Shown here: positions 1 to 64,000 of the stretch, piece by piece
Layout: the number at the start of each line of letters is the position of its first letter
Numbering within the stretch: position 1 is the stretch's first letter
The notes under the pieces: model-generated
The model's input: the letters and a program-made list of their open reading frames with translations, nothing else
What the model was told of the DNA's origin: nothing
Databases searched by the model: none
Position numbers and translations under genes: made by a program
Assembly: GCF_000015045.1 (NCBI RefSeq)
Contig: NC_008609.1
Span: 992,001-1,056,000, forward strand
DNA from: Pelobacter propionicus DSM 2379
Lineage (GTDB): Bacteria > Desulfobacterota > Desulfuromonadia > Geobacterales > Pseudopelobacteraceae
DNA: 64,000 nucleotides
Reading direction: 5' to 3'

Positions 1-2
1 TG

Positions 3-197
3 GAGATCACGGAGGAAAATACGACATGGTTCCGCTACCGTCGGAATATTAGAAGCATCACCATGATCACTGACTGGAACGGAGGACTGCTCATCAAGAC
101 AGGGTTTAACTATCCGGTCTATCTGTATGACGTATCGAGGGAGGACATCGGTTACAGCCGGAAGAAGGCAAGGGAGCTCATGCGGCAACTGAGGTAG
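3..197 (+). CDS. C-terminal part of an unknown protein
   Basis: An open frame enters from the left edge and ends at TAG 195-197. It encodes 64 residues rich in charged and aromatic residues (ends KKARELMRQLR). The alternating pattern TMITDWNGGLLIKTGFNYPVYLYDV suggests a small beta-rich domain followed by a short helix, but I do not recognise the family. The start codon lies outside the window. No gene overlaps it on the other strand, which supports it being real, but the call rests only on the open frame and the protein-like composition. Confidence 0.5.
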   Translation, partial: EITEENTTWFRYRRNIRSITMITDWNGGLLIKTGFNYPVYLYDVSREDIGYSRKKARELMRQLR

Positions 198-582
198 GAA
201 AAACCTGGGGGCGGCGGATGAACCTACTGTTATGCAGGGCTCAACCGCCGCCCATCCAGCATCCATGATCGTCAGGTCAGGGCCTGCAATGATCCCTCAA
301 TTAGCAAGTCTGAACCTCCCTCGATTATCGTGTTTACTCTCAATGGGATGACGCCGCGAGGAATCTATTCCTATAAGGATGTCTAACAACGTCCATGGAC
401 GTCGTTGGGGGCTGAGAAACGCCCCGGCGGGTCATGGCCGGCTCCGTTGAGGTTTTATGATCGAATTAGTTTCCGGACGGAAGCTGGATAACACACGGCG
501 ACAGCGGTAAATCCGTTGCGCCTTTAGACGTTGCACGTGAAAGAATGATGACAAAAGGCACACGAGAAGCTAAGATGTCGAC
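198..582. other. Intergenic stretch, no gene recognised
   Basis: I see no convincing coding frame here. The stretch holds a GC-rich inverted repeat (GGGCGGCGG at 209-217 and CCGCCGCCC at 245-253) that could terminate or fold the upstream message, and a perfect 14-base palindrome ACGTCCATGGACGT at 389-402. Neither is placed well enough relative to a promoter to call an operator. Confidence 0.4.
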
Positions 583-870
583 ATGAAACCTATCAACTGG
601 AACTCGGATAAAAATGTGGCGCTCAAAATTGAGCGCGGCGTCTCCTTCGAGGAAGTATTGGTGGCAATCTCGCAAGGAGCGCTCCTCGATGTCGTCATAC
701 ATCCAAACGAGGAAAAGTACCAGAATCAACGCATTTTTATCGTCCGCATTCGCGGTTACGCCTACTTGGTTCCCTTCGTTGAAACAGACGGAGAAATATT
801 TCTGAAAACCGTCATCCCAAGCCGAAATGCCACCAAAAGGTATATCTCAAAGGGGAAGAACAATGAGTAG
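583..870 (+). CDS. BrnT-like toxin of a type II toxin-antitoxin pair
   Basis: A 95-residue basic protein. The N-terminus has the NWNSDKN...ERGVSFEEVL pattern and the C-terminus has IFLKTVIPSRNATKRYI. These match the layout of the BrnT-like RelE-fold toxins, in which an N-terminal W-x-x-x-K and a C-terminal SR-x-A-T-x-x-Y-I segment bracket a small beta sheet. BrnT toxins are ribonucleases; that activity here is inferred from family. The stop codon overlaps the start of the next gene by 8 bases, giving the toxin-first order typical of brnTA. An alternative is a DUF4258-like protein of unknown activity. Family call moderate, TA pairing good. Confidence 0.65.
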   Translation: MKPINWNSDKNVALKIERGVSFEEVLVAISQGALLDVVIHPNEEKYQNQRIFIVRIRGYAYLVPFVETDGEIFLKTVIPSRNATKRYISKGKNNE

Positions 871-1201
871 AAAAGCGAAAACTGAAGATAAGAAATATGA
901 AGACGATATCCTCTCATCGTATGAGAGCGGTGAGTGGAAGTCTGTTGCAAATCTTGACGACGAAATAGTCCGGTATGCCTCTGGCGCTGCTGCTGCCCTC
1001 ACAAAAGACAAACGCATCAATATTCGCCTTTCTACTCGAGATCTGGAAGATATCCAAATGCGGGCTGCCGAAGAAGGTATGCCCTATCAGACACTGATTG
1101 CCAGTATCGTTCACAAGTATGCCAGTGGCCGGCTGATCGAGGCTGCACCACGTCCAACTAAGCGCTCAACCGGTCGTGCCAAGAAGCTGCGCGCAGGCTA
1201 G
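863..1201 (+). CDS. CopG/BrnA-type antitoxin
   Basis: 112 residues starting at ATG 863, preceded by AGGGGAAG at a good distance; the longer frame from 827 lacks a ribosome site. The central segment KRINIRLSTRDLEDIQMRAA followed by GMPYQTLIASIVHKYASG is a ribbon-helix-helix DNA-binding fold: one beta strand, then two helices. The N-terminal ~50 residues are acidic and mixed, suited to wrapping the toxin, and the C-terminus is a basic tail (KRSTGRAKKLRAG). By family it should neutralise the upstream toxin and autorepress the pair. No obvious operator was identified. Confidence 0.75.
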   Translation: MSRKAKTEDKKYEDDILSSYESGEWKSVANLDDEIVRYASGAAAALTKDKRINIRLSTRDLEDIQMRAAEEGMPYQTLIASIVHKYASGRLIEAAPRPTKRSTGRAKKLRAG

Positions 1202-1300
1202 CTCTCCCCCGTTGATTGATGTTCCCCCACCGCTACCTTCACAGCATGAACAGTGAGGGGGCGCGTCTTGAGCTTGTGGCAATGGTCAAGAGTTGAGACG

Positions 1301-1338
1301 CGACCCCCAAGTTGTTTACCGACCCCCAAGTTGTTTAC
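1301..1338. repeat. Perfect tandem 19-bp repeat
   Basis: Two back-to-back copies of CGACCCCCAAGTTGTTTAC, at 1301-1319 and 1320-1338. Just upstream, GGGGGCGCGTCTT (from about 1257) is a near inverted match of the AGACGCGACCCCC at 1296-1308. Repeated boxes like this resemble the multiple end repeats of IS21-type elements, so the block may be a relic transposon end; no transposase is nearby. Confidence 0.6.
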
Positions 1339-1340
1339 AA

Positions 1341-1387
1341 CGAGCAAGGGCCGGCCCGTTTCACTCGAAACGTCCGGCCCTTGCTCG
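1341..1387. terminator. Long hairpin between the TA pair and upp
   Basis: CGAGCAAGGGCCGG (1341-1354) is complementary to CCGGCCCTTGCTCG (1374-1387), with a second inner pairing of CGTTT and AAACG. The stem is long and GC-rich but has no clean T-run on either side. It sits between two convergent genes, which fits a bidirectional terminator, although a relic of a mobile element is equally possible. Confidence 0.5.
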
Positions 1388-1448
1388 TCTGTTCGGGGGA
1401 GGGGAGCAGGATTGACCTGCACCCTGCCGCGAGGCTGGCGCAGGAATC

Positions 1449-2075
1449 CTATTTCGTGCCGAATATCTTGTCCCCGGCATCGCCCAGGCCGGGAAGGATG
1501 TAGCCCTGTTCGTTCAGGCGCTCGTCGATGGAGGCAACGTAGATCTCCACATCGGGATGGGCGCGGCCGATGCGCTCCAGGCCCTCGGGAACGGCCACCA
1601 GAAAGAGCCCCTTGATGCGCCTGCAGCCGGTCTTTTTCAGCATCTCGATGGTTGTCAGCAGCGAGCCGCCGGTGGCCAGCATGGGATCGATGATCAGGGC
1701 GATGCGCTCCTCCATGCCGCTGGCGAATTTCTCGTAGTAGGCCACCGGTTCCAGCGTCTCCTCGTTACGGTAGAGGCCGACCACGCTGACCTTGGCGCTG
1801 GGGATCATGTCCAGGACGCCGTTCATCATCCCCAGGCCGGCCCGCAGGATCGGCACCACCGTGATCTTTTTTCCCTTGATCTGCTGGACGGTGACCGGTC
1901 CGGCCCAGCCGGTGATGGTGATGCTCTCGGTTTCCAGGTCTTTTGTCGCCTCATAGGTCAAAAGGCGGGCGACTTCGGACGCCAGTTCCCGAAACTGTTT
2001 CGTGCTCTGGTCCGCCTTGCGCATCAGGCCGAGTTTGTGCTGGATCAGGGGGTGCTTGACTTCGAAGATCGCCAC
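1449..2075 (-). CDS. upp: Uracil phosphoribosyltransferase
   Basis: 208 residues, the family's usual length. It makes UMP from uracil and PRPP in pyrimidine salvage in the cytoplasm. Visible landmarks are [11 protein letters not shown] (about residues 74-84), the PRPP-binding loop [13 protein letters not shown] near 126-138, and the C-terminal uracil-binding segment [17 protein letters not shown]. The start is GTG (complement of 2073-2075) with AGGAG about ten bases upstream. It is a single gene, divergent from the exonuclease gene to its right. Confidence 0.96.
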
Positions 2076-2192
2076 GTGGTGACTCCTGTTCTGGGTGAAG
2101 TGTCTGCTGAACAGGGAGGATACAGGCCAACTTCGTGCCGGTCAAGGTCCCGTAACGTTGGTTCCAGGATCAGCACGGCCGAAAACAGAAAC

Positions 2193-2300
2193 CATATCAT
2201 CCTGTTCGTGCAGCCGCACAAGGATGAAATCATCCAACACTTCGGCGTGCACAGCATCGGGCTCTTCGGCAGGTATGCTCATGGGTACTGCGCAAAAAGA
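2193..2300 (+). pseudogene. Fragment of a minimal nucleotidyltransferase (MNT)
   Basis: The plus frame through 2190-2300 reads HKDEIIQHFGVHSIGLFGRYAHG. This closely resembles the start of MNT-domain nucleotidyltransferases, where FGV-x-x-(I/L)-x-(L/V)-FGS-x-ARG precedes the catalytic S-D-x-D. Here the serine of GS is R, the downstream D-x-D segment is missing, and the frame ends at a stop by 2345. I read it as the remnant of an MntA/HEPN-type gene lying in the 310-base gap between upp and the exonuclease gene. The rest of that gap holds nothing I recognise, apart from presumably the two divergent promoters. Confidence 0.45.
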
Positions 2301-2385
2301 TTGTGTATGATCCCCGGGATGTGCGATTCTACCCCACCCGGTTGAGCGTGGCGTTCGCCGGGGAATATCCGCGTCGGGAGAGAAT

Positions 2386-3834
2386 GTGAACGCAGCGCCT
2401 CGGCTCTATCTGCTGGACGGGTCCAGTTACATTTACCGCGCCTACTATGGCGTGCGGGATTGCGCCACCTCGGTTGGGATGCCGACCAATGCCGTCTTCG
2501 GCTTCACCAGGATGCTGCTCAGCCTCCTGCAGGAGAACCGCCCCGATTACCTGGCAGTGGTATTCGATCCTCCCCGGGAAGGGACCTTTCGCCGGCAGAT
2601 CTATCCCCCCTACAAGGCGCATCGGGACGACATGCCCACGGATCTCGCGGCCCAGCTGCCGTACATCAGGCAGGTCGTGCAGGCCCTCAATATCCCGGCC
2701 CTGGAAGCGCCTGGTTTCGAGGCTGACGATGTCATCGCCACCCTGGCCCGCCGCTCCGCGGACGAGGGTGCCCGGGTCACGGTCGTCACCGGCGACAAGG
2801 ACCTGCTGCAGATCGTCGGCGAGCGGATCGGCCTGCTGGACACCATGAAGGGTCTCCGTTCCGGGCCCAGGGAAGTGCTGGACCGCTTCGGGGTGCCGCC
2901 GGAGCTGGTGCCGGACGTGCTGGGGCTGGCCGGGGACAGCAGCGACAATATCCCGGGGGTTCCCGGCATCGGCGAGAAGACCGCTGCCGAGTTGGTCCGG
3001 CGCTTCGGTTCTCTGGAGGGGGTGCTGCGCTGGAAAAGCCTGGTGAATGGCAGGCAGCGCCGGGAGAACCTGTCCGCCTATGGCGATCAGGCCCGGCTCT
3101 CCAAAACCCTGGCCACTGTCCGCTATGACGTGCCCCTGGAACTGTCCCTGGCTGATCTGTGCCGCCAGCCGCCCAACCTTCCACTGCTGATTCCCTTGCT
3201 GCGCGAGCTGGAATTCGGGGCGCTGGAGGTTGCCTTCACCCCGCCGCCAGCCGGCGTGGTGGAGATCTACTGCGATGGCTCGGGTCGGGACTCCGGGCCG
3301 GGTGGATATGGGGTGATCCTGCGCTATGGGGAGTCCGAGAAGGAACTCAGCGGTTTCGAGCCGGTCGCCACGTCCCAGCGCATGGAGTTGACCGCGGCCA
3401 TCAGGGGGCTGGAGGCGTTGCACAAGCCCAGGCAGGTGCGCGTCTTCAGCGATTCGCAGTATCTGGTGCGGGGGATGGCTGAATGGCTCGAGCGCTGGAT
3501 TCGCAGCGGTCGCCTGGAGACGCCGGATGCGCTCAAGAATCAGGATCTCTGGCAGCGGCTGGCTGGCCTGTCCGCCAAGCACCAGGTCAGTTGGGAGTGG
3601 GTGCGCGGCCACGACGGGCATCCCTTCAACGAGCGTTGCGACCGGCTGGCGAAACGGGCGCTTGAGGCGGGGATGGGGGCGGCCGGGGAGAACGGCCCGA
3701 TGGAGCCGCGGGAACGGGAGAGGGACGAGGAACCGAGCCCGTCGCCGGTCGCTCCGGCCAGGCCGGCTTCGCTCCCGGTCGTGGAACCGGCTGCCTATGC
3801 GGCCGATGCCGACGGGCAGCTCCTGCTCTGTTGA
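2386..3834 (+). CDS. 5'-3' exonuclease (PolA N-terminal type) fused to RNase HI
   Basis: 482 residues from GTG 2386, with GGGAGAG just upstream. Residues 1-280 are a FEN-type exonuclease: LYLLDGSSYIYRAYY, FDPPREGTFRRQIYPPYKAHR, the metal ligands in GFEADDVIATLA and VTGDKDLLQIV, then the helix-3-turn-helix LAGDSSDNIPGVPGIGEKT. Residues 285-425 are RNase HI with all catalytic positions: D of IYCDGSG, E of QRMELTAAI, D of VFSDSQYL, and WVRGHDGHPFNERCDRLA. The last ~55 residues are a disordered E/R/P tail. Both activities remove RNA primers or flaps, so the protein probably acts in Okazaki-fragment or R-loop processing. There is no polymerase domain. Confidence 0.9.
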   Translation: MNAAPRLYLLDGSSYIYRAYYGVRDCATSVGMPTNAVFGFTRMLLSLLQENRPDYLAVVFDPPREGTFRRQIYPPYKAHRDDMPTDLAAQLPYIRQVVQALNIPALEAPGFEADDVIATLARRSADEGARVTVVTGDKDLLQIVGERIGLLDTMKGLRSGPREVLDRFGVPPELVPDVLGLAGDSSDNIPGVPGIGEKTAAELVRRFGSLEGVLRWKSLVNGRQRRENLSAYGDQARLSKTLATVRYDVPLELSLADLCRQPPNLPLLIPLLRELEFGALEVAFTPPPAGVVEIYCDGSGRDSGPGGYGVILRYGESEKELSGFEPVATSQRMELTAAIRGLEALHKPRQVRVFSDSQYLVRGMAEWLERWIRSGRLETPDALKNQDLWQRLAGLSAKHQVSWEWVRGHDGHPFNERCDRLAKRALEAGMGAAGENGPMEPRERERDEEPSPSPVAPARPASLPVVEPAAYAADADGQLLLC

Positions 3835-3921
3835 GGTGGTGGTTGCGGAGGGACAGCTTGCCTTCCCTCTGGTCTGGTAGGGGCCGTGGTTTGGGAAAAC
3901 CCTGTGGAAAGGAACGATTAC

Positions 3922-4182
3922 ATGATGTCACGCATACGGTTGATGGCTGCTCTCTCGTTACTGCTCATGCTCCTCGGTTGCAGCAAGCTGACCCAGGAGA
4001 ATTATGCCAAACTCAAGATGGGGCTTGGTTATGGCGAGGTGGTCACGATCCTCGGCAAGCCCGACTCCTGCTCGGAGGCCCTGTTCGCAAAGAGTTGCGT
4101 CTGGGGGGACGAGCAGAAGAACATAACGGTGAATTTCGCGGGGGACAGGGTGGTCCTGTTCACCAGCACGAATATCAGGTAG
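3922..4182 (+). CDS. Small lipoprotein, DUF3862/SmpA-like
   Basis: 86 residues from ATG 3922, chosen because GAAAGGAA lies eight bases upstream and the signal peptide starts there. The signal LMAALSLLLMLLGC ends in a lipobox (LLGC, +2 S), so it should be lipidated. The mature part NYAKLKMGLGYGEVVTILGKP matches the beta-lactamase-inhibitor-like fold of SmpA/BamE and DUF3862 proteins, where 'K-x-GM-x-x-x-x-V-x-x-ILG-x-P' is the hallmark. The two cysteines further on could form a disulfide. Function unknown; a role in the cell envelope is likely. Confidence 0.75.
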   Translation: MMSRIRLMAALSLLLMLLGCSKLTQENYAKLKMGLGYGEVVTILGKPDSCSEALFAKSCVWGDEQKNITVNFAGDRVVLFTSTNIR

Positions 4183-4265
4183 CACGTGATTCACGTGCGA
4201 CCGCCTGCCCGCCTCTGGCTGCCCGGGACAGCTCAAACATAACCACGGCAGTCCAGGGAGCAGTG

Positions 4266-4577
4266 ATGGAGAAAACAGTTTACACCTGGGATGGGGATAC
4301 TCTCGTGCTTAATATCCTCGGCACACCCAACGCCAAGCGGGACGCAATCGGCAAGGTCAAGGGGCACCAGCTCTGCGTCAGCGTAACCGCGGTTCCACGC
4401 GCCGGGCGGGCAACCGACCACATGGTGCGGTTTCTTGCCGCTGAATTCGGCGTGTCGGTCGATGCTATCCAGGTGGTGTTTGGCCGCATGAATGTCAACA
4501 AACAGCTGCGGATCAAGGCGCCCACGCGCCTGCCGTCGGTTATCGCACAGCAGCAGCTGTGCTTGTCCCTGTCCTGA
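4266..4577 (+). CDS. DUF167/YggU family protein
   Basis: 103 residues from ATG 4266. It carries the DUF167 pattern: LNILGTPNAKRDAIGKVKGH, then LCVSVTAVPRAGRATDHMVRFLAAEFGV and IQVVFGRMNVNKQLRI. The usual core 'APP-x-x-GKAN' is replaced here by AVPRAGRATD, a noticeable divergence. The family's role is unknown despite solved structures. About 80 bases separate it from the upstream lipoprotein gene and no shared function is evident. Confidence 0.7.
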   Translation: MEKTVYTWDGDTLVLNILGTPNAKRDAIGKVKGHQLCVSVTAVPRAGRATDHMVRFLAAEFGVSVDAIQVVFGRMNVNKQLRIKAPTRLPSVIAQQQLCLSLS

Positions 4578-4758
4578 AACCATGCGGGGATCATGCGCCG
4601 CTGCAGCGACCAGGCCCCGGCCTGCCAGGGTGAAACGGGATAACAGGGTGCTTTTTCCGGGCACGCGAGGCCGTCTCAGGCGGCGCAACCCTGGCATCCG
4701 CGAAAGAGCGCCTGCCTGCCCCATGATCAAGAGTCCGCGCACCAAAGGCCCTTCGCAG

Positions 4759-5910
4759 ATGCGATTATTGATACTTTCTGAAAACGTTGTCCCCCGCTCC
4801 CTGGCACGGACGGCTGTCCGCTTGTTGCTCGTGGCCGCCCTGCTGCTCTCCCTTGTGGGCTGTGGCGAGCAGGGGGAAATGGGGGCGCCTCCCGCCCCCC
4901 TCGGGGAAACGGCGCGGCATACCGTCGCCCAGGGGGCGATTTCATCCGCTGCCAGGCCGTTTTCGACCATAACGACAGCCGGCAACGCTTCGGCGCTGAA
5001 CCTTCCCGAACCTCCCGCCGTGGAGCCGTCGGGCAGACAGGGCAAGGTCAGGTACCTGGCCGGGGAAAGCCCCGAGTTCGCGCGACGGAAGGGGTGGCCG
5101 GTGAAATCCCCTGACCCGCTCCCCGGCTCGATCCTGCCGGAAAAGCGCATCCTGGCCTTTTACGGCAATCCGCTCTCCAAACGCATGGGAGTTCTGGGCG
5201 AGTACCGCACGCATGACATGCTGGCCAGGCTGAGGCGAGAGGCGGAGCGCTGGGAGGCGGCCGACCGCTCCCATCCGGTCCAGCCGGCCCTGCACCTGAT
5301 CGCCGTGGTGGCCCAGGAGAGCCCGGGCAGGGATGGCACATACCGCATGGTCATGCCGGACGAACTGGTGAACCGGGTCCATGGTTGGGCCAGGGAGGCC
5401 GATGCCCTGCTGTTTATCGATATCCAGACCGGTCATGACAGCATCCGCACGCTGCTGCCCCGTTTCGAGCGGTTCCTCAGGAACCCGGACGTGCATCTGG
5501 GCATCGACCCGGAGTTCAACTTGGCCGCCAGCAGGGCCAGGCCAGGCACGCGCATCGGCAGCTATGACGCGGAGGATATCAATTACGTCAGCGGCTATCT
5601 GGCGGAACTGGTGAAGAAGCATAAGCTGCCCCCCAAGGTGCTGGTGGTGCACCGTTTCACCAGGAACGGCCTGACCAATTTTCGCCGCATCATCCTGCGG
5701 CCCCAGGTGCAGATCGTCATCAATATGGACGGCTGGGGGCCTCCCCTGCTCAAGCGCGATACCTACAGGTCGTACGTGGTCAGCGAACCGGTCCAGTACA
5801 CCGGCTTCAAGCTCTTCTACCGCAACGACACCAGGAAGGGGCACAGGCTGCTGACTCCCAAAGAGCTGCTCAGGCTGAACCCGCAGCCGCTCTACATCCA
5901 GTACCAGTGA
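4759..5910 (+). CDS. Secreted lipoprotein of unknown function
   Basis: 383 residues if translation starts at ATG 4759; ATG 4723 is an alternative and neither has a strong ribosome site. The hydrophobic stretch RLLLVAALLLSLVGC ends in a lipobox. Residues ~40-120 are a low-complexity linker. The remaining ~250 residues form an alpha/beta domain with ILAFYGNPLSKRMGVLGEY, HLIAVVAQESPGRDGTYR, ALLFIDIQTGH, VHLGIDPEFN and KVLVVHRFT. The succession of hydrophobic strands ending in D, E or H looks like a TIM barrel, possibly hydrolase-like, but I cannot name the family. Confidence 0.7.
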   Translation: MRLLILSENVVPRSLARTAVRLLLVAALLLSLVGCGEQGEMGAPPAPLGETARHTVAQGAISSAARPFSTITTAGNASALNLPEPPAVEPSGRQGKVRYLAGESPEFARRKGWPVKSPDPLPGSILPEKRILAFYGNPLSKRMGVLGEYRTHDMLARLRREAERWEAADRSHPVQPALHLIAVVAQESPGRDGTYRMVMPDELVNRVHGWAREADALLFIDIQTGHDSIRTLLPRFERFLRNPDVHLGIDPEFNLAASRARPGTRIGSYDAEDINYVSGYLAELVKKHKLPPKVLVVHRFTRNGLTNFRRIILRPQVQIVINMDGWGPPLLKRDTYRSYVVSEPVQYTGFKLFYRNDTRKGHRLLTPKELLRLNPQPLYIQYQ

Positions 5911-5974
5911 AAGCGCTCTCCTGTCGGCACGGCCGGCGCTGATCCAAAGGAAATCCGTTAGGACACTGATCGCA

Positions 5975-6547
5975 ATGTTCCCTTTTACTCTCAACGGCAC
6001 GATCAAGATTAAAGAGAACTGTGCCCTGTCCCCCCAGACGGTGCAGGACGAGATCGCCTCCACGCTTCTGGTCAGCGGTGTCCCGGTGGATTACCTGCCT
6101 GAGGGCGGTTTTCGCTTCCGGCTGGGGATGGCTCAGCATTTCTCCTGGACGTTCCTGCTGGGTGCTTCCTCCGGGATTGTGCGCTGCTCCGAGCGGTCCG
6201 GCCTGGTGCGCATCAGCTACAGGCTGCGCTTCTTCCACCTTATGCTCCAGGTCTCGGCCCTGCTGTTCATCTGCTGGCGGCTGGAACTCGTCTTCAGCCC
6301 GCTTACCATCCCCCGCGAATACTACCTGGCCGTCTGGATCTGGCTGCTGCTGGGCAATATCCTGATCACCCTGCAGGAGTTCAGGCGCTTCCTGCGCGGC
6401 TGCGCCCGCGACTCCGGCGAGCGAATCTTTTTCTGGCGCGGCAGCGGACCGGTGGACACAACGCTTCCCGGAAGCGCTGCAGCTCCGGCCTTCGCGCCCG
6501 CGCCGCCGGCCGGCCCTACTTCCCCAGGTAACGCTTCTTCAGGTTGA
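5975..6547 (+). CDS. Hypothetical membrane protein
   Basis: 190 residues. The first ~85 residues are a soluble domain that reads like a small beta-rich fold (FTLNGTIKIKENCALSP ... GIVRCSERSGLVRISYRLRF). Two membrane segments follow, MLQVSALLFICWRLELVF and YYLAVWIWLLLGNILITL, then a positively charged cytoplasmic stretch and a proline/alanine-rich tail. I do not recognise the family. The ATG at 5975 follows GGAAATCCGTTAGGA with only a weak ribosome site. The 260 bases after it contain no gene I can support. Confidence 0.6.
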   Translation: MFPFTLNGTIKIKENCALSPQTVQDEIASTLLVSGVPVDYLPEGGFRFRLGMAQHFSWTFLLGASSGIVRCSERSGLVRISYRLRFFHLMLQVSALLFICWRLELVFSPLTIPREYYLAVWIWLLLGNILITLQEFRRFLRGCARDSGERIFFWRGSGPVDTTLPGSAAAPAFAPAPPAGPTSPGNASSG

Positions 6548-6808
6548 GCCCCACCATCCACTGCCCCAGGGAGCGTCGGGGGAGGACTTTCAGCATTTCG
6601 GCGCGCAGCGCCTCGATATCGCGGGAGTTTCGCGGCGACTGTAAGATGCCGCTGCCCGCGGGAAGAACCATTGCACTGTGGGCCGGTTTTGGGGTAGGGT
6701 AGAAAGTCCGGTTGGCGCTGCCGCAGGGGGCGCTTCCCGCCGGACCGTTGCGTGCGCCGAGGTGGCCGGAATCGTTCGCCCCTGCCTGTTTCACCCGAGG
6801 AGGAGATC

Positions 6809-7369
6809 ATGAAACGACTGTTTGTACTCGTGCTGTCGATCCTAACGCTGCTGGCTCCCTGTGTCGTATCCGCCCAGCCCCTTGCCATTCTCCCGTCCAA
6901 CACCAGCATCCAGTTCAAGGTACGCAACCTGGGAATCATGAACGTCACCGGTTCCTTCGGAACATTCCGGGGGACGCTGGATCTGGATGAAGCGGACATC
7001 ACCAGATCGAAGGTGGAGGTGAGCATCGAGACCGCCTCCATCAACACCGGCATCGACAGGCGCGACAAGCATCTGCGCAGCGCTGATTTCTTCGATGTCG
7101 CCCGGTACCCGGCCATGAGGTTCAGCTCCACGGCCCTGGAAAAACTGGGGGAGGACAGGCTGAAACTGACCGGAAATCTTACCATACGGGGGATCAGCAG
7201 ACCGGTGGTGCTGACGGTGGAGGCGCAACCAATTGAGGGACGGGCAGATTTCACCCGTTCGGCATTGGCCACTGCCACCATCAACCGCCAGGACTTCGGG
7301 GTCAGTTATGGCGCGGTGATCGGTGACGAGGTACAGATCACCATCACCACCCGCTTGAAGAAACCGTAA
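6809..7369 (+). CDS. YceI family periplasmic protein
   Basis: 186 residues from ATG 6809, with a strong GAGGAGGAGATC ribosome site. It has a signal peptide (RLFVLVLSILTLLAPCVVSA) followed by a YceI lipocalin-like barrel: NTSIQFKVRNLGIMNVTGSF, GTLDLDEAD, the 'DRRDKHLRSADFFDVARYP' block, LTGNLTIRGISRPVVL and NRQDFGVSYG. Family members bind isoprenoid-type lipids in the periplasm; ligand here unknown. A weak hairpin (ACGGCG/CGCCGT, 7385-7403) followed by a late T-run could end the message. Confidence 0.9.
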   Translation: MKRLFVLVLSILTLLAPCVVSAQPLAILPSNTSIQFKVRNLGIMNVTGSFGTFRGTLDLDEADITRSKVEVSIETASINTGIDRRDKHLRSADFFDVARYPAMRFSSTALEKLGEDRLKLTGNLTIRGISRPVVLTVEAQPIEGRADFTRSALATATINRQDFGVSYGAVIGDEVQITITTRLKKP

Positions 7370-7549
7370 CGCTTTTAGCTGTTTACGGCGCGGGAAACGC
7401 CGTGCCGATTTATGCTTTTTTTACTGCGGCCTGATGCGTTGCCCGGATTCCCATGGCCCGTGCATGGGGTGCCGCATCTGTTGTTTTTGAATCAGGGGGG
7501 CGGAGCCACGGCGTGGCCCGACTAATTGTTGTACGGAGTCGAGACTTCA

Positions 7550-8251
7550 ATGAACCTTTTACGTGTTGTAACCTGTCTGCTGTTTCTCTTCATCAGCGCC
7601 TGCGCCACTGTACAGAAACCACCTCTGGTCCCTGTTCCCGGCAGTTCCGTCGATACCCTTTCCAGCTCGGTCTCGCTCTCGCTGCGCACCGCCGGCGGCA
7701 CCGTGTCCGGCAATGGCCTGATGACCTATCGCCGTCCCGATCAGTTCCACTTTGTCATGCTCTCTCCCTTTGGTTCCACTGTTCTGGAGGCGTTCGCCCT
7801 GGGGGACCGGCTGACGCTGGTCTACCCCTCCCAGGCGGTTGCCTATTCGGGCCGTTTCGAGGAGTTACCCCAGGGGAGCGGCATGGCGGGATGGCGCCTG
7901 CTGCGCTGGGTCATGGACACAGCGCCCTCAGTCATGGCCGGAATGAGCGGCACCATCCAACGTTCCAACAGCGTGGTCGGTTCGGAAAGCGTGACCTTTG
8001 CCTCCGGCCTGGTGACCCACAAGACAGCCCCCACGGGAGACCGGGTGAGCTATGGCGCCTATGAGATGGTCAATGGCGTTCCCTTTGCCGGGAAGCTGGA
8101 GATGCTGACCATGGATAACGACCGGATTCTGCTCGGCTTCCAGGAGCCGGAGGTCAACCTGGCCCTTGACCTGTCCGACTTCACTCCCCGCTTAAAGGGT
8201 GTAAAAATTTTGCCGCTCTCGGCGTTACCGGTGGCTGCTCCAGGGGAATGA
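7550..8251 (+). CDS. LolB/DUF4292-like outer-membrane lipoprotein
   Basis: 233 residues from ATG 7550; the frame is open from 7526 but the signal peptide begins at 7550. LLFLFISAC is a lipobox. The mature protein starts with an unstructured segment, then SSSVSLSLRTAGGTVSGNGLMTYRRPDQFHFVMLSPFGSTV, which matches the open beta-barrel of LolB-like and DUF4292 proteins. The NGVPFAGKLEM and VNLALDLSDF strands near the end complete the barrel. LolB inserts lipoproteins in the outer membrane; whether this protein does so is not shown by sequence. Confidence 0.72.
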   Translation: MNLLRVVTCLLFLFISACATVQKPPLVPVPGSSVDTLSSSVSLSLRTAGGTVSGNGLMTYRRPDQFHFVMLSPFGSTVLEAFALGDRLTLVYPSQAVAYSGRFEELPQGSGMAGWRLLRWVMDTAPSVMAGMSGTIQRSNSVVGSESVTFASGLVTHKTAPTGDRVSYGAYEMVNGVPFAGKLEMLTMDNDRILLGFQEPEVNLALDLSDFTPRLKGVKILPLSALPVAAPGE

Positions 8252-8308
8252 ACCGGGAAACGCGACACCCCTCAGTTGCCGTGTTTTGAATGAAAGAGGA
8301 GGCGTTTG

Positions 8309-9070
8309 ATGCATCCATTGGAGCCGGTAGCCTGCGCCGAGCTGATCAGAAACTCGAAATCAATGGTCGCGCTGACCGGGGCGGGCATATCCACCGCGGC
8401 CGGCATCCCCGACTTCAGGGGGCCCAAGGGGCTGTACGTCACCCGGCGCTACGACCCCGAACTGGTTTTCGAGATTGACAACTTTCAGCGCGCACCGCAG
8501 TATTTCTACGAGTTTACCAGCGATTTTGCCACTGCGGTGAGGGATGTTGCTCCCACCTTTACCCATCGTTTCCTCGCCCAGCAGGAGCAGGCGGGACAGC
8601 TGGAGGGGGTCATCACCCAGAACATCGATATCCTGCACCAGATGGCGGGGAGCAGGAACGTCCTGGAACTGCACGGTTCCTACCGTTCGGCCACCTGCCA
8701 GTCCTGCCGCACGCGGTTGCACGAGCTGGATTACCCTTGGTGGATCGATGCCATGGCCGGCAGCAGCCACCCACCGGTGGTACATTGCCCATCCTGTGAC
8801 GGGCTCCTGAAGCCGGACATCGTATTTTTCGGCGAAGCGGTCAACGGCTTTGGTCGGGCCGAAGCCATGGTCGCAGCCTGCGACCTCTTGCTGGTGCTGG
8901 GGTCGTCCCTGAACGTCACCCCGGCATCGCTGCTTCCCTACAGCACATCTGCCCCGACGGTTATCGTCAATCGGGGCAGCGTCATGTTGCCGCCAGCTCC
9001 CAACCGCTACTTCGTGGACGAGGATCTGGACGACTATTTCACGAAGGTTGCGGACCATGTGCGGCGCTGA
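8309..9070 (+). CDS. SIR2-family NAD-dependent protein deacylase
   Basis: 253 residues from ATG 8309 (AGAGGAGG upstream). The NAD-binding motifs are complete: LTGAGISTAAGIPDFRG near residues 22-38, TQNIDILHQ near 100, and the catalytic histidine in LELHGSY. Two CxxC pairs (CQSC and CPSC) form the structural zinc site, then DIVFFGEAV and GSSLNVTPASLLP close the fold. Sirtuins remove acyl groups from lysines using NAD, often on acetyl-CoA synthetase. No such substrate gene is nearby and the gene seems to stand alone. Confidence 0.93.
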   Translation: MHPLEPVACAELIRNSKSMVALTGAGISTAAGIPDFRGPKGLYVTRRYDPELVFEIDNFQRAPQYFYEFTSDFATAVRDVAPTFTHRFLAQQEQAGQLEGVITQNIDILHQMAGSRNVLELHGSYRSATCQSCRTRLHELDYPWWIDAMAGSSHPPVVHCPSCDGLLKPDIVFFGEAVNGFGRAEAMVAACDLLLVLGSSLNVTPASLLPYSTSAPTVIVNRGSVMLPPAPNRYFVDEDLDDYFTKVADHVRR

Positions 9071-9223
9071 ACAGGGGGAGCGTCGAGGTACGATGAACCT
9101 GAATTCTTCAGTTGGGAGCAGTCTCCTTTCGCGCGGACGAAAGATTCCTGGTGCGCTCTCTCCGACAGCCCCCAACTGCCGTTTCCAGGATGAATACACT
9201 TTGAGCAGAGCGAGGAGAGAGGC

Positions 9224-10369
9224 ATGATCCCGGAACGGGTCGATCGGATGACATCCTTCATCGTCATGGATGTACTTGAAAAAGCTCAGGAGATGGAGCG
9301 GGCAGGGATCGATGTTATCCATCTGGAAGTGGGGGAGCCGGACTTCGGCGTGCCGGAATGCGTCAGCGAGGCGATCAGCCGGGCGGTTCGTGACGGGCAC
9401 ACCCACTACACCCACAGCCTCGGCATGGTCGAGTTGCGGGAGGCGATCTGCGAGCATTACGGAAAGAACTACGGTGTGGCGGTTCACCCCGATCAGGTGG
9501 TGGTGACCTCCGGCACGTCGCCGGCCATGCTGAGCATGTTCTCCACACTGCTCGCCAAGGGGGACGAGGTGATCATCTCCGATCCCCACTATGCCTGTTA
9601 TCCCAACTTCATCCAGTTTCTGGAGGGGAAGGTGGTCAAGGTGCCGGTGTGCGAGGATGACGGCTTCCAATACCGCCCCGAGGCCATCCGCGACAGGATC
9701 ACGGAGAGGACCAGGGCGATCCTGATCAACTCCCCCAGCAACCCCACCGGCACGGTGCTGTCGGCGGAGCGCATGTGGGCCATTGCCCAGTTGGGGCCGT
9801 ACTGCATTTCCGACGAAATCTACCATGGGCTGAACTACCATGGCAGCGAGCATACCATCCTGGAGTTCACCGACCATGCCTTTGTGCTGAACGGTTTCTC
9901 CAAGATCTTCGCCATGACCGGCCTGCGCCTGGGGTACCTTATCGCTCCCCCCTGCTTCATTCGCCCCCTGCAGAAGCTTCAGCAGAACTTCTTTCTGGCG
10001 CCCAACTCGGTCGCCCAGATCGGCGGCATCGCCGCGCTGAAGGAAGCCGATGCCGATGTGCTCAGGATGAGGAATACCTACGACCAGCGCCGGCGCTTTA
10101 TGATCCAGCGCCTGAGGGACATCGGCTTCGGCATTCCGGTGGAGCCGACCGGCGCCTTTTACGTGTTCGCAAACGCCAAACATCTCTCCGGCGACTCCTA
10201 CGCCCTTGCCTACGACATCCTGGAAAAGGCCCGCGTGGGGGTGACCCCCGGCATCGATTTTGGCCAGGGGGGAGAGGGGTACCTGCGCTTCACCTATGCC
10301 AATTCCCTGGAAAATATCGCCGAAGGGTTAAGTCGGCTGGAGCGCTACGTGGCTGAGAGGACGTGCTGA
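9224..10369 (+). CDS. Pyridoxal-phosphate aminotransferase, class I/II
   Basis: 381 residues from ATG 9224 with GCGAGGAGAGAGG upstream. It is a fold-type I aminotransferase: IDVIHLEVGEPDFGVPE substrate cap, SPSNPTGTVL, SDEIYHGLNY, the Schiff-base lysine in GFSKIFAMTGLRLGYL (about K227), and the C-terminal substrate arginine in YLRFTYANS. The closest families are aspartate and alanine/aromatic transaminases; specificity cannot be read from the motifs. No pathway partner sits next to it. Confidence 0.9.
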   Translation: MIPERVDRMTSFIVMDVLEKAQEMERAGIDVIHLEVGEPDFGVPECVSEAISRAVRDGHTHYTHSLGMVELREAICEHYGKNYGVAVHPDQVVVTSGTSPAMLSMFSTLLAKGDEVIISDPHYACYPNFIQFLEGKVVKVPVCEDDGFQYRPEAIRDRITERTRAILINSPSNPTGTVLSAERMWAIAQLGPYCISDEIYHGLNYHGSEHTILEFTDHAFVLNGFSKIFAMTGLRLGYLIAPPCFIRPLQKLQQNFFLAPNSVAQIGGIAALKEADADVLRMRNTYDQRRRFMIQRLRDIGFGIPVEPTGAFYVFANAKHLSGDSYALAYDILEKARVGVTPGIDFGQGGEGYLRFTYANSLENIAEGLSRLERYVAERTC

Positions 10370-10659
10370 CGGGGTGAGTCGAAGAGGCGCCGGGCATTAC
10401 CTGGGCGCCGAATGACCCGGTGATCAGCGCATCCTGCCCCCGGTTATTGTTTCTGCGTGCCGGCAGTGTGATCCTTGATCTCATGCTGGGGTATTACTAT
10501 GAGCTGTTTCGTAGCGTGATTGTTCAGGTGGGTGGCCAGCTCCAGCTCGGCATGAGCGCACTGCAATGCGGCGACTCGCTGCCAGTGGCGTGGGGAGTGA
10601 CCGATGTCCATGAAATCCGACTGCTCTTTATCAAGTAGGCGCTTTTTTGGAAAAAATGC
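10370..10659. other. Intergenic stretch without a supported gene
   Basis: A GC-rich inverted repeat (GGCGCC ... GGGCGCC, about 10,386-10,408) may end the aminotransferase message. A minus-strand frame (start 10,611 or 10,683, ending at 10,444) has protein-like composition (HWQRVAALQCAHAELELATH) but no ribosome site, and the overlapping plus-strand frame is no better. I leave both uncalled. Confidence 0.35.
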
Positions 10660-10688
10660 TTGCTTTTGCGGGATTGTCATGATAATTA
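10660..10688 (+). promoter_or_regulatory. Putative sigma-70 promoter of the rimP-nusA operon
   Basis: TTGCTT (10660-10665) is 17 bases from TAATTA (10683-10688). The predicted start of transcription near 10,695 lies about 20 bases upstream of the leader hairpin and 60 bases upstream of rimP. Confidence 0.45.
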
Positions 10689-10712
10689 AGGTAAAATTTT
10701 TGTTCACCCCGG

Positions 10713-10740
10713 AGTGAGCTCGCAAGGCTCACTTTTTTTG
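10713..10740 (+). terminator. Leader terminator/attenuator before rimP
   Basis: AGTGAGC (10713-10719) pairs with GCTCACT (10727-10733), followed by TTTTTTGTTTTTTT. It is a classic intrinsic terminator placed between the putative promoter and the operon's first gene, so most of the operon would have to be transcribed past it. It could alternatively end an upstream transcript. Confidence 0.7.
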
Positions 10741-10757
10741 TTTTTTTAGAGAGCGTT

Positions 10758-11243
10758 ATGGCACTTCATCGAGACGACATATGCGATCGGATCCGCACGC
10801 TGGCTCTGCCGGTTATCGACTCCATGAATCTGGAGTTGGTGGAAGTGGAGTACAAACGTAGCGGCAGGGAGGCTGTGCTGCGCCTGTTTATCGACAAGGA
10901 GGGAGGCGTGACGCTGGACGACTGCGCCGACCTGAGCAGGGAGTTGTCGACCCTTCTGGACGTGGAAGACCTTATTCCCTGCGAGTACAGCCTGGAAGTG
11001 TCCTCGCCCGGACTTGACCGGCCACTGAAGAGCGAGGCCGATTACGAACGCTTTAGCGGTCGCCTGATCAAGGTTCGTACCTACGAGCCGTACCAGGATG
11101 ACGCCGGAAACAGGCGCAAGACCTTTCTGGGGCGGCTGGAAGGACTTAAGGATGGCAGTGTTGTCATGTCACTCACCGAAGGGCAGACAGCTTCCATACC
11201 GCTGGAGCGCATTGCCAAGGCGCAGCTCGAATTCGAATTTTGA
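10758..11243 (+). CDS. rimP: Ribosome maturation factor RimP
   Basis: 161 residues, the usual RimP length. The N-terminal domain contains LELVEVEYKRSGREAVLRLFID and the motif DDCADLSRELSTLLD; the middle carries YSLEVSSPGLDRPLKSEADYERF, the family signature; the C-terminal SH3-like domain ends in IAKAQLEFEF. It assists assembly of the 30S subunit. It is the first gene of the nusA operon, 35 bases before nusA. Confidence 0.95.
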   Translation: MALHRDDICDRIRTLALPVIDSMNLELVEVEYKRSGREAVLRLFIDKEGGVTLDDCADLSRELSTLLDVEDLIPCEYSLEVSSPGLDRPLKSEADYERFSGRLIKVRTYEPYQDDAGNRRKTFLGRLEGLKDGSVVMSLTEGQTASIPLERIAKAQLEFEF

Positions 11244-11278
11244 TCTGATTTCATAGACGTCAGCAAGGAGAAGCAACC

Positions 11279-12484
11279 GTGGAAACGAACATCAGTCTCA
11301 AGCACGCCATTGAGCAGATCGTCAAGGAGAAGGGGATCGATCGCCAGGTGGTCCTCGAAGCCATGGAACAGGCGGTTTTGACGGCCGCCAATAAAAAATA
11401 CCGCAATACACGCGATCTTGAGGCGCGTTACAATTCCGATACCGGCGAGGTTGAGCTGTTCGAGTTCGTCATCGTCGTGGAAGAGGTCGAGGATTCCTAC
11501 AAGGAGATCAGCCTGGATGAGGCCCGCGAAATCGATCCCGATGTGGAGGTCGGCGACTCTCTGGGTGAAAAAATTGATTCCAGCGGCTTTACCCGCATTG
11601 CGGCCCAGACAGCCAAGCAGGTCATCATCCAGAAGGTGCGCGAAGCCGAGCGGGAGACGATTTTCAACGAGTACAGCGACCGCCAGTGGGAGGTTATCAC
11701 CGGCATGGTACGGCGTTTCGAGAAGGGCGACCTGTTGATCGACCTGGGACGGGCCGAGGCCGTGCTTCCCTCCAAGGAGCAGATGCCGCGGGAGGTGTAC
11801 CGCCCCGGCGACCGCATCAGGGCGATCATTACCGATATCCGTGTTACCCCCAAGGGGCCGCAGATCATCCTCTCCCGTACCCATCCCAGCATGCTGGCCA
11901 AGCTGTTCGAGGCCGAGGTGCCCGAGGTGGCCGAGGGGATCGTGGAGATTAACGCCATCGTGCGCGATCCGGGCAGCCGCGCCAAGCTGGCCGTTTCCTC
12001 AAACGACCCGGATGTGGATCCGGTGGGCGCCTGCGTCGGCATGCGCGGCTCCCGTGTCCAGAACGTGGTCTCCGAATTGCGCGGAGAGAAGATCGACATC
12101 ATTCCCTGGTCCGAGGATATCGCCCGTTTCGCCTGCAACGCCCTCTCGCCGGCTCAGGTGTCCAAGGTGTTCGTTGATGAGGATAATCGAGCCCTTGAGG
12201 TTGTCGTGGCCGACGACCAGCTCTCCCTGGCCATCGGCAAGCGCGGCCAGAACGTCAGTCTTGCCGCCCGACTGACCGGCTGTCGCATCGACATCAAGAG
12301 CGAGGCCAAGGCTGCCGAGGCTGAGCTGCAGGCCTATGCCTCCTATGATGGCACCCAGCTGGAAGACGAAGAGATGGAAGAGGGTGAGGTGGCGGCTGAC
12401 GAACAGGATGCCGTCGAAACCGATGCCGTTGAAACCGTTGAAACCGTTGAAACCGCGCCCGAAGCGGAAGAGACGGTGGAGTAA
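11279..12484 (+). CDS. nusA: Transcription elongation factor NusA
   Basis: 401 residues from a GTG start (AAGGAG upstream). The N-terminal RNA-polymerase-binding domain is residues 1-125, the S1 domain about 135-200 ([25 protein letters not shown]), then two KH domains with [13 protein letters not shown] and [18 protein letters not shown]. It pauses and terminates or antiterminates transcription. It lacks the C-terminal acidic repeats of the E. coli protein; instead the tail is a low-complexity run of VET units encoded by repeated GAAACCGTT. Confidence 0.97.
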
Positions 12485-12493
12485 CGGGGCGCT

Positions 12494-13096
12494 ATGGTCC
12501 GTCAGGGTGGTCAGGAAAAACCGCAGCGCAGCTGTCTCGGCTGCCGCGAGACCCGTGACAGGGACCGCCTGATCCGTTTCGTGCTCTCCCCGCAAGGGGA
12601 AGTGCTGCCCGATCTGGATGCGCGCCTTCCCGGGAGGGGGGCGTACACCTGTGCCAGTTCCCGTTGTCTCGAAGCAGCAATCAGGCAGCGTCTCTTCAAT
12701 CGGGCCTTCAAGCGCGAAGTTTCGGCGATGCAGCCCCAGGCCATGACGGAGATGGTGGCTCGGCTGATGCGCGAGCGGATTCTGGGCTATCTGGGGCTGG
12801 CTAACCGGGCCGGCAAGATCGTCTCGGGAAGTTCCCTGGTCTGCGACGCTGTGCGTGGCAAAATAAAGCCGGGGCTGGTTCTGGTGGCCGAAGACGTATC
12901 AGGGAGTATCGGCGAAAAAGTAGTGTCCTTGTCCACCGTTCACGGAATCCCCTGTGAGCGGGTACTGACGAAGGAAGAGTTTGGCGACATACTCGGCAAG
13001 GCGCCGCGCAGCGCGGTCGCCGTCAGGCAGGGCGGCTTCATTGCGCGACTTGTCACTGAAATACAACGATTAAGAAACTTCCTGGGGGAGGTGTAG
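12494..13096 (+). CDS. YlxR (RnpM) - L7Ae-like fusion RNA-binding protein
   Basis: 200 residues. Residues 1-85 are the YlxR domain: [19 protein letters not shown], then [28 protein letters not shown]. Residues 95-190 are an L7Ae/YlxQ domain: [31 protein letters not shown] and [15 protein letters not shown]. In Bacillus these are two adjacent genes between nusA and infB; here one protein carries both. YlxR (RnpM) has been linked to RNase P, and L7Ae domains bind kink-turn RNA. ATG at 12494 lies nine bases after nusA, and infB follows after five bases. Confidence 0.88.
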
Positions 13097-13101
13097 GGCA
13101 T

Positions 13102-15867
13102 ATGTCTAAAATTCGTGTGAGTAACCTGGCCGAGAAGCTGGGACTGGAGCATAAGGAGGTACTTGCCCGACTCAAGGAGATAGGGGTTGACGCCAAGACA
13201 GCCACATCTCTTGTCGATGAGGACGTGCTCAAGAAATTGATGCCTTCCCTGTCTCCTGACGGCGCCGAAGAGGTCAGGGTGACCACCACCATCATCCGGC
13301 GTCGCGCCAAGGCCGCTCCTGTTGTCGAGCCGGCTCCGGCCGCTGTCGCCGAGAGCCTGGAGGAAAAGCCGGCCGAGCCGGTGGCGCCAGCCGCGCCGAC
13401 TCCCCCCGAAGTTCCCGCTGCCGCGCCGGCACCCCCGAAAGCGGCTGCCGCGCCTGCAGAGGCGGCCACCATGAATGCGAGGATCATTGCTCCTCCACCC
13501 GCGCCGGTCGAGACCGCCGCACCGGTTGCCGCTGCACCGGTTGCCGCTGCAACCGCCCCCCCGGAGAAGGCATTGCCGACGCCACCGGTTGTGGAAGCTC
13601 CCGTCGTGGAGGCCAAGCCTGAACCGGTAGTGGAAAAACCAAAGGTTCCGGCGCAACCGGACAAGCCCAGCGCCAATCAGGCCCGCATTCTGGGACGCAT
13701 GGAGATTCCCGGCGTCACCACTCGTCCGACCCGTGTGGTCAGGCGTGATGGTACGGTCGCTCCTGCGGCAGAACATGCCCAGAGACGGCCGTCTCCGGCT
13801 GCTGGCGCCCCCTCCCGCGGCGCCGCACCCGATCGCTCCCGCATGAAGCCCGCAACGCTCCCTCCGTCTGCTCCTCCCGCTGCCGACGACCGCCGCAAAT
13901 TCGGCGGCAAGAGCGCCGCACCCCACAGTGAGGGGGCCGGCAAGGGCGGCAAGAAGGGGGGCGCTTCTACGGCCAAGAAGAAGGAACAGCCCAAGAAACA
14001 TGAGATCCTCGAGAAACGCGAGCGGGTCTTCGATCCGGTCTACAGGGGGTCACGGAAGAAGGTCAAGGAGCGCGCCTCCGAAACCCGCAAGACGGAGATC
14101 ACCATTCCCAAGGCGATCAAGCGCATCATCAAGATTTCCGAGACCATCAGCGTGGGTGAGCTGGCCAAGCGCATGGGGATCAAGGCCAATGACCTGATCA
14201 AGTCGTTGATGAAGATGGGCATGATGGTAACTATCAATCATGCTCTGGATTTTGAAACCACCGTCATACTGGCCTCGGAATACGGCTACGAGGTGGAGAA
14301 CATGGCGGTTGACCTGGACGAAATCCTGGAATCCACCCCCGATGCGCCCGAGACCCTCGTCAAACGTCCGCCGGTGGTCACGATCATGGGACACGTCGAT
14401 CACGGCAAGACCTCGCTTCTGGACGCGATCCGCGAAGCCAACGTCATTGCCGGCGAGGCGGGCGGCATTACCCAGCACATCGGCGCCTATGACGTGGAGC
14501 TGAATGGCCGCAAGATCACCTTCCTGGATACGCCGGGCCACGAGGCCTTCACCGCCATGCGTGCCCGCGGCGCCAAGGTGACCGATATCGTCATCCTGGT
14601 TGTGGCTGCCGACGATGGCGTCATGCCCCAGACCCGTGAAGCCATCAACCACTCCAAGGCGGCTGGCGTTCCGATTGTCGTTGCCATCAACAAGATCGAC
14701 AAGCCGGAAGCCAAGCCTGAACGGGTCAAACAGGAATTGATGGAATTCGGCCTGGTTGCCTCTGAATGGGGTGGCGACGCCACCATGGTGGAAGTTTCGG
14801 CCAAGAAGCGGCTCAACCTGGAGGGATTGCTGGAAATGGTTCTGCTCCAGGCCGATCTGATGGAGTTGAAGGCCAACCCGGACAAGGAAGCCAAGGGCAC
14901 CATCGTGGAAGCCAAGCTGGACAGGGGGCGCGGCCCGGTGGCAACGGTCCTGGTCCAGGAGGGTACCCTCAAGAACGGCGACTACTGCGTGGTCGGGGTC
15001 CACTCCGGCAGAGTCAGGGCCATTCACAACGACCGTGGCGAGAAGGTCAACGAGGCCGGGCCGTCAATGCCGGTTGAGGTTATCGGACTCTCGGGTGTGC
15101 CCGATGCCGGTGACGTGTTCGTCTCCCTGAAGGATGAGAAACAGGCCAAGGAGATCGCCACCCTGCGCCAGATCAAGCAGCGCGAGATCGAGATGGCCAA
15201 ACATTCCAAGGTCACCCTGGAGGATCTCTACAAGCAGATTCAGAGCGGCGATGTCAAGGACCTGAACGTCATCGTCAAGGGCGATGTGCAGGGATCGGTG
15301 GAGGTGGTTTCCGACTCGTTCCGCAAACTCTCCACCGATGCGGTACGTCTCAACGTCATCCATTCGGGCGTTGGCGCCATAACCGAGACCGACGTCAATC
15401 TGGCTGCCGCCTCCAACACCATCATCATCGGCTTCAACGTGCGACCCGAAGTCAAGGCCCAGGCCATGGCTGAGAAGGAAGGGGTTGATATCCGCCTGTA
15501 CAGCATCATCTACGATGCGGTTGAGGACGTGAAGAAGGCCATGGAAGGGCTCCTGGATCCGACCCTGAAGGAGAAATATTTGGGACGTGCCGAGATCCGA
15601 GAGGTCTTCTCGGTGCCCAAGATTGGCAATATCGCCGGCAGTTACGTACAGGACGGCAAGATGCTGCGCAACGCCCAGGCCCGGCTGCTGCGGGACAATG
15701 TGGTGATTTACGAAGGCAAGCTCTCCTCCCTGCGCCGCATCAAGGACGACGTCAAAGAGGTTGCTGCCGGTTACGAGTGCGGCATTGGCCTGGAGAACTA
15801 CAACAACATCAGGATCGGCGATATCATCGAGGCCTTCGAGATCGAGAAGGTCGCCACCAAGCTTTAA
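13102..15867 (+). CDS. infB: Translation initiation factor IF-2
   Basis: 921 residues. It begins with an IF2_N domain ([20 protein letters not shown]), then a long Ala/Pro/Lys-rich linker (residues ~70-320), then a second IF2_N domain ([19 protein letters not shown]). The GTPase domain has GHVDHGKTS at about 431, DTPGHEAF and NKIDKPEA. Domains II to IV follow, ending in [23 protein letters not shown]. It recruits initiator tRNA to the 30S subunit. The linker contains a short DNA duplication giving [11 protein letters not shown], a usual feature of this region. Confidence 0.98.
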
Positions 15868-15871
15868 CAGC

Positions 15872-15909
15872 GGTTCGAGGTTCGGGAGATTGATCCCGAA
15901 CCTCGAACC
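15872..15909. repeat. Perfect 16-bp inverted repeat between infB and rbfA
   Basis: Positions 15872-15887 and 15894-15909 are exact reverse complements (GGTTCGAGGTTCGGGA) with a six-base loop. No T-run follows, so it is not an ordinary terminator. It would form a stable mRNA hairpin just before rbfA and could act as a processing or stability element. Confidence 0.8.
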
Positions 15910-15923
15910 TTGAACAGGATTCC

Positions 15924-16292
15924 ATGAGCAAACGTTCCGAAAAACTGGCTGAAACCATTCACGAGACCATCTCCTCGATCCTCTCCAGGGGGCTTAACGA
16001 CCCCCGCATCGGCTTCGTCACCCTCACCGCGGTCGACGTGGTCGAGGACTTGAGTATTGCCCGCATTTACTTTACGGCGATCGGCGACCGGGACGCCAGG
16101 AAGAACAGTGAGGCCGGATTAAACAGTGCCAAGGGGTACCTGCGTCGTGAACTGGGTAAGGTGCTGACTATCCGGCATATACCGGAGCTGATCTTCAAGT
16201 ACGATGAATCCCAGGAGTACGGTAACCGGATTGATTCCATCCTCAGGGAGATCGCTACTGAGCATGACCGAGACGATTCAGAACATAGTTGA
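15924..16292 (+). CDS. rbfA: Ribosome-binding factor A
   Basis: 122 residues with the RbfA KH-like fold: SEKLAETIHETISSILSRGLNDPRIGFVTLTAVDV, then DLSIARIYFTAIGD and the C-terminal RHIPELIFKYDES plus YGNRIDSILREI. It matures the 30S subunit by acting near the 5' end of 16S rRNA. The C-terminus overlaps the next gene by 29 bases. The hairpin between infB and this gene may set its expression level. Confidence 0.95.
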   Translation: MSKRSEKLAETIHETISSILSRGLNDPRIGFVTLTAVDVVEDLSIARIYFTAIGDRDARKNSEAGLNSAKGYLRRELGKVLTIRHIPELIFKYDESQEYGNRIDSILREIATEHDRDDSEHS

Positions 16293-17223
16293 CGAGATCC
16301 GTGCCAACGGCTCGTTTCTCCTGACCACCCACGAGAGCCCGGATGGCGATGCGGTCGGCTCTTCCCTTGCCCTGGCCTCCTTCCTGCGCCGCATCGGCAA
16401 GCAGGTCTGCGTGCACTTCCGCGATCCGGTTCCCGAGTTGTTCGCCTTCCTCCCCGGAAGCGATACCGTTAACCCGCATATTCCGGAACAGGATTTCAAC
16501 GTCTCCTTTGTGCTGGACGTGGGTGAATTCCGACGGGCGGGCGACGAGTTTTGCTCCTTCAGGAGGGGGGGCACGCTGATCAACCTGGACCACCACCTCT
16601 CCTGCGAGTGCTTCGGCAGCCATAATTTGATCGATTCTGGCGCCGCCGCCACCGGTATCCTGGTCTACCGCATCATCACCGCCTTTGGGTATGCCATGGA
16701 CAGGGACACCGCCCTCTGTCTGTACACTGCCATCATCAGCGATACCGGCTCGTTCCGCTATTCCAATGCCAACCGCGAGGCGTTCACGGTTGCTGGCGAG
16801 ATGATCGAACAGGGCGTGAACGCCTGGAGCGTGGCTGAACGTCTCTACGAGAGCCAGCCGCAGAAACGCCTGGAACTGCTGACCAGGGCACTGGCCACCC
16901 TAGAGGTGATCTGTGGTGGCAGGGCTGCGTCACTGACCGTAACCAGCGACATGTATGACGCCACCGGAGCAAATGCCGAGCTGACCGATGGGTTTGTCAA
17001 CTATCCCCGCTCAATCAGGGGGGTGGAGGTGGCGATCTTCTTCAGGCAGCTGGATGAGTGTACCTGCAAGGTAGGCTTCCGTTCCAAGGGGGCCGTCAAC
17101 GTGGCCGGATTCGCCGCTGCCCTGGGTGGTGGCGGACACCACAACGCCGCCGGCTGCACGGTCTCCGGCGGTCTGGAAGAGATCAAGTCCCGCGTCTACG
17201 ACATTGTGAACGCCTCCCTGTGA
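16264..17223 (+). CDS. nrnA: DHH-family oligoribonuclease NrnA-like
   Basis: 319 residues from ATG 16264, inside the end of rbfA. The DHH phosphoesterase motifs are present: THESPDGDAVGSSLAL, VLDVGE, the eponymous INLDHHLS, and AIISDTGSFRYS. The DHHA1 domain ends in LGGGGHHNAAGCTVSG. NrnA degrades short RNAs and pAp; both uses are known from homologues, not shown here. It is translationally coupled to rbfA upstream and to truB downstream. Confidence 0.92.
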   Translation: MTETIQNIVDEIRANGSFLLTTHESPDGDAVGSSLALASFLRRIGKQVCVHFRDPVPELFAFLPGSDTVNPHIPEQDFNVSFVLDVGEFRRAGDEFCSFRRGGTLINLDHHLSCECFGSHNLIDSGAAATGILVYRIITAFGYAMDRDTALCLYTAIISDTGSFRYSNANREAFTVAGEMIEQGVNAWSVAERLYESQPQKRLELLTRALATLEVICGGRAASLTVTSDMYDATGANAELTDGFVNYPRSIRGVEVAIFFRQLDECTCKVGFRSKGAVNVAGFAAALGGGGHHNAAGCTVSGGLEEIKSRVYDIVNASL

Positions 17224-18134
17224 TTAGCGGCTTCTTCGTTATCGATAAACCTGCCGGCATCAGCTCCCACGACGTGGTCAGCCGTGTGCGCAGAATCCTG
17301 GGTACACGCAGGGTGGGGCACACCGGTACGCTCGACCCTTTTGCAACCGGTGTTCTGCCGGTGGCGGTCAATGACGCCACCAAGGTGATCCCTTTTCTGG
17401 ACGAGGGGGTCAAATGCTACCAGGCCCTGCTGCGCCTGGGCGTGGTGACCGATACCCTGGACATGACCGGCAGGATTCTTGCCGAGGGAGATTACTCCTC
17501 CGTCAGCCGGGAGCGCTTCCTTGAGCTGTTGACCCGCTTCTGTGGGGTGATTAGCCAGGTTCCCCCCATGTTCTCGGCAATCAAGCGTGACGGTCAGCCG
17601 CTGTACAAGCTGGCCAGACAGGGCATCGAGGTGGAGCGCCGGGCGCGACAGGTGGAGATTCACTCCCTTGAGCTTTTGTCGTTTGAGCCGCCTCTGGCAT
17701 GCCTGCGGGTCAGCTGCTCCCGCGGCACCTATGTGCGTAGCTTGGCGGATGACCTTGGAGCGGAGTTGGGGTGCGGAGCGTCCTTGCAGGAACTGCGCAG
17801 AATTGCCAGCGGACCGTTCCATCTCTCCAGCGCCATTACGCTTGCGACGCTTGAGCAGGCCAAGGAGGGAGGGATGTCGGATGCGCTCTGTCTGGATCCC
17901 TATGCGGCCCTTGCGCATCTGCCCGACATTCCCCTGTCCGATGCCGGACTGGCCAAGGTCAGGCATGGCAGGTCGCCGGAATGGGGGGAGACGCTGCTTT
18001 CCGCTCCCTGCGAGGGGACTGAGGCAGGGCTGGCTCGGCTCTCACGTAACGGGAGTCTGGCCGCCGTTGCCCGGATCGAACCGCTGCCTTATGGTGGTTC
18101 CCGGCTGGTTCTCAAGCGGGTATTCTGCAATTAG
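17220..18134 (+). CDS. truB: tRNA pseudouridine-55 synthase
   Basis: 304 residues from GTG 17220, which overlaps the nrnA stop as GTGA. This start gives the expected TruB N-terminus SGFFVIDKPAGISSHDVV. The catalytic aspartate is in HTGTLDPFATGVLP. Other landmarks are VPPMFSAIKRDGQPLYKLAR, SRGTYVRSLADDLG, and a PUA-like C-terminal domain. It makes pseudouridine 55 in the T-loop of tRNAs. It is probably the last gene of the nusA operon, since a new promoter precedes rpsO. Confidence 0.95.
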   Translation: MISGFFVIDKPAGISSHDVVSRVRRILGTRRVGHTGTLDPFATGVLPVAVNDATKVIPFLDEGVKCYQALLRLGVVTDTLDMTGRILAEGDYSSVSRERFLELLTRFCGVISQVPPMFSAIKRDGQPLYKLARQGIEVERRARQVEIHSLELLSFEPPLACLRVSCSRGTYVRSLADDLGAELGCGASLQELRRIASGPFHLSSAITLATLEQAKEGGMSDALCLDPYAALAHLPDIPLSDAGLAKVRHGRSPEWGETLLSAPCEGTEAGLARLSRNGSLAAVARIEPLPYGGSRLVLKRVFCN

Positions 18135-18141
18135 TTAGTGC

Positions 18142-18170
18142 TTTACATGGCAATGGCGGTGTGCTATTAG
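18142..18170 (+). promoter_or_regulatory. Putative sigma-70 promoter of rpsO
   Basis: TTTACA (18142-18147) and TATTAG (18165-18170) are separated by exactly 17 bases. Transcription would start near 18,177, leaving a ~65-base leader before the rpsO start. Confidence 0.5.
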
Positions 18171-18243
18171 TCTCAGACTGCGGTAATGCTGAATAAATAC
18201 GTGTCATCAGGACAATAAACCGAACATGAAGGGGGTGTTGGCA

Positions 18244-18510
18244 GTGCTGGCAACCGAAAAGAAGCAGGAAATCATCAAAGCATTCAAAAAACATGACAGC
18301 GATACAGGTTCTCCCGAGGTGCAGATCGCGATCCTCACCGAACGGATTACCTATCTCACCGAACACTTCAAGGTCCACAAGAAAGACCACCACAGCCGAA
18401 GGGGGCTTCTGAAGCTCGTTGGGCAGAGGCGTCGTCTTCTGGACTATCTGAAGGGCAAGGAAGTCGCCAGGTACAAGGCGGTCATCGAACGTCTCGGCAT
18501 ACGTAGATAA
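18244..18510 (+). CDS. rpsO: 30S ribosomal protein S15
   Basis: 88 residues from GTG 18244, which gives the standard S15 length and N-terminus; AGGGGG lies nine bases upstream. An ATG at 18226 in the same frame would add six residues. S15 landmarks: [45 protein letters not shown] and [12 protein letters not shown]. It binds the central domain of 16S rRNA. S15 often represses its own mRNA, but I see no specific pseudoknot here. Confidence 0.95.
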
Positions 18511-18514
18511 CGAC

Positions 18515-18553
18515 AGGCACTCTACCCGGGCTCGAACGGGTAAAGTGCCTTTT
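18515..18553 (+). terminator. Terminator after rpsO (first of two)
   Basis: AGGCACTCTACCCG (from 18515) pairs with CGGGTAAAGTGCCT (ending 18550), with one internal mismatch, followed by TTT. Confidence 0.75.
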
Positions 18554-18573
18554 AATTTCATCTGCTCGAGTGG

Positions 18574-18606
18574 AAAAAAGAGCTTAACAGCTCTTTTTTA
18601 TTTTTG
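18574..18606 (+). terminator. Second terminator between rpsO and pnp
   Basis: AAAAAAGAGCT and AGCTCTTTTTT flank a TAAC loop (18585-18588), followed by ATTTTTG. The A-run/T-run symmetry means it could work in either direction. Together with the first hairpin it separates rpsO from pnp, which are usually cotranscribed in enterobacteria. Confidence 0.8.
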
Positions 18607-18733
18607 TTGGGGGCGTGGGTAGAATCTCTCCGCCGCCTCCTTCCTGAAACGGCTACTGCTGCTGATTGAGGAGGGAGACGGCGGGGACATTGTAGCGACG
18701 GCCCCAACGCAACAGTCAACAGGGAGGTACTCC

Positions 18734-20854
18734 ATGGAACACGTTGTAGATGTTGAGTTTGGCGGCAAGATGGTAACAATCTCCACCGGCAAGATGGCCA
18801 AGCAGGCCAACGGTGCGGTGGTGGTGAAGAGTGGCGACACAATGGTTCTGGTGACCGCCGTGGCCCAGAAAGAGGCCAAAGAGGGGCAGGATTTCTTTCC
18901 CCTGACCGTCAACTATACCGAGAAGGCCTATGCCGGCGGGAAGATCCCGGGCAGCTTCTTCAGGCGCGAGGCGCGCCCCTCCGACCCGGAGACGCTGACC
19001 TGCCGCTTGATCGACCGTCCCATCCGCCCGCTGTTTCCCGAAAATTTCTTGAACGACACCCAGATCATTGCAACGGTGGTCTCCGCTGATAAGGACCACG
19101 ATCCCCGGATACTCTCCATGCTGGGCGCATCGGCCGCGCTGGAGGTCTCCGACATTCCCTTCCAGGGGCCCATCGCCGGCGTCAAAGTGGGGCGGGTGGA
19201 TGGTAGACTGATCTGCAACCCGACTGCTGACGAACTTGAACTGAGCGATATGGAGATCGTGGTCGCCGCCAGCCGGGATGCCATCATCATGGTTGAGGGT
19301 GAGGCCAGATTCGTCTCCGAGGATGATATGCTGGATGCCATCTTCTTCGGCCATGCGGCGGTACAGCCGGTTCTGGAGGCCCAGGAAAAGCTGAAGCAGC
19401 TTGCCGGCGTTGCCAAGCGTGACGTGCCTCCTCCCGTCGTCGACCAGGCCCTGCTGGCCAGGGTGCGCGAACTGGCCAGCGAGCGCATGTCAGCCGCGGT
19501 CAAGATCAAGAGCAAGCAGGAACGCCACAACCAGATCGACCTGATCACGGCCGAGACGACCGCGTCCCTGGCCGCTGAGTTCGAGGGGAACGAGAAGCAG
19601 ATTCGCGCTTTTCTGGGAGACCTGGAGTACGAATGCGTTCGCGCCGATGTTCTGAACAGCGGGGTGCGCATCGATGGCCGCGACACGGTCACCATCCGTC
19701 CCATCGCCACCGAGGCGGGCCTGCTCCCCCGCACCCACGGCTCGGCCCTGTTCACCCGCGGCGAGACCCAGGCCCTGGTGGTCACCACCCTGGGCACCTC
19801 CAGCGACGAACAGCGCATGGACTCGCTCTACGGTGAATACCGCAAGCGTTTCCTGTTACACTACAATTTCCCTCCCTTCTCCGTGGGCGAAACCAGCTTC
19901 CGCCTCGGACCGGGGCGTCGCGAGATCGGCCACGGCATGCTCGCCGAGCGGGCGCTCTCGGCGATCCTCCCCAAGCATGACGATTTCCCCTACACCATCC
20001 GGATCGTATCCGAGACCCTGGAGAGCAACGGCTCCTCCTCCATGGCGGCAGTCTGCGGCGGCTGCATGTCGCTGATGGATGCCGGTGTGCCCATCTCCGC
20101 TCCGGTTGCCGGCATCGCCATGGGGTTGATCAAGGAGGGCGAGAAGGTCGCCATCCTCTCCGACATCCTGGGTGACGAGGACCATCTGGGCGACATGGAC
20201 TTCAAGGTGGCCGGCAGCAGCGACGGGATCACCGCTCTGCAGATGGATATCAAGATCGGCGGCGTCACCAGGGAGATCATGCAGAAGGCCCTGGCCCAGG
20301 CCCGCGAGGGGCGATTGCACATCCTGGGCAAGATGGCCGAGACCCTGGGTGCTCCCCGGCCGGAGATGTCGTCCTTTGCTCCGCGCATCACCACCATTTG
20401 GGTCAAGACCGACAAGATCAGGGACGTTATCGGTACGGGCGGCAAGAATATCCGCAACATCACCGAGACTACCGGCGTTACGGTGGATATCGAGGATACG
20501 GGTCGCATCAACATCGCCAGTACCAGCAAGGAAGCCTGTGATCTCGCCATCCAGATGATCCGCGGGCTGACCGACGAGGCCGAAGAAGGCAAGCTGTACA
20601 TGGGTATTGTCAAGAAGATCATGGATTTCGGTGCTTTTGTGGAAATCCTGCCCGGTACCGATGGACTCGTGCACATCTCCGAACTGGACACCAAGCGTGT
20701 CAAGACGGTTACCGAGGTGCTCAACGAGGGTGACCGGGTACTGGTCAAATGCATCGGTGTGGACAAGAACGGCAAGGTCAAGCTCTCCCGCAAGGAGGCT
20801 CTTGGGCTGAACCCGGACGGCACACCGGCAACGGACGCGCCTGCGGGCGAGTAG
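18734..20854 (+). CDS. pnp: Polynucleotide phosphorylase
   Basis: 706 residues, standard length. Two RNase PH cores are visible: residues 15-140 ([42 protein letters not shown]) and 315-540 ([33 protein letters not shown], the catalytic IAMGLIKEG and [16 protein letters not shown]). The KH domain ([16 protein letters not shown]) and S1 domain ([19 protein letters not shown]) close the protein. It degrades RNA 3' to 5' using phosphate. The start has AGGGAGG upstream. Confidence 0.97.
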
Positions 20855-20881
20855 TCCTCAGTTGTATCTGTTTGCTCACAC

Positions 20882-20909
20882 GGGCGAAGCGCTTGCTTCG
20901 CCCTTTTTT
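20882..20909 (+). terminator. Terminator after pnp
   Basis: GGGCGAAGC (20882-20890) and GCTTCGCCC (20895-20903) with a GCTT loop and a run of six T. A second hairpin, TCGGGAC/GTCCCGA at 20913-20935, follows without a T-run. Confidence 0.9.
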
Positions 20910-21095
20910 AAGTCGGGACGGGATGGCTGTCCCGATTCTGTTCCTGGTTGCTATTTCCCGTAATTTGGTATTTACTGCATCGACTTGGCTCCAGCCTCCG
21001 TCGCCATGGGCGGGGCCGTTGCCTCTGCTTCTGACGGCTCACGGACTTCAGGGGACGGAGGTGTAGTTCATTTATGGAAACTGGTGAGGCTGTGT

Positions 21096-22061
21096 ATGAT
21101 TGTTGAAGAGGCTCGTCGTGTTATCCGGGTCGAGGCTGAGGCGCTTCTGGCCATGGCCGAACGGATCAACGGCGCATTCGAGCAGGCCGTGCGGATGATT
21201 TTGGACTGCACGGGACGGGTGGTGGTGAGCGGCATGGGCAAGTCGGGGCTCGTCGGACAGAAGATCGCCTCGACCATGGCATCCACCGGCACGCCGGCGC
21301 TTTTTCTGCACCCGGCCGAGGGAATCCACGGCGACCTGGGCATGATCATGAAAGGCGATGTGGTTATCGCCATCTCCAACAGCGGAGAAACCGAAGAAAT
21401 GCTGCGCATCCTGCCGATCATCAAACGCCTGGGCGCCAGGCTGATCGGCATGAGCGGCAATGCCGCCTCAACCCTGGCCCGCGGCAGCGACCTGTTCCTG
21501 GATGTGTCGGTAAAGGAAGAAGCCTGCCCGCTGGGGCTTGCTCCCACCGCATCAACCACGGCAACCCTTGCCATGGGAGATGCTCTGGCTGTGGCCTTGC
21601 TGATCCAGCGCGGCTTTCGCGCCGAGGACTTCGCCCTCTTTCATCCCGGCGGAGCCCTGGGCAAGAAGCTGTTCCTGCGGGTGGAAGACCTGATGCACTC
21701 CGGCGACGAGATTCCCATGGTATCCGCGCAGGCCGTGATGAGGGACGTTCTGTTCGTCATCAGCGCCAAGCGGCTGGGCGTGACCGGAGTGGCAGGCGAT
21801 AACGGTGAACTGCGTGGCGTTATCACCGACGGGGATCTGCGCCGGGCCCTGGAAAAGGGGTACGACATCCTCGAACGGGAGGCCGAAGCGATCATGAGGC
21901 TCAACCCCAAGAGGATCAGTCGCCATGAACTGGCGGCTGCCGCGCTGCGGCTGATGGAGCAGTACTCCATCACCTCCCTGTTTGTCTTTGACGACGACAC
22001 AAGCAGTGTGCCCTGTGGCATCGTTCATCTGCACGACATTCTGCGCTCGGGGATAGCCTGA
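21096..22061 (+). CDS. kdsD: Arabinose-5-phosphate isomerase (Kdo pathway)
   Basis: 321 residues from ATG 21096, chosen because it matches the family's N-terminus; the frame is open further upstream. The SIS domain shows VSGMGKSGLVGQKIASTMAS, HGDLGMIMKGDVVIAISNSGETEEM and TASTTATLAMGDALAVAL. Two CBS domains follow (LFVISAKRLGVTGV...GVITDGDLRRAL). It converts ribulose 5-phosphate to arabinose 5-phosphate, the first step to Kdo. Its stop overlaps the start of kdsC by one base, so the two consecutive Kdo steps are coupled. Confidence 0.95.
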   Translation: MIVEEARRVIRVEAEALLAMAERINGAFEQAVRMILDCTGRVVVSGMGKSGLVGQKIASTMASTGTPALFLHPAEGIHGDLGMIMKGDVVIAISNSGETEEMLRILPIIKRLGARLIGMSGNAASTLARGSDLFLDVSVKEEACPLGLAPTASTTATLAMGDALAVALLIQRGFRAEDFALFHPGGALGKKLFLRVEDLMHSGDEIPMVSAQAVMRDVLFVISAKRLGVTGVAGDNGELRGVITDGDLRRALEKGYDILEREAEAIMRLNPKRISRHELAAAALRLMEQYSITSLFVFDDDTSSVPCGIVHLHDILRSGIA

Positions 22062-22576
22062 TGCAGGAGAAACTTAAAAAGATCAAACTACTGCTCCTGG
22101 ATGTGGACGGCGTCATGACCGATGGCGGTATCGTGTTTGACGGCAACGGCCTGGAAACCAAGGTCTTCAACGTCAAGGACGGCCATGGTATCAAGATGCT
22201 CCAGCGTTACGGGATCCAAGTGGGAGTCATTACCGGCAGAACCTCGGCCGTGGTGGATATCAGAACCCGTGAACTGGGCATCGAACTGGTGTACCAGGGG
22301 GCTCTCAAGAAGATGGAAAGCTATGCCGACGTGAAGCAGAAAACCGGTCTGGATGACTGTCAGGTCGCTTACATGGGGGACGACGTCATTGATGTTCCGG
22401 TTATGAGGCGGGTCGGTTTTGCGGCCGCTCCTCCTGATGCGCTGCCGGAGGTGCTGGCCGTTGCCGACTATGTGTCATCCCGCTCCGGCGGAAGGGGTGC
22501 GGTGCGAGAGGTATGCGATCTTATCCTCAAGGGGCGTGGCTTCTGGCCTGAAATCGCCACGCGCTATGAGTTGTGA
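22061..22576 (+). CDS. kdsC: Kdo-8-phosphate phosphatase
   Basis: 171 residues, a capless HAD phosphatase. The nucleophile motif is LLLDVDGVMTDGGIVFDGNG; motif II threonine is in VGVITGRTSAVV; motif III lysine is near GALKKMESY; motif IV is AYMGDDVIDVPVM. The C-terminal SSRSGGRGAVREVCDLIL matches KdsC, where it contributes to the tetramer active site. It removes phosphate from Kdo 8-phosphate before CMP-Kdo formation. lptC follows after 88 bases. Confidence 0.95.
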   Translation: MQEKLKKIKLLLLDVDGVMTDGGIVFDGNGLETKVFNVKDGHGIKMLQRYGIQVGVITGRTSAVVDIRTRELGIELVYQGALKKMESYADVKQKTGLDDCQVAYMGDDVIDVPVMRRVGFAAAPPDALPEVLAVADYVSSRSGGRGAVREVCDLILKGRGFWPEIATRYEL

Positions 22577-22664
22577 CGTGAGGTATACAAGCTCCATGCC
22601 AACTAGCCGGATAAACATACGTTTCGCTGGACAGCCCTCCGGCGCGATGCTATAGTGCGCCAGT

Positions 22665-23231
22665 ATGGTATCGTCCCGGAACATCAGGCTTGCACTGGCC
22701 CTTCTTGTCGTGACGGCGGTCATCGGTATCGTGGCTGCTATCTTCCTGAACGGCTCCAAACCGGCCCCGTCGGAGCCGGTTTCCCCGCAGACTCCCCGCA
22801 ATGTCGATTTAGCCCTTCGCGACGCACGCTTCACCGAGGTGCGTAACGGCGCTACCGTCTGGACCATTGTGGCCGAGCGTGCCGAGTACATCAAGGAGGG
22901 GGAAGTTGCTAACCTTAGCGGCATCCGCATGCTGTTCGTCAAGAGGCCCGGTACGGGAAATATCACGGTAACTGCCGAGAGGGGAACCTACTCCACGAAG
23001 AGCAGAAACGTCACCTTGCGTGGCACGGTGCACATGACGACGGATTCGGGTATCGTGTTCGATACTGAGACCCTCGACTATCATGCCGCCACGTCACGTT
23101 TCGTAACGAATGATTCGGTAACCTTCCGCCAACAGCGCATGACGCTGACCGCACGGGGCATGGATCTGGATGTGGACGGCCAGGTGGTCCGCTTCCACAG
23201 TGCGGTTGATGCGATTGTGAAACGGCGATAG
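22665..23231 (+). CDS. lptC: LPS export protein LptC
   Basis: 188 residues. One N-terminal membrane anchor (LALALLVVTAVIGIVAAIFL) is followed by a beta-jellyroll domain: VDLALRDARFTEVRNGATVWTIVAERAEYIKEG, ITVTAERGTYSTKSRNVTLRGTVHMTTDSG and a final strand VVRFHSAVDAIVKRR. LptC links the inner-membrane LptB2FG transporter to the periplasmic LptA bridge. It lies directly before lptA and lptB, as in many Gram-negatives. lptF and lptG are not in the window. Confidence 0.9.
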   Translation: MVSSRNIRLALALLVVTAVIGIVAAIFLNGSKPAPSEPVSPQTPRNVDLALRDARFTEVRNGATVWTIVAERAEYIKEGEVANLSGIRMLFVKRPGTGNITVTAERGTYSTKSRNVTLRGTVHMTTDSGIVFDTETLDYHAATSRFVTNDSVTFRQQRMTLTARGMDLDVDGQVVRFHSAVDAIVKRR

Positions 23232-23257
23232 CACAGAGTCGGTATGAGAGCACACCT

Positions 23258-23782
23258 ATGAAACTAATCATGACATGTATCCAGCTGGTCACCCTGCTTC
23301 TCCTGGCAGTTCCTCTTCTGGCGGCTCCTGCCGATGGCGGGGTGTCACGTAAAGATCGCTCGAACCTGCCCATCACCATTAAGGCTAGTCAGTTGACGGC
23401 CGACAACAAGGGCAAGAAGGCTGTCTTTACCGGAAAGGTGGTTGCGAAACAGGGAGATATCACTATCTTCTCCGACAAGCTGACCATCCACTATGGCACC
23501 AACAAGAACGAGGTGGAGAAGATCGAGGCCGACGGCAACGTGCGCATCGTTCAGGAAAACCGTGTCGGTAGCGCCGCTCACGCCGTTTACGACAGCAAGG
23601 AAGGAAAAATTACCCTCAGCGGCGGTACCCCCCGAGTCACCCAGGGAGCCGACTCCACCACCGGAAAGATCATCACCTATCTGATCGATGATGAGCGGAG
23701 TACCGTTACCGGGGATGCCGGCGCGCCGGTTGTGACGATTATCCACCCCAGGGAGAGGAAGAACAATGACGCTCCCCGCTGA
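23258..23782 (+). CDS. lptA: LPS transport periplasmic protein LptA
   Basis: 174 residues: a signal peptide ([23 protein letters not shown]), then an OstA-like jellyroll: [74 protein letters not shown]. LptA polymerises into the bridge that carries LPS to the outer membrane. The end overlaps lptB by 17 bases, so the two are probably translated together. Confidence 0.92.
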
Positions 23783-24509
23783 CAAGGGTTTGCGGCTCTG
23801 GTCCGAGGGGTTGCGTAAACGGTATGGCGACCGCCAGGTCGTCAGCGGTGTCGACCTCTCCATCCAGGCGGGGACGGTTGTCGGCCTGCTGGGCCCCAAC
23901 GGGGCCGGAAAGACCACGACCTTTTACATGGTGGTCGGCCTGACGCAGCCAAGCGAGGGCAGGGTTTTCCTGGGCGACAGCGACATAACCGGACTGCCCA
24001 TGTACCAGCGCGCACGGCGTGGCATCGGCTACCTTCCCCAGGAAGCCTCCGTCTTTCGGAAGCTGTCCGTGACCGATAACCTGCTGGCGATACTGGAAGT
24101 GGTGGAACCGGACCGGGCAACCCGTATCAGCCGCATGGAACAGCTGCTTGAGGAGTTCGGCATCAGCCATATCGCCGATGTCAAGGGGTATGCCCTCTCA
24201 GGCGGAGAGCGCCGACGGGTCGAGATCGCCCGTGCGCTGATCACCAATCCCGCGTTTATCCTCCTGGATGAACCATTCGCAGGCATCGATCCCATTGCAG
24301 TGTCGGAAATCCAGAAACTGATCGTAACCCTCAAGGAACGAAATATCGGTGTGCTGATCTCGGACCACAACGTGCGCGAAACGCTTGGAGTGTGCGACCT
24401 GGCGTATATCATGAGCGACGGCGCGGTTCTGGAGTGCGGAACCCCGGAGGAGATCGCGTCCAGTCGCAAGGCGCGGGAGATTTACCTGGGAGACGGATTC
24501 CGTTTGTAG
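23766..24509 (+). CDS. lptB: LPS export ABC transporter ATPase LptB
   Basis: 247 residues, a complete ABC ATPase. Walker A is GPNGAGKTT, the Q-loop is in VGLTQPSEG, the signature is [17 protein letters not shown], Walker B is [13 protein letters not shown] and the switch histidine is in [27 protein letters not shown] and the [11 protein letters not shown]-terminal part are typical of LptB. It powers LPS extraction together with LptF/LptG, which are encoded elsewhere. rpoN begins 32 bases downstream, the common lptB-rpoN order. Confidence 0.96.
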
Positions 24510-24541
24510 GCCGGACTTTTTTTTAATAGGTACTGAACGAT

Positions 24542-25981
24542 ATGGCTTTGGAGATGCGCCAACAAATAAAGATGACCCAGCAGCTGGTGATGACACCCCA
24601 GTTGCAGCAGGCCATCAAGCTGCTCCAGTTGACCCGTATCGAACTTCAGGATGTGGTGCGTCAGGAGTTGGAGGAGAATCCGCTTCTCGAAGAAGCTGGC
24701 GAGCCGGAGGAGGGGGGGGATCCCGAGTCGGTTGACGCCCCGGAAAAGGAAGCGGAACCGCCTGCGGAGACGGACGAATTCCGCGAGGTGGAAGCGGGCG
24801 ATGACACCCTGCGCGACTGGGACAGTTACCTGGACGGGTATAACTACAGTTCCGGTGAGCAGTACAGCGGCGATGACGATCGCCCATCCTTCGAGAGTCT
24901 GTTGACCCGCAAGGGGACGCTGATTGATCACCTGCTCTGGCAACTGCACATGGGGCATTTCCTCCCCGATCAGGTGCGCATCGGCGAGGAGATCATCGGC
25001 AACATCGACGAGGGTGGATATCTGCGCTCCACGATTGAGGAAATAGGGCAGGCCTGTGACGTCCCCGAAGATGATGTCCTGGCGGTGCTGAAACATATCC
25101 AGGAGTTCGATCCCACCGGTGTCGGTGCTCGGGACCTGCGCGAGTGTCTGCTGATCCAGGCCCGTTTTCTTGGCATGCAGGGCGGTGTCGTCGAACGAAT
25201 CCTGCAGAACCATCTCAAGGCGCTGGAAACGCGCAACTATAAGTTGATTGCCCGCGATTTGGGAGTCGACCTGCATCAGGTGCATATCGCCGCCAAGATA
25301 ATTGGCGGACTGGACCCCCGGCCAGGCAGGCTCTTCGGTTCCGATGAAACGCACTACATCTCGCCCGACATCTTCGTCTCCAAGCTGGGGGACGACTATG
25401 TGGTCATGCTCAATGAGGAAGGGCTGCCGAACCTCAAGGTCAGCCACTTCTATTCTGAAGCGCGCAGCAGCGGCTCCGTGGACTCCCGTGCCGAGGAGTA
25501 CATCGGGGAAAAGATCCGCTCTGCCCTTTGGCTGATCAAGAGCATTCAGCAGCGCCAGCGAACCATCTACAAGGTCGCCAAAAGTATCGTCCGCTTCCAG
25601 CGCGAATTCCTCGATTACGGCATCGAATACTTGCGTCCCCTGGTGCTGCGCGATGTGGCCGATGATATCGGCATGCACGAATCCACCATCAGCCGCGTCA
25701 CCACGAACAAGTACATGCAGACCCCTCAGGGATTGTATGAACTCAAGTACTTCTTCAACAGCGGGCTTGCCACCAGCGGTGGGGATTTCGTCGCCTCGGA
25801 GAGTGTTAAGACCCGTATTCGTGAGATAATAGAAAAGGAAGATCCGCGCAAACCGCTGTCAGACCAGAAAATTGCCGAGATGCTCATGGCTGAGAAGGTC
25901 ACTATCGCCAGGAGGACCGTAACCAAGTACCGTGAGCTGCTCAGGCTCGGTTCCTCGTCGGAGCGCAAACGACATTTCTGA
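24542..25981 (+). CDS. rpoN: RNA polymerase sigma-54 factor
   Basis: 479 residues. Region I is the Gln-rich MRQQIKMTQQLVMTPQLQQA segment that contacts activators. An acidic linker (residues 45-110) follows, then the core-binding domain, the helix-turn-helix RDVADDIGMHESTISRVTTNKY and the RpoN box ARRTVTKYRE near the C-terminus, which reads the -24 element. A near-perfect sigma-54 promoter lies in this window at 35,785 and an NtrC-type activator gene at 34,298. Confidence 0.97.
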   Translation: MALEMRQQIKMTQQLVMTPQLQQAIKLLQLTRIELQDVVRQELEENPLLEEAGEPEEGGDPESVDAPEKEAEPPAETDEFREVEAGDDTLRDWDSYLDGYNYSSGEQYSGDDDRPSFESLLTRKGTLIDHLLWQLHMGHFLPDQVRIGEEIIGNIDEGGYLRSTIEEIGQACDVPEDDVLAVLKHIQEFDPTGVGARDLRECLLIQARFLGMQGGVVERILQNHLKALETRNYKLIARDLGVDLHQVHIAAKIIGGLDPRPGRLFGSDETHYISPDIFVSKLGDDYVVMLNEEGLPNLKVSHFYSEARSSGSVDSRAEEYIGEKIRSALWLIKSIQQRQRTIYKVAKSIVRFQREFLDYGIEYLRPLVLRDVADDIGMHESTISRVTTNKYMQTPQGLYELKYFFNSGLATSGGDFVASESVKTRIREIIEKEDPRKPLSDQKIAEMLMAEKVTIARRTVTKYRELLRLGSSSERKRHF

Positions 25982-26122
25982 CTCTAAGGATTTCCCGGGT
26001 GCCGTAGCGGTCAACGGTCGGATGGAATTGGCGGGAGGAGTTCCCGCCGGGCCATGTCGATCCTACCCGGTTTTTGATGAACCAGAAACGACTGAATACG
26101 ACACTACATGAAGGAGGAAGGT

Positions 26123-26671
26123 ATGCAGATAACCACGACATTCAGACACATGGAGCAGAGTGAGGCCCTCAAGTCCTACGCCGAGGAGAAACTTGACCGG
26201 GTGAAGAAGTATATCGACGAGCCGATCACCGCTCAGGTCTTTTTTAGCGTTGAGAAGAAGATCCGTCACATCGTCGAGATCGTCATCACCGCCAAGGGAA
26301 TCAGCACAAAGGCTTCCGAGGCGACCAGCGACATGTACGCCGCCGTCGATGCCGTGATCGACAAGATCGAACGCCAGCTCAAGCGCTACAAGGAAAAGAT
26401 CAAGGCCCACAAGCCGAGCACCGACGGGAATGGCCGCCAGATCTCCAAGAAAATCTTCGAGGCCGAGAGCATTGACAGCAGCTCCGAGCCGGTGGTCATC
26501 AGCACGAAAATCGAAACCGCCAAGCCCATGTCCATCGAAGAGGCTGTCATGCAGATGGATCTGCTGCACAAGGACTTTATCGTGTTCACCGATGCCGGCA
26601 GCAGCAACATCAATGTCCTCTACCGCCGCAAGGACGGCAATTACGGCATCATCGAGCCGCAGCAGTCCTAA
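26123..26671 (+). CDS. hpf: Long-form ribosome hibernation-promoting factor
   Basis: 182 residues from ATG 26123; AAGGAGGAAGG decides this start over ATG 26108. The N-terminal S30AE domain (MQITTTFRHMEQSEALKSYAEEKLD...VEIVITAKGI) binds the decoding centre. The C-terminal domain from about residue 125 (VVISTKIETAKPMSIEEAVMQMDLLHKDFIVFTDA) dimerises ribosomes into 100S particles. Its position after rpoN is conserved in many bacteria, where it is also called the sigma-54 modulation protein. Confidence 0.95.
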   Translation: MQITTTFRHMEQSEALKSYAEEKLDRVKKYIDEPITAQVFFSVEKKIRHIVEIVITAKGISTKASEATSDMYAAVDAVIDKIERQLKRYKEKIKAHKPSTDGNGRQISKKIFEAESIDSSSEPVVISTKIETAKPMSIEEAVMQMDLLHKDFIVFTDAGSSNINVLYRRKDGNYGIIEPQQS

Positions 26672-26716
26672 AGCGGTGATCCCTTCGGGGAACAACTCAT
26701 GGCAGGAACGAAGAAC

Positions 26717-26741
26717 GGAGGCGCCCGCTAAGGGCGCCTCC
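26717..26741 (+). terminator. Hairpin between hpf and hprK
   Basis: GGAGGCGCCC (26717-26726) pairs with GGGCGCCTCC (26732-26741) around a five-base loop. No T-run follows. It ends a few bases before the hprK ribosome site, so it may attenuate readthrough or limit hprK translation rather than terminate fully. Confidence 0.5.
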
Positions 26742-26754
26742 GTCTCCGTGGAGA

Positions 26755-27720
26755 ATGCCGGTGGAAGGAATCAGTCTCAGCATACAGGAGCTTCTCGATG
26801 ACCAGGAGTACGGTCTCGGGTTGACGCTCCTCGCCGGCAAACGTGGCTTGACCAACCGGGTGGTCAGTTCCCGAATCCAGAAGCCGGGCCTGGCCTTGAC
26901 CGGCTATACGGAACATTTTCACCCCGACCGGGTACAGGTCCTCGGGAATACGGAGATATCCTACCTCAGTAAACTCGACAGCCACCTGGCCGCGGAGTGC
27001 GTCAGGACGGTGTGCTCCTTCCCCATATCCTGCTTCATTATTACCACGGGGCTCGTTCCTCCCCCTTTTCTCCTTGAAACGGTAGAGGCTGCCGGTATCC
27101 CGACGCTGAACACGTCGCTCAAATCATCCACGTTTATTTCCCTGCTTACCAAGTTTCTGGAGGAGAGGCTGCTACCCACCACCCACCTGCATGGCGTGCT
27201 GGTGGAGGTGCTGGGCGTCGGCATCCTGCTGACCGGAAAGAGCGGCATCGGAAAGAGTGAGTGCGCCCTTGACCTGATCATACGGGGACACCGCCTGGTT
27301 GCCGACGACATGGTCTACATCAAGAAGAAGATGCCGGCCACACTGGTGGGACAATCGGAAAAGTCCATTCAGCACCTCATGGAGATCCGTGGGCTGGGAA
27401 TCATCAATATAAAGGATCTGTACGGCGTGTCCTCGATCCGCGAGAAGAAGATTGTTGACATGCTCCTGGAGCTCAAAGAGTGGGATCCGGATCAGGAGTA
27501 CGACCGTCTGGGACTGGACGACCACAGTACGACGATCCTGGGCGTTGACATCCCCCACATCATCATTCCCGTCCGGCCTGGCCGGAACCTCGGCTCCATC
27601 ATCGAGGTAGCGGCCAGGAACTTCCTGCTCAAGGGGATGGGCTATCACTCGGCCCTGGATTTCCAGAACCGCCTCCTGGCGCGACTGGAAGTGCGGCCGC
27701 TGGGAAACGAGGTGGAATAG
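26755..27720 (+). CDS. hprK: HPr kinase/phosphorylase
   Basis: 321 residues from ATG 26755; GTG 26761 in the same frame is better spaced from GGAG at 26750. The C-terminal kinase domain has Walker A GKSGIGKSECAL, then the family signature MEIRGLGIINIKDLYG and the PVRPGRN segment. The N-terminal domain contains TGYTEHFHPDRVQVLGNTEI, typical of HprK. It phosphorylates and dephosphorylates HPr on serine. Its target serine is present in the HPr encoded at 29,968. rapZ starts three bases after its stop. Confidence 0.95.
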   Translation: MPVEGISLSIQELLDDQEYGLGLTLLAGKRGLTNRVVSSRIQKPGLALTGYTEHFHPDRVQVLGNTEISYLSKLDSHLAAECVRTVCSFPISCFIITTGLVPPPFLLETVEAAGIPTLNTSLKSSTFISLLTKFLEERLLPTTHLHGVLVEVLGVGILLTGKSGIGKSECALDLIIRGHRLVADDMVYIKKKMPATLVGQSEKSIQHLMEIRGLGIINIKDLYGVSSIREKKIVDMLLELKEWDPDQEYDRLGLDDHSTTILGVDIPHIIIPVRPGRNLGSIIEVAARNFLLKGMGYHSALDFQNRLLARLEVRPLGNEVE

Positions 27721-27723
27721 GGC

Positions 27724-28587
27724 ATGAGGATTATCGTCATCACCGGCATGTCCGGTTCGGGCAAGTCCACGGCGGTCAGGGCGCTGGAGGACGAGGGCTT
27801 CTACTGCATCGACAACCTTCCCATGCGCCTGTTCCGGCCCTTTGTGGAGCTGATCGAGAAATCGGGCGATTCCTACCGGGGAATCGTCCTTGTTGCCGAT
27901 ATACGTGGGCGCGAATTCCTGAAAGGATTCGAAAACACGTTCCAGACGTTGCGCGACCAAGGGCACGGCGTTGAGATCTTTTTCATCGATGCCTCCGATG
28001 ACGTGCTCATCCGGCGCTTCTCGGAGACACGGCGCCGTCACCCGGCGGAGGAGCAGTGCACCGTCTCCGAGGGGATCAGGATCGAGCGGGAGCGGCTGTC
28101 CACCCTGCGCCAGATGGCCACCAGGATCATCGATAGCTCGGATTTCAACGTGCATCAGCTGAAGGAACTGATCCTGCGCATCGTGCGTGGAGAGGATGCC
28201 GAGACTCCGATGGTGATCGAGATCAAGTCGTTCGGATTCCGCTATGGCATCCCGCTGGAGTCGTCGATTGTCATGGATGTGCGTTTCCTGCCCAATCCTT
28301 TCTTCGTGCCGCGGCTGAAGCCCGGTTCCGGACTGGATGACGAGGTGCGCGAGTACATTCTGGACAACCCCAAGACAGCCACCTTTCTGGACTGCTTTTT
28401 CCCCATGCTTGACATGCTTGTTCCCGCGCATCGCCAGGAGGGGAAATACTATCTGACCATCTCCATCGGTTGTACCGGCGGGAGGCATCGCTCGGTGGCC
28501 ATTGCCGAGGCCACGGCCATGTACCTGCGTGCGGACTGGCCCACGGTACGCATTACTCACAGGGATATTGAAAAGGGACAGCAATGA
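27724..28587 (+). CDS. rapZ: RNase adapter protein RapZ
   Basis: 287 residues. The N-terminal P-loop is ITGMSGSGKSTAVRALEDEGFYCIDNLP. The C-terminal domain carries SFGFRYGIPLESSIVMDVRFLPNPF and the conserved SIGCTGGRHRSVAIAE. In enterobacteria RapZ binds sRNAs and glucosamine 6-phosphate and steers RNase E; outside them its role is less clear. Its stop overlaps the next gene, the EIIA component, by four bases, forming an hprK-rapZ-PTS cluster. Confidence 0.95.
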   Translation: MRIIVITGMSGSGKSTAVRALEDEGFYCIDNLPMRLFRPFVELIEKSGDSYRGIVLVADIRGREFLKGFENTFQTLRDQGHGVEIFFIDASDDVLIRRFSETRRRHPAEEQCTVSEGIRIERERLSTLRQMATRIIDSSDFNVHQLKELILRIVRGEDAETPMVIEIKSFGFRYGIPLESSIVMDVRFLPNPFFVPRLKPGSGLDDEVREYILDNPKTATFLDCFFPMLDMLVPAHRQEGKYYLTISIGCTGGRHRSVAIAEATAMYLRADWPTVRITHRDIEKGQQ

Positions 28588-28976
28588 CAGGTTTAGTACT
28601 CGTTACCCATGCGGGGTTGGCAAGCGCACTGTATCGCTCGGCGGAAATGATCGTCGGGCCGATCGAATGCTGCGAGCAGGTGGAAGTGACGCCGGGAGAA
28701 CATGCCGATGACATCATGTCCCGCGTGGTCGCCGCGGTTGAAAAGTCGTCCGCCGATGGCGCGATCATCATGACCGACCTGTTCGGCGGGACTCCATCAA
28801 ACATGGCGATGTCGTTTCTTAAGGACGGGCAGGTTGAGGTGCTGACCGGGGTCAACCTTCCCATGGTGATCGAATTCTGCTCCAAGCGCGAACTCATGGG
28901 GGTGGGAGAACTGACCGCCGAACTGCAGAAGTGCGGCAGGGAGGCTATCCTCATCCCCGGTGATTTTCTCAAATAG
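28584..28976 (+). CDS. PTS mannose-family EIIA domain protein
   Basis: 130 residues, a single-domain EIIA(Man). The phosphorylatable histidine is in LVLVTHAGLASAL near residue 9, and the active-site aspartate segment is IIMTDLFGGTPSNMAM. Standalone versions without EIIB, EIIC or EIID are regulatory. Here the gene lies between rapZ and the deacetylase gene, and HPr and EI follow, with no sugar permease in the window. Confidence 0.92.
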   Translation: MTGLVLVTHAGLASALYRSAEMIVGPIECCEQVEVTPGEHADDIMSRVVAAVEKSSADGAIIMTDLFGGTPSNMAMSFLKDGQVEVLTGVNLPMVIEFCSKRELMGVGELTAELQKCGREAILIPGDFLK

Positions 28977-28982
28977 CCTGAG

Positions 28983-29837
28983 ATGATTGCGAAGAAACGT
29001 CCGCGGGTCTGCCGCGACAGGAGCGGTGTTGTTGCGGTAGTTCGCCTGATGCGTCCATTCGCCTGCGCCCTGCTCATGCTCTTCTGCGGAAATCTCCCCG
29101 CCGTCGCCGGGTCGGAACCCACGCTGGAGTCGATTCGGGAACAGCTCAGCCTGGAGTTTCGCGGACGTGTCCCGCGGGAGTGGGGCGAGCGGGTGAAGGG
29201 AGTGCACACAAGGCTGAAGACTTCCGACAGGGTGGTTGCGCTCACCCTGGATGCCTGCGGCAGTCCCCGGGGCAAGGGAGTTGATTCCGCCCTGCTGGCC
29301 TTCCTGGAGCGGGAGCGGATACCGGCCACGCTCTTCATCAATGCCCGCTGGATCGACGCCAATCCCACCCTGTTCAGGCAGCTGGCCGCCAATCCACTCT
29401 TCGAGATAGCCAACCATGGATTGCATCACCGTCCCGCCTCGGTTTCCGGGCGTTCCGCGTACGGAATTGCCGGTACCGGGAACGTGGGCGAACTGGTGGA
29501 AGAGATCGAGGGCAATGCCCGCAAGATAGGTGCCCTGACCGGTGTCCGCCCCCGTGTGTATCGTTCGGGCACCGCCTATTACGATGACCTGGCCGTGGAG
29601 GTTTCCAGACGGTTGGGGCATGCGGTGGCCGGTTTTTCCGTTCTTGGCGATGCCGGAGCCACCTTTCGCAGGGCACAGGTCAGGGATGCGCTGCTCAGTG
29701 CCCACGCGGGTGACATTGTGCTCCTGCACATGAACCACCCGGAGGGGGAAACCGCGGCCGGAGTGATTGATGCCCTGCCTGAGTTGCTGAGGCGTGGATT
29801 CCGTTTCGTCAAACTGTCCGACTACCCCCTGGAGTAG
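28983..29837 (+). CDS. Polysaccharide deacetylase-like secreted protein
   Basis: 284 residues from ATG 28983; ATG 29049 would place the signal peptide (MRPFACALLMLFCGNLPAVAG) right at the start and is a serious alternative. The NodB-type fold is shown by VVALTLDACGSPRGKGVD, TLFINARWID, the metal-ligand histidines in FEIANHGLHHRPA, and DIVLLHMNHP. The usual 'FDDG' becomes LDACG, so only the second-position aspartate pattern is kept. It may act on envelope glycans. Its placement inside the PTS cluster is unexplained. Confidence 0.8.
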   Translation: MIAKKRPRVCRDRSGVVAVVRLMRPFACALLMLFCGNLPAVAGSEPTLESIREQLSLEFRGRVPREWGERVKGVHTRLKTSDRVVALTLDACGSPRGKGVDSALLAFLERERIPATLFINARWIDANPTLFRQLAANPLFEIANHGLHHRPASVSGRSAYGIAGTGNVGELVEEIEGNARKIGALTGVRPRVYRSGTAYYDDLAVEVSRRLGHAVAGFSVLGDAGATFRRAQVRDALLSAHAGDIVLLHMNHPEGETAAGVIDALPELLRRGFRFVKLSDYPLE

Positions 29838-29967
29838 GCTGTTCGGATCATGGATCGCGCTGAAATGAAACGCTGTTTATTGACTGGTCGTGGGCGGCAT
29901 GCTATGAAGCTGACTGTGCTGCAAAGCCGCGACTGTTGTTATCCTGATTGAGAAGGTTATCCGTATC

Positions 29968-30234
29968 ATGCTCCAGAATGAATTTCAGATCGTCAACAAG
30001 CTTGGGCTGCATGCCCGGGCATCGGCGCTGTTCGTCAAGACCGCCAGCCGTTTTACGTCCGATATCAAGCTCTCCAAGGAAGGGGTGGAGGTGAACGGCA
30101 AGAGCATCATGGGCATCATGATGTTAGCCGCGTCGAAAGGGGTTACCGTCTGTTTGACCGTCGATGGCGCCGACGAGGCGGAGGCCATGGCAGCCATGGG
30201 AGAGTTGATCGTCAATGGATTCGGCGAAGAATAA
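29968..30234 (+). CDS. ptsH: Phosphocarrier protein HPr
   Basis: 88 residues. The histidine phosphorylated by EI is in KLGLHARASALFV and the serine phosphorylated by HprK is in VEVNGKSIMGIMML. Both sites being present fits with hprK upstream. The end overlaps the start of ptsI by 20 bases. About 130 bases precede it, and a ribosome site GAGAAGG lies upstream of the ATG. Confidence 0.96.
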   Translation: MLQNEFQIVNKLGLHARASALFVKTASRFTSDIKLSKEGVEVNGKSIMGIMMLAASKGVTVCLTVDGADEAEAMAAMGELIVNGFGEE

Positions 30235-31981
30235 CAGCATGCTCAGGTTCAGCGGTATCGCCGCATCGCCCGGAGTTTCCGTGGGCAGACTGCGTGTCGT
30301 CGACCGACGCCATATCTCCGTTGACGAGTACGCTGTCAGAGGGGAAGCCGTTACCGCCGAGGAGGAGCGCCTGAAGGCGGGGATTGCCCGCACCAGGGAC
30401 GAACTGAGCCAGCTCAAGGAAACGCTCAGGGAAACCGCCGGCGACGATCACCTCTTTTTTATCGATACCCACCTGCTGATCCTGTCCGATGAACGTCTCT
30501 TCAGCGAAGCTGTGGCGCATATCACTACTGACCGGATAAACGCCGAGGGCGCCCTGCGCCGGACACTCCAGAAGTACCGCGAATACTTTGCCGGCATAGA
30601 CGACCCCTACCTACGCGAGCGGATCAACGATGTGGAAACGGTCATCGACAAGATCCTGCGCAACATTGCCGGTGAACCCCATGCGCCCATAGTTCCCGAT
30701 GGCGACCAGACCATCATCGTGGCTCACGACATCTCGCCCGCCGACATCCTGCAGATGGATCGCGAACGCATCATCGGATTCGTCACCGAGATAGGGGGGA
30801 GAACATCCCATGCGTCGATCCTGGCACGGGCCTTTGAGTTGCCGGCGGTGGTCGGCGTGGAAGGGGTCGCCGACAAGCCGCTGGATGGAATGCCGGCCAT
30901 CCTTGACGGTCTCAGCGGCACGGTGATCGTTAACCCCGACAGCAGTACCTTTCTCGAACATCTGCAGCGCAAACGGCACTATGAGTACGTTGAGTCCGGG
31001 CTGCTCAGGCTGGCGGAACTGCCGCCCGAAACGCGGGACGGCCAGCGGATCCTGCTCAAGGGTAACGTTGAGGTGCCCGAGGAGGGACCGTCGGTGCTGC
31101 GCCATGGCGGCGAAGGGGTCGGCCTGTACCGTACCGAAATGCTCTTCATGAACCGGAGGGAGATGCCCGAGGAGGAAGAACAGTATCAGGCATATGCCGC
31201 CATGCAGCGCGCCGTTGAACCCCACCCCCTGACCATCAGGACACTGGACGCTGGAGGCGACAAGCTGCTGGATGGACTGCAGCACCCCACGGAGCAGAAT
31301 CCCGCCCTGGGTGTTCGCGCCATCCGGCTGGCGTTGCGCATGCCCGAAGAGTTCAAAAAACAGCTGCGGGCGATTCTCAGGGTCAGCGCAGCCGGAGATG
31401 TGCGCATCATGTTTCCCATGATCTCCTGTCTGGATGAGTTGCGTAGCGCCCGTGCCGTGCTGGAGCAGGCCAAGGCCGAACTGGATGACGCGGGCATTCC
31501 CTTTGACCGCCACATCCAGGTAGGGATCATGATCGAGGTTCCCTCCGCGGTTGTGGTCTCCGATCTGCTGGCCAGGGAATCGGATTTTTTCAGTGTCGGC
31601 ACCAACGACCTGATCCAGTACACCCTGGCCATTGACCGCTCCAACGAGCATCTGGTTTCGCTGTATCAGCCGCTCCATCCGGCGGTGCTCCGGTCCCTGC
31701 GCACGGTGGTGGAGGCCGCCCGCGGGGCCGGCATTCCCGCCTGTATCTGTGGTGAAATGGCCGGTGACCCGCTCTATCTGCCGGTACTGCTCGGGCTTGG
31801 CTTCGGAGAACTATCCATGGGCGCCGGTTCCATCCCACGGGTGAAGCAGATGCTGCGCCGTTGCGACATGAATCAGGCTGCCGAGGTCGCCAGCGCCTGC
31901 TTCGCGTTTTCCACCGCCGAACAGGTTGACCTGTTCCTCAGGAATGCCATTGCCACCACGTTTTCCGATACCTTGGATTGA
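30215..31981 (+). CDS. ptsI: PTS enzyme I
   Basis: 588 residues from ATG 30215; ATG 30239 is a possible shorter start. The phosphohistidine is in GGRTSHASILARAF near residue 196. The PEP-binding barrel has EGVGLYRTEMLFMNR, ALGVRAIRLAL, GIMIEVPSA, FFSVGTNDLIQYTLA and the catalytic cysteine in ACICGEMAGDP. It transfers phosphate from PEP to HPr. With only an EIIA(Man) nearby, the chain probably senses PEP rather than drives sugar import. Confidence 0.96.
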   Translation: MDSAKNNSMLRFSGIAASPGVSVGRLRVVDRRHISVDEYAVRGEAVTAEEERLKAGIARTRDELSQLKETLRETAGDDHLFFIDTHLLILSDERLFSEAVAHITTDRINAEGALRRTLQKYREYFAGIDDPYLRERINDVETVIDKILRNIAGEPHAPIVPDGDQTIIVAHDISPADILQMDRERIIGFVTEIGGRTSHASILARAFELPAVVGVEGVADKPLDGMPAILDGLSGTVIVNPDSSTFLEHLQRKRHYEYVESGLLRLAELPPETRDGQRILLKGNVEVPEEGPSVLRHGGEGVGLYRTEMLFMNRREMPEEEEQYQAYAAMQRAVEPHPLTIRTLDAGGDKLLDGLQHPTEQNPALGVRAIRLALRMPEEFKKQLRAILRVSAAGDVRIMFPMISCLDELRSARAVLEQAKAELDDAGIPFDRHIQVGIMIEVPSAVVVSDLLARESDFFSVGTNDLIQYTLAIDRSNEHLVSLYQPLHPAVLRSLRTVVEAARGAGIPACICGEMAGDPLYLPVLLGLGFGELSMGAGSIPRVKQMLRRCDMNQAAEVASACFAFSTAEQVDLFLRNAIATTFSDTLD

Positions 31982-31993
31982 GACGGGATCCCC

Positions 31994-32779
31994 ATGACGC
32001 CGCAGCTCTTGTTTTCGGTCTTTTCCTTTATTCTTGGCGCTGTTGTCGGCTCCTTCCTCAATGTCTGCATCTGCCGCATGCCGCGGGACGAGTCGGTCGT
32101 ATCGCCCCCCTCCCACTGTCCGGGGTGTGGCTACCGGATTCGTTGGTACGACAATATTCCGCTGGTAAGCTACCTGCTGCTGCGCGGCAGGTGCCGGGGC
32201 TGCCGGGAAAAGATATCCCCCCGCTACCCTCTGGTGGAGTTGCTCAACGCCCTTCTGTCTCTGGCGCTTTTTCTCCGCTTCGGGCCGACTCTCGCGTTTG
32301 CTGTCCTGTTCCTCTTCTGTTCCGCGCTGGTTGTCATAACCTTTATCGACCTGGAGCATCAGATTATTCCCGACGAGATATCCCTGCCCGGTATCGTGCT
32401 CGGTTTCATCTTTTCTTTCTTCCTCAGGGGGCACGGCTGGCTGAACTCGCTTTTGGGCATACTTCTGGGAGGGGGGAGCCTGCTGTTGGTGGCCTACGGT
32501 TACCAGTTGGTGACCGGCAAGGAGGGGATGGGGGGCGGTGATATCAAGCTTTTGGCCATGATGGGGGCTTTTCTGGGGTGGAAATCCATCCCGTTCATCA
32601 TCTTCGTCAGTTCGCTGGCCGGCTCGGTGATCGGCGTTTCCCTGATGCTGATCCAGAAGAAAGATTCGAAGCTGGCCATTCCCTTTGGCCCCTATCTCGC
32701 CCTGGGCGCCCTGCTGTACGTTTTTTACGGCCCCCGTCTGATCAGCTGGTACCTCACCCTGGGTGGTCTCCAGGGGTAA
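31994..32779 (+). CDS. pilD: Type IV prepilin peptidase / N-methyltransferase
   Basis: 261 residues, eight or so membrane segments. The N-terminal methyltransferase domain starts GAVVGSFLNVCICRMP and contains the two CxxC pairs HCPGC and CRGC. The peptidase aspartates are in TFIDLEHQIIPDE and MGGGDIKLLAMMGAFLGW. It cleaves the leader of prepilins at the inner membrane and methylates the new N-terminus. Its substrates include the four minor pilins at 42,026-44,809. Confidence 0.95.
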   Translation: MTPQLLFSVFSFILGAVVGSFLNVCICRMPRDESVVSPPSHCPGCGYRIRWYDNIPLVSYLLLRGRCRGCREKISPRYPLVELLNALLSLALFLRFGPTLAFAVLFLFCSALVVITFIDLEHQIIPDEISLPGIVLGFIFSFFLRGHGWLNSLLGILLGGGSLLLVAYGYQLVTGKEGMGGGDIKLLAMMGAFLGWKSIPFIIFVSSLAGSVIGVSLMLIQKKDSKLAIPFGPYLALGALLYVFYGPRLISWYLTLGGLQG

Positions 32780-32783
32780 GTCC

Positions 32784-33596
32784 ATGCTCAAATGCCGCCC
32801 GAGCCTGATCGTATCAATCATGGCCTTCCTGGGGGGGCTTCTGGTATTGACCTGGCTGCTCTTCAGCCTGCTGGCCTTTAAGACCGCGGCAAACGACCTG
32901 TATGCCCAGAAGAGTGAGCATGCCCGCATGTTGCTGGCGGCGTTTGCGAGCCAACTCCCCGACTCCGTTCCCACTTTCCCCGACAAGATCATTGCTCCCG
33001 ACTCATCCGCGTCCATCTACGCCCGGATACTGTTCGAGGAAGACGCCTTCACCCGCCTGACGCTGCTGGACGGAAACGGCAAACCGATCTTCAGCGCCGG
33101 CCGCGAGGGAGGCGATGTGTTCCTGCCCTTCGCCGGTCTTCCCGCCAAAGCTGAGGGGAGTTTTGTACGCAGCGACGGGAGCGGCATTGCGCACATCATG
33201 AACGTATCGCGCGCAGGAGTGCCGGTGGCCAAGGCCGGCCTGCTGATATCGCTGGAGCCTGAAAAAACCCGCCTCTCGCGTACGAAGCAGTTGCTGGTCG
33301 CCTATTTTATCTTGGATTTCATCCTGCTGCTTGGCCTGGGTGCTTTCGTCCTCTCCCGCATCGTCGTCAATCCCATAAACCGGCTGCTGACCGCGACCGA
33401 AAGGATTACCGGTGGCCAGTACGGCCAGAAGCTGCCGGTTTCGGGCAGCTCCGAATTTGCCCGGCTGGCCCAGGCGTTCAACCAGATGTCGAGCGCCCTA
33501 CTGAACAAGGAACGCCAGGTCGCCGAACAGCTGACCGCCCTTGAAAAGGCCAATCTGGAACTGCGCCAGGCACGTGAACTGGCCTTCCGTTCGTAG
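32784..33596 (+). CDS. Sensor half of a histidine kinase, ended by an in-frame amber codon
   Basis: 270 residues from ATG 32784 (AGGGGT upstream). Membrane segment one is residues ~10-35, followed by a periplasmic sensor domain of ~150 residues, membrane segment two (YFILDFILLLGLGAFVLSRI), a HAMP domain (NPINRLLTATERITGGQYGQKL) and a coiled coil. TAG at 33594-33596 stops it at RELAFRS, and the next codons, AAG ATG GCT, continue in the same frame into the kinase domain. Related kinases normally read S-E-K-M-A-S here, so one base change (GAG to TAG) explains the break. Confidence 0.85.
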   Translation: MLKCRPSLIVSIMAFLGGLLVLTWLLFSLLAFKTAANDLYAQKSEHARMLLAAFASQLPDSVPTFPDKIIAPDSSASIYARILFEEDAFTRLTLLDGNGKPIFSAGREGGDVFLPFAGLPAKAEGSFVRSDGSGIAHIMNVSRAGVPVAKAGLLISLEPEKTRLSRTKQLLVAYFILDFILLLGLGAFVLSRIVVNPINRLLTATERITGGQYGQKLPVSGSSEFARLAQAFNQMSSALLNKERQVAEQLTALEKANLELRQARELAFRS

Positions 33597-33599
33597 AAG

Positions 33600-34298
33600 A
33601 TGGCTTCCATCGGCCTGCTGGCAGCCGGTATGGCCCACGAGGTCGGGACGCCTCTGGCCGCCATCATGGGCTATGCCGAGCTGTTGGAGGGAGATGGACA
33701 GGAGGATGCGGCGAGCCGGGACTACGGGCGCAGGATCTCCCAGGAATGCGCCCGCATCGACCGCATCGTGCGCGGCCTGCTGGACTATTCCCGCCCCAGG
33801 AACAGCGATGTCGAGGCGGTGGATATTCCCCGGCTGATCGCTGATTCCATCGAGCTGATGACCCAGCAGGGCGCGTTCAAGGGGATCAGGGTGAATACCT
33901 ATTTCGAGGAGAATCTTGCCCCGGCCCTTGCCGATGGGCACCAGCTGCAACAGGTACTGATCAACCTGATGCTCAACAGTCGCGATGCCATGCCCGATGG
34001 GGGAAGGCTCACCGTGCGTGCCACAAGTGAAGGTGAGAATCGGGCCGGACTGTTCCGGGAGGGAGTACGGGTGGATGTGCATGACAGCGGCAGCGGCATC
34101 CCGTCCGAACATCTTGAGTACCTCTTCGAGCCGTTTTTCACCACCAAGCCGCCCGGTAGGGGAACCGGCCTTGGATTGGCCATTGCCGCCCGTATCATCG
34201 AGGGCTTTGGTGGCAGTATCGACGTGCGGAGCACCCTCGGCAGAGGGAGCTGCTTTACCCTCCGGCTGCCGGCCATCTCGAAAAAAGGAGCGCGATAA
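33600..34298 (+). CDS. Kinase half of the same histidine kinase
   Basis: 232 residues from ATG 33600, one codon after the amber stop and in the same frame. It has the phosphoacceptor histidine in GLLAAGMAHEVGTPLAAIMGY, the N box QQVLINLMLNSRDAM, and the G boxes VHDSGSGIP and GTGLGLAIAARIIEGFGG, i.e. a complete NtrB/PilS-type catalytic core. No clear ribosome site precedes the ATG, so expression would need reinitiation after the stop. If expressed alone it would be a soluble kinase without a sensor. Its stop overlaps the regulator start by one base. Confidence 0.85.
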   Translation: MASIGLLAAGMAHEVGTPLAAIMGYAELLEGDGQEDAASRDYGRRISQECARIDRIVRGLLDYSRPRNSDVEAVDIPRLIADSIELMTQQGAFKGIRVNTYFEENLAPALADGHQLQQVLINLMLNSRDAMPDGGRLTVRATSEGENRAGLFREGVRVDVHDSGSGIPSEHLEYLFEPFFTTKPPGRGTGLGLAIAARIIEGFGGSIDVRSTLGRGSCFTLRLPAISKKGAR

Positions 34299-35665
34299 TG
34301 ACCGCGCAGAAACACATTCTGATTATCGACGACGAGGAGAACCTGCGCCACATGCTGTCGGTCATGCTCTCCCGCCAGGGGTATCGGGCTGACTGCGCGG
34401 CGAACGGTGTCGAGGGGCTGGCAGCCCTGCGCGGCACGGTCTATGACTTTATCCTCTGTGACATCCGCATGCCGGAGATGGATGGCAAGGCATTCCTTCA
34501 AGCGGCGCTGCGCGACCAGGTCGGGTCGCCCATCATCATGATGTCGGCCTATGGGACGGTGGATACGGCGGTGGAGTGCATGAAACTGGGCGCCTATGAC
34601 TATATCTCCAAGCCGTTCAAGAAGGATGAGATCGTCATGGTGCTGAGGAAGGCCGAAGAGAGGGAACGCTTGAAGGATGAGAACAGCCGTCTGCGGGCCG
34701 CTGCCGCCGGACGATTCAATCATGGCGGCATTATCAGCCGCACTGCCAGGATGGAGGAGATATTCGGCAAGATACGCAAGGTTGCCGGCCTGAAAACGAC
34801 CGTTCTGATTCTGGGGGAGTCCGGCACCGGCAAGGAACTGGTGGCCCGGGCCGTGCATTGCAATGGCGGGCGCGCTTCCAAGTCCTTCGTGGCGGTGAAT
34901 TGCGGGGCAATCCCGGAGAACCTGCTGGAGAGCGAGCTGTTCGGCCACGTACGGGGAGCCTTCACCAATGCTACTGGCGACAAGGCCGGTCTCTTTGAGC
35001 AGGCGGATGGTGGAACGCTCTTTTTGGACGAAATCGGCGAGATGTCACTGGCGCTTCAGGTGAAACTCCTGCGGGTGCTGCAGGAGGAGGAGATCCGCAG
35101 GGTGGGGGCCACCGTCTCCAGCAAGATAGACGTGCGCATCGTGTCGGCCACCTCCCGAGACCTGGAGGCGGACATTCAGACGGGACGCTTCCGTGAGGAT
35201 CTCTACTTCCGCTTGAACGTCTTCTGTCTTCGTCTTCCCCCGCTGCGGGAGCGCGTGGAGGATATTCCGCTGCTGGTGGAGCATTTCCTGAGATCCGCGC
35301 TGCGCGATCGCGACCCCGGGCAAATGCGCATCGAACCGGACGCCATGCGCAGCCTCATGTCCTATGTCTGGCCGGGCAACATCCGCGAATTGGAGAATGC
35401 CATCGAACATGCCGCCATCGTCTGCGAGGACGGCAGCATTACCAACGCCTGTCTCCCGCCGGCAGTCAGATCTGTGGGAGCGCCGTGGCCGCTGATGGAG
35501 CATGATGAGGAGCTCTCTATAAAGAAGGCCGAAGCGGCCATGGAGCGCGAGTTAATCAGGAAGGCCCTGGCCAGGACCGGCGGTAACCGCACCCATGCTG
35601 CGAAGATTCTCGAGATCAGCCATCGCTCCCTGCTCTACAAGCTCAAGGAATACGGCATCGACTAG
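34298..35665 (+). CDS. NtrC-family sigma-54-dependent response regulator
   Basis: 455 residues. Receiver domain residues 1-120 with phosphoacceptor D55 in FILCDIRMPEMDG and K in YISKPFKKDE. The AAA+ domain has Walker A GESGTGKEL, Walker B GTLFLDEIGEM and a sigma-54 contact loop that reads GAFTNA instead of the usual GAFTGA. The C-terminal Fis-type helix-turn-helix is RTGGNRTHAAKILEISHRSLLYKLKEYGI. It is cotranscribed with the split kinase. The nearest plausible target is the sigma-54 promoter 120 bases downstream. Confidence 0.93.
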   Translation: MTAQKHILIIDDEENLRHMLSVMLSRQGYRADCAANGVEGLAALRGTVYDFILCDIRMPEMDGKAFLQAALRDQVGSPIIMMSAYGTVDTAVECMKLGAYDYISKPFKKDEIVMVLRKAEERERLKDENSRLRAAAAGRFNHGGIISRTARMEEIFGKIRKVAGLKTTVLILGESGTGKELVARAVHCNGGRASKSFVAVNCGAIPENLLESELFGHVRGAFTNATGDKAGLFEQADGGTLFLDEIGEMSLALQVKLLRVLQEEEIRRVGATVSSKIDVRIVSATSRDLEADIQTGRFREDLYFRLNVFCLRLPPLRERVEDIPLLVEHFLRSALRDRDPGQMRIEPDAMRSLMSYVWPGNIRELENAIEHAAIVCEDGSITNACLPPAVRSVGAPWPLMEHDEELSIKKAEAAMERELIRKALARTGGNRTHAAKILEISHRSLLYKLKEYGID

Positions 35666-35784
35666 GCAAAAGTTGCGCCTCTTTGGGGGCTATTTTTCTG
35701 TTGATTGTGCAAAGTTTGCGTAGTGTGCTGTGGGGCTGTTGCGCATAAGCCTCTAAAACAGCGTGTTAATGCCCTTTTTCTGTG

Positions 35785-35800
35785 TGGCACGCTGTTTGCT
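35785..35800 (+). promoter_or_regulatory. Sigma-54 promoter
   Basis: TGGCAC, five bases, TTGCT: both invariant dinucleotides (GG at -24, GC at -12) are present at the exact ten-base spacing. Transcription would start about 35,812, 26 bases before the DsbC-like gene. The 100 bases upstream contain repeated TTGCGC/TTTGCG-like words at about 35,671, 35,714 and 35,739 that could be activator sites; that part is speculative. Confidence 0.8.
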
Positions 35801-35837
35801 TTGTTTTGTGGCTCAACTGTGTCGGAAAGGAACAAGT

Positions 35838-36626
35838 ATGCTCAAGACATCAGCCATTATTCTCGTTCTCACCCTGACCATCTCCCTGCCCTCCCCGGTC
35901 CTGGCCAAAACTGGCCATGGCGGCCAGTGCGCCTCCTGCCATACCCTTACCGAAAAAGAAGCTACGGAACTGATCAAGAGTTTTGGCGGAACTGTTTCCT
36001 CGGTCAAGCATTCCCCAGCCAAGGGACTCTTTGAACTGATGGTGGAACGGGATGGCCAGAAGGGGCTGCTCTTCATGGACTACGGCAAAAAGCACCTGAT
36101 CCAGGGGATGGTGTTCGATCGGGAGAAGCTCGAACCGGCTCCTGCGCATAAGGCCGAGTTCCCGCGCCCCAAACAGAAGGCTCCTCTGGACGTGCGCACC
36201 ATTCCCACGGCTGGCGCCGTGATCATTGGCAACCCGGAGGGGAAGAAGAAGCTGTACGTATTCACCGATCCCGACTGCCCCTACTGCAGAAAGGGGCATG
36301 AGGAACTGAAGAAGCTTGCCAGAATTGCGCCGGACCTGGCCATTTACGTCGTGCTTTACCCATTGCCCATGCACCCCGACTCGTTCGACAAGTGCCGCGC
36401 CATTGTGGAAGCCGGGAGCGTTGATATACTTGACAGGGTCTTTGAGGGCAAACCGGTTCCCAAGCCGAAGGGTGAGGTCAGCAGAAAGCACATCGAAGGG
36501 AATATCTCATTCGCCAATACCAACGGTATCTCGGGAACTCCCACCCTGGTCATGCCCGACGGCAGGATCGAGGTCGGCATGGGTGACGCGGAGACGATGA
36601 AGAAGATGCTCTCGTCGGAACGCTGA
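35838..36626 (+). CDS. DsbC-like thiol-disulfide protein with a CxxCH motif
   Basis: 262 residues from ATG 35838 (GGAAAGGAAC upstream). A signal peptide ends at VLA. Immediately after it comes CASCH (residues 31-35), the c-type haem attachment motif. Residues ~40-105 match the DsbC dimerisation domain, and the thioredoxin domain has the active site DPDCPYCRKGHEEL and the cis-proline SGTPTLVMPDG. It should act in the periplasm as a disulfide isomerase or reductase. Its place ahead of PilY1, a large cysteine-containing protein, suggests PilY1 as a client. Confidence 0.85.
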   Translation: MLKTSAIILVLTLTISLPSPVLAKTGHGGQCASCHTLTEKEATELIKSFGGTVSSVKHSPAKGLFELMVERDGQKGLLFMDYGKKHLIQGMVFDREKLEPAPAHKAEFPRPKQKAPLDVRTIPTAGAVIIGNPEGKKKLYVFTDPDCPYCRKGHEELKKLARIAPDLAIYVVLYPLPMHPDSFDKCRAIVEAGSVDILDRVFEGKPVPKPKGEVSRKHIEGNISFANTNGISGTPTLVMPDGRIEVGMGDAETMKKMLSSER

Positions 36627-36675
36627 TGCCCTGACGTTGTTGCATATGGTTAGCAGGGTCGAAAGGAGAGACGCA

Positions 36676-36981
36676 ATGAGGGGAAAACTGAGATTACTAA
36701 TGATTATTCTGGCGATCCACGTCCTGTTTTTTGCTTCATCCGTGGCCCTGGCGCAGCAGACGGTTTTTTATGGTGTTCTGGTGAGCGCGAAGAGTGGCAG
36801 GCTCACGGTTATGGACAGACGAGGTCACAGTGAAAGCTTCAAGGTTACCAGCGACACGCTGGTAACAAACCGTGACGGGAGCAACACCCGTATCGAACGC
36901 TTCAGTGCCGGAACCCGCCTGTCCGTCACCGCGCAGAGCGGGACGGCCCGCTTTGTCTCCGTCCAGGAGGTGCCGAAATGA
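36676..36981 (+). CDS. Small secreted protein in the PilY1 cluster
   Basis: 101 residues from ATG 36676 (GAAAGGAGAG upstream). A signal peptide (LRLLMIILAIHVLFFASSVALA) is followed by ~75 residues predicted all-beta: QTVFYGVLVSAKSGRLTVMDRRG, ESFKVTSDTLVTN, GTRLSVTAQSGTARFVSVQEV. The pattern resembles an OB-like or DUF5666-like barrel. Function unknown. Its stop overlaps the PilY1 start by four bases, so it is coupled to that gene. Confidence 0.75.
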   Translation: MRGKLRLLMIILAIHVLFFASSVALAQQTVFYGVLVSAKSGRLTVMDRRGHSESFKVTSDTLVTNRDGSNTRIERFSAGTRLSVTAQSGTARFVSVQEVPK

Positions 36982-39900
36982 GGCGGTTATTTCTGCAGGT
37001 TGCCCTGCTGACGTTTCTGCTGTGCATTGGACTGCGCATCACCAGTGCAGAAGCCTATTACGTGTCATCGACTACTCCCGCGGACGACCCTTCCTATCTC
37101 GCGCCGGTTGCAGTGGATACGGTGATAGAGTTCGTTTTTTCCAGTGACGTTTACTGGAGCCAAATCTATAACAATAATAAACTGCGCATAACTCTGCGTC
37201 AGAAGAATACGACGGCGAACCTGCTCAGCCCCTCGGATTTTAAACGCTGGTCATCGTTTCTGGGCAGCTGGGTTGATCCCGATTTTGGGTTCAAATACGG
37301 AGTTAAGTACCGAGCATACCCATCGGCTAATCTGTTGCCTGATACGGAATACGAACTGGTCTTTTCAAAGAACATAAAGGATGCCGCTGGCAATACGCTT
37401 GGTACATCAGATACCATTATTCATTTCAAGACAGCCGCTGCCACTCCACCCGCAGCAACCATCATCGACAACGATCCCACCAATGGCGCCACCAACATTG
37501 CCCTGAATCTTTCGGAGATCACGGTCCGCTTCAACCAGCAAGTTGACTCAACAGAGGGAGGAAGCACTTCCATACTCAATTCGTCCAACTTCTCCGTTTC
37601 CCCTGCGGTGAGCGGTACCTATTCCTACGACTCCGGCGCGGCCCAGGGTAAGCTGACTCTATCTTCGGCACTTTCCGCCAGCACCACCTACACGGTGACG
37701 GTCAATAACGTGAAAGATGCCAACGGTCAGACGGTTGTCGGTCAGCCCTACACCTGGACATTTACCACCCGCTCCAGTGACACCACCAGGCCGACCGCCA
37801 GCGTGGTTACCCCCACGGCTACAACCTCCATTCCCGTCAGTCAGGATTTCATCATCCAGTTCAGCGAGGCCATGGACCCGGCCAGCATCACCGCTGCTAA
37901 TCTATATATTTCTGGCGTGACCGGTACGGTCACGTACGACAGCATCAACAACAGGGCCACCCTGACGACCAGTTCTTCTCTCGGTTATGGTACGGACTAC
38001 ACCCTGACCGTTTCCACTTCCGTCAGGGACCTGTCCCTGAACACCATGCTCAACCCACTGACATTTGCGTTCACAACTGTGCAGTTCACGACACCGGCGG
38101 CCATGAACGATTACTGCCAGATTCCCCCCTTCATCTCCGGTGGATCGGTCAAGCCGAACGTACTGCTCATGGTGGACAATTCCGGCAGCATGAACGAGTT
38201 CGCCTACAAGAATAAGGGGTACGGCGACAGCAACTACGACACCAGCTATGACAGCTCCAAGAGCTACTACGGCTATTTTGACACAGCCTACATGTACCAG
38301 TACGATACCTCCGCCAGTGGCCACTTCAAGATCGATACGTCCAAGACCATGAACAGGGAAAGCTTCTGGTCCGGCAACTTCCTGAACTGGCTGACCATGC
38401 GCCGGGTGGATGTGGTCCGCAAGGTGCTGGTTGGGGGCAAGATCACTCCCCGCTCCCTTGCCAATGCCAACTACGCCCTGATTCATGACGGTCCCGACCG
38501 GGATTACTACAAGCGGTATGGCAACAATTACTACATTGTCGACGACGGCAAAATCTACTCCTGCGGCACCACTGCTAACTGTTCAAAAAAGGATGCAACT
38601 ACCTACAACGGTAAGGTTTACGTGGGCGAAAACCCTCCGGAGGAGGGGCTTGTCGTCAAGATGTGGGACAAGATCAACTTCGGGATCATGTTCTTTAATG
38701 TCGGTAACAGGCTCGAGGACAGCCAGAATAGCGTCCGCGACGGCGGCTATCCGGCGGTGGATCTGGGCTCCACCGGAACCAACTTGATAACCCAGGTGGA
38801 GAATACCGATCCGGAAACCTGGACCCCTCTAGGAGAGACCTTCTTCGAGGCGACCCGCTACTTCATGGCTACCGACAGCGCCTACAACGGTGGCACCTAC
38901 AGCGGCAAAGACCCCATCGAGCACAGTTGTCAGAAGAACTTCGTCCTGATCCTGACCGACGGCGAAGCGACCAAAGACCGGAACCTGCCGGGCGGCAACT
39001 GGGGAACACCCATCACCGATTCGCATTTCAACGTGAAGACCTGGATGGACAAGATTGCCGATAACGAAGGTTCTACCAGCCAGTGGAACGTGTCGCCCAA
39101 TACTAGCGAGGGATCGTACTACCTGGAAGGGGCTGCCTACTGGGCGCACATGACCGACCTGCGCAGCGATACTCTGGGAAAGAGCAACATAAGCTCGAAT
39201 CAGAACATCACCACCTATGCCGTGTACGCCTTCGATGATTCTAACCTGGGGCGCGACCTGCTGCAGAAGACCTGCAAGTATGGCGGCTTCGATGACTCGG
39301 ACGGAACCGGCAAGCCGGACCAGCAGTCCAAGTGGGACAGTGACGCTAACGGCGTGCCGGACACATACTACGAAGCCCAAGATGGCAGCAAGCTGGAAGG
39401 GGAATTGCTGGCCGCTCTGCTGGATATCCTGACCCGCGTTTCATCGGGAACGGCAGCATCCATCCTCAACAACAGCGAGGGGAGCGGCGCCAGCCTTCTG
39501 CAGGCGGTCTTCTACCCCAAAAAGGCTTTTGAGAGCGGCACCGAGGTGAGCTGGATCGGCGAGATGCAGAATCTGTGGTACTACCTCGATCCCTATCTGC
39601 AGCTCAGCACGATCCGCGTGGATACGGAAAGCGACTACAAGCTGAACCTGAAGGATGACAATATCGCCCAGTTCTATTTCGACGGTGACAAGACCCGGGT
39701 CAGGTTGCTGAAGGATGTCAAGGGGGACGGAACACAGCTGACCCTTGTTGGTGCATCCTACGACCCCGACGACACCACCAATGTCAAGAGCCTGTGGCGG
39801 GCCGGTCGCTTGCTCTGGAGCCGTGACCTGGTCAGCGACAACCGCACCATATTCACCCACACCGGCGTATCGACTCTCGATGTGCTGGAGAATACAGCGA

Positions 39901-41987
39901 ACGAGAGTACGCACCTGGCTAACTTCGCGAGCAGCGTGCTCAAGGACGACACCACGATTCAGGGGTACCTCCAGGCGGCCAATGCCACAGAGGCGGACAA
40001 GATCATCTCCTATGTGCGTGGCATCGACCAGTCAGGCTACCGTTCCCGCACCGCCATAATCGCCGGCGCCAGCGGTACCTGGCGCTTGGGTGATATTGTT
40101 AGTTCAACTCCCAAGATTCAGGGTAACGTGGCGCTGAACGCCTACTCTCAGAGTACTCCCACCGGCTATAACGACTCCTCCTATAAGAAATTTGCCCAGT
40201 CAAACGACTATAAAAACCGGGGCATGGCTTATGTCGGCGCCAATGACGGCATGCTGCACACGTTCCGCATGGGGGTGCTCAAGGAGTTGACCGATCCCTG
40301 CCGCGTGACGTCACCTTCCGCCGACTGCGCGGCGGACAAGTCACAGCTGAACGACTATACCGTTGACAGCAGCGGGGCGAACAGTAACACCAGGGCCGAT
40401 GCCTCCGACAAATTGGGGCGGGAGGAGTGGACCTTTATTCCCCGCCAAATGCTCCCTTATCTCAAGTACCTTGCCGATCCCGATTATTCGCATCTGTTCT
40501 ACGTGGATGGCGCGCAGCTCATCGTCGATGTGGCCACCAACAAGCCGGCAACCTATGATACATCCAAGTACCCCAACTGTGGCACGAACTATTGGGAGTG
40601 TCCCAAACAGACTGTCTTCAGCAATGACGTTTCCGGGGACACGACAAATAATTTGGACACATCCAATACCAGCTGGCGGACTGTTCTGATCGGCGGCACC
40701 GGTCTGGGCGGCGCGAGCAGAAACCGCGGCGGCACCGGTCTCTGCACCGGCGGCGGCAGCGACTGTGTGAAAACGCCGGTGGCCGATCTGGGATATTCCG
40801 GTTATTACGCGCTGGATATCACCAATCCCCAAGCGCCGAAGTATCTCTGGGAGTTTCCCGGCAATACGACCGCTGTGGGGAACCTGGGATTCGCCACGAC
40901 CGGGCCGGTGATCATCCGTGTCGGTGACAAGAACCAAAACGGACGATGGTTCGCGGTCTTTGCCTCGGGGCCGACCGGGCCGATAGAAACAATTACCCAT
41001 CAGTTCCTGGGGCGCTCCGATCAGAACCTGAAACTGTTTGTCGTGGATATCGCGACCGGGGCGCTTGTCAGGACGATTGACACGGGAATTACCAACGCGT
41101 TCGCCGGTTCCGTCTCCAACTCGGCCATTGACAATGATCGCAACAGCAGCACCAAGTCCGGATTCTATCAGGATGATGCCGCCTACATCGGCTATGTTCA
41201 GAAGGTCGATGCCAGCAATTGGACGAGAGGCGGTGTGATCAGACTGGTTACCAGGGAGAGCGTGGATCCCAGCACATGGTCCACCAGCACGGTTATTGCT
41301 GATGATCCTACCAGTAGCACCATCAATATCGGGCCTGTTACCACCGCCATAACTAAACTGCAGGACAGAGTCAACAAGAAACAGTGGCTGTACTTCGGAA
41401 GCGGCCGCTACTTTTTTAAGAATGCCACCCAGGTGGATGACGGTGACACTCAGCGCAGGCTGTTCGGAGTTACGGAACCCTGGTATAACGGTACGACGCA
41501 GAAGATCGATCCGACCATGACCGGTAGCCTCTCATTTTCCGATCTCGATGATCAGACTACATCGCCGAGTTCGGCTCTCGCCTCGGGCAAGAAGGGGTGG
41601 TACATCAATCTCGATACATCGGCACTTAACGACGGCTACTCATCCGAGAGGGTCATAACCGACCCGGTCGCATCTACAAGCGGGGTTGTTTACTTTACGA
41701 CATTCCGTCCCACCTCCGATGTGTGCGGCTATGGCGGGGGTTCCTACATCTGGGCGGTGGGATATGCCACGGGAACTTCAGCGCCGGGCAATGCCATGAA
41801 GGGGAAGCTGCTGGTTCAGGTTTCCACCGGCGCCTTTGCGGAAATCTCCATGTCATCCGGTTTTACGGCAAAGGACAATCGCCGGACTACCGACATGATC
41901 CAGGGGGTTCCCCCCAAGGCCCAGGGACTCTCGATTCTGGCTAACCCCAAGCCGATTAAGAAGATCATTCACTATCAGGAAAAGTAG
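36978..41987 (+). CDS. pilY1: PilY1-type pilus tip/adhesin protein
   Basis: 1,669 residues. Signal peptide, then three Ig-like Big_5 repeats (residues ~35-370; each ends in the 'FxF' strand such as IIHFKTAA, WTFTTRSS, FAFTTVQF). A von Willebrand A domain begins at VLLMVDNSGSMNEF near residue 396 with the MIDAS D-x-S-x-S and later FVLILTDGEAT. A D-x-D-x-N-x-x-x-D loop (DSDANGVPD) lies near 789. The C-terminal part (from ~1030) is the PilY1 beta-propeller with YVGANDGMLHTF and IDNDRNSSTKSGF. It acts at the pilus tip or outer membrane with the minor pilins that follow. Confidence 0.92.
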   Translation: MRRLFLQVALLTFLLCIGLRITSAEAYYVSSTTPADDPSYLAPVAVDTVIEFVFSSDVYWSQIYNNNKLRITLRQKNTTANLLSPSDFKRWSSFLGSWVDPDFGFKYGVKYRAYPSANLLPDTEYELVFSKNIKDAAGNTLGTSDTIIHFKTAAATPPAATIIDNDPTNGATNIALNLSEITVRFNQQVDSTEGGSTSILNSSNFSVSPAVSGTYSYDSGAAQGKLTLSSALSASTTYTVTVNNVKDANGQTVVGQPYTWTFTTRSSDTTRPTASVVTPTATTSIPVSQDFIIQFSEAMDPASITAANLYISGVTGTVTYDSINNRATLTTSSSLGYGTDYTLTVSTSVRDLSLNTMLNPLTFAFTTVQFTTPAAMNDYCQIPPFISGGSVKPNVLLMVDNSGSMNEFAYKNKGYGDSNYDTSYDSSKSYYGYFDTAYMYQYDTSASGHFKIDTSKTMNRESFWSGNFLNWLTMRRVDVVRKVLVGGKITPRSLANANYALIHDGPDRDYYKRYGNNYYIVDDGKIYSCGTTANCSKKDATTYNGKVYVGENPPEEGLVVKMWDKINFGIMFFNVGNRLEDSQNSVRDGGYPAVDLGSTGTNLITQVENTDPETWTPLGETFFEATRYFMATDSAYNGGTYSGKDPIEHSCQKNFVLILTDGEATKDRNLPGGNWGTPITDSHFNVKTWMDKIADNEGSTSQWNVSPNTSEGSYYLEGAAYWAHMTDLRSDTLGKSNISSNQNITTYAVYAFDDSNLGRDLLQKTCKYGGFDDSDGTGKPDQQSKWDSDANGVPDTYYEAQDGSKLEGELLAALLDILTRVSSGTAASILNNSEGSGASLLQAVFYPKKAFESGTEVSWIGEMQNLWYYLDPYLQLSTIRVDTESDYKLNLKDDNIAQFYFDGDKTRVRLLKDVKGDGTQLTLVGASYDPDDTTNVKSLWRAGRLLWSRDLVSDNRTIFTHTGVSTLDVLENTANESTHLANFASSVLKDDTTIQGYLQAANATEADKIISYVRGIDQSGYRSRTAIIAGASGTWRLGDIVSSTPKIQGNVALNAYSQSTPTGYNDSSYKKFAQSNDYKNRGMAYVGANDGMLHTFRMGVLKELTDPCRVTSPSADCAADKSQLNDYTVDSSGANSNTRADASDKLGREEWTFIPRQMLPYLKYLADPDYSHLFYVDGAQLIVDVATNKPATYDTSKYPNCGTNYWECPKQTVFSNDVSGDTTNNLDTSNTSWRTVLIGGTGLGGASRNRGGTGLCTGGGSDCVKTPVADLGYSGYYALDITNPQAPKYLWEFPGNTTAVGNLGFATTGPVIIRVGDKNQNGRWFAVFASGPTGPIETITHQFLGRSDQNLKLFVVDIATGALVRTIDTGITNAFAGSVSNSAIDNDRNSSTKSGFYQDDAAYIGYVQKVDASNWTRGGVIRLVTRESVDPSTWSTSTVIADDPTSSTINIGPVTTAITKLQDRVNKKQWLYFGSGRYFFKNATQVDDGDTQRRLFGVTEPWYNGTTQKIDPTMTGSLSFSDLDDQTTSPSSALASGKKGWYINLDTSALNDGYSSERVITDPVASTSGVVYFTTFRPTSDVCGYGGGSYIWAVGYATGTSAPGNAMKGKLLVQVSTGAFAEISMSSGFTAKDNRRTTDMIQGVPPKAQGLSILANPKPIKKIIHYQEK

Positions 41988-42025
41988 CCGCAAGCGGGGT
42001 ATGATTCAGGGGTATGGAGGCAGAC

Positions 42026-42541
42026 ATGGCTGGAAAGGAGAATATCAATTCCTCGCGGGGCTTTTCGCTGACCGAGTTGATCATCGTGATCTTTCTGATC
42101 TCGGCTGTTCTCGCCATAGCCACTCTGAATTTCAGTCACTGGCAGAGAAAGTACAACATCGAAGCCCAGGTGAAGGAAATGCTCTCCGACCTGACCGCCG
42201 TGCGCCAGATGGCCATCCAGACCAAGAAGAGACATCGGGTGACCCTGAACCCGAAGATGATTTCGTTTCGCCGCTACAGCAGTGAATCCGATGCAACGGG
42301 CACTCCGGTGTTCAATAGGAATCTGAATTATACGATTCAGAAGTTTTCATCGGGCACCTTAAGCTCTTTTAGCGATACCGTCATCAAGATTAACGACCGA
42401 GGTTATACAGAGAGTGTTAGCGATCATATGACTATTGCAGTGGGCGTTGGCTTGGGTGAGCCTGCGTACAACTGTCTTGTTGTTCATTGGGCACGGGTTA
42501 ATGTGGGGAAAATAAATGGCAATTCATGTGAGTTCCAATAG
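42026..42541 (+). CDS. Minor pilin, FimT/FimU (GspH) type
   Basis: 171 residues from ATG 42026; TATGGAGGCAGAC decides this over ATG 42014. The leader ends at RG, cleaved before FSLTELIIVIFLISAVLAIATL with glutamate at position 5 of the mature protein. A GspH-like beta domain follows (QVKEMLSDLTAVRQMAIQTKKRHRVTL). It should be processed by the peptidase at 31,994 and join the priming complex under PilY1. It overlaps the next gene by 26 bases. Confidence 0.88.
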   Translation: MAGKENINSSRGFSLTELIIVIFLISAVLAIATLNFSHWQRKYNIEAQVKEMLSDLTAVRQMAIQTKKRHRVTLNPKMISFRRYSSESDATGTPVFNRNLNYTIQKFSSGTLSSFSDTVIKINDRGYTESVSDHMTIAVGVGLGEPAYNCLVVHWARVNVGKINGNSCEFQ

Positions 42542-42911
42542 CAAGGGCTTTACCCTGATCGAGTTTCTGGTCGCCATCGTAATTCTGATGGTGGGGCTGC
42601 TCGGCCTGTTGCAGACGGTCAATTATGCGATCGTGCACAACATGGGAAACCAGTTGCGCCAAGAGGCGCTCATGCTGGCCGATGAAAGAATGAACACGGA
42701 GAAGGCCAGGTCCTACGACATGATCGATGTGGTCCAGCGCAGTTTTTCCACCAGCCGGATGGTAAACGGGGCCTTCCGCAGTTATTCGGTCTCCCAGAGC
42801 GTTACGGAGCCGACAAGCCGGACCAAGCAGATTGAATTGCAGATTATCTGGCACTACAAGGGAGAGCGCTACACTCATTCCGTACTGTCCCTCATTTCCG
42901 AATTTGAGTAA
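42516..42911 (+). CDS. pilV: Minor pilin PilV-like
   Basis: 131 residues. The class III leader SNSKG precedes FTLIEFLVAIVILMVGLLGLL, with the glutamate at mature position 5 and the MVGLLGL segment typical of PilV. The soluble part is short (about 95 residues) and ends QIELQIIWHYKGERYTHSV. It lies between the FimT/U and PilW pilins, the standard order of the minor-pilin operon. Confidence 0.9.
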   Translation: MAIHVSSNSKGFTLIEFLVAIVILMVGLLGLLQTVNYAIVHNMGNQLRQEALMLADERMNTEKARSYDMIDVVQRSFSTSRMVNGAFRSYSVSQSVTEPTSRTKQIELQIIWHYKGERYTHSVLSLISEFE

Positions 42912-42929
42912 CGCGGCTCGGAGGCTGTT

Positions 42930-44174
42930 ATGTTGAATTCCCGAAAGGGCTTTACCCTTGTTGAGATGGTTGTCGTCATGGCGGTGTTTCTCGTCGTGGT
43001 CATGATCACCGCCGATGCTTTCAAGACCATCCTTACCCAGGTGACCAAGCTTACCAAGTCCGAGGAGAGCAATATTGAAGGAATGCTCGGGTTAGAGATG
43101 TTCCGGCATGATATCCAGCAGGCCGGTTTTGGTCTGCCCTATTCGTTCCTTTCGCCGATCAAGTACGCTGAGGCCGGCGTCACCCCAGCAAATAAATTCA
43201 ATGATGGCACGAGTACAACTGCAAGCGCCGTTCCCCGTGCCGTTGTGGCTGGTGATGATCTCGCTGCTGTCACCGACTCTGGCAGTTACAATATCCTCGG
43301 TGATACGGATTACCTGGTTCTGAAAGCCTCCTCGCTGGGGCTCAATGCCGCCTCCCAGAAGTGGACTTACATGCCCTTTGACGACAGTGTTGCGAGCTCG
43401 CCCCCCCACATATGGCCTTCGGGAAACATGGACAGTGGCACTGATCGGGTGATCGTGATGCGAAAGGCTTTTTCCGAAGCCACCTACACCAATCAGCTTA
43501 TTGTCAAAGACTCCGAGACGTTCTCTGCAATTTACGACAGTGACGGATTTGATGAAGATGATAAAGCCTTCAGACCAACGCTCAAGGAAGAGGTCTACTA
43601 CCTCTACGGTATTACGCCAGGATCTGCAGCTCGCATGCCTTTCAATCGTGCCGACTTCTTCGTCGCCGCCCCATCGGATTCCTCGCAAAGGCCGGCCTTC
43701 TGCGCCGAGAATACCGGAATATTCTACAAGGGGGTTGTCAATCACGGGGATGGCAAACTGAACTACATCCCCCTCCTGGATTGTGTTGCCGATATGCAGG
43801 TCGTCTTTGGGTGGGATGTGGATGATGGCCAGGGCAATGAGGGGCAGGATGGCGCCGTCGACACCTACTCGACCCCTTTGGCACTCAATAACGTCGATAT
43901 TACGGTTTCACCATCGGCGCACAAGACACGGGTTACCACTGCCCTGGCTGATGCCGAAAAATTGCGCGCCAGCCTCAAGCTGGTAAAGGTCTACCTGCTC
44001 GCCCAGCTTGGTCGCCGTAATCCCGGATTTCAGAGCGCCGAGACCATCAGGGTTGGAAACGTGTCCACGGATGGCCTGAGTAAAGTGCATACTCTGACGA
44101 CAAACATGCGCCAGTACCACTGGAAGGTCTATCGAGTTGTGGTAAGCCCTAAAAACCTTCAGGCAAATCAGTGA
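42930..44174 (+). CDS. pilW: Minor pilin PilW-like
   Basis: 414 residues. Leader RKG then FTLVEMVVVMAVFLVVVMITADAF, followed by EMFRHDIQQAGFGLPY, the characteristic PilW segment. The large C-terminal domain has many polar beta strands and contains FCAENTGIFYKGVV and DMQVVFGWDVDDG. PilW bridges the other minor pilins in the tip complex. Its stop overlaps the pilX reading frame. Confidence 0.9.
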   Translation: MLNSRKGFTLVEMVVVMAVFLVVVMITADAFKTILTQVTKLTKSEESNIEGMLGLEMFRHDIQQAGFGLPYSFLSPIKYAEAGVTPANKFNDGTSTTASAVPRAVVAGDDLAAVTDSGSYNILGDTDYLVLKASSLGLNAASQKWTYMPFDDSVASSPPHIWPSGNMDSGTDRVIVMRKAFSEATYTNQLIVKDSETFSAIYDSDGFDEDDKAFRPTLKEEVYYLYGITPGSAARMPFNRADFFVAAPSDSSQRPAFCAENTGIFYKGVVNHGDGKLNYIPLLDCVADMQVVFGWDVDDGQGNEGQDGAVDTYSTPLALNNVDITVSPSAHKTRVTTALADAEKLRASLKLVKVYLLAQLGRRNPGFQSAETIRVGNVSTDGLSKVHTLTTNMRQYHWKVYRVVVSPKNLQANQ

Positions 44175-44191
44175 CTTTGAGGAGTTATTTC

Positions 44192-44809
44192 ATGAAACCC
44201 ATTGTGGCTGGCCAAGATGGTTTCGCATTAGTAACGTCACTGCTTATGACGTTTATTTCACTCGTTATGGTCATGGCGATCATGTACATGATTTCACGGA
44301 ATATTGAGATGATGGGCGGAATGAAGCGCTATAAAACTGCGCTCGAGGCAGGGCAGGGCGGCACTGAAATAGTTGTCAAGGAAATCATACCGGAGATACT
44401 GAAGAACTATACAGATGCCGATCTGATTACGAAGCTGCAATCTGCTTTTAACGGTGTCACGCTTACAGTGTTGGCAGATAAGGAATGCCTGAAAGATAAG
44501 ATTACTAAGGATGAATCCGAATGGGATGCTTCCTACAGCCGTTCGTTAAATCCGAAGGTGTCTCCCGACTTCACCCTGAAACTCACGGCAGCGCAGGGGC
44601 AGCCATACAGCGTATATACTAAAATAGTTGATACTGTTCTCGGTAATACCGACATGAGTGGCCTGCAACTTGAAGGGGCTGGCGTTGCGGAGTCGCTAAC
44701 GGTCATTACACCTCAGCACCTTCCCTATGTGTACAGGGTTGAAGTTCAGGCTGAGCGTGAGACAAATGCTCACGAACAGGCAAATATCTCTGTTCTTTAT
44801 GCCTATTGA
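44192..44809 (+). CDS. pilX: Minor pilin-like PilX
   Basis: 205 residues from ATG 44192; GAGGAG seven bases upstream supports it over a GTG at 44171. The N-terminus GQDGFALVTSLLMTFISLVMVMAIMYM resembles the atypical PilX leader (G-x-A-L-V). The soluble domain starts with SRNIEMMGGMKRYKTALEAGQGG, where the A-x-x-A-G-x-E-like pattern is shared with PilX proteins. It is the last gene of the PilY1 cluster. About 300 bases follow before pilM and they hold only the promoter listed next. Confidence 0.82.
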   Translation: MKPIVAGQDGFALVTSLLMTFISLVMVMAIMYMISRNIEMMGGMKRYKTALEAGQGGTEIVVKEIIPEILKNYTDADLITKLQSAFNGVTLTVLADKECLKDKITKDESEWDASYSRSLNPKVSPDFTLKLTAAQGQPYSVYTKIVDTVLGNTDMSGLQLEGAGVAESLTVITPQHLPYVYRVEVQAERETNAHEQANISVLYAY

Positions 44810-44902
44810 TAGAACCGTAGAGGTACGAAGCATCCATGTCGTTCAGTGATGTGGTTTTTTGAAGTTACTATGGGTGCTGAACGTGGTAATTGCATAATTT
44901 TC

Positions 44903-44930
44903 TTGACATGCGTCCGAATTATTGTAAGTG
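44903..44930 (+). promoter_or_regulatory. Putative sigma-70 promoter of pilMNOPQ
   Basis: TTGACA at 44903-44908 is a perfect -35 element; TAAGTG at 44925-44930 (16-base spacing) is a modest -10. It would start a ~175-base leader before pilM. The remaining intergenic sequence from 44,810 to 45,112 is AT-rich and shows no gene. Confidence 0.45.
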
Positions 44931-45112
44931 ATAACCAGTGTTTTAATATTGATACCGTATCTCTGGATAACCGTCTCACTTAGTTTTTGTTGCAAAATCA
45001 ACTGTAAGAAAATGGTGTGCTGAAAAACCACAGAAAGGCATCGCGCTTCGGCCTGTTTTTCGCGAGAACGTGGAAACGTTTTAAATCTGAGTCGTTTACG
45101 GGAATACACAAT

Positions 45113-46168
45113 ATGCTTTTTTTTAACAGGAAAAAAGAAGTCATCGGCATAGATATCGGGTCCAGTTCTGTAAAGCTCGTGCATCTTCAGGAGCATAAGG
45201 GGGGCTACCAGTTGCTTGAAGTTGGTATTATTCCGCTTCCTCCCGAGGCCATTGTCGATAATGCTTTCATGGACAGTTCATCCATTGTTGAGACAATAAA
45301 AAACCTCATTTCCAGTCTGGGGGTAAAGATCAAGGATGTTGCCTGCTCCATATCGGGGAATTCCGTTATTATCCGGAAAATATCGCTTCCCACCATGCCT
45401 CCTGAAGAACTTGAAGACCAGATCGGCTGGGAGGCAGAGCAGTACATCCCCTTTGATATCAATGACGTAAATATTGATTTTCAGATCCTATCACAAGACA
45501 GTTTTGATCCCTCCAAGATGAATGTATTGCTTGTGGCCAGCAAAAAAGACATCATCAATGACTATGTTACTGTTTTCAACGAAGCGGGGTTGCTGTTGTC
45601 CGTTGTTGATGTTGATTCGTTTGCCGTACAGAACGCTTTTGAAATAAACTACGACGTTAACCCCGATGAAGTCCTCGCATTGGTGAATATTGGCGCTGGA
45701 GTGATGAACATCAATGTTGTCAAGGGAGGAGTCACGCTGTTTACCCGTGACGTTCAAATGGGTGGGAACCTTTTTACGGAAGAGATACAGAAGCAGATGG
45801 GAGTAAGCGGTGTTGAAGCGGATGCGATGAAAACTTTGGCGCATGAAACCTGCAGTGAAGCTCTTTCCGATGTCATCAGCAGGGTTAACGATTCCATCAC
45901 GCAAGAAATCAGACGTTCTCTTGATTTCTACAACTCTTCGACCAATGAAGACAGTATTACTAGGATCTTTGCCAGCGGTGGTTGTACGAAAATGTACAAA
46001 CTGGTCACGACAATCAACGAAAAACTGGGATTGCCGGTTGAAATCATTAATCCCTTTGCAAAGCTTCACTATGCTGATAAGGATTTTGACCCTGAATACC
46101 TGCAGGAAATCAGTCCGCTGATGGCGGTCACCGTCGGACTTGCTATAAGGAGGGTCGGGGACAAATGA
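45113..46168 (+). CDS. pilM: Type IV pilus assembly ATPase-like protein PilM
   Basis: 351 residues from ATG 45113, which gives the normal PilM start; the open frame extends to 45017. It has the actin/FtsA fold: EVIGIDIGSSSVKLVHL (phosphate 1), EALALVNIGAGVMNINVV (phosphate 2) and RIFASGGCTKMYKL (adenosine). PilM lies in the cytoplasm and binds the N-terminal tail of PilN. First gene of a tight pilMNOPQ operon, overlapping pilN by four bases. Confidence 0.95.
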   Translation: MLFFNRKKEVIGIDIGSSSVKLVHLQEHKGGYQLLEVGIIPLPPEAIVDNAFMDSSSIVETIKNLISSLGVKIKDVACSISGNSVIIRKISLPTMPPEELEDQIGWEAEQYIPFDINDVNIDFQILSQDSFDPSKMNVLLVASKKDIINDYVTVFNEAGLLLSVVDVDSFAVQNAFEINYDVNPDEVLALVNIGAGVMNINVVKGGVTLFTRDVQMGGNLFTEEIQKQMGVSGVEADAMKTLAHETCSEALSDVISRVNDSITQEIRRSLDFYNSSTNEDSITRIFASGGCTKMYKLVTTINEKLGLPVEIINPFAKLHYADKDFDPEYLQEISPLMAVTVGLAIRRVGDK

Positions 46169-46746
46169 TAAAGATTAACCTCTTGCCGGTCAGGGCTGCA
46201 AAAAAGAAGGAGACTGCCGTTCAGCAGATTGCTATTTTCTGCGCCGGCGTCGTGCTTGTGCTGGCCGTAATTATGACCATGTTTTTTGTGAAAAAAACGC
46301 AGATAGCGGATACAAGAAACGATATTGCGACAGCAAACGATAAGATTAATGAGCTGAAAAAGAGAATCGGAAAGCTGGAGGAATTGAAAACACTCAAAGA
46401 TCAGGTCAAGAAAAAACTAGATGTCCTGACCCAGTTGCGCAAGAACAAAATCGGCCCTGCGCGTAGGCTTGCCACCCTGAGTGACTGCACTCCTGATAAG
46501 TTGTGGCTTACTTCCTATGGCGAAACAGGTACTGATATCAAGATCTCGGGCTTTGCCCTCAATGAGGACCTGATAGCGGCCTTTATGAGAAATATCGAAT
46601 CGTCATCCGATTATATGGGAGTTGAACTTCTTGTTTCCGAACAGAAAGAGATGGATGGCTCAAAAATTAAACGCTTCGATCTTGCATGCAAACTACAAAT
46701 GTCCAATGAGCCCCCAGCGGAAGAGAAAGCTTCCGTACCCCAATAG
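46165..46746 (+). CDS. pilN: Type IV pilus alignment protein PilN
   Basis: 193 residues. The cytoplasmic start MIKINLLPVRAAKKKE is the conserved PilM-binding motif (INLLP). One membrane segment (IAIFCAGVVLVLAVIMTMFFV) is followed by a coiled coil (residues ~48-90) and a ferredoxin-like periplasmic domain (LWLTSYGETGTDIKISGFALNEDLIAAFMRNIE). It dimerises with PilO. Confidence 0.93.
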   Translation: MIKINLLPVRAAKKKETAVQQIAIFCAGVVLVLAVIMTMFFVKKTQIADTRNDIATANDKINELKKRIGKLEELKTLKDQVKKKLDVLTQLRKNKIGPARRLATLSDCTPDKLWLTSYGETGTDIKISGFALNEDLIAAFMRNIESSSDYMGVELLVSEQKEMDGSKIKRFDLACKLQMSNEPPAEEKASVPQ

Positions 46747-46779
46747 ATGGTTTATTAACTCAATAAGAACGGATTAATT

Positions 46780-47385
46780 ATGGATCCACAAGTAGAAAAA
46801 ATACTCAAGCTCCCAACGAAACAGAAGATCCTTATTCTTGCGCTTGTACTGCTTGTTGAAGCAGCAGCACTGGTCTGGTTTTTATATTTGCCCAAGTATC
46901 GTGAACATAAAAGCATGAAGGAAGAGTTGAGCAAGTTGCAGAGCGAGGTCGATGAAAAAACCAGAATCTCTGCGAATCTTCAGCGCATGCAGAACGAGTA
47001 TGATCAACTTAACCGTGAACTGATTCAGGCATTAACAGAACTGCCCAACTCAAAGGAGATACCGTCTCTCTTGACCAGCATCACGACGCTTGGAAAAAGT
47101 GCCGGTCTCGATTTTCTGGTATTCAGGCCAAAAGGAGAGATTCAAAAAGATTTTTATGCTGAAGTTCCGGTGGACATAAGCGTTGCAGGTTCCTATTACA
47201 GTGTGGCTAATTTTTTTGCTGCTGTTTCCAATCTCCCGAGAATCGTAAATATAAACAATGTTGTTTTTACCGACATAAAGAGTTCCAACACCAGAGTCAT
47301 GACAAAGGTTAATTGCCTTGCAACAACCTTCCGATTCCTTGACAAGAAAGAGATTGCTAATGACAAGAAACCTGTCAAACAATAA
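46780..47385 (+). CDS. pilO: Type IV pilus alignment protein PilO
   Basis: 201 residues. A short cytoplasmic start, one membrane helix (ILILALVLLVEAAALVWFLYL), a coiled coil (SMKEELSKLQSEVDEKTRISANLQRM) and a periplasmic ferredoxin-like domain with LPNSKEIPSLLTSITTLGKSAGLDFLVFRP and VPVDISVAGSYYSVANFFAAVSNL. It aligns the inner-membrane platform with the secretin through PilP. Confidence 0.93.
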   Translation: MDPQVEKILKLPTKQKILILALVLLVEAAALVWFLYLPKYREHKSMKEELSKLQSEVDEKTRISANLQRMQNEYDQLNRELIQALTELPNSKEIPSLLTSITTLGKSAGLDFLVFRPKGEIQKDFYAEVPVDISVAGSYYSVANFFAAVSNLPRIVNINNVVFTDIKSSNTRVMTKVNCLATTFRFLDKKEIANDKKPVKQ

Positions 47386-47932
47386 ATATCTGATAGGGAT
47401 GCTGATTGGGATCGCGTCAGTTGGTTTTTTCGCTCAGGGTTGTAAAAAAGACGAGCCGAATCCGGAGCCTGTTTCTTCGGTTAAGTCCGAATCTGACAAG
47501 ATACCAAAAGTTGAGAAGCCGGTACAGCAACAACTCAGTTCTCCTGTGAAACTGAGTCCGCTTGCCTCTAATCAGTTCGACTTCAGTTCGAAAAAGGATC
47601 CATTCAAACCACATCTTGTTGCCAAAAAACCTCCTGTGCCTGTTTTTGCAAGGTCGAAGCGCGTTAGCGCACTCGCTTTACCAATTCACCGTTTTGATGT
47701 CAATAACTATAAAGTAATAGGGATAATTACCGGGATCAGAGAGAATCAGGCCATGGTAACGGACCCCAATGGTAAGGGATATGTAATAAAGGTCGGGATG
47801 ACGATAGGTAAAAACGAGGGGCGCATTACGTCCATATCCCAGAGTGGCGTAACTGTTCTGGAGCAATTCCAGGATGATAATGGCAGAGTACGCAAGGAAT
47901 ATATTAAAATCAACCTGCCCAGGAAACAGTAA
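47360..47932 (+). CDS. pilP: Type IV pilus lipoprotein PilP
   Basis: 190 residues from ATG 47360, inside the end of pilO. The signal YLIGMLIGIASVGFFAQGC ends in a lipobox. A proline-rich linker (residues 30-85) leads to the beta-sandwich that binds the secretin: LPIHRFDVNNYKVIGIITGIRENQAMVTDPNGKGYVIKVGMTIGKNEGRI. It connects PilN/PilO with PilQ across the periplasm. Confidence 0.93.
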   Translation: MTRNLSNNKYLIGMLIGIASVGFFAQGCKKDEPNPEPVSSVKSESDKIPKVEKPVQQQLSSPVKLSPLASNQFDFSSKKDPFKPHLVAKKPPVPVFARSKRVSALALPIHRFDVNNYKVIGIITGIRENQAMVTDPNGKGYVIKVGMTIGKNEGRITSISQSGVTVLEQFQDDNGRVRKEYIKINLPRKQ

Positions 47933-47942
47933 GGAGCTCCGC

Positions 47943-50609
47943 ATGATGTGGATGAGAAGACAATCAATTCTTTTGGCGCTTTCATTGGCAGTTGTTTCTG
48001 GCTTTTCGAGCCTTATGCCGAATTCCGCCGAATCCGCACAGGATATGTCGCAAGTTACTCACAAAACTCTTGCCGCAATCGAGTCGATAACGGTGCTCGG
48101 GGAAGGGAGCGCGGCGGAACTTGTTATCAAACTGTCCGCACCGACCACCTACACCAGTTACAGGACCACGTCTCCCTTGCGGCTTGTTATAGACCTTTCC
48201 CAGTCAGGCCAAGGTGCGATCATGGCGCCGGTAGTGCTGAACAGTGGCAATTTCAAGGCTGTTACAGTAAGCAGTTATGACACCGACGCCGGAGTGTTGA
48301 CCCGCCTGGATGTAGAACTTGTTAAGGATGCTGATGCCGTTCTGAGTGTGTCAAAAGAAAAACCGACTGAAATCCGGGTCTCATTCCCGTCGCTATCTTC
48401 TCCCATCACGGAAACGCCCGTTTCAGCTGCTGTTACGGACAATTCCGTAGTTACAGGAAATTCTTCGCCGCAGCCCCAGGAAACCACGGCAGCTATACCG
48501 GAACCGGTCCCGTCAGCACAAAGCGCAACTATCCGTGCCCTGACGGCTGTGTCCGTCAAGAACAATGCTATCGTACTCGCCATTGATGGCGGTGTTGGTG
48601 AGTTTACAGCGTTCCGGCTGAGTAAGCCTGATCGTTTCGCGATAGATCTCCATGGCGTGAAGAGTGTTCTGGCGTCGAGATTGTTTTCCGTAAATGCTTT
48701 TGGCGTTTCATCAGTTCGTTTGGGACTTTACCCTGACAAGGTGCGTGTCGTGCTTGATGCGGTCGATGGTGCTTTGCCCAAGGTGGTTGCGGAGAAAACA
48801 AACGAGGGCATACGCGTGGCGCCGATGGATACCTCTTCAGTATCCGTAGCCACCCGGGGGGACGGTGCGACCGCCTCAACCGCGAACAATGGGCCAGCAC
48901 CTGCCTCCCGGGCCGATGATATGAAACCAGCCGCTACTCTGTCCGTGCCACGTGTCGACATGATTGATTTTCAGGTTGTAAATGGTATTTCCCGTGTTGC
49001 CGTGAAAGTGGTCGGTAATGCCGTTGCGGAGCCGCCTGAAAAGAGTCCTGGCTTTGTGACGCTGACCATCAAGAATACGAGTCTACCCAAGAGCTTGCAA
49101 CGCTCCTTGGAAGCAAAGGGCTTTTGGTCTCCGGTTTTGCGCGTTACCCCGCTTCTTGTGACTACCCGTAAGGGAACAGACACGAAAATCCGCATTGCCA
49201 TGCGGAAAACGGTGCCGTATGAGTATCGTCGTGAAGGTGACATGCTTTTCATTGATTTCAAGAACCCGGAAGGCATGATTGCTGAGAAACCGGCAGTACC
49301 TTATCTGGTTGCGAAAAGTGGCGAGGAGCCTCCTGGCAGCGATGCCGCGCTTAGGTCCGAGCTTGCCTCTTCCCCGGACCCTTCACGCAAGCCATTAGGA
49401 TCCGCAAAGGAGTACTGGGGGAGAAAGGTCACTCTCGAGTTTGCTGATGCTGAGGTGCGTAAAATATTCCAGTTGTTATCCGAAGTGAGTAACAAGAATT
49501 TCGTGCTGGGAGACGATGTGACTGGAACCATAAGCATCAAACTGGTCAATGTGCCCTGGGATCAGGCTCTGGATATCATTCTTGATGCAAAAGACCTTGA
49601 AACGCGTGAAATAGGGAATGTCTTGACAATCAAAAAACGAGGTGCGTTTAAGGAACAGTTGGTAAAGCAAACCACGTATACGGAGTACTTTTCCGTTAAC
49701 TACAGTGATGCAAAATCGATCAAGCCGCAATTAGAAGCGTTGCTTGATCCTGTTCTGTTAAAGGAAAAGTTGGCTACCATCACTGCTGATGACCGTACTA
49801 ACACGATTATTGTCACTTCCGTGCAGTCGGATATAGACAGAATTAGGGCACATCTGGTGAAGATGGATATTCCGGAAAAGCAGGTCATGATCGAAGCGCG
49901 CATAGTGGAGGCCACATCCACCTTTACCCGCAGTCTGGGGGTGAACTGGGGAGTTCACTACACCGATGCTTCCGGGTCGCTGCTGGGGATTACCCAGCTG
50001 GATACCGGCTTCGGCGGCATAACAACCGCTCCGCCTACCAGCGGTACCGGAGATTCAGCAGGTGGAAATATGGGCATTTCCTTCGGTGCCCTGGGGAATG
50101 GTGTCCAGCTTGATATGCGGCTAAGCGCCGCAGCCACCGCTGGTTTGATCAAGATCATCTCCTGCCCAAAGGTTGCTACGCTTAATAATAAGAAAGCCAA
50201 GATCGCTCAAGGGCAGCAGATTCCCTATACTGCATCTGATGGTGATAATGTGGAGACAAAGTTTGTCGAAGCTGCCCTGTCGCTCGAGGTTACGCCGCAC
50301 ATCAACGCCAACGGCACCATCAGCATGAACATTGTAGCAAAGAATGATTCTATGGGGGACGCCGTGGGTAGTTCTACTGCGCCTGCCATCAATACCAAAG
50401 AGGCAACGACTGAGATGCTGCTGCGTGACGGAGAGACAACCGTTATTGGCGGCATATTCGTGGACACTGACAATGATTCGGATGCTGGCGTTCCCTTCCT
50501 TATGGATATTCCGGCTATCGGTAAGTTCTTTAAGACGAACAGCAAAACAAAAACCAAGACTGAACTGCTGGTTTTTATTACACCGCGTATCATGGCGACG
50601 ACTCTGTAA
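47943..50609 (+). CDS. pilQ: Type IV pilus secretin PilQ
   Basis: 888 residues from ATG 47943 (TAAGGAG upstream). A signal peptide is followed by AMIN domains that bind peptidoglycan: about residues 45-150 (AIESITVLGEG), 195-300 (RALTAVSVKNNAIVLAI), and a third about 330-455 (VDMIDFQVVNGISRVAVKV). The secretin N0 domain starts at VTLEFADAEVRKIFQLLSEV, N1 at TEYFSVNYSDAKSIKPQLEAL, and the barrel contains SCPKVATLNNKKAKIAQGQQIPY and LLRDGETTVIGGIF. It forms the outer-membrane pore for the pilus. Confidence 0.96.
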   Translation: MMWMRRQSILLALSLAVVSGFSSLMPNSAESAQDMSQVTHKTLAAIESITVLGEGSAAELVIKLSAPTTYTSYRTTSPLRLVIDLSQSGQGAIMAPVVLNSGNFKAVTVSSYDTDAGVLTRLDVELVKDADAVLSVSKEKPTEIRVSFPSLSSPITETPVSAAVTDNSVVTGNSSPQPQETTAAIPEPVPSAQSATIRALTAVSVKNNAIVLAIDGGVGEFTAFRLSKPDRFAIDLHGVKSVLASRLFSVNAFGVSSVRLGLYPDKVRVVLDAVDGALPKVVAEKTNEGIRVAPMDTSSVSVATRGDGATASTANNGPAPASRADDMKPAATLSVPRVDMIDFQVVNGISRVAVKVVGNAVAEPPEKSPGFVTLTIKNTSLPKSLQRSLEAKGFWSPVLRVTPLLVTTRKGTDTKIRIAMRKTVPYEYRREGDMLFIDFKNPEGMIAEKPAVPYLVAKSGEEPPGSDAALRSELASSPDPSRKPLGSAKEYWGRKVTLEFADAEVRKIFQLLSEVSNKNFVLGDDVTGTISIKLVNVPWDQALDIILDAKDLETREIGNVLTIKKRGAFKEQLVKQTTYTEYFSVNYSDAKSIKPQLEALLDPVLLKEKLATITADDRTNTIIVTSVQSDIDRIRAHLVKMDIPEKQVMIEARIVEATSTFTRSLGVNWGVHYTDASGSLLGITQLDTGFGGITTAPPTSGTGDSAGGNMGISFGALGNGVQLDMRLSAAATAGLIKIISCPKVATLNNKKAKIAQGQQIPYTASDGDNVETKFVEAALSLEVTPHINANGTISMNIVAKNDSMGDAVGSSTAPAINTKEATTEMLLRDGETTVIGGIFVDTDNDSDAGVPFLMDIPAIGKFFKTNSKTKTKTELLVFITPRIMATTL

Positions 50610-50662
50610 ACAAGGGGAACTACCTTATTTGGTTGAGCCGTGATCTTTCGAAAGAGTATGTA

Positions 50663-50702
50663 ACAACAACCTCCGTGGAATGGTGCTCCCGGAGGTTGTT
50701 GT
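50663..50702 (+). terminator. Terminator-like hairpin after pilQ
   Basis: ACAACAACCTCCG (50663-50675) and CGGAGGTTGTTGT (50690-50702) form a perfect 13-base stem, followed by CTTTG only. Its position just past pilQ fits the end of the pil operon; the weak T-run lowers confidence. Confidence 0.6.
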
Positions 50703-50801
50703 CTTTGAATGTCCCCCGTTCCACAGTGATTTTCGGTAATTTTTACTTGTCATTATTTTGGCTTTATCAACGTGTAATTTTGGGTGGTTATGATGATGGG
50801 A

Positions 50802-50829
50802 TTGCGATGTGCTTAGGCGGGTGTATATT
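50802..50829 (+). promoter_or_regulatory. Putative promoter of the 55-residue gene
   Basis: TTGCGA (50802-50807) and TATATT (50824-50829) with 16 bases between. Transcription would start about 35 bases before the next ATG. The rest of the pilQ-to-ATG gap is AT-rich and shows no other gene. Confidence 0.4.
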
Positions 50830-50870
50830 AACAGCAGAGTAAGATACCACTTAAGAGTGAGGAGGTTACC

Positions 50871-51038
50871 ATGATACGAGTAATTATAAGGCAACGGGTC
50901 TCCCAACCGGACTACTGGTATATAGATGAAGTATCAGGAAGTGGAGCACACTTGGGCAAAATTTGTTATAAGTCCCTTAGTGAGGCGAGGGAGGTAGCAC
51001 ATAAAAATCATCCCTATGTACGTATTGAGGTTGAGTAA
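50871..51038 (+). CDS. Small 55-residue protein of unknown function
   Basis: ATG 50871 to TAA 51038, preceded by GTGAGGAGGTTACC, one of the best ribosome sites in the window. The protein starts MIRVIIRQRVSQPDYWYIDEV and continues with GAHLGKICYKSLSEAREVAHKN and HPYVRIEVE. The layout is strand-strand-helix-strand, with an 'S-x-x-E-A' helix start similar to DUF2188-like or double-stranded-RNA-binding-like mini-domains. It has its own promoter and a terminator after it. I cannot assign a function. Confidence 0.7.
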   Translation: MIRVIIRQRVSQPDYWYIDEVSGSGAHLGKICYKSLSEAREVAHKNHPYVRIEVE

Positions 51039-51089
51039 TTGCAGATTATCCCTTGATAAAGTATTTCTGTTGGTGAGAATTGAACACAA

Positions 51090-51118
51090 AGAGCCGGATT
51101 CATTTTGGATCCGGCTCT
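51090..51118. terminator. Bidirectional terminator between the small gene and pilZ
   Basis: AGAGCCGGAT (51090-51099) pairs with ATCCGGCTCT (51109-51118). On the plus strand TCTGTT follows; on the minus strand TTGTGTT follows. It separates two convergent genes. Confidence 0.75.
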
Positions 51119-51138
51119 TCTGTTATCCTGTCGCGATG

Positions 51139-51477
51139 TCAAACAAGGTAGTACTCATTCAGCCGGAGCGGTGCCTTTCTGCCTATGACCGTCTTGAGGT
51201 GGGAAAATAATTCAAAGTCCATTGATTTGAACTGAAATGCCATGCCGTTCTTGTCGTTCCGCACTACCTCGCCGTCCACGGTGATGGTCGAACTGGTGGA
51301 TGCGCTGGGTAGGTTCAGGGATATGGCGGCTCTCTTCCCGAGTGGGAGTTGACGGTCAGTCCTGATGTACAAGCCATTGAGACTGAGGTTTTCAGTCAGA
51401 GCCTCGAAGCTCTGGTCTGCCATTCTCACCGTGGTCTGTGATTCGAATCTGATTCTGTTGAATTTTCTGTCAGGCAT
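51139..51477 (-). CDS. PilZ-domain protein
   Basis: 112 residues, essentially only a PilZ domain. RKFNRIRFE at the start resembles the c-di-GMP-binding RxxxR box and ENLSLNGLYI the (D/N)xSxxG box; the first box is shifted (R-x-x-x-R present as RKFNR). The rest (GKRAAISLNLPSAS, VDGEVVRNDKNGMAFQFKSMDF) completes the barrel. Start supported by TTGGAGG upstream. It likely senses c-di-GMP and, from its location, may influence pili. Confidence 0.85.
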   Translation of the reverse strand: MPDRKFNRIRFESQTTVRMADQSFEALTENLSLNGLYIRTDRQLPLGKRAAISLNLPSASTSSTITVDGEVVRNDKNGMAFQFKSMDFELFSHLKTVIGRKAPLRLNEYYLV

Positions 51478-51673
51478 AAAATACCTCCAACAATTAACAG
51501 TTTATCTGATTCGATGTCGCGCTACAAGTTTTTGTTTGATGCTGGGGAAGAAGGTGAGAAGGCGTTTTTCTATCTCATTGGAATGAATGCCACTGTTTGT
51601 GCTGGGGGGCGAAGATGCGTAAATCCCCGGTATCCGACTCTTTGTTGCTTTACATGTCATAGGCGATGGAGTG

Positions 51674-51859
51674 TCACTCTGGAGTAGGATTTGAAAAATA
51701 ATCATGGTTTGATGGGGTCGTTTTTTTTGGTGATTTTTTTGCTTTGATGATGGCTGCTGCATACAGGACGGCCAGGATGGCACTGGCATAGTAGAGTGAC
51801 TTCAGCCCAAACAGGCAGACCAGTACGATCGGTACCATGATCAGTAAAATAAAAATCAT
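51674..51859 (-). CDS. Small membrane protein
   Basis: 61 residues. Two hydrophobic stretches, FILLIMVPIVLVCLFGL and YYASAILAVLYAAAII, probably form one hairpin or two short membrane helices, then a basic, polar tail (KAKKSPKKTTPSNHDYF). GGAGG seven to eight bases before the ATG supports translation. I do not recognise it. The ~195 bases between it and pilZ hold no gene I can support. Confidence 0.55.
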   Translation of the reverse strand: MIFILLIMVPIVLVCLFGLKSLYYASAILAVLYAAAIIKAKKSPKKTTPSNHDYFSNPTPE

Positions 51860-52060
51860 CTATGGCCTCCGGTGTGTGATGGTTGTGAGCAACGCCCCTG
51901 GAGCGCTTAGGGAATATGGACTTGGGACGTGTTGCCAAGGTCATACGCGGAAGTATAGTACGAATTTTACCGCGTGAATACAATGGAGAAATTATCATGT
52001 ACACTAGTGGCAACGGGTCACAATAAACGACGAATGGTCTCTACAGAGGAAGGAGTGCGT

Positions 52061-54178
52061 ATGCAGGACGTTTCCAGGGAAAAAGACGAGAACTCATGGA
52101 TACGGAGTTTGTGGGCACTGGAAAAGGGGAGATTGCCGGCGGATGGTGGTGCAGTCTTCAATCGGCTGATCTTTGCCGCGAGTCCCTATCTGCTGCAACA
52201 CGCTGATAATCCCGTTGACTGGTATCCCTGGGGGGAGGAGGCGTTTGAAACTGCGGCACGAGAGGATAAACCGCTTATGGTTTCAATTGGATACGCCACC
52301 TGTCACTGGTGTCATGTCATGGCCCGTGAATCGTTTGAAGATCCAGAGGTGGCGGCGATCATCAACCGGCACCTGATTCCGGTCAAGGTGGACCGCGAGG
52401 AGCGGCCTGATATTGATTCGCTTTATATGACCGCGGCCAGGATACTGACCGGTAGCGGCGCAGGATGGCCTCTGACGATTTTTCTGACCCCTGAGCGCAA
52501 ACCGTTTTACTGCGCAACCTATATCCCCAAGACAGGGAGCAACGGGGTTTTGGGTATTGTGGAAACCGTTGAGAAGATCAGCGAAATTTGGAATACCAAT
52601 CGAGATCTGATTAATGAAAATAGTGATACGGTTGTCAGGGCGCTGCGCGAGATTGTCGCTCCAGTCTCTGCTGATACCGATTTTGGCCGGGTTCTGGATG
52701 AGGCCCAGGCCTCACTGCAAGGGATGTACGACTACCTGAATGGCGGATTCGGCGGCGGTGCTAAGTTTCCGTTGCCGCATAATCTCTCCTTTTTACTGCG
52801 CATGTGGCGGCGGACACAGAATCAGGACATAGAAGAGATGGTGGCTTATACACTGCGCATGATGCGCGACGGAGGGATTTACGATCAGCTCGGCTTCGGC
52901 TTCCACCGCTACGCCGTGGATCCCGAGTGGCGTGTCCCCCATTTTGAAAAGATGCTCTATGATCAGGCTCTTATTGCGATTACCTGCCTGGAGGCATTCC
53001 AAGCCTATGGTGATGAATTTCTGAAGGATATGGCCATGGAGATATTCTCCTTTGTCTTTGATGAGTTGACTTCGCCAGATGGAGGCTTCTGTTCGGGGCT
53101 TGGCGCTGACAGCGGGGGGGGCGAGGGGTACTATTATCTCTGGTCGCGCGGGGAGATAGACCGAAATCTGGATGGGGAGACTTCCCGTCTCTTCTGCGAG
53201 GCCTTTGGTGTTACAGATACCGGCAACTTCGAGGGGGGCAACATCCTGTATCAGCCCCGCTCCGTCGCCCTGCTTGCCCGAGAAAACGGTCTGGATGCCG
53301 GAGAACTCGACAGGCGCCTGGAAACTGCCCGTGCAAAACTGCTGGAGGTGCGCGCCGAGCGGGTTAGGCCTTTTCGGGACGAGAAGATTCTTGTCGCCTG
53401 GAACGGCCTCATGGTTGCGGCATTGGCTCGGGGGGCTGCCGTGAGTGGGGAACAGCGACTGCTGGAGGCGGCCAGATCTGCGGTCAGGTTTATCGCCCGG
53501 AATTTGCACACTCCGGCGGGGCGTCTGCTGCGAAGCTATCATCAGAGCGTGGCCTCTGTGCCCGCCTTTCTGGAGGACTATGCTTTCCTCTGTTGGGGGA
53601 TGGTCGAGCTTTACCAGGTTGATGGTGATCCTGTCATGCTTCAGGGGGCGCTCGGTTTGGCCCGGGGGATGCTGGACCTGTTCAGTGACGCGGTAACGGG
53701 CGCTTTCTATGATACTGCTTCCGAAGCTGAGCAGGTCCTCGTCAGGATGAAAAACGCACATGACGGGGCAATCCCGTCCGGAAATTCCATTGCCTGTCTC
53801 TGTCTGCTGAAGCTGGGAAAGATCTGCGGTGATGAGGCGCTGACACATGCGGGGGAACGGTGCCTGGTCTCCTGGATGGGGAGTCTTGCGGAGCAGCCGA
53901 TTGCCCATATCCAGATGGTTACAGCCCTCGACTTCTTCCTTGGCCCGGATGTGGAGATAACACTGATTGGCGACCGAGATAAGCCCGGGGTAAGGGAGTT
54001 GCTGAACGTGATCCACCGATACTTCATTCCTGGTCTTGTCCTTCGATTCAAGGGGGATGGTGATGTATACCCCATGGTCGGCGGTTTGCCGACAGCGTAT
54101 GTATGCGCCAGGGGAGCCTGCCGCCCCCCGGTGAACGATGCGGCCCAATTGGAGCAACTGCTCAGTGAGATCGTGTGA
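52061..54178 (+). CDS. YyaL-type thioredoxin/glycosidase-fold protein (DUF255)
   Basis: 705 residues from ATG 52061, with AGGAAGGAGTGCG upstream; ATG 52034 and 51974 are possible longer starts. The N-terminal thioredoxin-like domain begins [28 protein letters not shown], the family signature, with a CHWC active site ([10 protein letters not shown]) and [11 protein letters not shown]. The remaining ~500 residues are an alpha/alpha toroid like N-acylglucosamine epimerases ([44 protein letters not shown]). The family's reaction is unknown. It is the last chromosomal gene before the tRNA fragment. Confidence 0.9.
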
Positions 54179-54221
54179 TGCTGTTGACTCTGTACCTACG
54201 CCAATAGCTGTGTCAGTATAC

Positions 54222-54251
54222 AAAAAAAGGACTTGCCGTTTATGCAAGTCC
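54222..54251 (-). terminator. Terminator of the (broken) tRNA-fMet gene
   Basis: On the minus strand GGACTTGC and GCAAGTCC form a stem around a seven-base loop, followed by seven T (the A-run at 54222-54228). It lies a dozen bases past the tRNA CCA end, as expected for a tRNA terminator. Confidence 0.85.
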
Positions 54252-54262
54252 TTGATTTTGTT

Positions 54263-54307
54263 TGGTTGCGGGGAGAGGATTTGAACCTCTGACCTTCGGG
54301 TTATGAG
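54263..54307 (-). pseudogene. 3' half of initiator tRNA-fMet (CAT), attachment-site remnant
   Basis: Read on the minus strand: anticodon loop CTCATAA, the 3' anticodon stem CCCGA, variable AGGTC, T arm AGAGG-TTCAAAT-CCTCT, acceptor CCCCGCA and ACCA. The CCC stem and C-A end mark initiator tRNA. To the 5' side the matching GGG anticodon strand, D arm and acceptor are absent: the next bases (GAAGA) do not pair. The gene is therefore cut at the anticodon loop, the usual crossover for tRNA-targeting tyrosine recombinases. An intact copy is expected at the far end of the island, outside this window. Confidence 0.85.
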
Positions 54308-54370
54308 TCTTCGGAGGCTCGCATTTTTATTTAACAAAATCAGTAGCTTGCAATGATATCAAATGTTTAT

Positions 54371-54442
54371 GTACCCTGAAATCTATCCCATATTTACCAT
54401 TTTGACCATCTTTTTTTTACCGTAGGGTACAAAATAGGGTAC
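54371..54442. repeat. Three AGGGTAC boxes beside the attachment site
   Basis: The word AGGGTACA occurs inverted at 54370-54377 and directly at 54424-54431 and 54436-54443, all within 140 bases of the tRNA break. Repeated short boxes beside a tRNA att site are the layout of integrase arm-type sites. The surrounding 54,308-54,686 stretch has no gene I can support and no integrase. Confidence 0.5.
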
Positions 54443-54686
54443 AGATTTTCCGGGGTCCGGAAGGGGGATTGACACCCCAAATTTCCAGTTCTCCCACCTT
54501 CTCACGTCTGGTCACATCAGCCAGTATTCAAAGAACTCTTTAATTTTTATTGTCTGCCCCTCGTGTTCTGTTTCCACGGGCTGAAGGGGTGCGTCTCAAA
54601 GCCTAAAGGGTGAGAAGCGACAGGTGTTTCTGTCTCTGTTCGGATCATGATACGAATTAATCGAAAATAACTCGGAGTAGATGTGA

Positions 54687-54966
54687 TTCGGTATCTTCCA
54701 GAATCGTCGGAGCTTTAATGTGGTGCTTAGATTCACTCCGGAACGGTCCCGCAGGATCAGGGGGGAGATCTTGCACGAGGAACAGCGGGAAGAAATCCTG
54801 GATGACGGCACGCTGATCCTGACAGTTCCCGCTCCCCAACAAGCGGAGATCATGATGGAGATTCTTAGACACGGCTCGCACGTGGAGGTACTGGAGTCAA
54901 CGTGGCTGCGGGAGAAAGTCGTTGTGCAGAGCTGGAGGTGGCAGTTGCCAGGTATTCATGCTTGTA
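54687..54966 (+). pseudogene. C-terminal remnant of a WYL-domain regulator
   Basis: The plus frame reads FGIFQNRRSFNVVLRFTPERSRRIRGEILHEEQ, then DDGTLILTVP and EILRHGSHVEVLESTWLREKV. This is the WCX tail of WYL-domain transcriptional regulators. A stop (TGA 54684-54686) cuts it at the 5' side, so the helix-turn-helix and WYL parts are missing. After REKVV the homology continues in another frame (AELEVAVARYS, stop at 54964-54966), so it is also frameshifted. It is a decayed gene end stranded next to the island junction. Confidence 0.7.
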
Positions 54967-55034
54967 GCCCCCCTCTGAACGCGTGTTGTCATAGGGAGAC
55001 AAAAGCCCTTGTTTGGAGAGAATAATTAAAAAGA

Positions 55035-55063
55035 TTGTTATTGGTATAATTGCTTGCTATTAA
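55035..55063 (+). promoter_or_regulatory. Putative promoter of the riboswitch transcript
   Basis: TTGTTA (55035-55040) and TATTAA (55058-55063) with a 17-base spacer. Transcription would start about 55,070, just ahead of the riboswitch aptamer. Confidence 0.45.
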
Positions 55064-55085
55064 TAATGTTTGTACTAACCACATA

Positions 55086-55172
55086 CTGTCACCGATAGGG
55101 CACAGCAGGGGCAACCCTGTGTCGCAAAGCTACCATCCTCGGGAGGGGATAGAGGGGTTGTCGAAGTGAGTG
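55086..55172 (+). ncRNA. GEMM-I-type cyclic-dinucleotide riboswitch
   Basis: The aptamer core is readable: AUAGGGCACA, then a stem GCAGGG-GCAA-CCCUGU capped by a GNRA loop, then GUCGCAAAGC (consensus GACGCAAAGCC), then a second stem AUCCUC-GGGA-GGGGAU, then AUAGAGGGGUUGUCGAAGUG (Geobacter consensus UAGCCGGGUUGCCGAAGU). The ends UCAC (55089-55092) and GUGA pair as P1. GEMM-I binds c-di-GMP; a Geobacter-enriched variant binds cyclic GMP-AMP, and I cannot tell which from this sequence. A terminator follows at 55,196. Confidence 0.75.
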
Positions 55173-55195
55173 TAGAAAATATTTTGTGATAAGAG

Positions 55196-55235
55196 CCACG
55201 CTTCCGTTTGTTGAATGGGGGGCGTGGTTTTTTTG
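55196..55235 (+). terminator. Terminator, probable expression platform of the riboswitch
   Basis: CCACGC (55196-55201) pairs with GCGTGG (55222-55227) and eight T follow. It lies 25 bases after the aptamer, the usual arrangement for a transcription-controlling GEMM riboswitch. Confidence 0.7.
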
Positions 55236-55249
55236 TGCTTGAAATTGTT

Positions 55250-55438
55250 GAGGCGGGATCACAGGGAGTTGGTCTTTCCGGTGGGCAGAAGAAGCGGAAC
55301 AACGTGACGGTGCCGTTCACCTATCTGGGGTCGGTGGATATGGTGAGTTTCGAGAGTGAACGGCCGATCAAGATGGTCTGGCAGCTCAGGTATGCGATGC
55401 CGGTAGAGATGTTTGAGGATAATCGAAGGGTTGGGTAA
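55250..55438 (+). pseudogene. C-terminal remnant of a DUF3427 helicase-type protein
   Basis: The open frame ends VPFTYLGSVDMVSFESERPI, then KMVWQLRYAMPVEMFED. The pattern 'P-(F/Y)-x-YLG-x-(V/A)-x-x-V-S-x-x-x-ERP-(I/M)-x-x-x-W-x-L-x-x-x-(I/M)-P' is the tail of DUF3427, the C-terminal domain of a group of superfamily 2 helicases found in defence loci. No helicase motifs remain upstream; the frame runs straight back into the riboswitch terminator. It is a stranded gene end, not an independent gene. The 106 bases after it lead to the next gene. Confidence 0.55.
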
Positions 55439-55544
55439 GGTTTTAGTTGACAGGTGACTAAAAGTTATGTCCCGATATTCGATTAAAATTATTTCCGGCA
55501 CATGTGTCGAAGTACCAAAATTACAGATTTTATAAAGGTGCAGT

Positions 55545-58500
55545 ATGAGTATTGATCAGCTCGCACATCAGTTGCATGATGTTTTTGCAGCTTCCAAAAA
55601 AGCGTATGCAGTTCAGGATAACGACGGTTACAAGACGAAATACGCAAGGCTAAGCCCTTACACAATAAGAAGAATGCTTCAAAATAAGCTAAGCATTATG
55701 ACATACCAAATGGTCAATATGAGCGATGTTAAATGGCTTTGCTTAGATTTTGATATGCCAAATCAAGTTATAGGTGAAGGGGCTGAACCTAAAAAAGACC
55801 TTCTTAAAGATTTGCTGCAAGTAGTTAAGGGTGCGTGTGTACAGTTAGATGCTCTGTCTATCTCTTATCTTGTAGAATTTTCAGGCAACCGAGGTTTTCA
55901 TATTTGGATCATCTTGGATAGATATATTTCTAAGGCTTTTGGATATGAAATTAACACAAAGATAATGGAACTTATTGACATTACAGAACCTTTCTCGGTT
56001 GATCTTTTTCCTACAACTGCAAAGATCTCAAAAGAAGGTATTGGAAAAGGAGTAAAGTTGCCTTGTTCATGTCATGTCAAATCAGGCTGTTATTCTTTTC
56101 TTATTAGTAATGTCTACGAAGCTGACACGATAAATATTTATAAAAATGAACTTAATAATACTTTTATTGATTCTCAGATCAGCATTTTAAATGATTTGAA
56201 ACGGCAAAATCCAAAAGAAATAATGAATGCACTTGGTTTGTCTGAACAATTAGTAGATAGGCGGAGTTATGATAAGTTTATAAAAACCTCGAGCATCACA
56301 GTGACCGGTGATGATGAGGTGTCTATTGATAGCGTATTGAACGACTTGTCAGGCTGTTCATTCCTAAAGGCAATATTGAAAAACTACAGACTAGGATTAA
56401 CAGAGAAAGAACGAGTCATAATTGTTGGCCTGTTATCTAAAATTCAGAGTGATAACGACCCCTTCTTCGGGAACAAGTTGCTTGAGGAATTATTCTCGAG
56501 AATGCCAAACTACAGGCCTGAACTGACACGGAAGAAATTAGAGTGCCTCAAGTTGCAGCCAGTAACATGTGAATATCTAAGACATTTTCGATCTGATGAA
56601 AAATGCAGTTGCTTAGATGGTACAAAGAAATCCCCTATAGAGCACATACGTGGTGTGGCAATTGCTGATAACGATCCATTTGCATATGAACCTATGGAAA
56701 CAGAAAAAGTTATTACTGCAGCCTCAAAATACACATATCAAAATGATGAAGTTGCAATGCCCACCGTATTACTCAAGCTAGAAGATATGAAGGGCAATAA
56801 TTTGGAGGCTGTGTGGCATTCGGTACTACATGAGGTAAGACCACTTAAAAAATTTTACACCTTCCGCAGGCAAGAAGAAGACAAAGTCAGAATACTTATT
56901 ACTCTTACTGCCAAAGAAAAGGTTCTAACAAAGTTGGCAATCAAAGCATTACATGCTTTTTATTACCCAGGTTTTTCTGACTGCAGTTATGGCTATAGAT
57001 TCAATTATAGTTTGTCAAATAACAACTTGTTTTATCCGTGGCTGCAACAGTGGAATATATTTACAAAAGAAATAAAAAACATTGTAGACGATGAAAATGC
57101 TGAAAGCATGTATGTAGTAAAACTGGATATAAAAGGTTTTTACTCGAATATTGACAGAGAAATGCTGCGGATCAAGTTGGTAGATGGTCCGACAGACGAA
57201 ATTCGAGTTGCGTTTAAAAGCCTTGGTGAGACTGAAATCGATAAAATTAAGGTGCTTGCATCATGGTTTATAAGCATTTGCGACGCTACCGTAGAGGGGA
57301 AAAAAGGTGTTCCGCAGGGGCCTGCGTTTGCAAGATATTTAGCAGAGCTGTACTTGATGGACTTTGACCGTTTTATAGAACGAATGGTATCAGGATCTCT
57401 AGGGAGGTACTTCAGATATGTCGATGACGTCTTTGTATTTGTCGATACTGAGGCCGAAGCAGCCTCAATATTAGCTTATGCCACTAATTTTCTAAAATCC
57501 TTGGGATTGCATCTCAGTCATGGTAAGTGCTTTGTAGGGACGATAGCTCAATACAAACCGGAGATTAGTAGATATTTTTCAAGGGCTAAGTATGTAGTCG
57601 ATCATGCAAAGCTTCAGACTGATCACTCCGGCAAAATCACGAATGCGATAACTACATTGTTCTCTTTGTTACGTAATGATGGGGATGGTGGACAGATAAA
57701 CGAGTCAAACCTCCCTTTTTTTCTGACTCACCTTTCACAGCATCGCTTGGTGCATGAGCGGTTAGTAAAATTAGAAGAATACGTCTTGCGAATGAATCGT
57801 GGACGAGGCTCGCTGTTTCGCAACTTTTTCAAAAGGTACATTGAGACAACTACGAATAGTCTTCGACATGTAGATGATCTACAAGCGTTGACCGGTGGTC
57901 TAAAACGTGAAGTGTTTATTAGCTCGATTTTATCTAAAATCATCTCTGGTGGTGATGTTAGCGCATACAAGAATGAACTTAGAGGTGTTTTAACAAAGTA
58001 TGCAATGAGCCAGGATTTGACAGTTGTAGAAAAGGAGCTTCTAGGAGTCATAATGTTGCACGATCAGGATATTTGCGATGTCGAGTTTCTTTCCAAGATA
58101 AGCCCCACACTACTTTCTGAAATAATGCAAGTACCTATCGCTAAGAATATACCGCCTGCTGTAGTGCCTTACATAGCAGCAAGAATAGTGGGTCTTGAGG
58201 CTACTGATTTTCTTCGTAGTGCGTATTCTATGGTACGTACTACGAAGTTGGAAAATGTAGTCGCGTATCGGGAGCTAGGTGCTACATTTTTGAAAAAGTT
58301 TATAAACGACATGGGCGCTAATCAACCTACTGATTACAAGTTTGAATTCATACAGTCAGTTGATGACGCTCAAAAATTCCATCATCTGCTTGCTTTTTTT
58401 ACGGTCATTGTTGAAGACGTTGAGGTAACTTTCGAGGCCATTATAAACGTATGGCACGCTTTCATGTACTTTCTTAATAATAGACAACTTGATTATGGAA

Positions 58501-61157
58501 AGAAGCTAGATCAAGATTCTTGGTTGGTCGAGTGGGATAAAATTGAACTTTTACCAGGAAAGGTGACTTCACTCTTAACCCTGAGCCTTACAGATGGATT
58601 TGTTAAGGGGTACAATTGTGAACTAAGGTTATATGAAGCTTTTTACAAAAATATAGTAATTCTCATGGTTGTTAATGAACCATCAAATGGCATAAGTATC
58701 ATGGAGGGTATATCTTCGCCATTAGCCGAAGTGCTTGAAAGGGATAAACGCCTTTACCTAAAATGGATAATTGAAGGTGGCAAGACTGTGCAACCTTACC
58801 CGAATAAAGCTGTATGCATTTCTAATATACTCATCAATGATCGTCTTGTTCTCCGTAAAGGGAATGACTATCTTGTGCGGGTAAGAAGGCTTGATCATGT
58901 GTCAGAATCTCTCTTGTCAGAAACAGGCATGGTGATACATGAAGAGGGCCAATGGGATCCCGGTTATCAAACTTTTACCTTTAACTTTAATGCAAAGAAG
59001 CAAACTATTGAAGAAATACTAAATGGGGCAAATTCTGTTCTTGCCACAGTCAGTGAGCTTATAAAGTTAAAATTTGGCATTGAATCGTCCTGCCAAAGAT
59101 GTTTCGGAAGTGACGCAGAGAGCTATTCAAGTACCGGTCAATTTGACGAGTACATTAGTGACAGTCTAAGTCCACTAGTACCGCTAGCATTATGCGATAA
59201 TCATATATTTGATATTACATATAAAAAGGTAGTGTCAAATTCAATTAATGGATTTTTAGAAATTGTATTTGAGAATATGGTGACTGTGAATAAACCTATG
59301 TATAATCTCAGATATCCATTTAATTTCTCATCAAAAGATATTGTAAAAAAGTTAGTCCCTCCAAAATTAAGAAGTGACAAAAACGCAATGTTGCAATACT
59401 TGAAACAAATGTACATTGATAAAACTATGAGTTATGACGACAATAATCCTTATGAAGTCGAACGAGCCAAAATATCTGGAATTATCAGATATAAAATAGG
59501 ACGTAAAGAAATTATCACTAGTACAGATATCTCAGGAATACTCTATGATTATCATTCGCTATTTGAACATAAAGATGAAAAGCATAAGTTGCTACTTAAA
59601 GTAACTGATATAAAAATATCACCAGACATAACTTCATTTATTGATATTTACAAAACCATTATAGTCTCAATTAATTCATTTTATTCAATGGCTCAAGATA
59701 CAGATACAATACCAAAGTTACCCGATCTTTTATTCAATGATTTAACCAGAATAGTAGTGACAGTAAATGGATTCATCGAAAATGGATTTGATGCTTTACC
59801 GATAGCTTACAATGAAGGGTTTCTCCTCAAAGAAGCACTTCCTTTGGATCTGACTTGGCTGAACCAGTGCGATATTACTGCAGATAAAATCAATGTCACA
59901 TTTGGCATTGATGAAACCATTTCATTCGGGGCGATAACGCTGTCAGCTGATGAAGCAAGTAATTTGGTCATGGTGATGGCGCTCGGTGGCAAATCGATTG
60001 AGTTGTCTAAATTCGAGATTGACACTGTTGAATTGATGATTAGTAACCAGTGCTTTTTGGCCAAACACGAGAATGAGTTACTTGTAATAGTCATGAGTTC
60101 AAGTGTTATGAGAACCTTTGAAGCCATATCGGCGCGGGCCTTAGCACTCAGTAGGACGAATGAATGGGAGTTGGGTCATAGCAGGGAATGTTATTATAAT
60201 ACTTTTGATGTTCAAGATGAATTATACAAATCTCGTTCTTTTAATGATGCTTTAGAAAATCTTATGTCCCACTTACAGTGTAAAGATAAAAGCCTTATGT
60301 TTTCACGAATTGCTGAATGGCTTCGGTTATTTAATCCAGAAGATCAGAAAGTCTTAGTAGAAGTTATCGCTGCACATCGATGCATCTCAGATGAAGACAT
60401 CACAAAGTTCCTTCGTTTTTTGGACGACAACGCGAGTACTCCAGGTGTTGTTATTGGCTCACTTAAGACTTCCGCTGACTTTGGAGGTTTATACCGGTTG
60501 CTTGCTGATGCGGCATATCCGCACGCAAGGAAGCTCCAACTAGATAGTTGGCCATCTCGCTTGATTGATCGAAGTTTATCAATAGAGGAACTGGTTGTAT
60601 TAAATGATGTGTTTATATCAGGAAACCAAGTTATATCTGCCCTAGAAAAATACTACTTCTTAAATCATGACCCGATACTTGCTCAAGATAAAAATTATCA
60701 TATGATTCCCGGTGATAACTCCTTAGCATTTATTGAAGTTGTTAAGAACCTGAAAAGAATCACTTTCTTTGCCGCTGTGTGCACTGAAACAGCACAGAAT
60801 GAGATCAAGCAGTTTGTAGAGAAATGGTATAAACAAGAAGTAGGGGTAATTCCAGAAATCATAGTTGATGCTGCATTGATAATAGATATTAAATCAGTAC
60901 AATTAGATAACAATCCCAATATATTAACTAAGTATCAAGGTAGATTTAGAGAGATGATCACAAAGGAAAAGATGTCTGCTATATTTGAGTTTAACGATGA
61001 CATTCCTCTTAAATTCTATAATGATCACAAAATACCAGACACTAAAAATCTTCTGATAAGAATAAAATCTGTCCCCAAAAGAGTGTTTAAAATTTTTGTA
61101 CTTCAACCTAAAGACAAAAGTGTAAAGCCTCTTTTTAACTGTATATTTGAACCATAG
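55545..61157 (+). CDS. Primase-polymerase / reverse transcriptase fusion protein (defence-type RT)
   Basis: 1,870 residues, AT-rich unlike its GC-rich neighbours. Residues ~60-185 look like an archaeo-eukaryotic primase: catalytic D-x-D in WLCLDFDMP (68, 70), VEFSGNRGFHIWI (110-122), DLFPTTAK and GVKLPCSCHVKSG. Cysteines 334, 342, 354 and 356 may bind metal. The reverse transcriptase spans ~440-690: VKLDIKGFYSNID, KKGVPQGPAFARYLAE and RYFRYVDDVFVF hold the three catalytic aspartates. About 1,190 more residues follow without a domain I can name, except a phosphoribosyltransferase-like loop near 1,682 (VVLNDVFISGNQ). It resembles UG/Abi-type antiphage reverse transcriptases; the subgroup is not settled here. 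Start has AAAGGTG upstream. Confidence 0.85.
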   Translation: MSIDQLAHQLHDVFAASKKAYAVQDNDGYKTKYARLSPYTIRRMLQNKLSIMTYQMVNMSDVKWLCLDFDMPNQVIGEGAEPKKDLLKDLLQVVKGACVQLDALSISYLVEFSGNRGFHIWIILDRYISKAFGYEINTKIMELIDITEPFSVDLFPTTAKISKEGIGKGVKLPCSCHVKSGCYSFLISNVYEADTINIYKNELNNTFIDSQISILNDLKRQNPKEIMNALGLSEQLVDRRSYDKFIKTSSITVTGDDEVSIDSVLNDLSGCSFLKAILKNYRLGLTEKERVIIVGLLSKIQSDNDPFFGNKLLEELFSRMPNYRPELTRKKLECLKLQPVTCEYLRHFRSDEKCSCLDGTKKSPIEHIRGVAIADNDPFAYEPMETEKVITAASKYTYQNDEVAMPTVLLKLEDMKGNNLEAVWHSVLHEVRPLKKFYTFRRQEEDKVRILITLTAKEKVLTKLAIKALHAFYYPGFSDCSYGYRFNYSLSNNNLFYPWLQQWNIFTKEIKNIVDDENAESMYVVKLDIKGFYSNIDREMLRIKLVDGPTDEIRVAFKSLGETEIDKIKVLASWFISICDATVEGKKGVPQGPAFARYLAELYLMDFDRFIERMVSGSLGRYFRYVDDVFVFVDTEAEAASILAYATNFLKSLGLHLSHGKCFVGTIAQYKPEISRYFSRAKYVVDHAKLQTDHSGKITNAITTLFSLLRNDGDGGQINESNLPFFLTHLSQHRLVHERLVKLEEYVLRMNRGRGSLFRNFFKRYIETTTNSLRHVDDLQALTGGLKREVFISSILSKIISGGDVSAYKNELRGVLTKYAMSQDLTVVEKELLGVIMLHDQDICDVEFLSKISPTLLSEIMQVPIAKNIPPAVVPYIAARIVGLEATDFLRSAYSMVRTTKLENVVAYRELGATFLKKFINDMGANQPTDYKFEFIQSVDDAQKFHHLLAFFTVIVEDVEVTFEAIINVWHAFMYFLNNRQLDYGKKLDQDSWLVEWDKIELLPGKVTSLLTLSLTDGFVKGYNCELRLYEAFYKNIVILMVVNEPSNGISIMEGISSPLAEVLERDKRLYLKWIIEGGKTVQPYPNKAVCISNILINDRLVLRKGNDYLVRVRRLDHVSESLLSETGMVIHEEGQWDPGYQTFTFNFNAKKQTIEEILNGANSVLATVSELIKLKFGIESSCQRCFGSDAESYSSTGQFDEYISDSLSPLVPLALCDNHIFDITYKKVVSNSINGFLEIVFENMVTVNKPMYNLRYPFNFSSKDIVKKLVPPKLRSDKNAMLQYLKQMYIDKTMSYDDNNPYEVERAKISGIIRYKIGRKEIITSTDISGILYDYHSLFEHKDEKHKLLLKVTDIKISPDITSFIDIYKTIIVSINSFYSMAQDTDTIPKLPDLLFNDLTRIVVTVNGFIENGFDALPIAYNEGFLLKEALPLDLTWLNQCDITADKINVTFGIDETISFGAITLSADEASNLVMVMALGGKSIELSKFEIDTVELMISNQCFLAKHENELLVIVMSSSVMRTFEAISARALALSRTNEWELGHSRECYYNTFDVQDELYKSRSFNDALENLMSHLQCKDKSLMFSRIAEWLRLFNPEDQKVLVEVIAAHRCISDEDITKFLRFLDDNASTPGVVIGSLKTSADFGGLYRLLADAAYPHARKLQLDSWPSRLIDRSLSIEELVVLNDVFISGNQVISALEKYYFLNHDPILAQDKNYHMIPGDNSLAFIEVVKNLKRITFFAAVCTETAQNEIKQFVEKWYKQEVGVIPEIIVDAALIIDIKSVQLDNNPNILTKYQGRFREMITKEKMSAIFEFNDDIPLKFYNDHKIPDTKNLLIRIKSVPKRVFKIFVLQPKDKSVKPLFNCIFEP

Positions 61158-61223
61158 TGATATTGCTATGCAGTGACAGAGACCCATGAGCACAGTACTT
61201 GATATAGACAAATAATACTTGCC

Positions 61224-62204
61224 ATGACCTCACTTACCATCTCCATCAACCTCTTCTCCTCCCTCTCCCGCGCCCCCGGCGCGGTCTGGACCGAGGCCAC
61301 CAGGCGCAAGGCGCCGCACAAGCCGTTGCTCCTCCTGGCAGTGCTGGACCTGGTGCATCGTGGCGTCATCACCTCGCCGTTCATCGCCGTCACCGCCGAC
61401 CTGGTGGAACTGAACGAGCTGTTCAACCTCTACTGGCGACGGGTCGTGCCGCTGGGCCAGACCAGTAGCATCGCCTTTCCCTTCTCCCGCCTCCACCGCG
61501 AACCGTTCTGGGAACTGGTCCCGCAAAGCGGCAAAACCATCACCCCGGCCGTCATCAACAACACCTCCTCGGTCAGCTACCTGCGCAAATACGCCCTGGG
61601 AGCAAAGCTGGACGACGGGCTGTTCCGGGTCATGCAGAGTGTGGAAGGGCGGGAGGTGCTGCGGGAAGCGTTGCTGCTCTCCTGCTTCTCGGAGGAGTTG
61701 GCGGCGCAGTTGCGGGAGCAGTCGATCATCAACCGCGAGGCATTCGACTACAGCCGGGTTCTGGAGGAACAGGCCCACCTGCCGCTGGTGAAGGAGATCG
61801 TGGAGGAGTACAACTACCGTCTGGTGGCCCGTGACCAGGGCTTCCGTCGCATCGTGGTGACAACCTACGATCACCGCTGCGCCCTGTGCGGGGTGCGCAT
61901 CGTCACCCCCGAAGGGCATACGGCGGTTGACGCCGCCCATATCGTCCCCTGGAGCAAAAGCAGAAACGACGACATCCGCAACGGCATGGCCCTGTGCAAG
62001 CTCTGCCACTGGGCTTTCGATGAAGGAATGTTGGGGGTATCCGACGACTACAACGTAATTACCTCCCGCCAGATCTCCACCAATCCCAACGCCCCAGGTT
62101 TTCTCTCAACCCTCTCCGGCCGCGGCATCATCCCGCCCGGGGACCGGGAACTCTGGCCCTCAAGACAGTACCTCGCCCAGCACCGCCGGGAGTGGCGGCT
62201 GTAG
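61224..62204 (+). CDS. HNH endonuclease, possible modified-DNA restriction enzyme
   Basis: 326 residues, GC-rich. The C-terminal HNH nuclease has CALCGVRI, then VDAAHIVPWSKSRNDDIRNGMALCKLCHWAFD, with two zinc CxxC pairs and the catalytic H. The N-terminal ~150 residues (RKAPHKPLLLLAVLDLVHRGVI, PFSRLHREPFWELV) resemble the sulfur-binding domain of ScoMcrA-type enzymes, which cut phosphorothioated DNA; that match is by eye. The ATG has only a weak ribosome site. It follows the reverse transcriptase gene by 66 bases on the same strand, but base composition differs sharply. Confidence 0.85.
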   Translation: MTSLTISINLFSSLSRAPGAVWTEATRRKAPHKPLLLLAVLDLVHRGVITSPFIAVTADLVELNELFNLYWRRVVPLGQTSSIAFPFSRLHREPFWELVPQSGKTITPAVINNTSSVSYLRKYALGAKLDDGLFRVMQSVEGREVLREALLLSCFSEELAAQLREQSIINREAFDYSRVLEEQAHLPLVKEIVEEYNYRLVARDQGFRRIVVTTYDHRCALCGVRIVTPEGHTAVDAAHIVPWSKSRNDDIRNGMALCKLCHWAFDEGMLGVSDDYNVITSRQISTNPNAPGFLSTLSGRGIIPPGDRELWPSRQYLAQHRREWRL

Positions 62205-62235
62205 GGGGAAATTATCCATCAGAAAAGAGGAAGTT

Positions 62236-63270
62236 ATGCTGATCAAACAGAAGGACGGTCGTCAGGAGGACGTCCGGGAACTCAACCGTCTGCTCACCTT
62301 GAACATTACGGCCAAGCAGCGTTTCGCCATCGAACGGGAACTGAAGTGTCTGGCCTCCGGCGACAGAAATGAGCAGAATTCCGCCTATTACCTGGATTTC
62401 AGCTACAAAGACTCGCAACACTGGGCAGTGATTCACGACCTTCGCATTGAGCACAGGGGTAGGGTGGCGCAGATTGACCACCTGATCATCAACCGTTTTC
62501 TGGATGTGTACGTCCTAGAGTCCAAGAACTACTACTATGGCGTGAAGATTACTGACGAGGGGGAATTTCTCGTCTGGGACGGTAAGGGGTATCAAGCCAT
62601 AGAATCACCGTACGAGCAGAATCAGCGGCATATACTGGCGTTGCAGCAGGCGGTTGCCGATAGAAATCTTGCGCCAAAACGGCTTGGCTTTGCCATACCG
62701 CTCAACTTCCGTAACGTTATACTGGTTGCTCCAACCTCAAAACTCATAAAACCGCCATCGGCCACGTTCGATCTCTCTGCGGTGATCAAGGCGGATGCCT
62801 TCGTTTCCGTGGCAGCAAAAAACGTGGAGAAAAAATCCATCATCGAAGCGCCAAAGATCATTGGGAGCGATACCCTGCGCGAGTTCGCCGAGAAGCTGGC
62901 GCGTCTCCATCGCCCCGGCTCAATCGATTATGCTGCCAAGTTCGGTATTAAAGAGGTAAGCATGGCGCAAGCCGTTACCGTGGCTCCGGTGGTTGCCATG
63001 CCGGAGGCCCCACCCTATGCGCCGGTTCCCGCAATGGTGGAAAAGAAGGCTGCCAAGCCCCTTTGCAAAGCATGCCGGAGCGAGAACCTTGCCATTGTCT
63101 ACGGCAAATTCGGCTACTACTTCAAATGCGGAGAGTGCAGCGGGAATACTCCCATACGAATCGGCTGCGGCAAGGATGGTCACAGCGAGCGGATACGCAA
63201 GGAGGGGAACAACTTCTACCGTGAATGCTCGGAGTGCGGGACCAGTTCTCTCTATCACACGAACCCATAA
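62236..63270 (+). CDS. NERD-domain nuclease-like protein with zinc ribbons
   Basis: 344 residues from ATG 62236 (AAGAGGAAG upstream). Residues ~70-180 are a NERD domain: GRVAQIDHLIINRFLDVYVLESKNYYYG, which keeps the D and E-x-K positions of the restriction-endonuclease-like fold. A linker rich in Pro and Ala (residues 238-275) leads to two C-terminal zinc ribbons: CKACRSENLAIVYGKFGYYFKCGEC and later CGKDG...RECSECG. NERD proteins are thought to act on DNA; the target is unknown. It lies 31 bases after the HNH gene. Confidence 0.85.
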   Translation: MLIKQKDGRQEDVRELNRLLTLNITAKQRFAIERELKCLASGDRNEQNSAYYLDFSYKDSQHWAVIHDLRIEHRGRVAQIDHLIINRFLDVYVLESKNYYYGVKITDEGEFLVWDGKGYQAIESPYEQNQRHILALQQAVADRNLAPKRLGFAIPLNFRNVILVAPTSKLIKPPSATFDLSAVIKADAFVSVAAKNVEKKSIIEAPKIIGSDTLREFAEKLARLHRPGSIDYAAKFGIKEVSMAQAVTVAPVVAMPEAPPYAPVPAMVEKKAAKPLCKACRSENLAIVYGKFGYYFKCGECSGNTPIRIGCGKDGHSERIRKEGNNFYRECSECGTSSLYHTNP

Positions 63271-63282
63271 AGATCGTGATCT

Positions 63283-63660
63283 ATGGCGCCTTGTCCCTTC
63301 TGTAATATTGACCATTCCCGTATCATGATAGCCAACGACCATGCCTTGGCCATTATGGACGGCTTTCCTCTGTCGCCCGGCCATGCTCTTGTCATACCCA
63401 GGCGACATATTGCATCGCTGTTTGAGGCGACTAAGGATGAGCGAGAGGCATTACTTGATCTGTTGGAACAGACAAGAACGGAGCTGATTGGACAGTACAA
63501 CCCCGATGGCTTCAACATCGGTATCAACGATGGCGCATATGCCGGACAGACCGTTATGCACCTGCACATTCACCTGATTCCCCGTTACAAAGGAGATCAA
63601 CAGGACCCACGTGGTGGTGTGCGCTGGATTTTTCCTAACAAGGCGGTGTATTGGAAATAG
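63283..63660 (+). CDS. HIT-family nucleotide hydrolase/transferase
   Basis: 125 residues. The histidine triad is VMHLHIHLIPRY, and CPFCNID near the start with PGHALVIPRRHIASLFE fits the family. The tail GGVRWIFPNKAVYWK is seen in HIT proteins that accompany helicase/nuclease clusters. HIT enzymes hydrolyse adenylylated or nucleotide-lipid substrates; the substrate here is unknown. It starts 12 bases after the NERD gene and ends two bases before the next gene. Confidence 0.92.
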   Translation: MAPCPFCNIDHSRIMIANDHALAIMDGFPLSPGHALVIPRRHIASLFEATKDEREALLDLLEQTRTELIGQYNPDGFNIGINDGAYAGQTVMHLHIHLIPRYKGDQQDPRGGVRWIFPNKAVYWK

Positions 63661-63662
63661 CT

Positions 63663-64000
63663 ATGTCAATACCATCAGCTGAAGAACAACTCAAGTTCAT
63701 CACAAATATCCAGCGAATTCTCGATGAAGGATCATTTGTGGCGACATACAAATTTGCCTTACTCATGTCCCTTGCTGACTATGCCATTAAGTCTGGCAAT
63801 GACTCTGCTGACCACTGCCAACTGACAACTCATGATATTGCAGAGAGTTTTGTTGAATATTATTGGAGGCAGGCGATCCCATATGCACATCATAAAGGAA
63901 CTGTTCGAGTTTTGAAACAGGGGACAGGGTTGCAGCCCGTTGTGATCAGCCGAATAATTGAACTTCATCAGCAATTTCAAGGATCATTGGCTGCTGTTCG
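63663..64000 (+). CDS. Start of a protein of the HNH-associated family (partial)
   Basis: 112 residues from ATG 63663 to the window edge; no stop is reached. The N-terminus SAEEQLKFITNIQRILDEGSFVATYKFALLMSLADYAI and then IAESFVEYYWRQAIPY match a widespread family usually annotated as HNH endonuclease and often encoded next to HIT proteins and DUF3427 helicases. The nuclease part would lie beyond the window. It appears cotranscribed with the HIT gene. Confidence 0.75.
   Translation, partial: MSIPSAEEQLKFITNIQRILDEGSFVATYKFALLMSLADYAIKSGNDSADHCQLTTHDIAESFVEYYWRQAIPYAHHKGTVRVLKQGTGLQPVVISRIIELHQQFQGSLAAV

Follow-up and report, generated by a model that had tools for sequence, protein, structure and literature searches.

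By its sequence, a giant gene of Pelobacter propionicus is a divergent member of the UG10/DRT7 group of reverse transcriptases (RTs), and we consider it probable that this gene is a one-gene antiphage system of the group's large form, in which a helical solenoid would hold the DNA product or complex and a tail with a PRTase fold would couple DNA synthesis or phage sensing to a response. The gene is contained in the window, the whole 64,000-nt stretch of DNA that was analyzed (C3:992001-1056000 of the 4.24-Mb genome). As the original prediction had proposed, a single intact frame of 1,870 residues (55545-61157, forward strand) combines a primase-type polymerase and an RT in one chain, and the matches to Pfam AEP-TOTE and RVT_1 both exceed the curated cut-offs in a profile search of the protein. 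The prediction had also suggested a defence-associated RT of the UG/Abi type with a primase fusion, but could not name the group. The group is UG10/DRT7 (PADLOC RT_UG10_large), and this match, the integrated element in which the gene lies and an adjacent HNH protein support the suggestion. The original prediction did not mention a c-di-GMP-I riboswitch or an 89-bp att repeat, nor what the C-terminal domain is likely to be. The coordinates of all features are given in Table 1.

Table 1. Features of the P. propionicus UG10/DRT7 gene and its surroundings (nucleotide positions are those of the window).
Feature	Residues	Position	Strand	Basis or remark
UG10/DRT7 gene (RT_UG10_large)	1-1870	55545..61157	+	intact single ORF, 1870 aa, ATG start
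PADLOC RT_UG10_large match to the protein	3-1866			model 2-1683 of 1688; 1118.5 bits
AEP primase-polymerase core (D68, D70, H119, D153)	26-188	55620..56108	+	Pfam AEP-TOTE, E 3.6e-12
Clade-specific cysteine cluster (C342, C354, C356)	341-356	56565..56612	+	11-protein alignment
Reverse transcriptase core (D528, YVDD 625-628)	446-665	56880..57539	+	Pfam RVT_1, E 1.2e-14
Probable helical solenoid	about 690-1078	57612..58778	+	AlphaFold model, pLDDT 64, pTM 0.43
Predicted PRTase-CE-like domain	1548-1870, fold core about 1614-1842	60186..61154	+	model pLDDT 77, pTM 0.76
att repeat, 89 bp, copy of tRNA-Met 3' part		54219..54307	.	identical at C3:1067149-1067237
c-di-GMP-I riboswitch		55089..55165	+	Rfam RF01051, 48.1 bits, gathering 35; 380 bp upstream of the gene
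HNH protein, phosphorothioate-DNA-binding restriction endonuclease-like		61224-62204		directly after the UG10 gene; NF045808, 131.8 bits, cut-off 180

Assignment to the UG10/DRT7 family

The next best PADLOC models after RT_UG10_large are UG10_small (377 bits, residues 3-769) and UG19, which at 108 bits is the best model outside UG10. These profile matches assign the gene to the 'large' form of UG10/DRT7; the family has already been named and the gene is not a new kind. It shares with the large form its domain order, its full length, the catalytic motifs and, apparently, its make-up of a single gene. However, the protein is only 22–27% identical to the full-length UG10 relatives, and it carries an extra cysteine cluster. 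The primase and RT halves are likewise shared with UG10_small, but the model of that form comprises 824 positions and is about 1,000 residues shorter.

The motifs of both polymerase halves are present. The primase signature that had been read from the sequence is found at the residues originally named, with DFD at 68–70 (D68/D70), SGNRGFH at 113–119 and DLFP at 153–156, and the AEP-TOTE match indicates that it does not arise by chance. The full RT core with YVDD that had been described is likewise present, with RVT_1 covering residues 446–665. YVDD at 625–628, in place of YADD, corresponds to a trait on record since 2014, when UG10 received its name out of a group-II-like set with valine instead of the YADD alanine (PMC4244168). 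Seven residues (D68, D70, H119, D153, D528, D627 and D628) are invariant in all 11 aligned UG10 proteins.

Both the primase fusion of the UG10 group and the idea that the primase primes the RT have already appeared in print (PMC8934634). A 2026 commentary describes preprint evidence that DRT7 synthesis is protein-primed and protein-templated (PMC13213688), and the enzymes from which this chemistry was obtained may lack the large-form C-terminus. The mechanism of DRT7 is called still under investigation in another review (PMC13314766), and three DRT7 preprints are listed among the references of PMC13174585.

Relatives and distribution

One scan of genome contigs returned 33 pattern matches and 11 relatives. 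Eight full-length UG10 relatives come from Bacteroidales, Clostridium, Spirochaetes, Pseudoduganella (Oxalobacteraceae) and, in Enterobacterales, Erwinia, Pantoea (two) and Phytobacter. L049 is a further relative beside these, and the L038 relative ends near a contig end. L043 and L044 are better matched by other RT or PrimPol models than by UG10. The domain order is reversed in a Lachnospiraceae protein (L043:3299-6127), in which the RT comes first and is followed by PrimPol. A Peribacillus plasmid carries a partial UG10 copy that reaches the start of the record, and an IS3 transposase is found at the other end of this circular record.

The large form is rare. A full-length copy occurs in one of 395 genomes of the phylum, which is that of P. 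propionicus itself, and the next best match among these genomes (G286, 166 bits) covers the primase-RT half and is cut by a contig end. Counts in three orders at E<=1e-60 were 1/349, 1/295 and 2/295, and the count in one class at E<=1e-40 was 1/245, with the centre genome included in each. No relatives were found in phage records, nor in viral contigs with a single-protein query; an alignment query of the viral contigs gave one match with 27% identity to residues 53–173. No copy turned up in E. coli genomes when the initial 4,000 bases of the Phytobacter gene served as the DNA query. The Phytobacter protein matched 10 plasmid records, consisting of the partial Peribacillus copy and nine records with RT-sized matches only. 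When copies of the last ~230 residues were sought in 198 genomes, the P. propionicus gene alone was found.

A whole-protein tree of 11 rows groups the P. propionicus protein with Bacteroidales and Firmicutes relatives. It joins L034 and L032 (100/100), next to these are two Clostridia rows (100/100), and a proteobacterial-spirochaete clade stands apart. The cysteine cluster that had originally been reported is real, but it is restricted to one clade rather than being family-wide. In the 11-row alignment C342, C354 and C356 are all present only in P. propionicus, L034 and L032; C356 alone is found in L036 and L038, and the other six proteins have no cysteine of the cluster.

The P. propionicus genome contains a second, weak match to the UG10 primase (L002, at about C3:1389295; 22 bits). 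The protein appears by eye to be a TOTE-like AEP fused to a helicase, and it adjoins an integrase-like frame.

The C-terminal extension

The C-terminus of about 1,190 residues had been described as unassigned; part of it can now be assigned, to a probable solenoid at its start and a PRTase-like end. An AlphaFold model of residues 690–1870 (1181 residues), for which 10 sequences were used, is only moderately good. Its first ~390 residues match alpha-solenoids with a best Z of 11.4, which is under the trust level of the tool for repeats, and residues from about 690 to 1078 are probably a helical solenoid. A fold search with the 1181-residue model also places alpha-solenoids on top, with no match at E<=0.001. 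A PDB sequence search with C-terminal alignments gave nothing useful, and PHROGs gave one match, at E 0.08, in three proteins.

Residues 1548–1870 (323 residues), folded alone, gave a better model than the longer segment. Eight of the first nine rows of a Foldseek search of the PDB are orotate or uracil PRTases, the best E being only 3.7e-3. In VIA, PRTases and PRPP synthetases make up nearly all of the 50 rows, with 1rli as an exception, and the best match has a Z of 7.0 (119 residues, 3.7 Å, model 67–290), a value that is common by the tool's own scale. The top BFVD hit, at E 2.9e-5 and prob 1.00, bears the annotation 'PRTase-CE domain-containing protein'; its TM-score is just 0.33. Second and third place in BFVD are taken by uncharacterized giant-virus proteins, A0A481Z462 of Pithovirus LCPAC102 and A0A481Z243 of Mimivirus LCMiAC02.

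Profile searches point to the same type of domain. Counts for the C-terminus are based on 9 or 10 rows, as L038 stops close to the end of its contig and L032 is incomplete. When the domain was scanned separately, Pfam PRTase-CE matched 6/10 members at E<=1 (best E 1.8e-6), and every other Pfam family matched only one of the 10. The P. propionicus domain itself scores 24.2 bits (E 3.5e-5), short of the 27 bits set as cut-off. Scans with whole proteins found PRTase-CE in one of 11, nine of which reach the region, and in a profile-profile comparison (hhalign) against three PRTase-CE proteins the probability was 19%, for a helical stretch of 43 columns. Since 4 of 14 control genomes also contain matches that fall short of the Pfam cut-off, a match of this strength points to a PRTase in the general sense.

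Beyond UG10, the sole PADLOC models that match several members are three PRTase_III-A models, in 4/10, 3/10 and 2/10 of the domains. The match covers domain residues 19–249 in Erwinia (E 4.6e-5) but only residues 34–76 in P. propionicus (E 4e-4), and the Bacteroidales domain shows no match to PRTase_III-A. The same models match a PRTase-CE protein (L069:1369-2292) at E 4.1e-21, directly after which there is an ATPase-like frame by eye. Because this protein lies beside an ATPase gene, the PRTase_III-A match is not specific to retrons.

With moderate confidence, based on the predicted structure, residues 1548–1870 would adopt a PRTase fold akin to Pfam PRTase-CE (PF24390) and to the retron PRTase_III-A of PADLOC. 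The likeness lies in the predicted fold and in the order of motifs; taken singly, the scores are weak. By way of difference, the P. propionicus domain is fused to polymerases and falls under the Pfam cut-off, the PRPP loop lacks its first acid in all 10 UG10 domains, and no retron RNA was found. A link between UG10 and PRTases was not found in searches of an open-licence library, and the DRT7 preprints or the 2022 UG/Abi survey may contain it.

The PRPP-type loop, NDVFISGNQ, is located at residues 1687–1695. Its second acid (D1688), G1693 and Q1695 are invariant in 10/10 UG10 domains, as are D1645, G1648, N1835, R1839, S1842 and K1845. However, the first acid is replaced by N, A, S, V or T in every one of the 10, in contrast to the DD found in all three aligned PRTase-CE proteins. 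We read a loop that is conserved but altered as suggesting that a ligand is bound but that the PRTase chemistry has been modified or lost. As the first acid is consistently missing, the predicted domain probably serves in nucleotide binding or as an altered effector.

Proposed mechanism

The antiphage role of the P. propionicus gene is taken by analogy from the literature on the family. On phage infection, the primase-polymerase and the RT in one chain would make a DNA product that is non-genomic. From the same literature, this synthesis would be unusual in proceeding without an RNA template. In the large form the helical solenoid may hold the DNA product or the complex, and the PRTase-fold domain at the C-terminus, whose PRPP loop is modified, may bind a nucleotide-type ligand. 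This domain would couple DNA synthesis or phage sensing to a response, and we favor such a regulatory role over that of a captured effector.

A different reading, which we regard as possible but rather unlikely, is that the PRTase-fold domain is a toxic effector, comparable to those of type III retrons. The polymerase half would silence this domain and phage infection would release it, so that DNA synthesis would be the lock and not the weapon. The PRTase_III-A models, the only other PADLOC families with several member matches, are consistent with this reading, and type III-A1 retrons typically have PRTase and WH genes as their effectors (PMC12548924). Additionally, the nine residues invariant in 10/10 domains (D1645, G1648, D1688, G1693, Q1695, N1835, R1839, S1842 and K1845) indicate a site under selection. 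However, the replacement of the first acid of the PRPP loop in all 10 domains, where the three PRTase-CE proteins have DD, argues against this reading. The match of the retron models to the ATPase-adjacent PRTase-CE protein also weakens the retron connection, and the existence of the UG10_small model, with its 824 positions, suggests that the polymerase half works without the domain.

A related proposal would have DRT7-large combine a primase-RT DNA writer with a captured retron III-A/PRTase-CE effector whose PRPP loop has been remade, giving a sensor and a nucleotide-acting or nucleotide-sensing effector in one chain. We regard this fusion, too, as possible but rather unlikely; its odds are lowered by the match of PRTase_III-A to the ATPase-adjacent PRTase-CE protein and by the sub-cut-off matches of PRTase-CE in 4/14 control genomes.

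Genomic context

The UG10 gene lies near the left end of an integrated element that runs from window position 54219 to C3:1067237, beyond the window, and measures 21,019 bp with both repeats. The second att copy, which has no mismatch, ends inside an intact tRNA-Met gene, and a phage-type integrase (L061:11834-13144) is found beside it. The cargo of the element comprises two HNH proteins, NERD, HIT and DUF6880 proteins, a DDE transposase and, by eye, an IstA/IstB-like pair. This 21-kb element at tRNA-Met is a small defence-type cargo island. The GC content of the UG10 gene is 0.371 compared with 0.551 for the window, and in all 11 loci the GC content of the gene is no higher than that of its own locus. 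No neighboring protein is common across the 10 loci compared, except for two matches to one L038 ORF. Upstream of the gene, a WCX-domain fragment (54720-55025) is probably the tail end of a regulator of the WYL type.

The c-di-GMP-I riboswitch is located upstream of the gene on the same strand; RF03168 also matches at this position, with 59.5 bits, under its cut-off of 65.9. If the riboswitch controlled the UG10 gene, defence would be tied to a second messenger, and only a T-tailed hairpin (about 55192-55236, by eye) and a short remnant frame (55229-55435, without a Pfam match at E<=0.01) lie in between. However, stretches similar to the riboswitch occur at four further places in the P. propionicus genome, and no c-di-GMP riboswitch reaches the gathering score in eight related loci. 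For these two reasons it looks like a local relic, and we think such control improbable.

We also considered whether an overlooked non-coding RNA provides the template or acts as a cofactor, which is the case for DRT2, DRT3 and DRT9. Some 400 largely non-coding nucleotides 5' of the gene are kept between the two Pantoea loci, but their 75% identity is lower than the 87% of the gene itself. Other pairs among the 11 loci, one of which has just 81 nt upstream, share upstream matches of at most 23 nt, and some of the contigs compared offer little or no flanking sequence. The sole longer downstream match (L035/L037, 116 nt) is oppositely oriented in the two loci. In eight related loci the RNAs at Rfam gathering score are tmRNA, isrN and three tRNA rows, none of which recurs beside the gene. 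On the flanks compared, we consider an RNA partner of this kind improbable. The isrN match lies about 0.9 kb after the Erwinia UG10 gene. The 116-nt segment (L035:14496-14611 and L037:14447-14562; 85% identity) is found shortly after the Erwinia and Pantoea UG10 genes.

Relation to CRISPR-associated, intron and retron enzymes

The original prediction placed the primase at residues 60–185, and in sequence comparisons residues 26–188 and 51–350 match AEP primases. The best PDB sequence matches, at residues 12–201, are chains 7nqd (E 3.4e-15) and 7nqf (E 3.5e-15), which we take to be CRISPR-associated primase-polymerase chains; the Drt2 and Drt3a reverse transcriptases come next. The NF040561 PrimPol model scores 95.1 bits over residues 51–350. 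The protein thus resembles CRISPR-associated PrimPol (NF040561; 7nqd, 7nqf) in its AEP similarity at residues 12–201 and 51–350, but it falls under the 200-bit cut-off of the family and CRISPR repeats were not found in window positions 52000-64000. We give almost no credence to an origin of the PrimPol-RT as a CRISPR adaptation module without its former array: the NF040561 score, the PADLOC PrimPol match and the two PDB chains are compatible with it, but the first is under its cut-off, the second reaches only 58.4 bits against 1118 for RT_UG10_large in the same library, and repeats are lacking in the part of the window searched.

The original prediction had reported no CRISPR, group II intron or retron RNA around the gene, and none was found here. 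No direct repeats of at least 22 nt occur in window positions 52000-64000, the part covered by the CRISPR search, and no intron or retron RNA reaches Rfam gathering scores in the whole 64,000-nt window. Few retron RNAs are represented in Rfam.

By profile score the RT itself does not fall within group II introns or retrons, being far under both cut-offs. The maturase RT model gives 67.9 bits against a cut-off of 300, with no intron at Rfam gathering score, and we rejected a group II intron RT. A retron RT was rejected as well, with 29.9 bits for retron_St85 against a cut-off of 235; this is the sole retron RT model that matches, and other retron types may lack one. An RT-domain tree was built from 20 of the 23 rows of the RT set, with L017, L025 and L027 left out. 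A branch with 42/88 support has the UG10 rows as one of its sides and the two LtrA references fall elsewhere, in a tree of weak resolution with several long branches and few labelled references.

Implications

UG10/DRT7 is already known and is actively studied, and the present analysis adds a candidate identity for the end of the large-form C-terminal extension, a PRTase-like domain akin to effectors of other conflict systems, both RT-based and ATPase-linked. If this identity is correct, a shared module would link classes of defence RTs, and D1688 and R1839 would be the residues to mutate. P. propionicus additionally contributes a divergent representative of UG10 with a clade-specific cysteine cluster.
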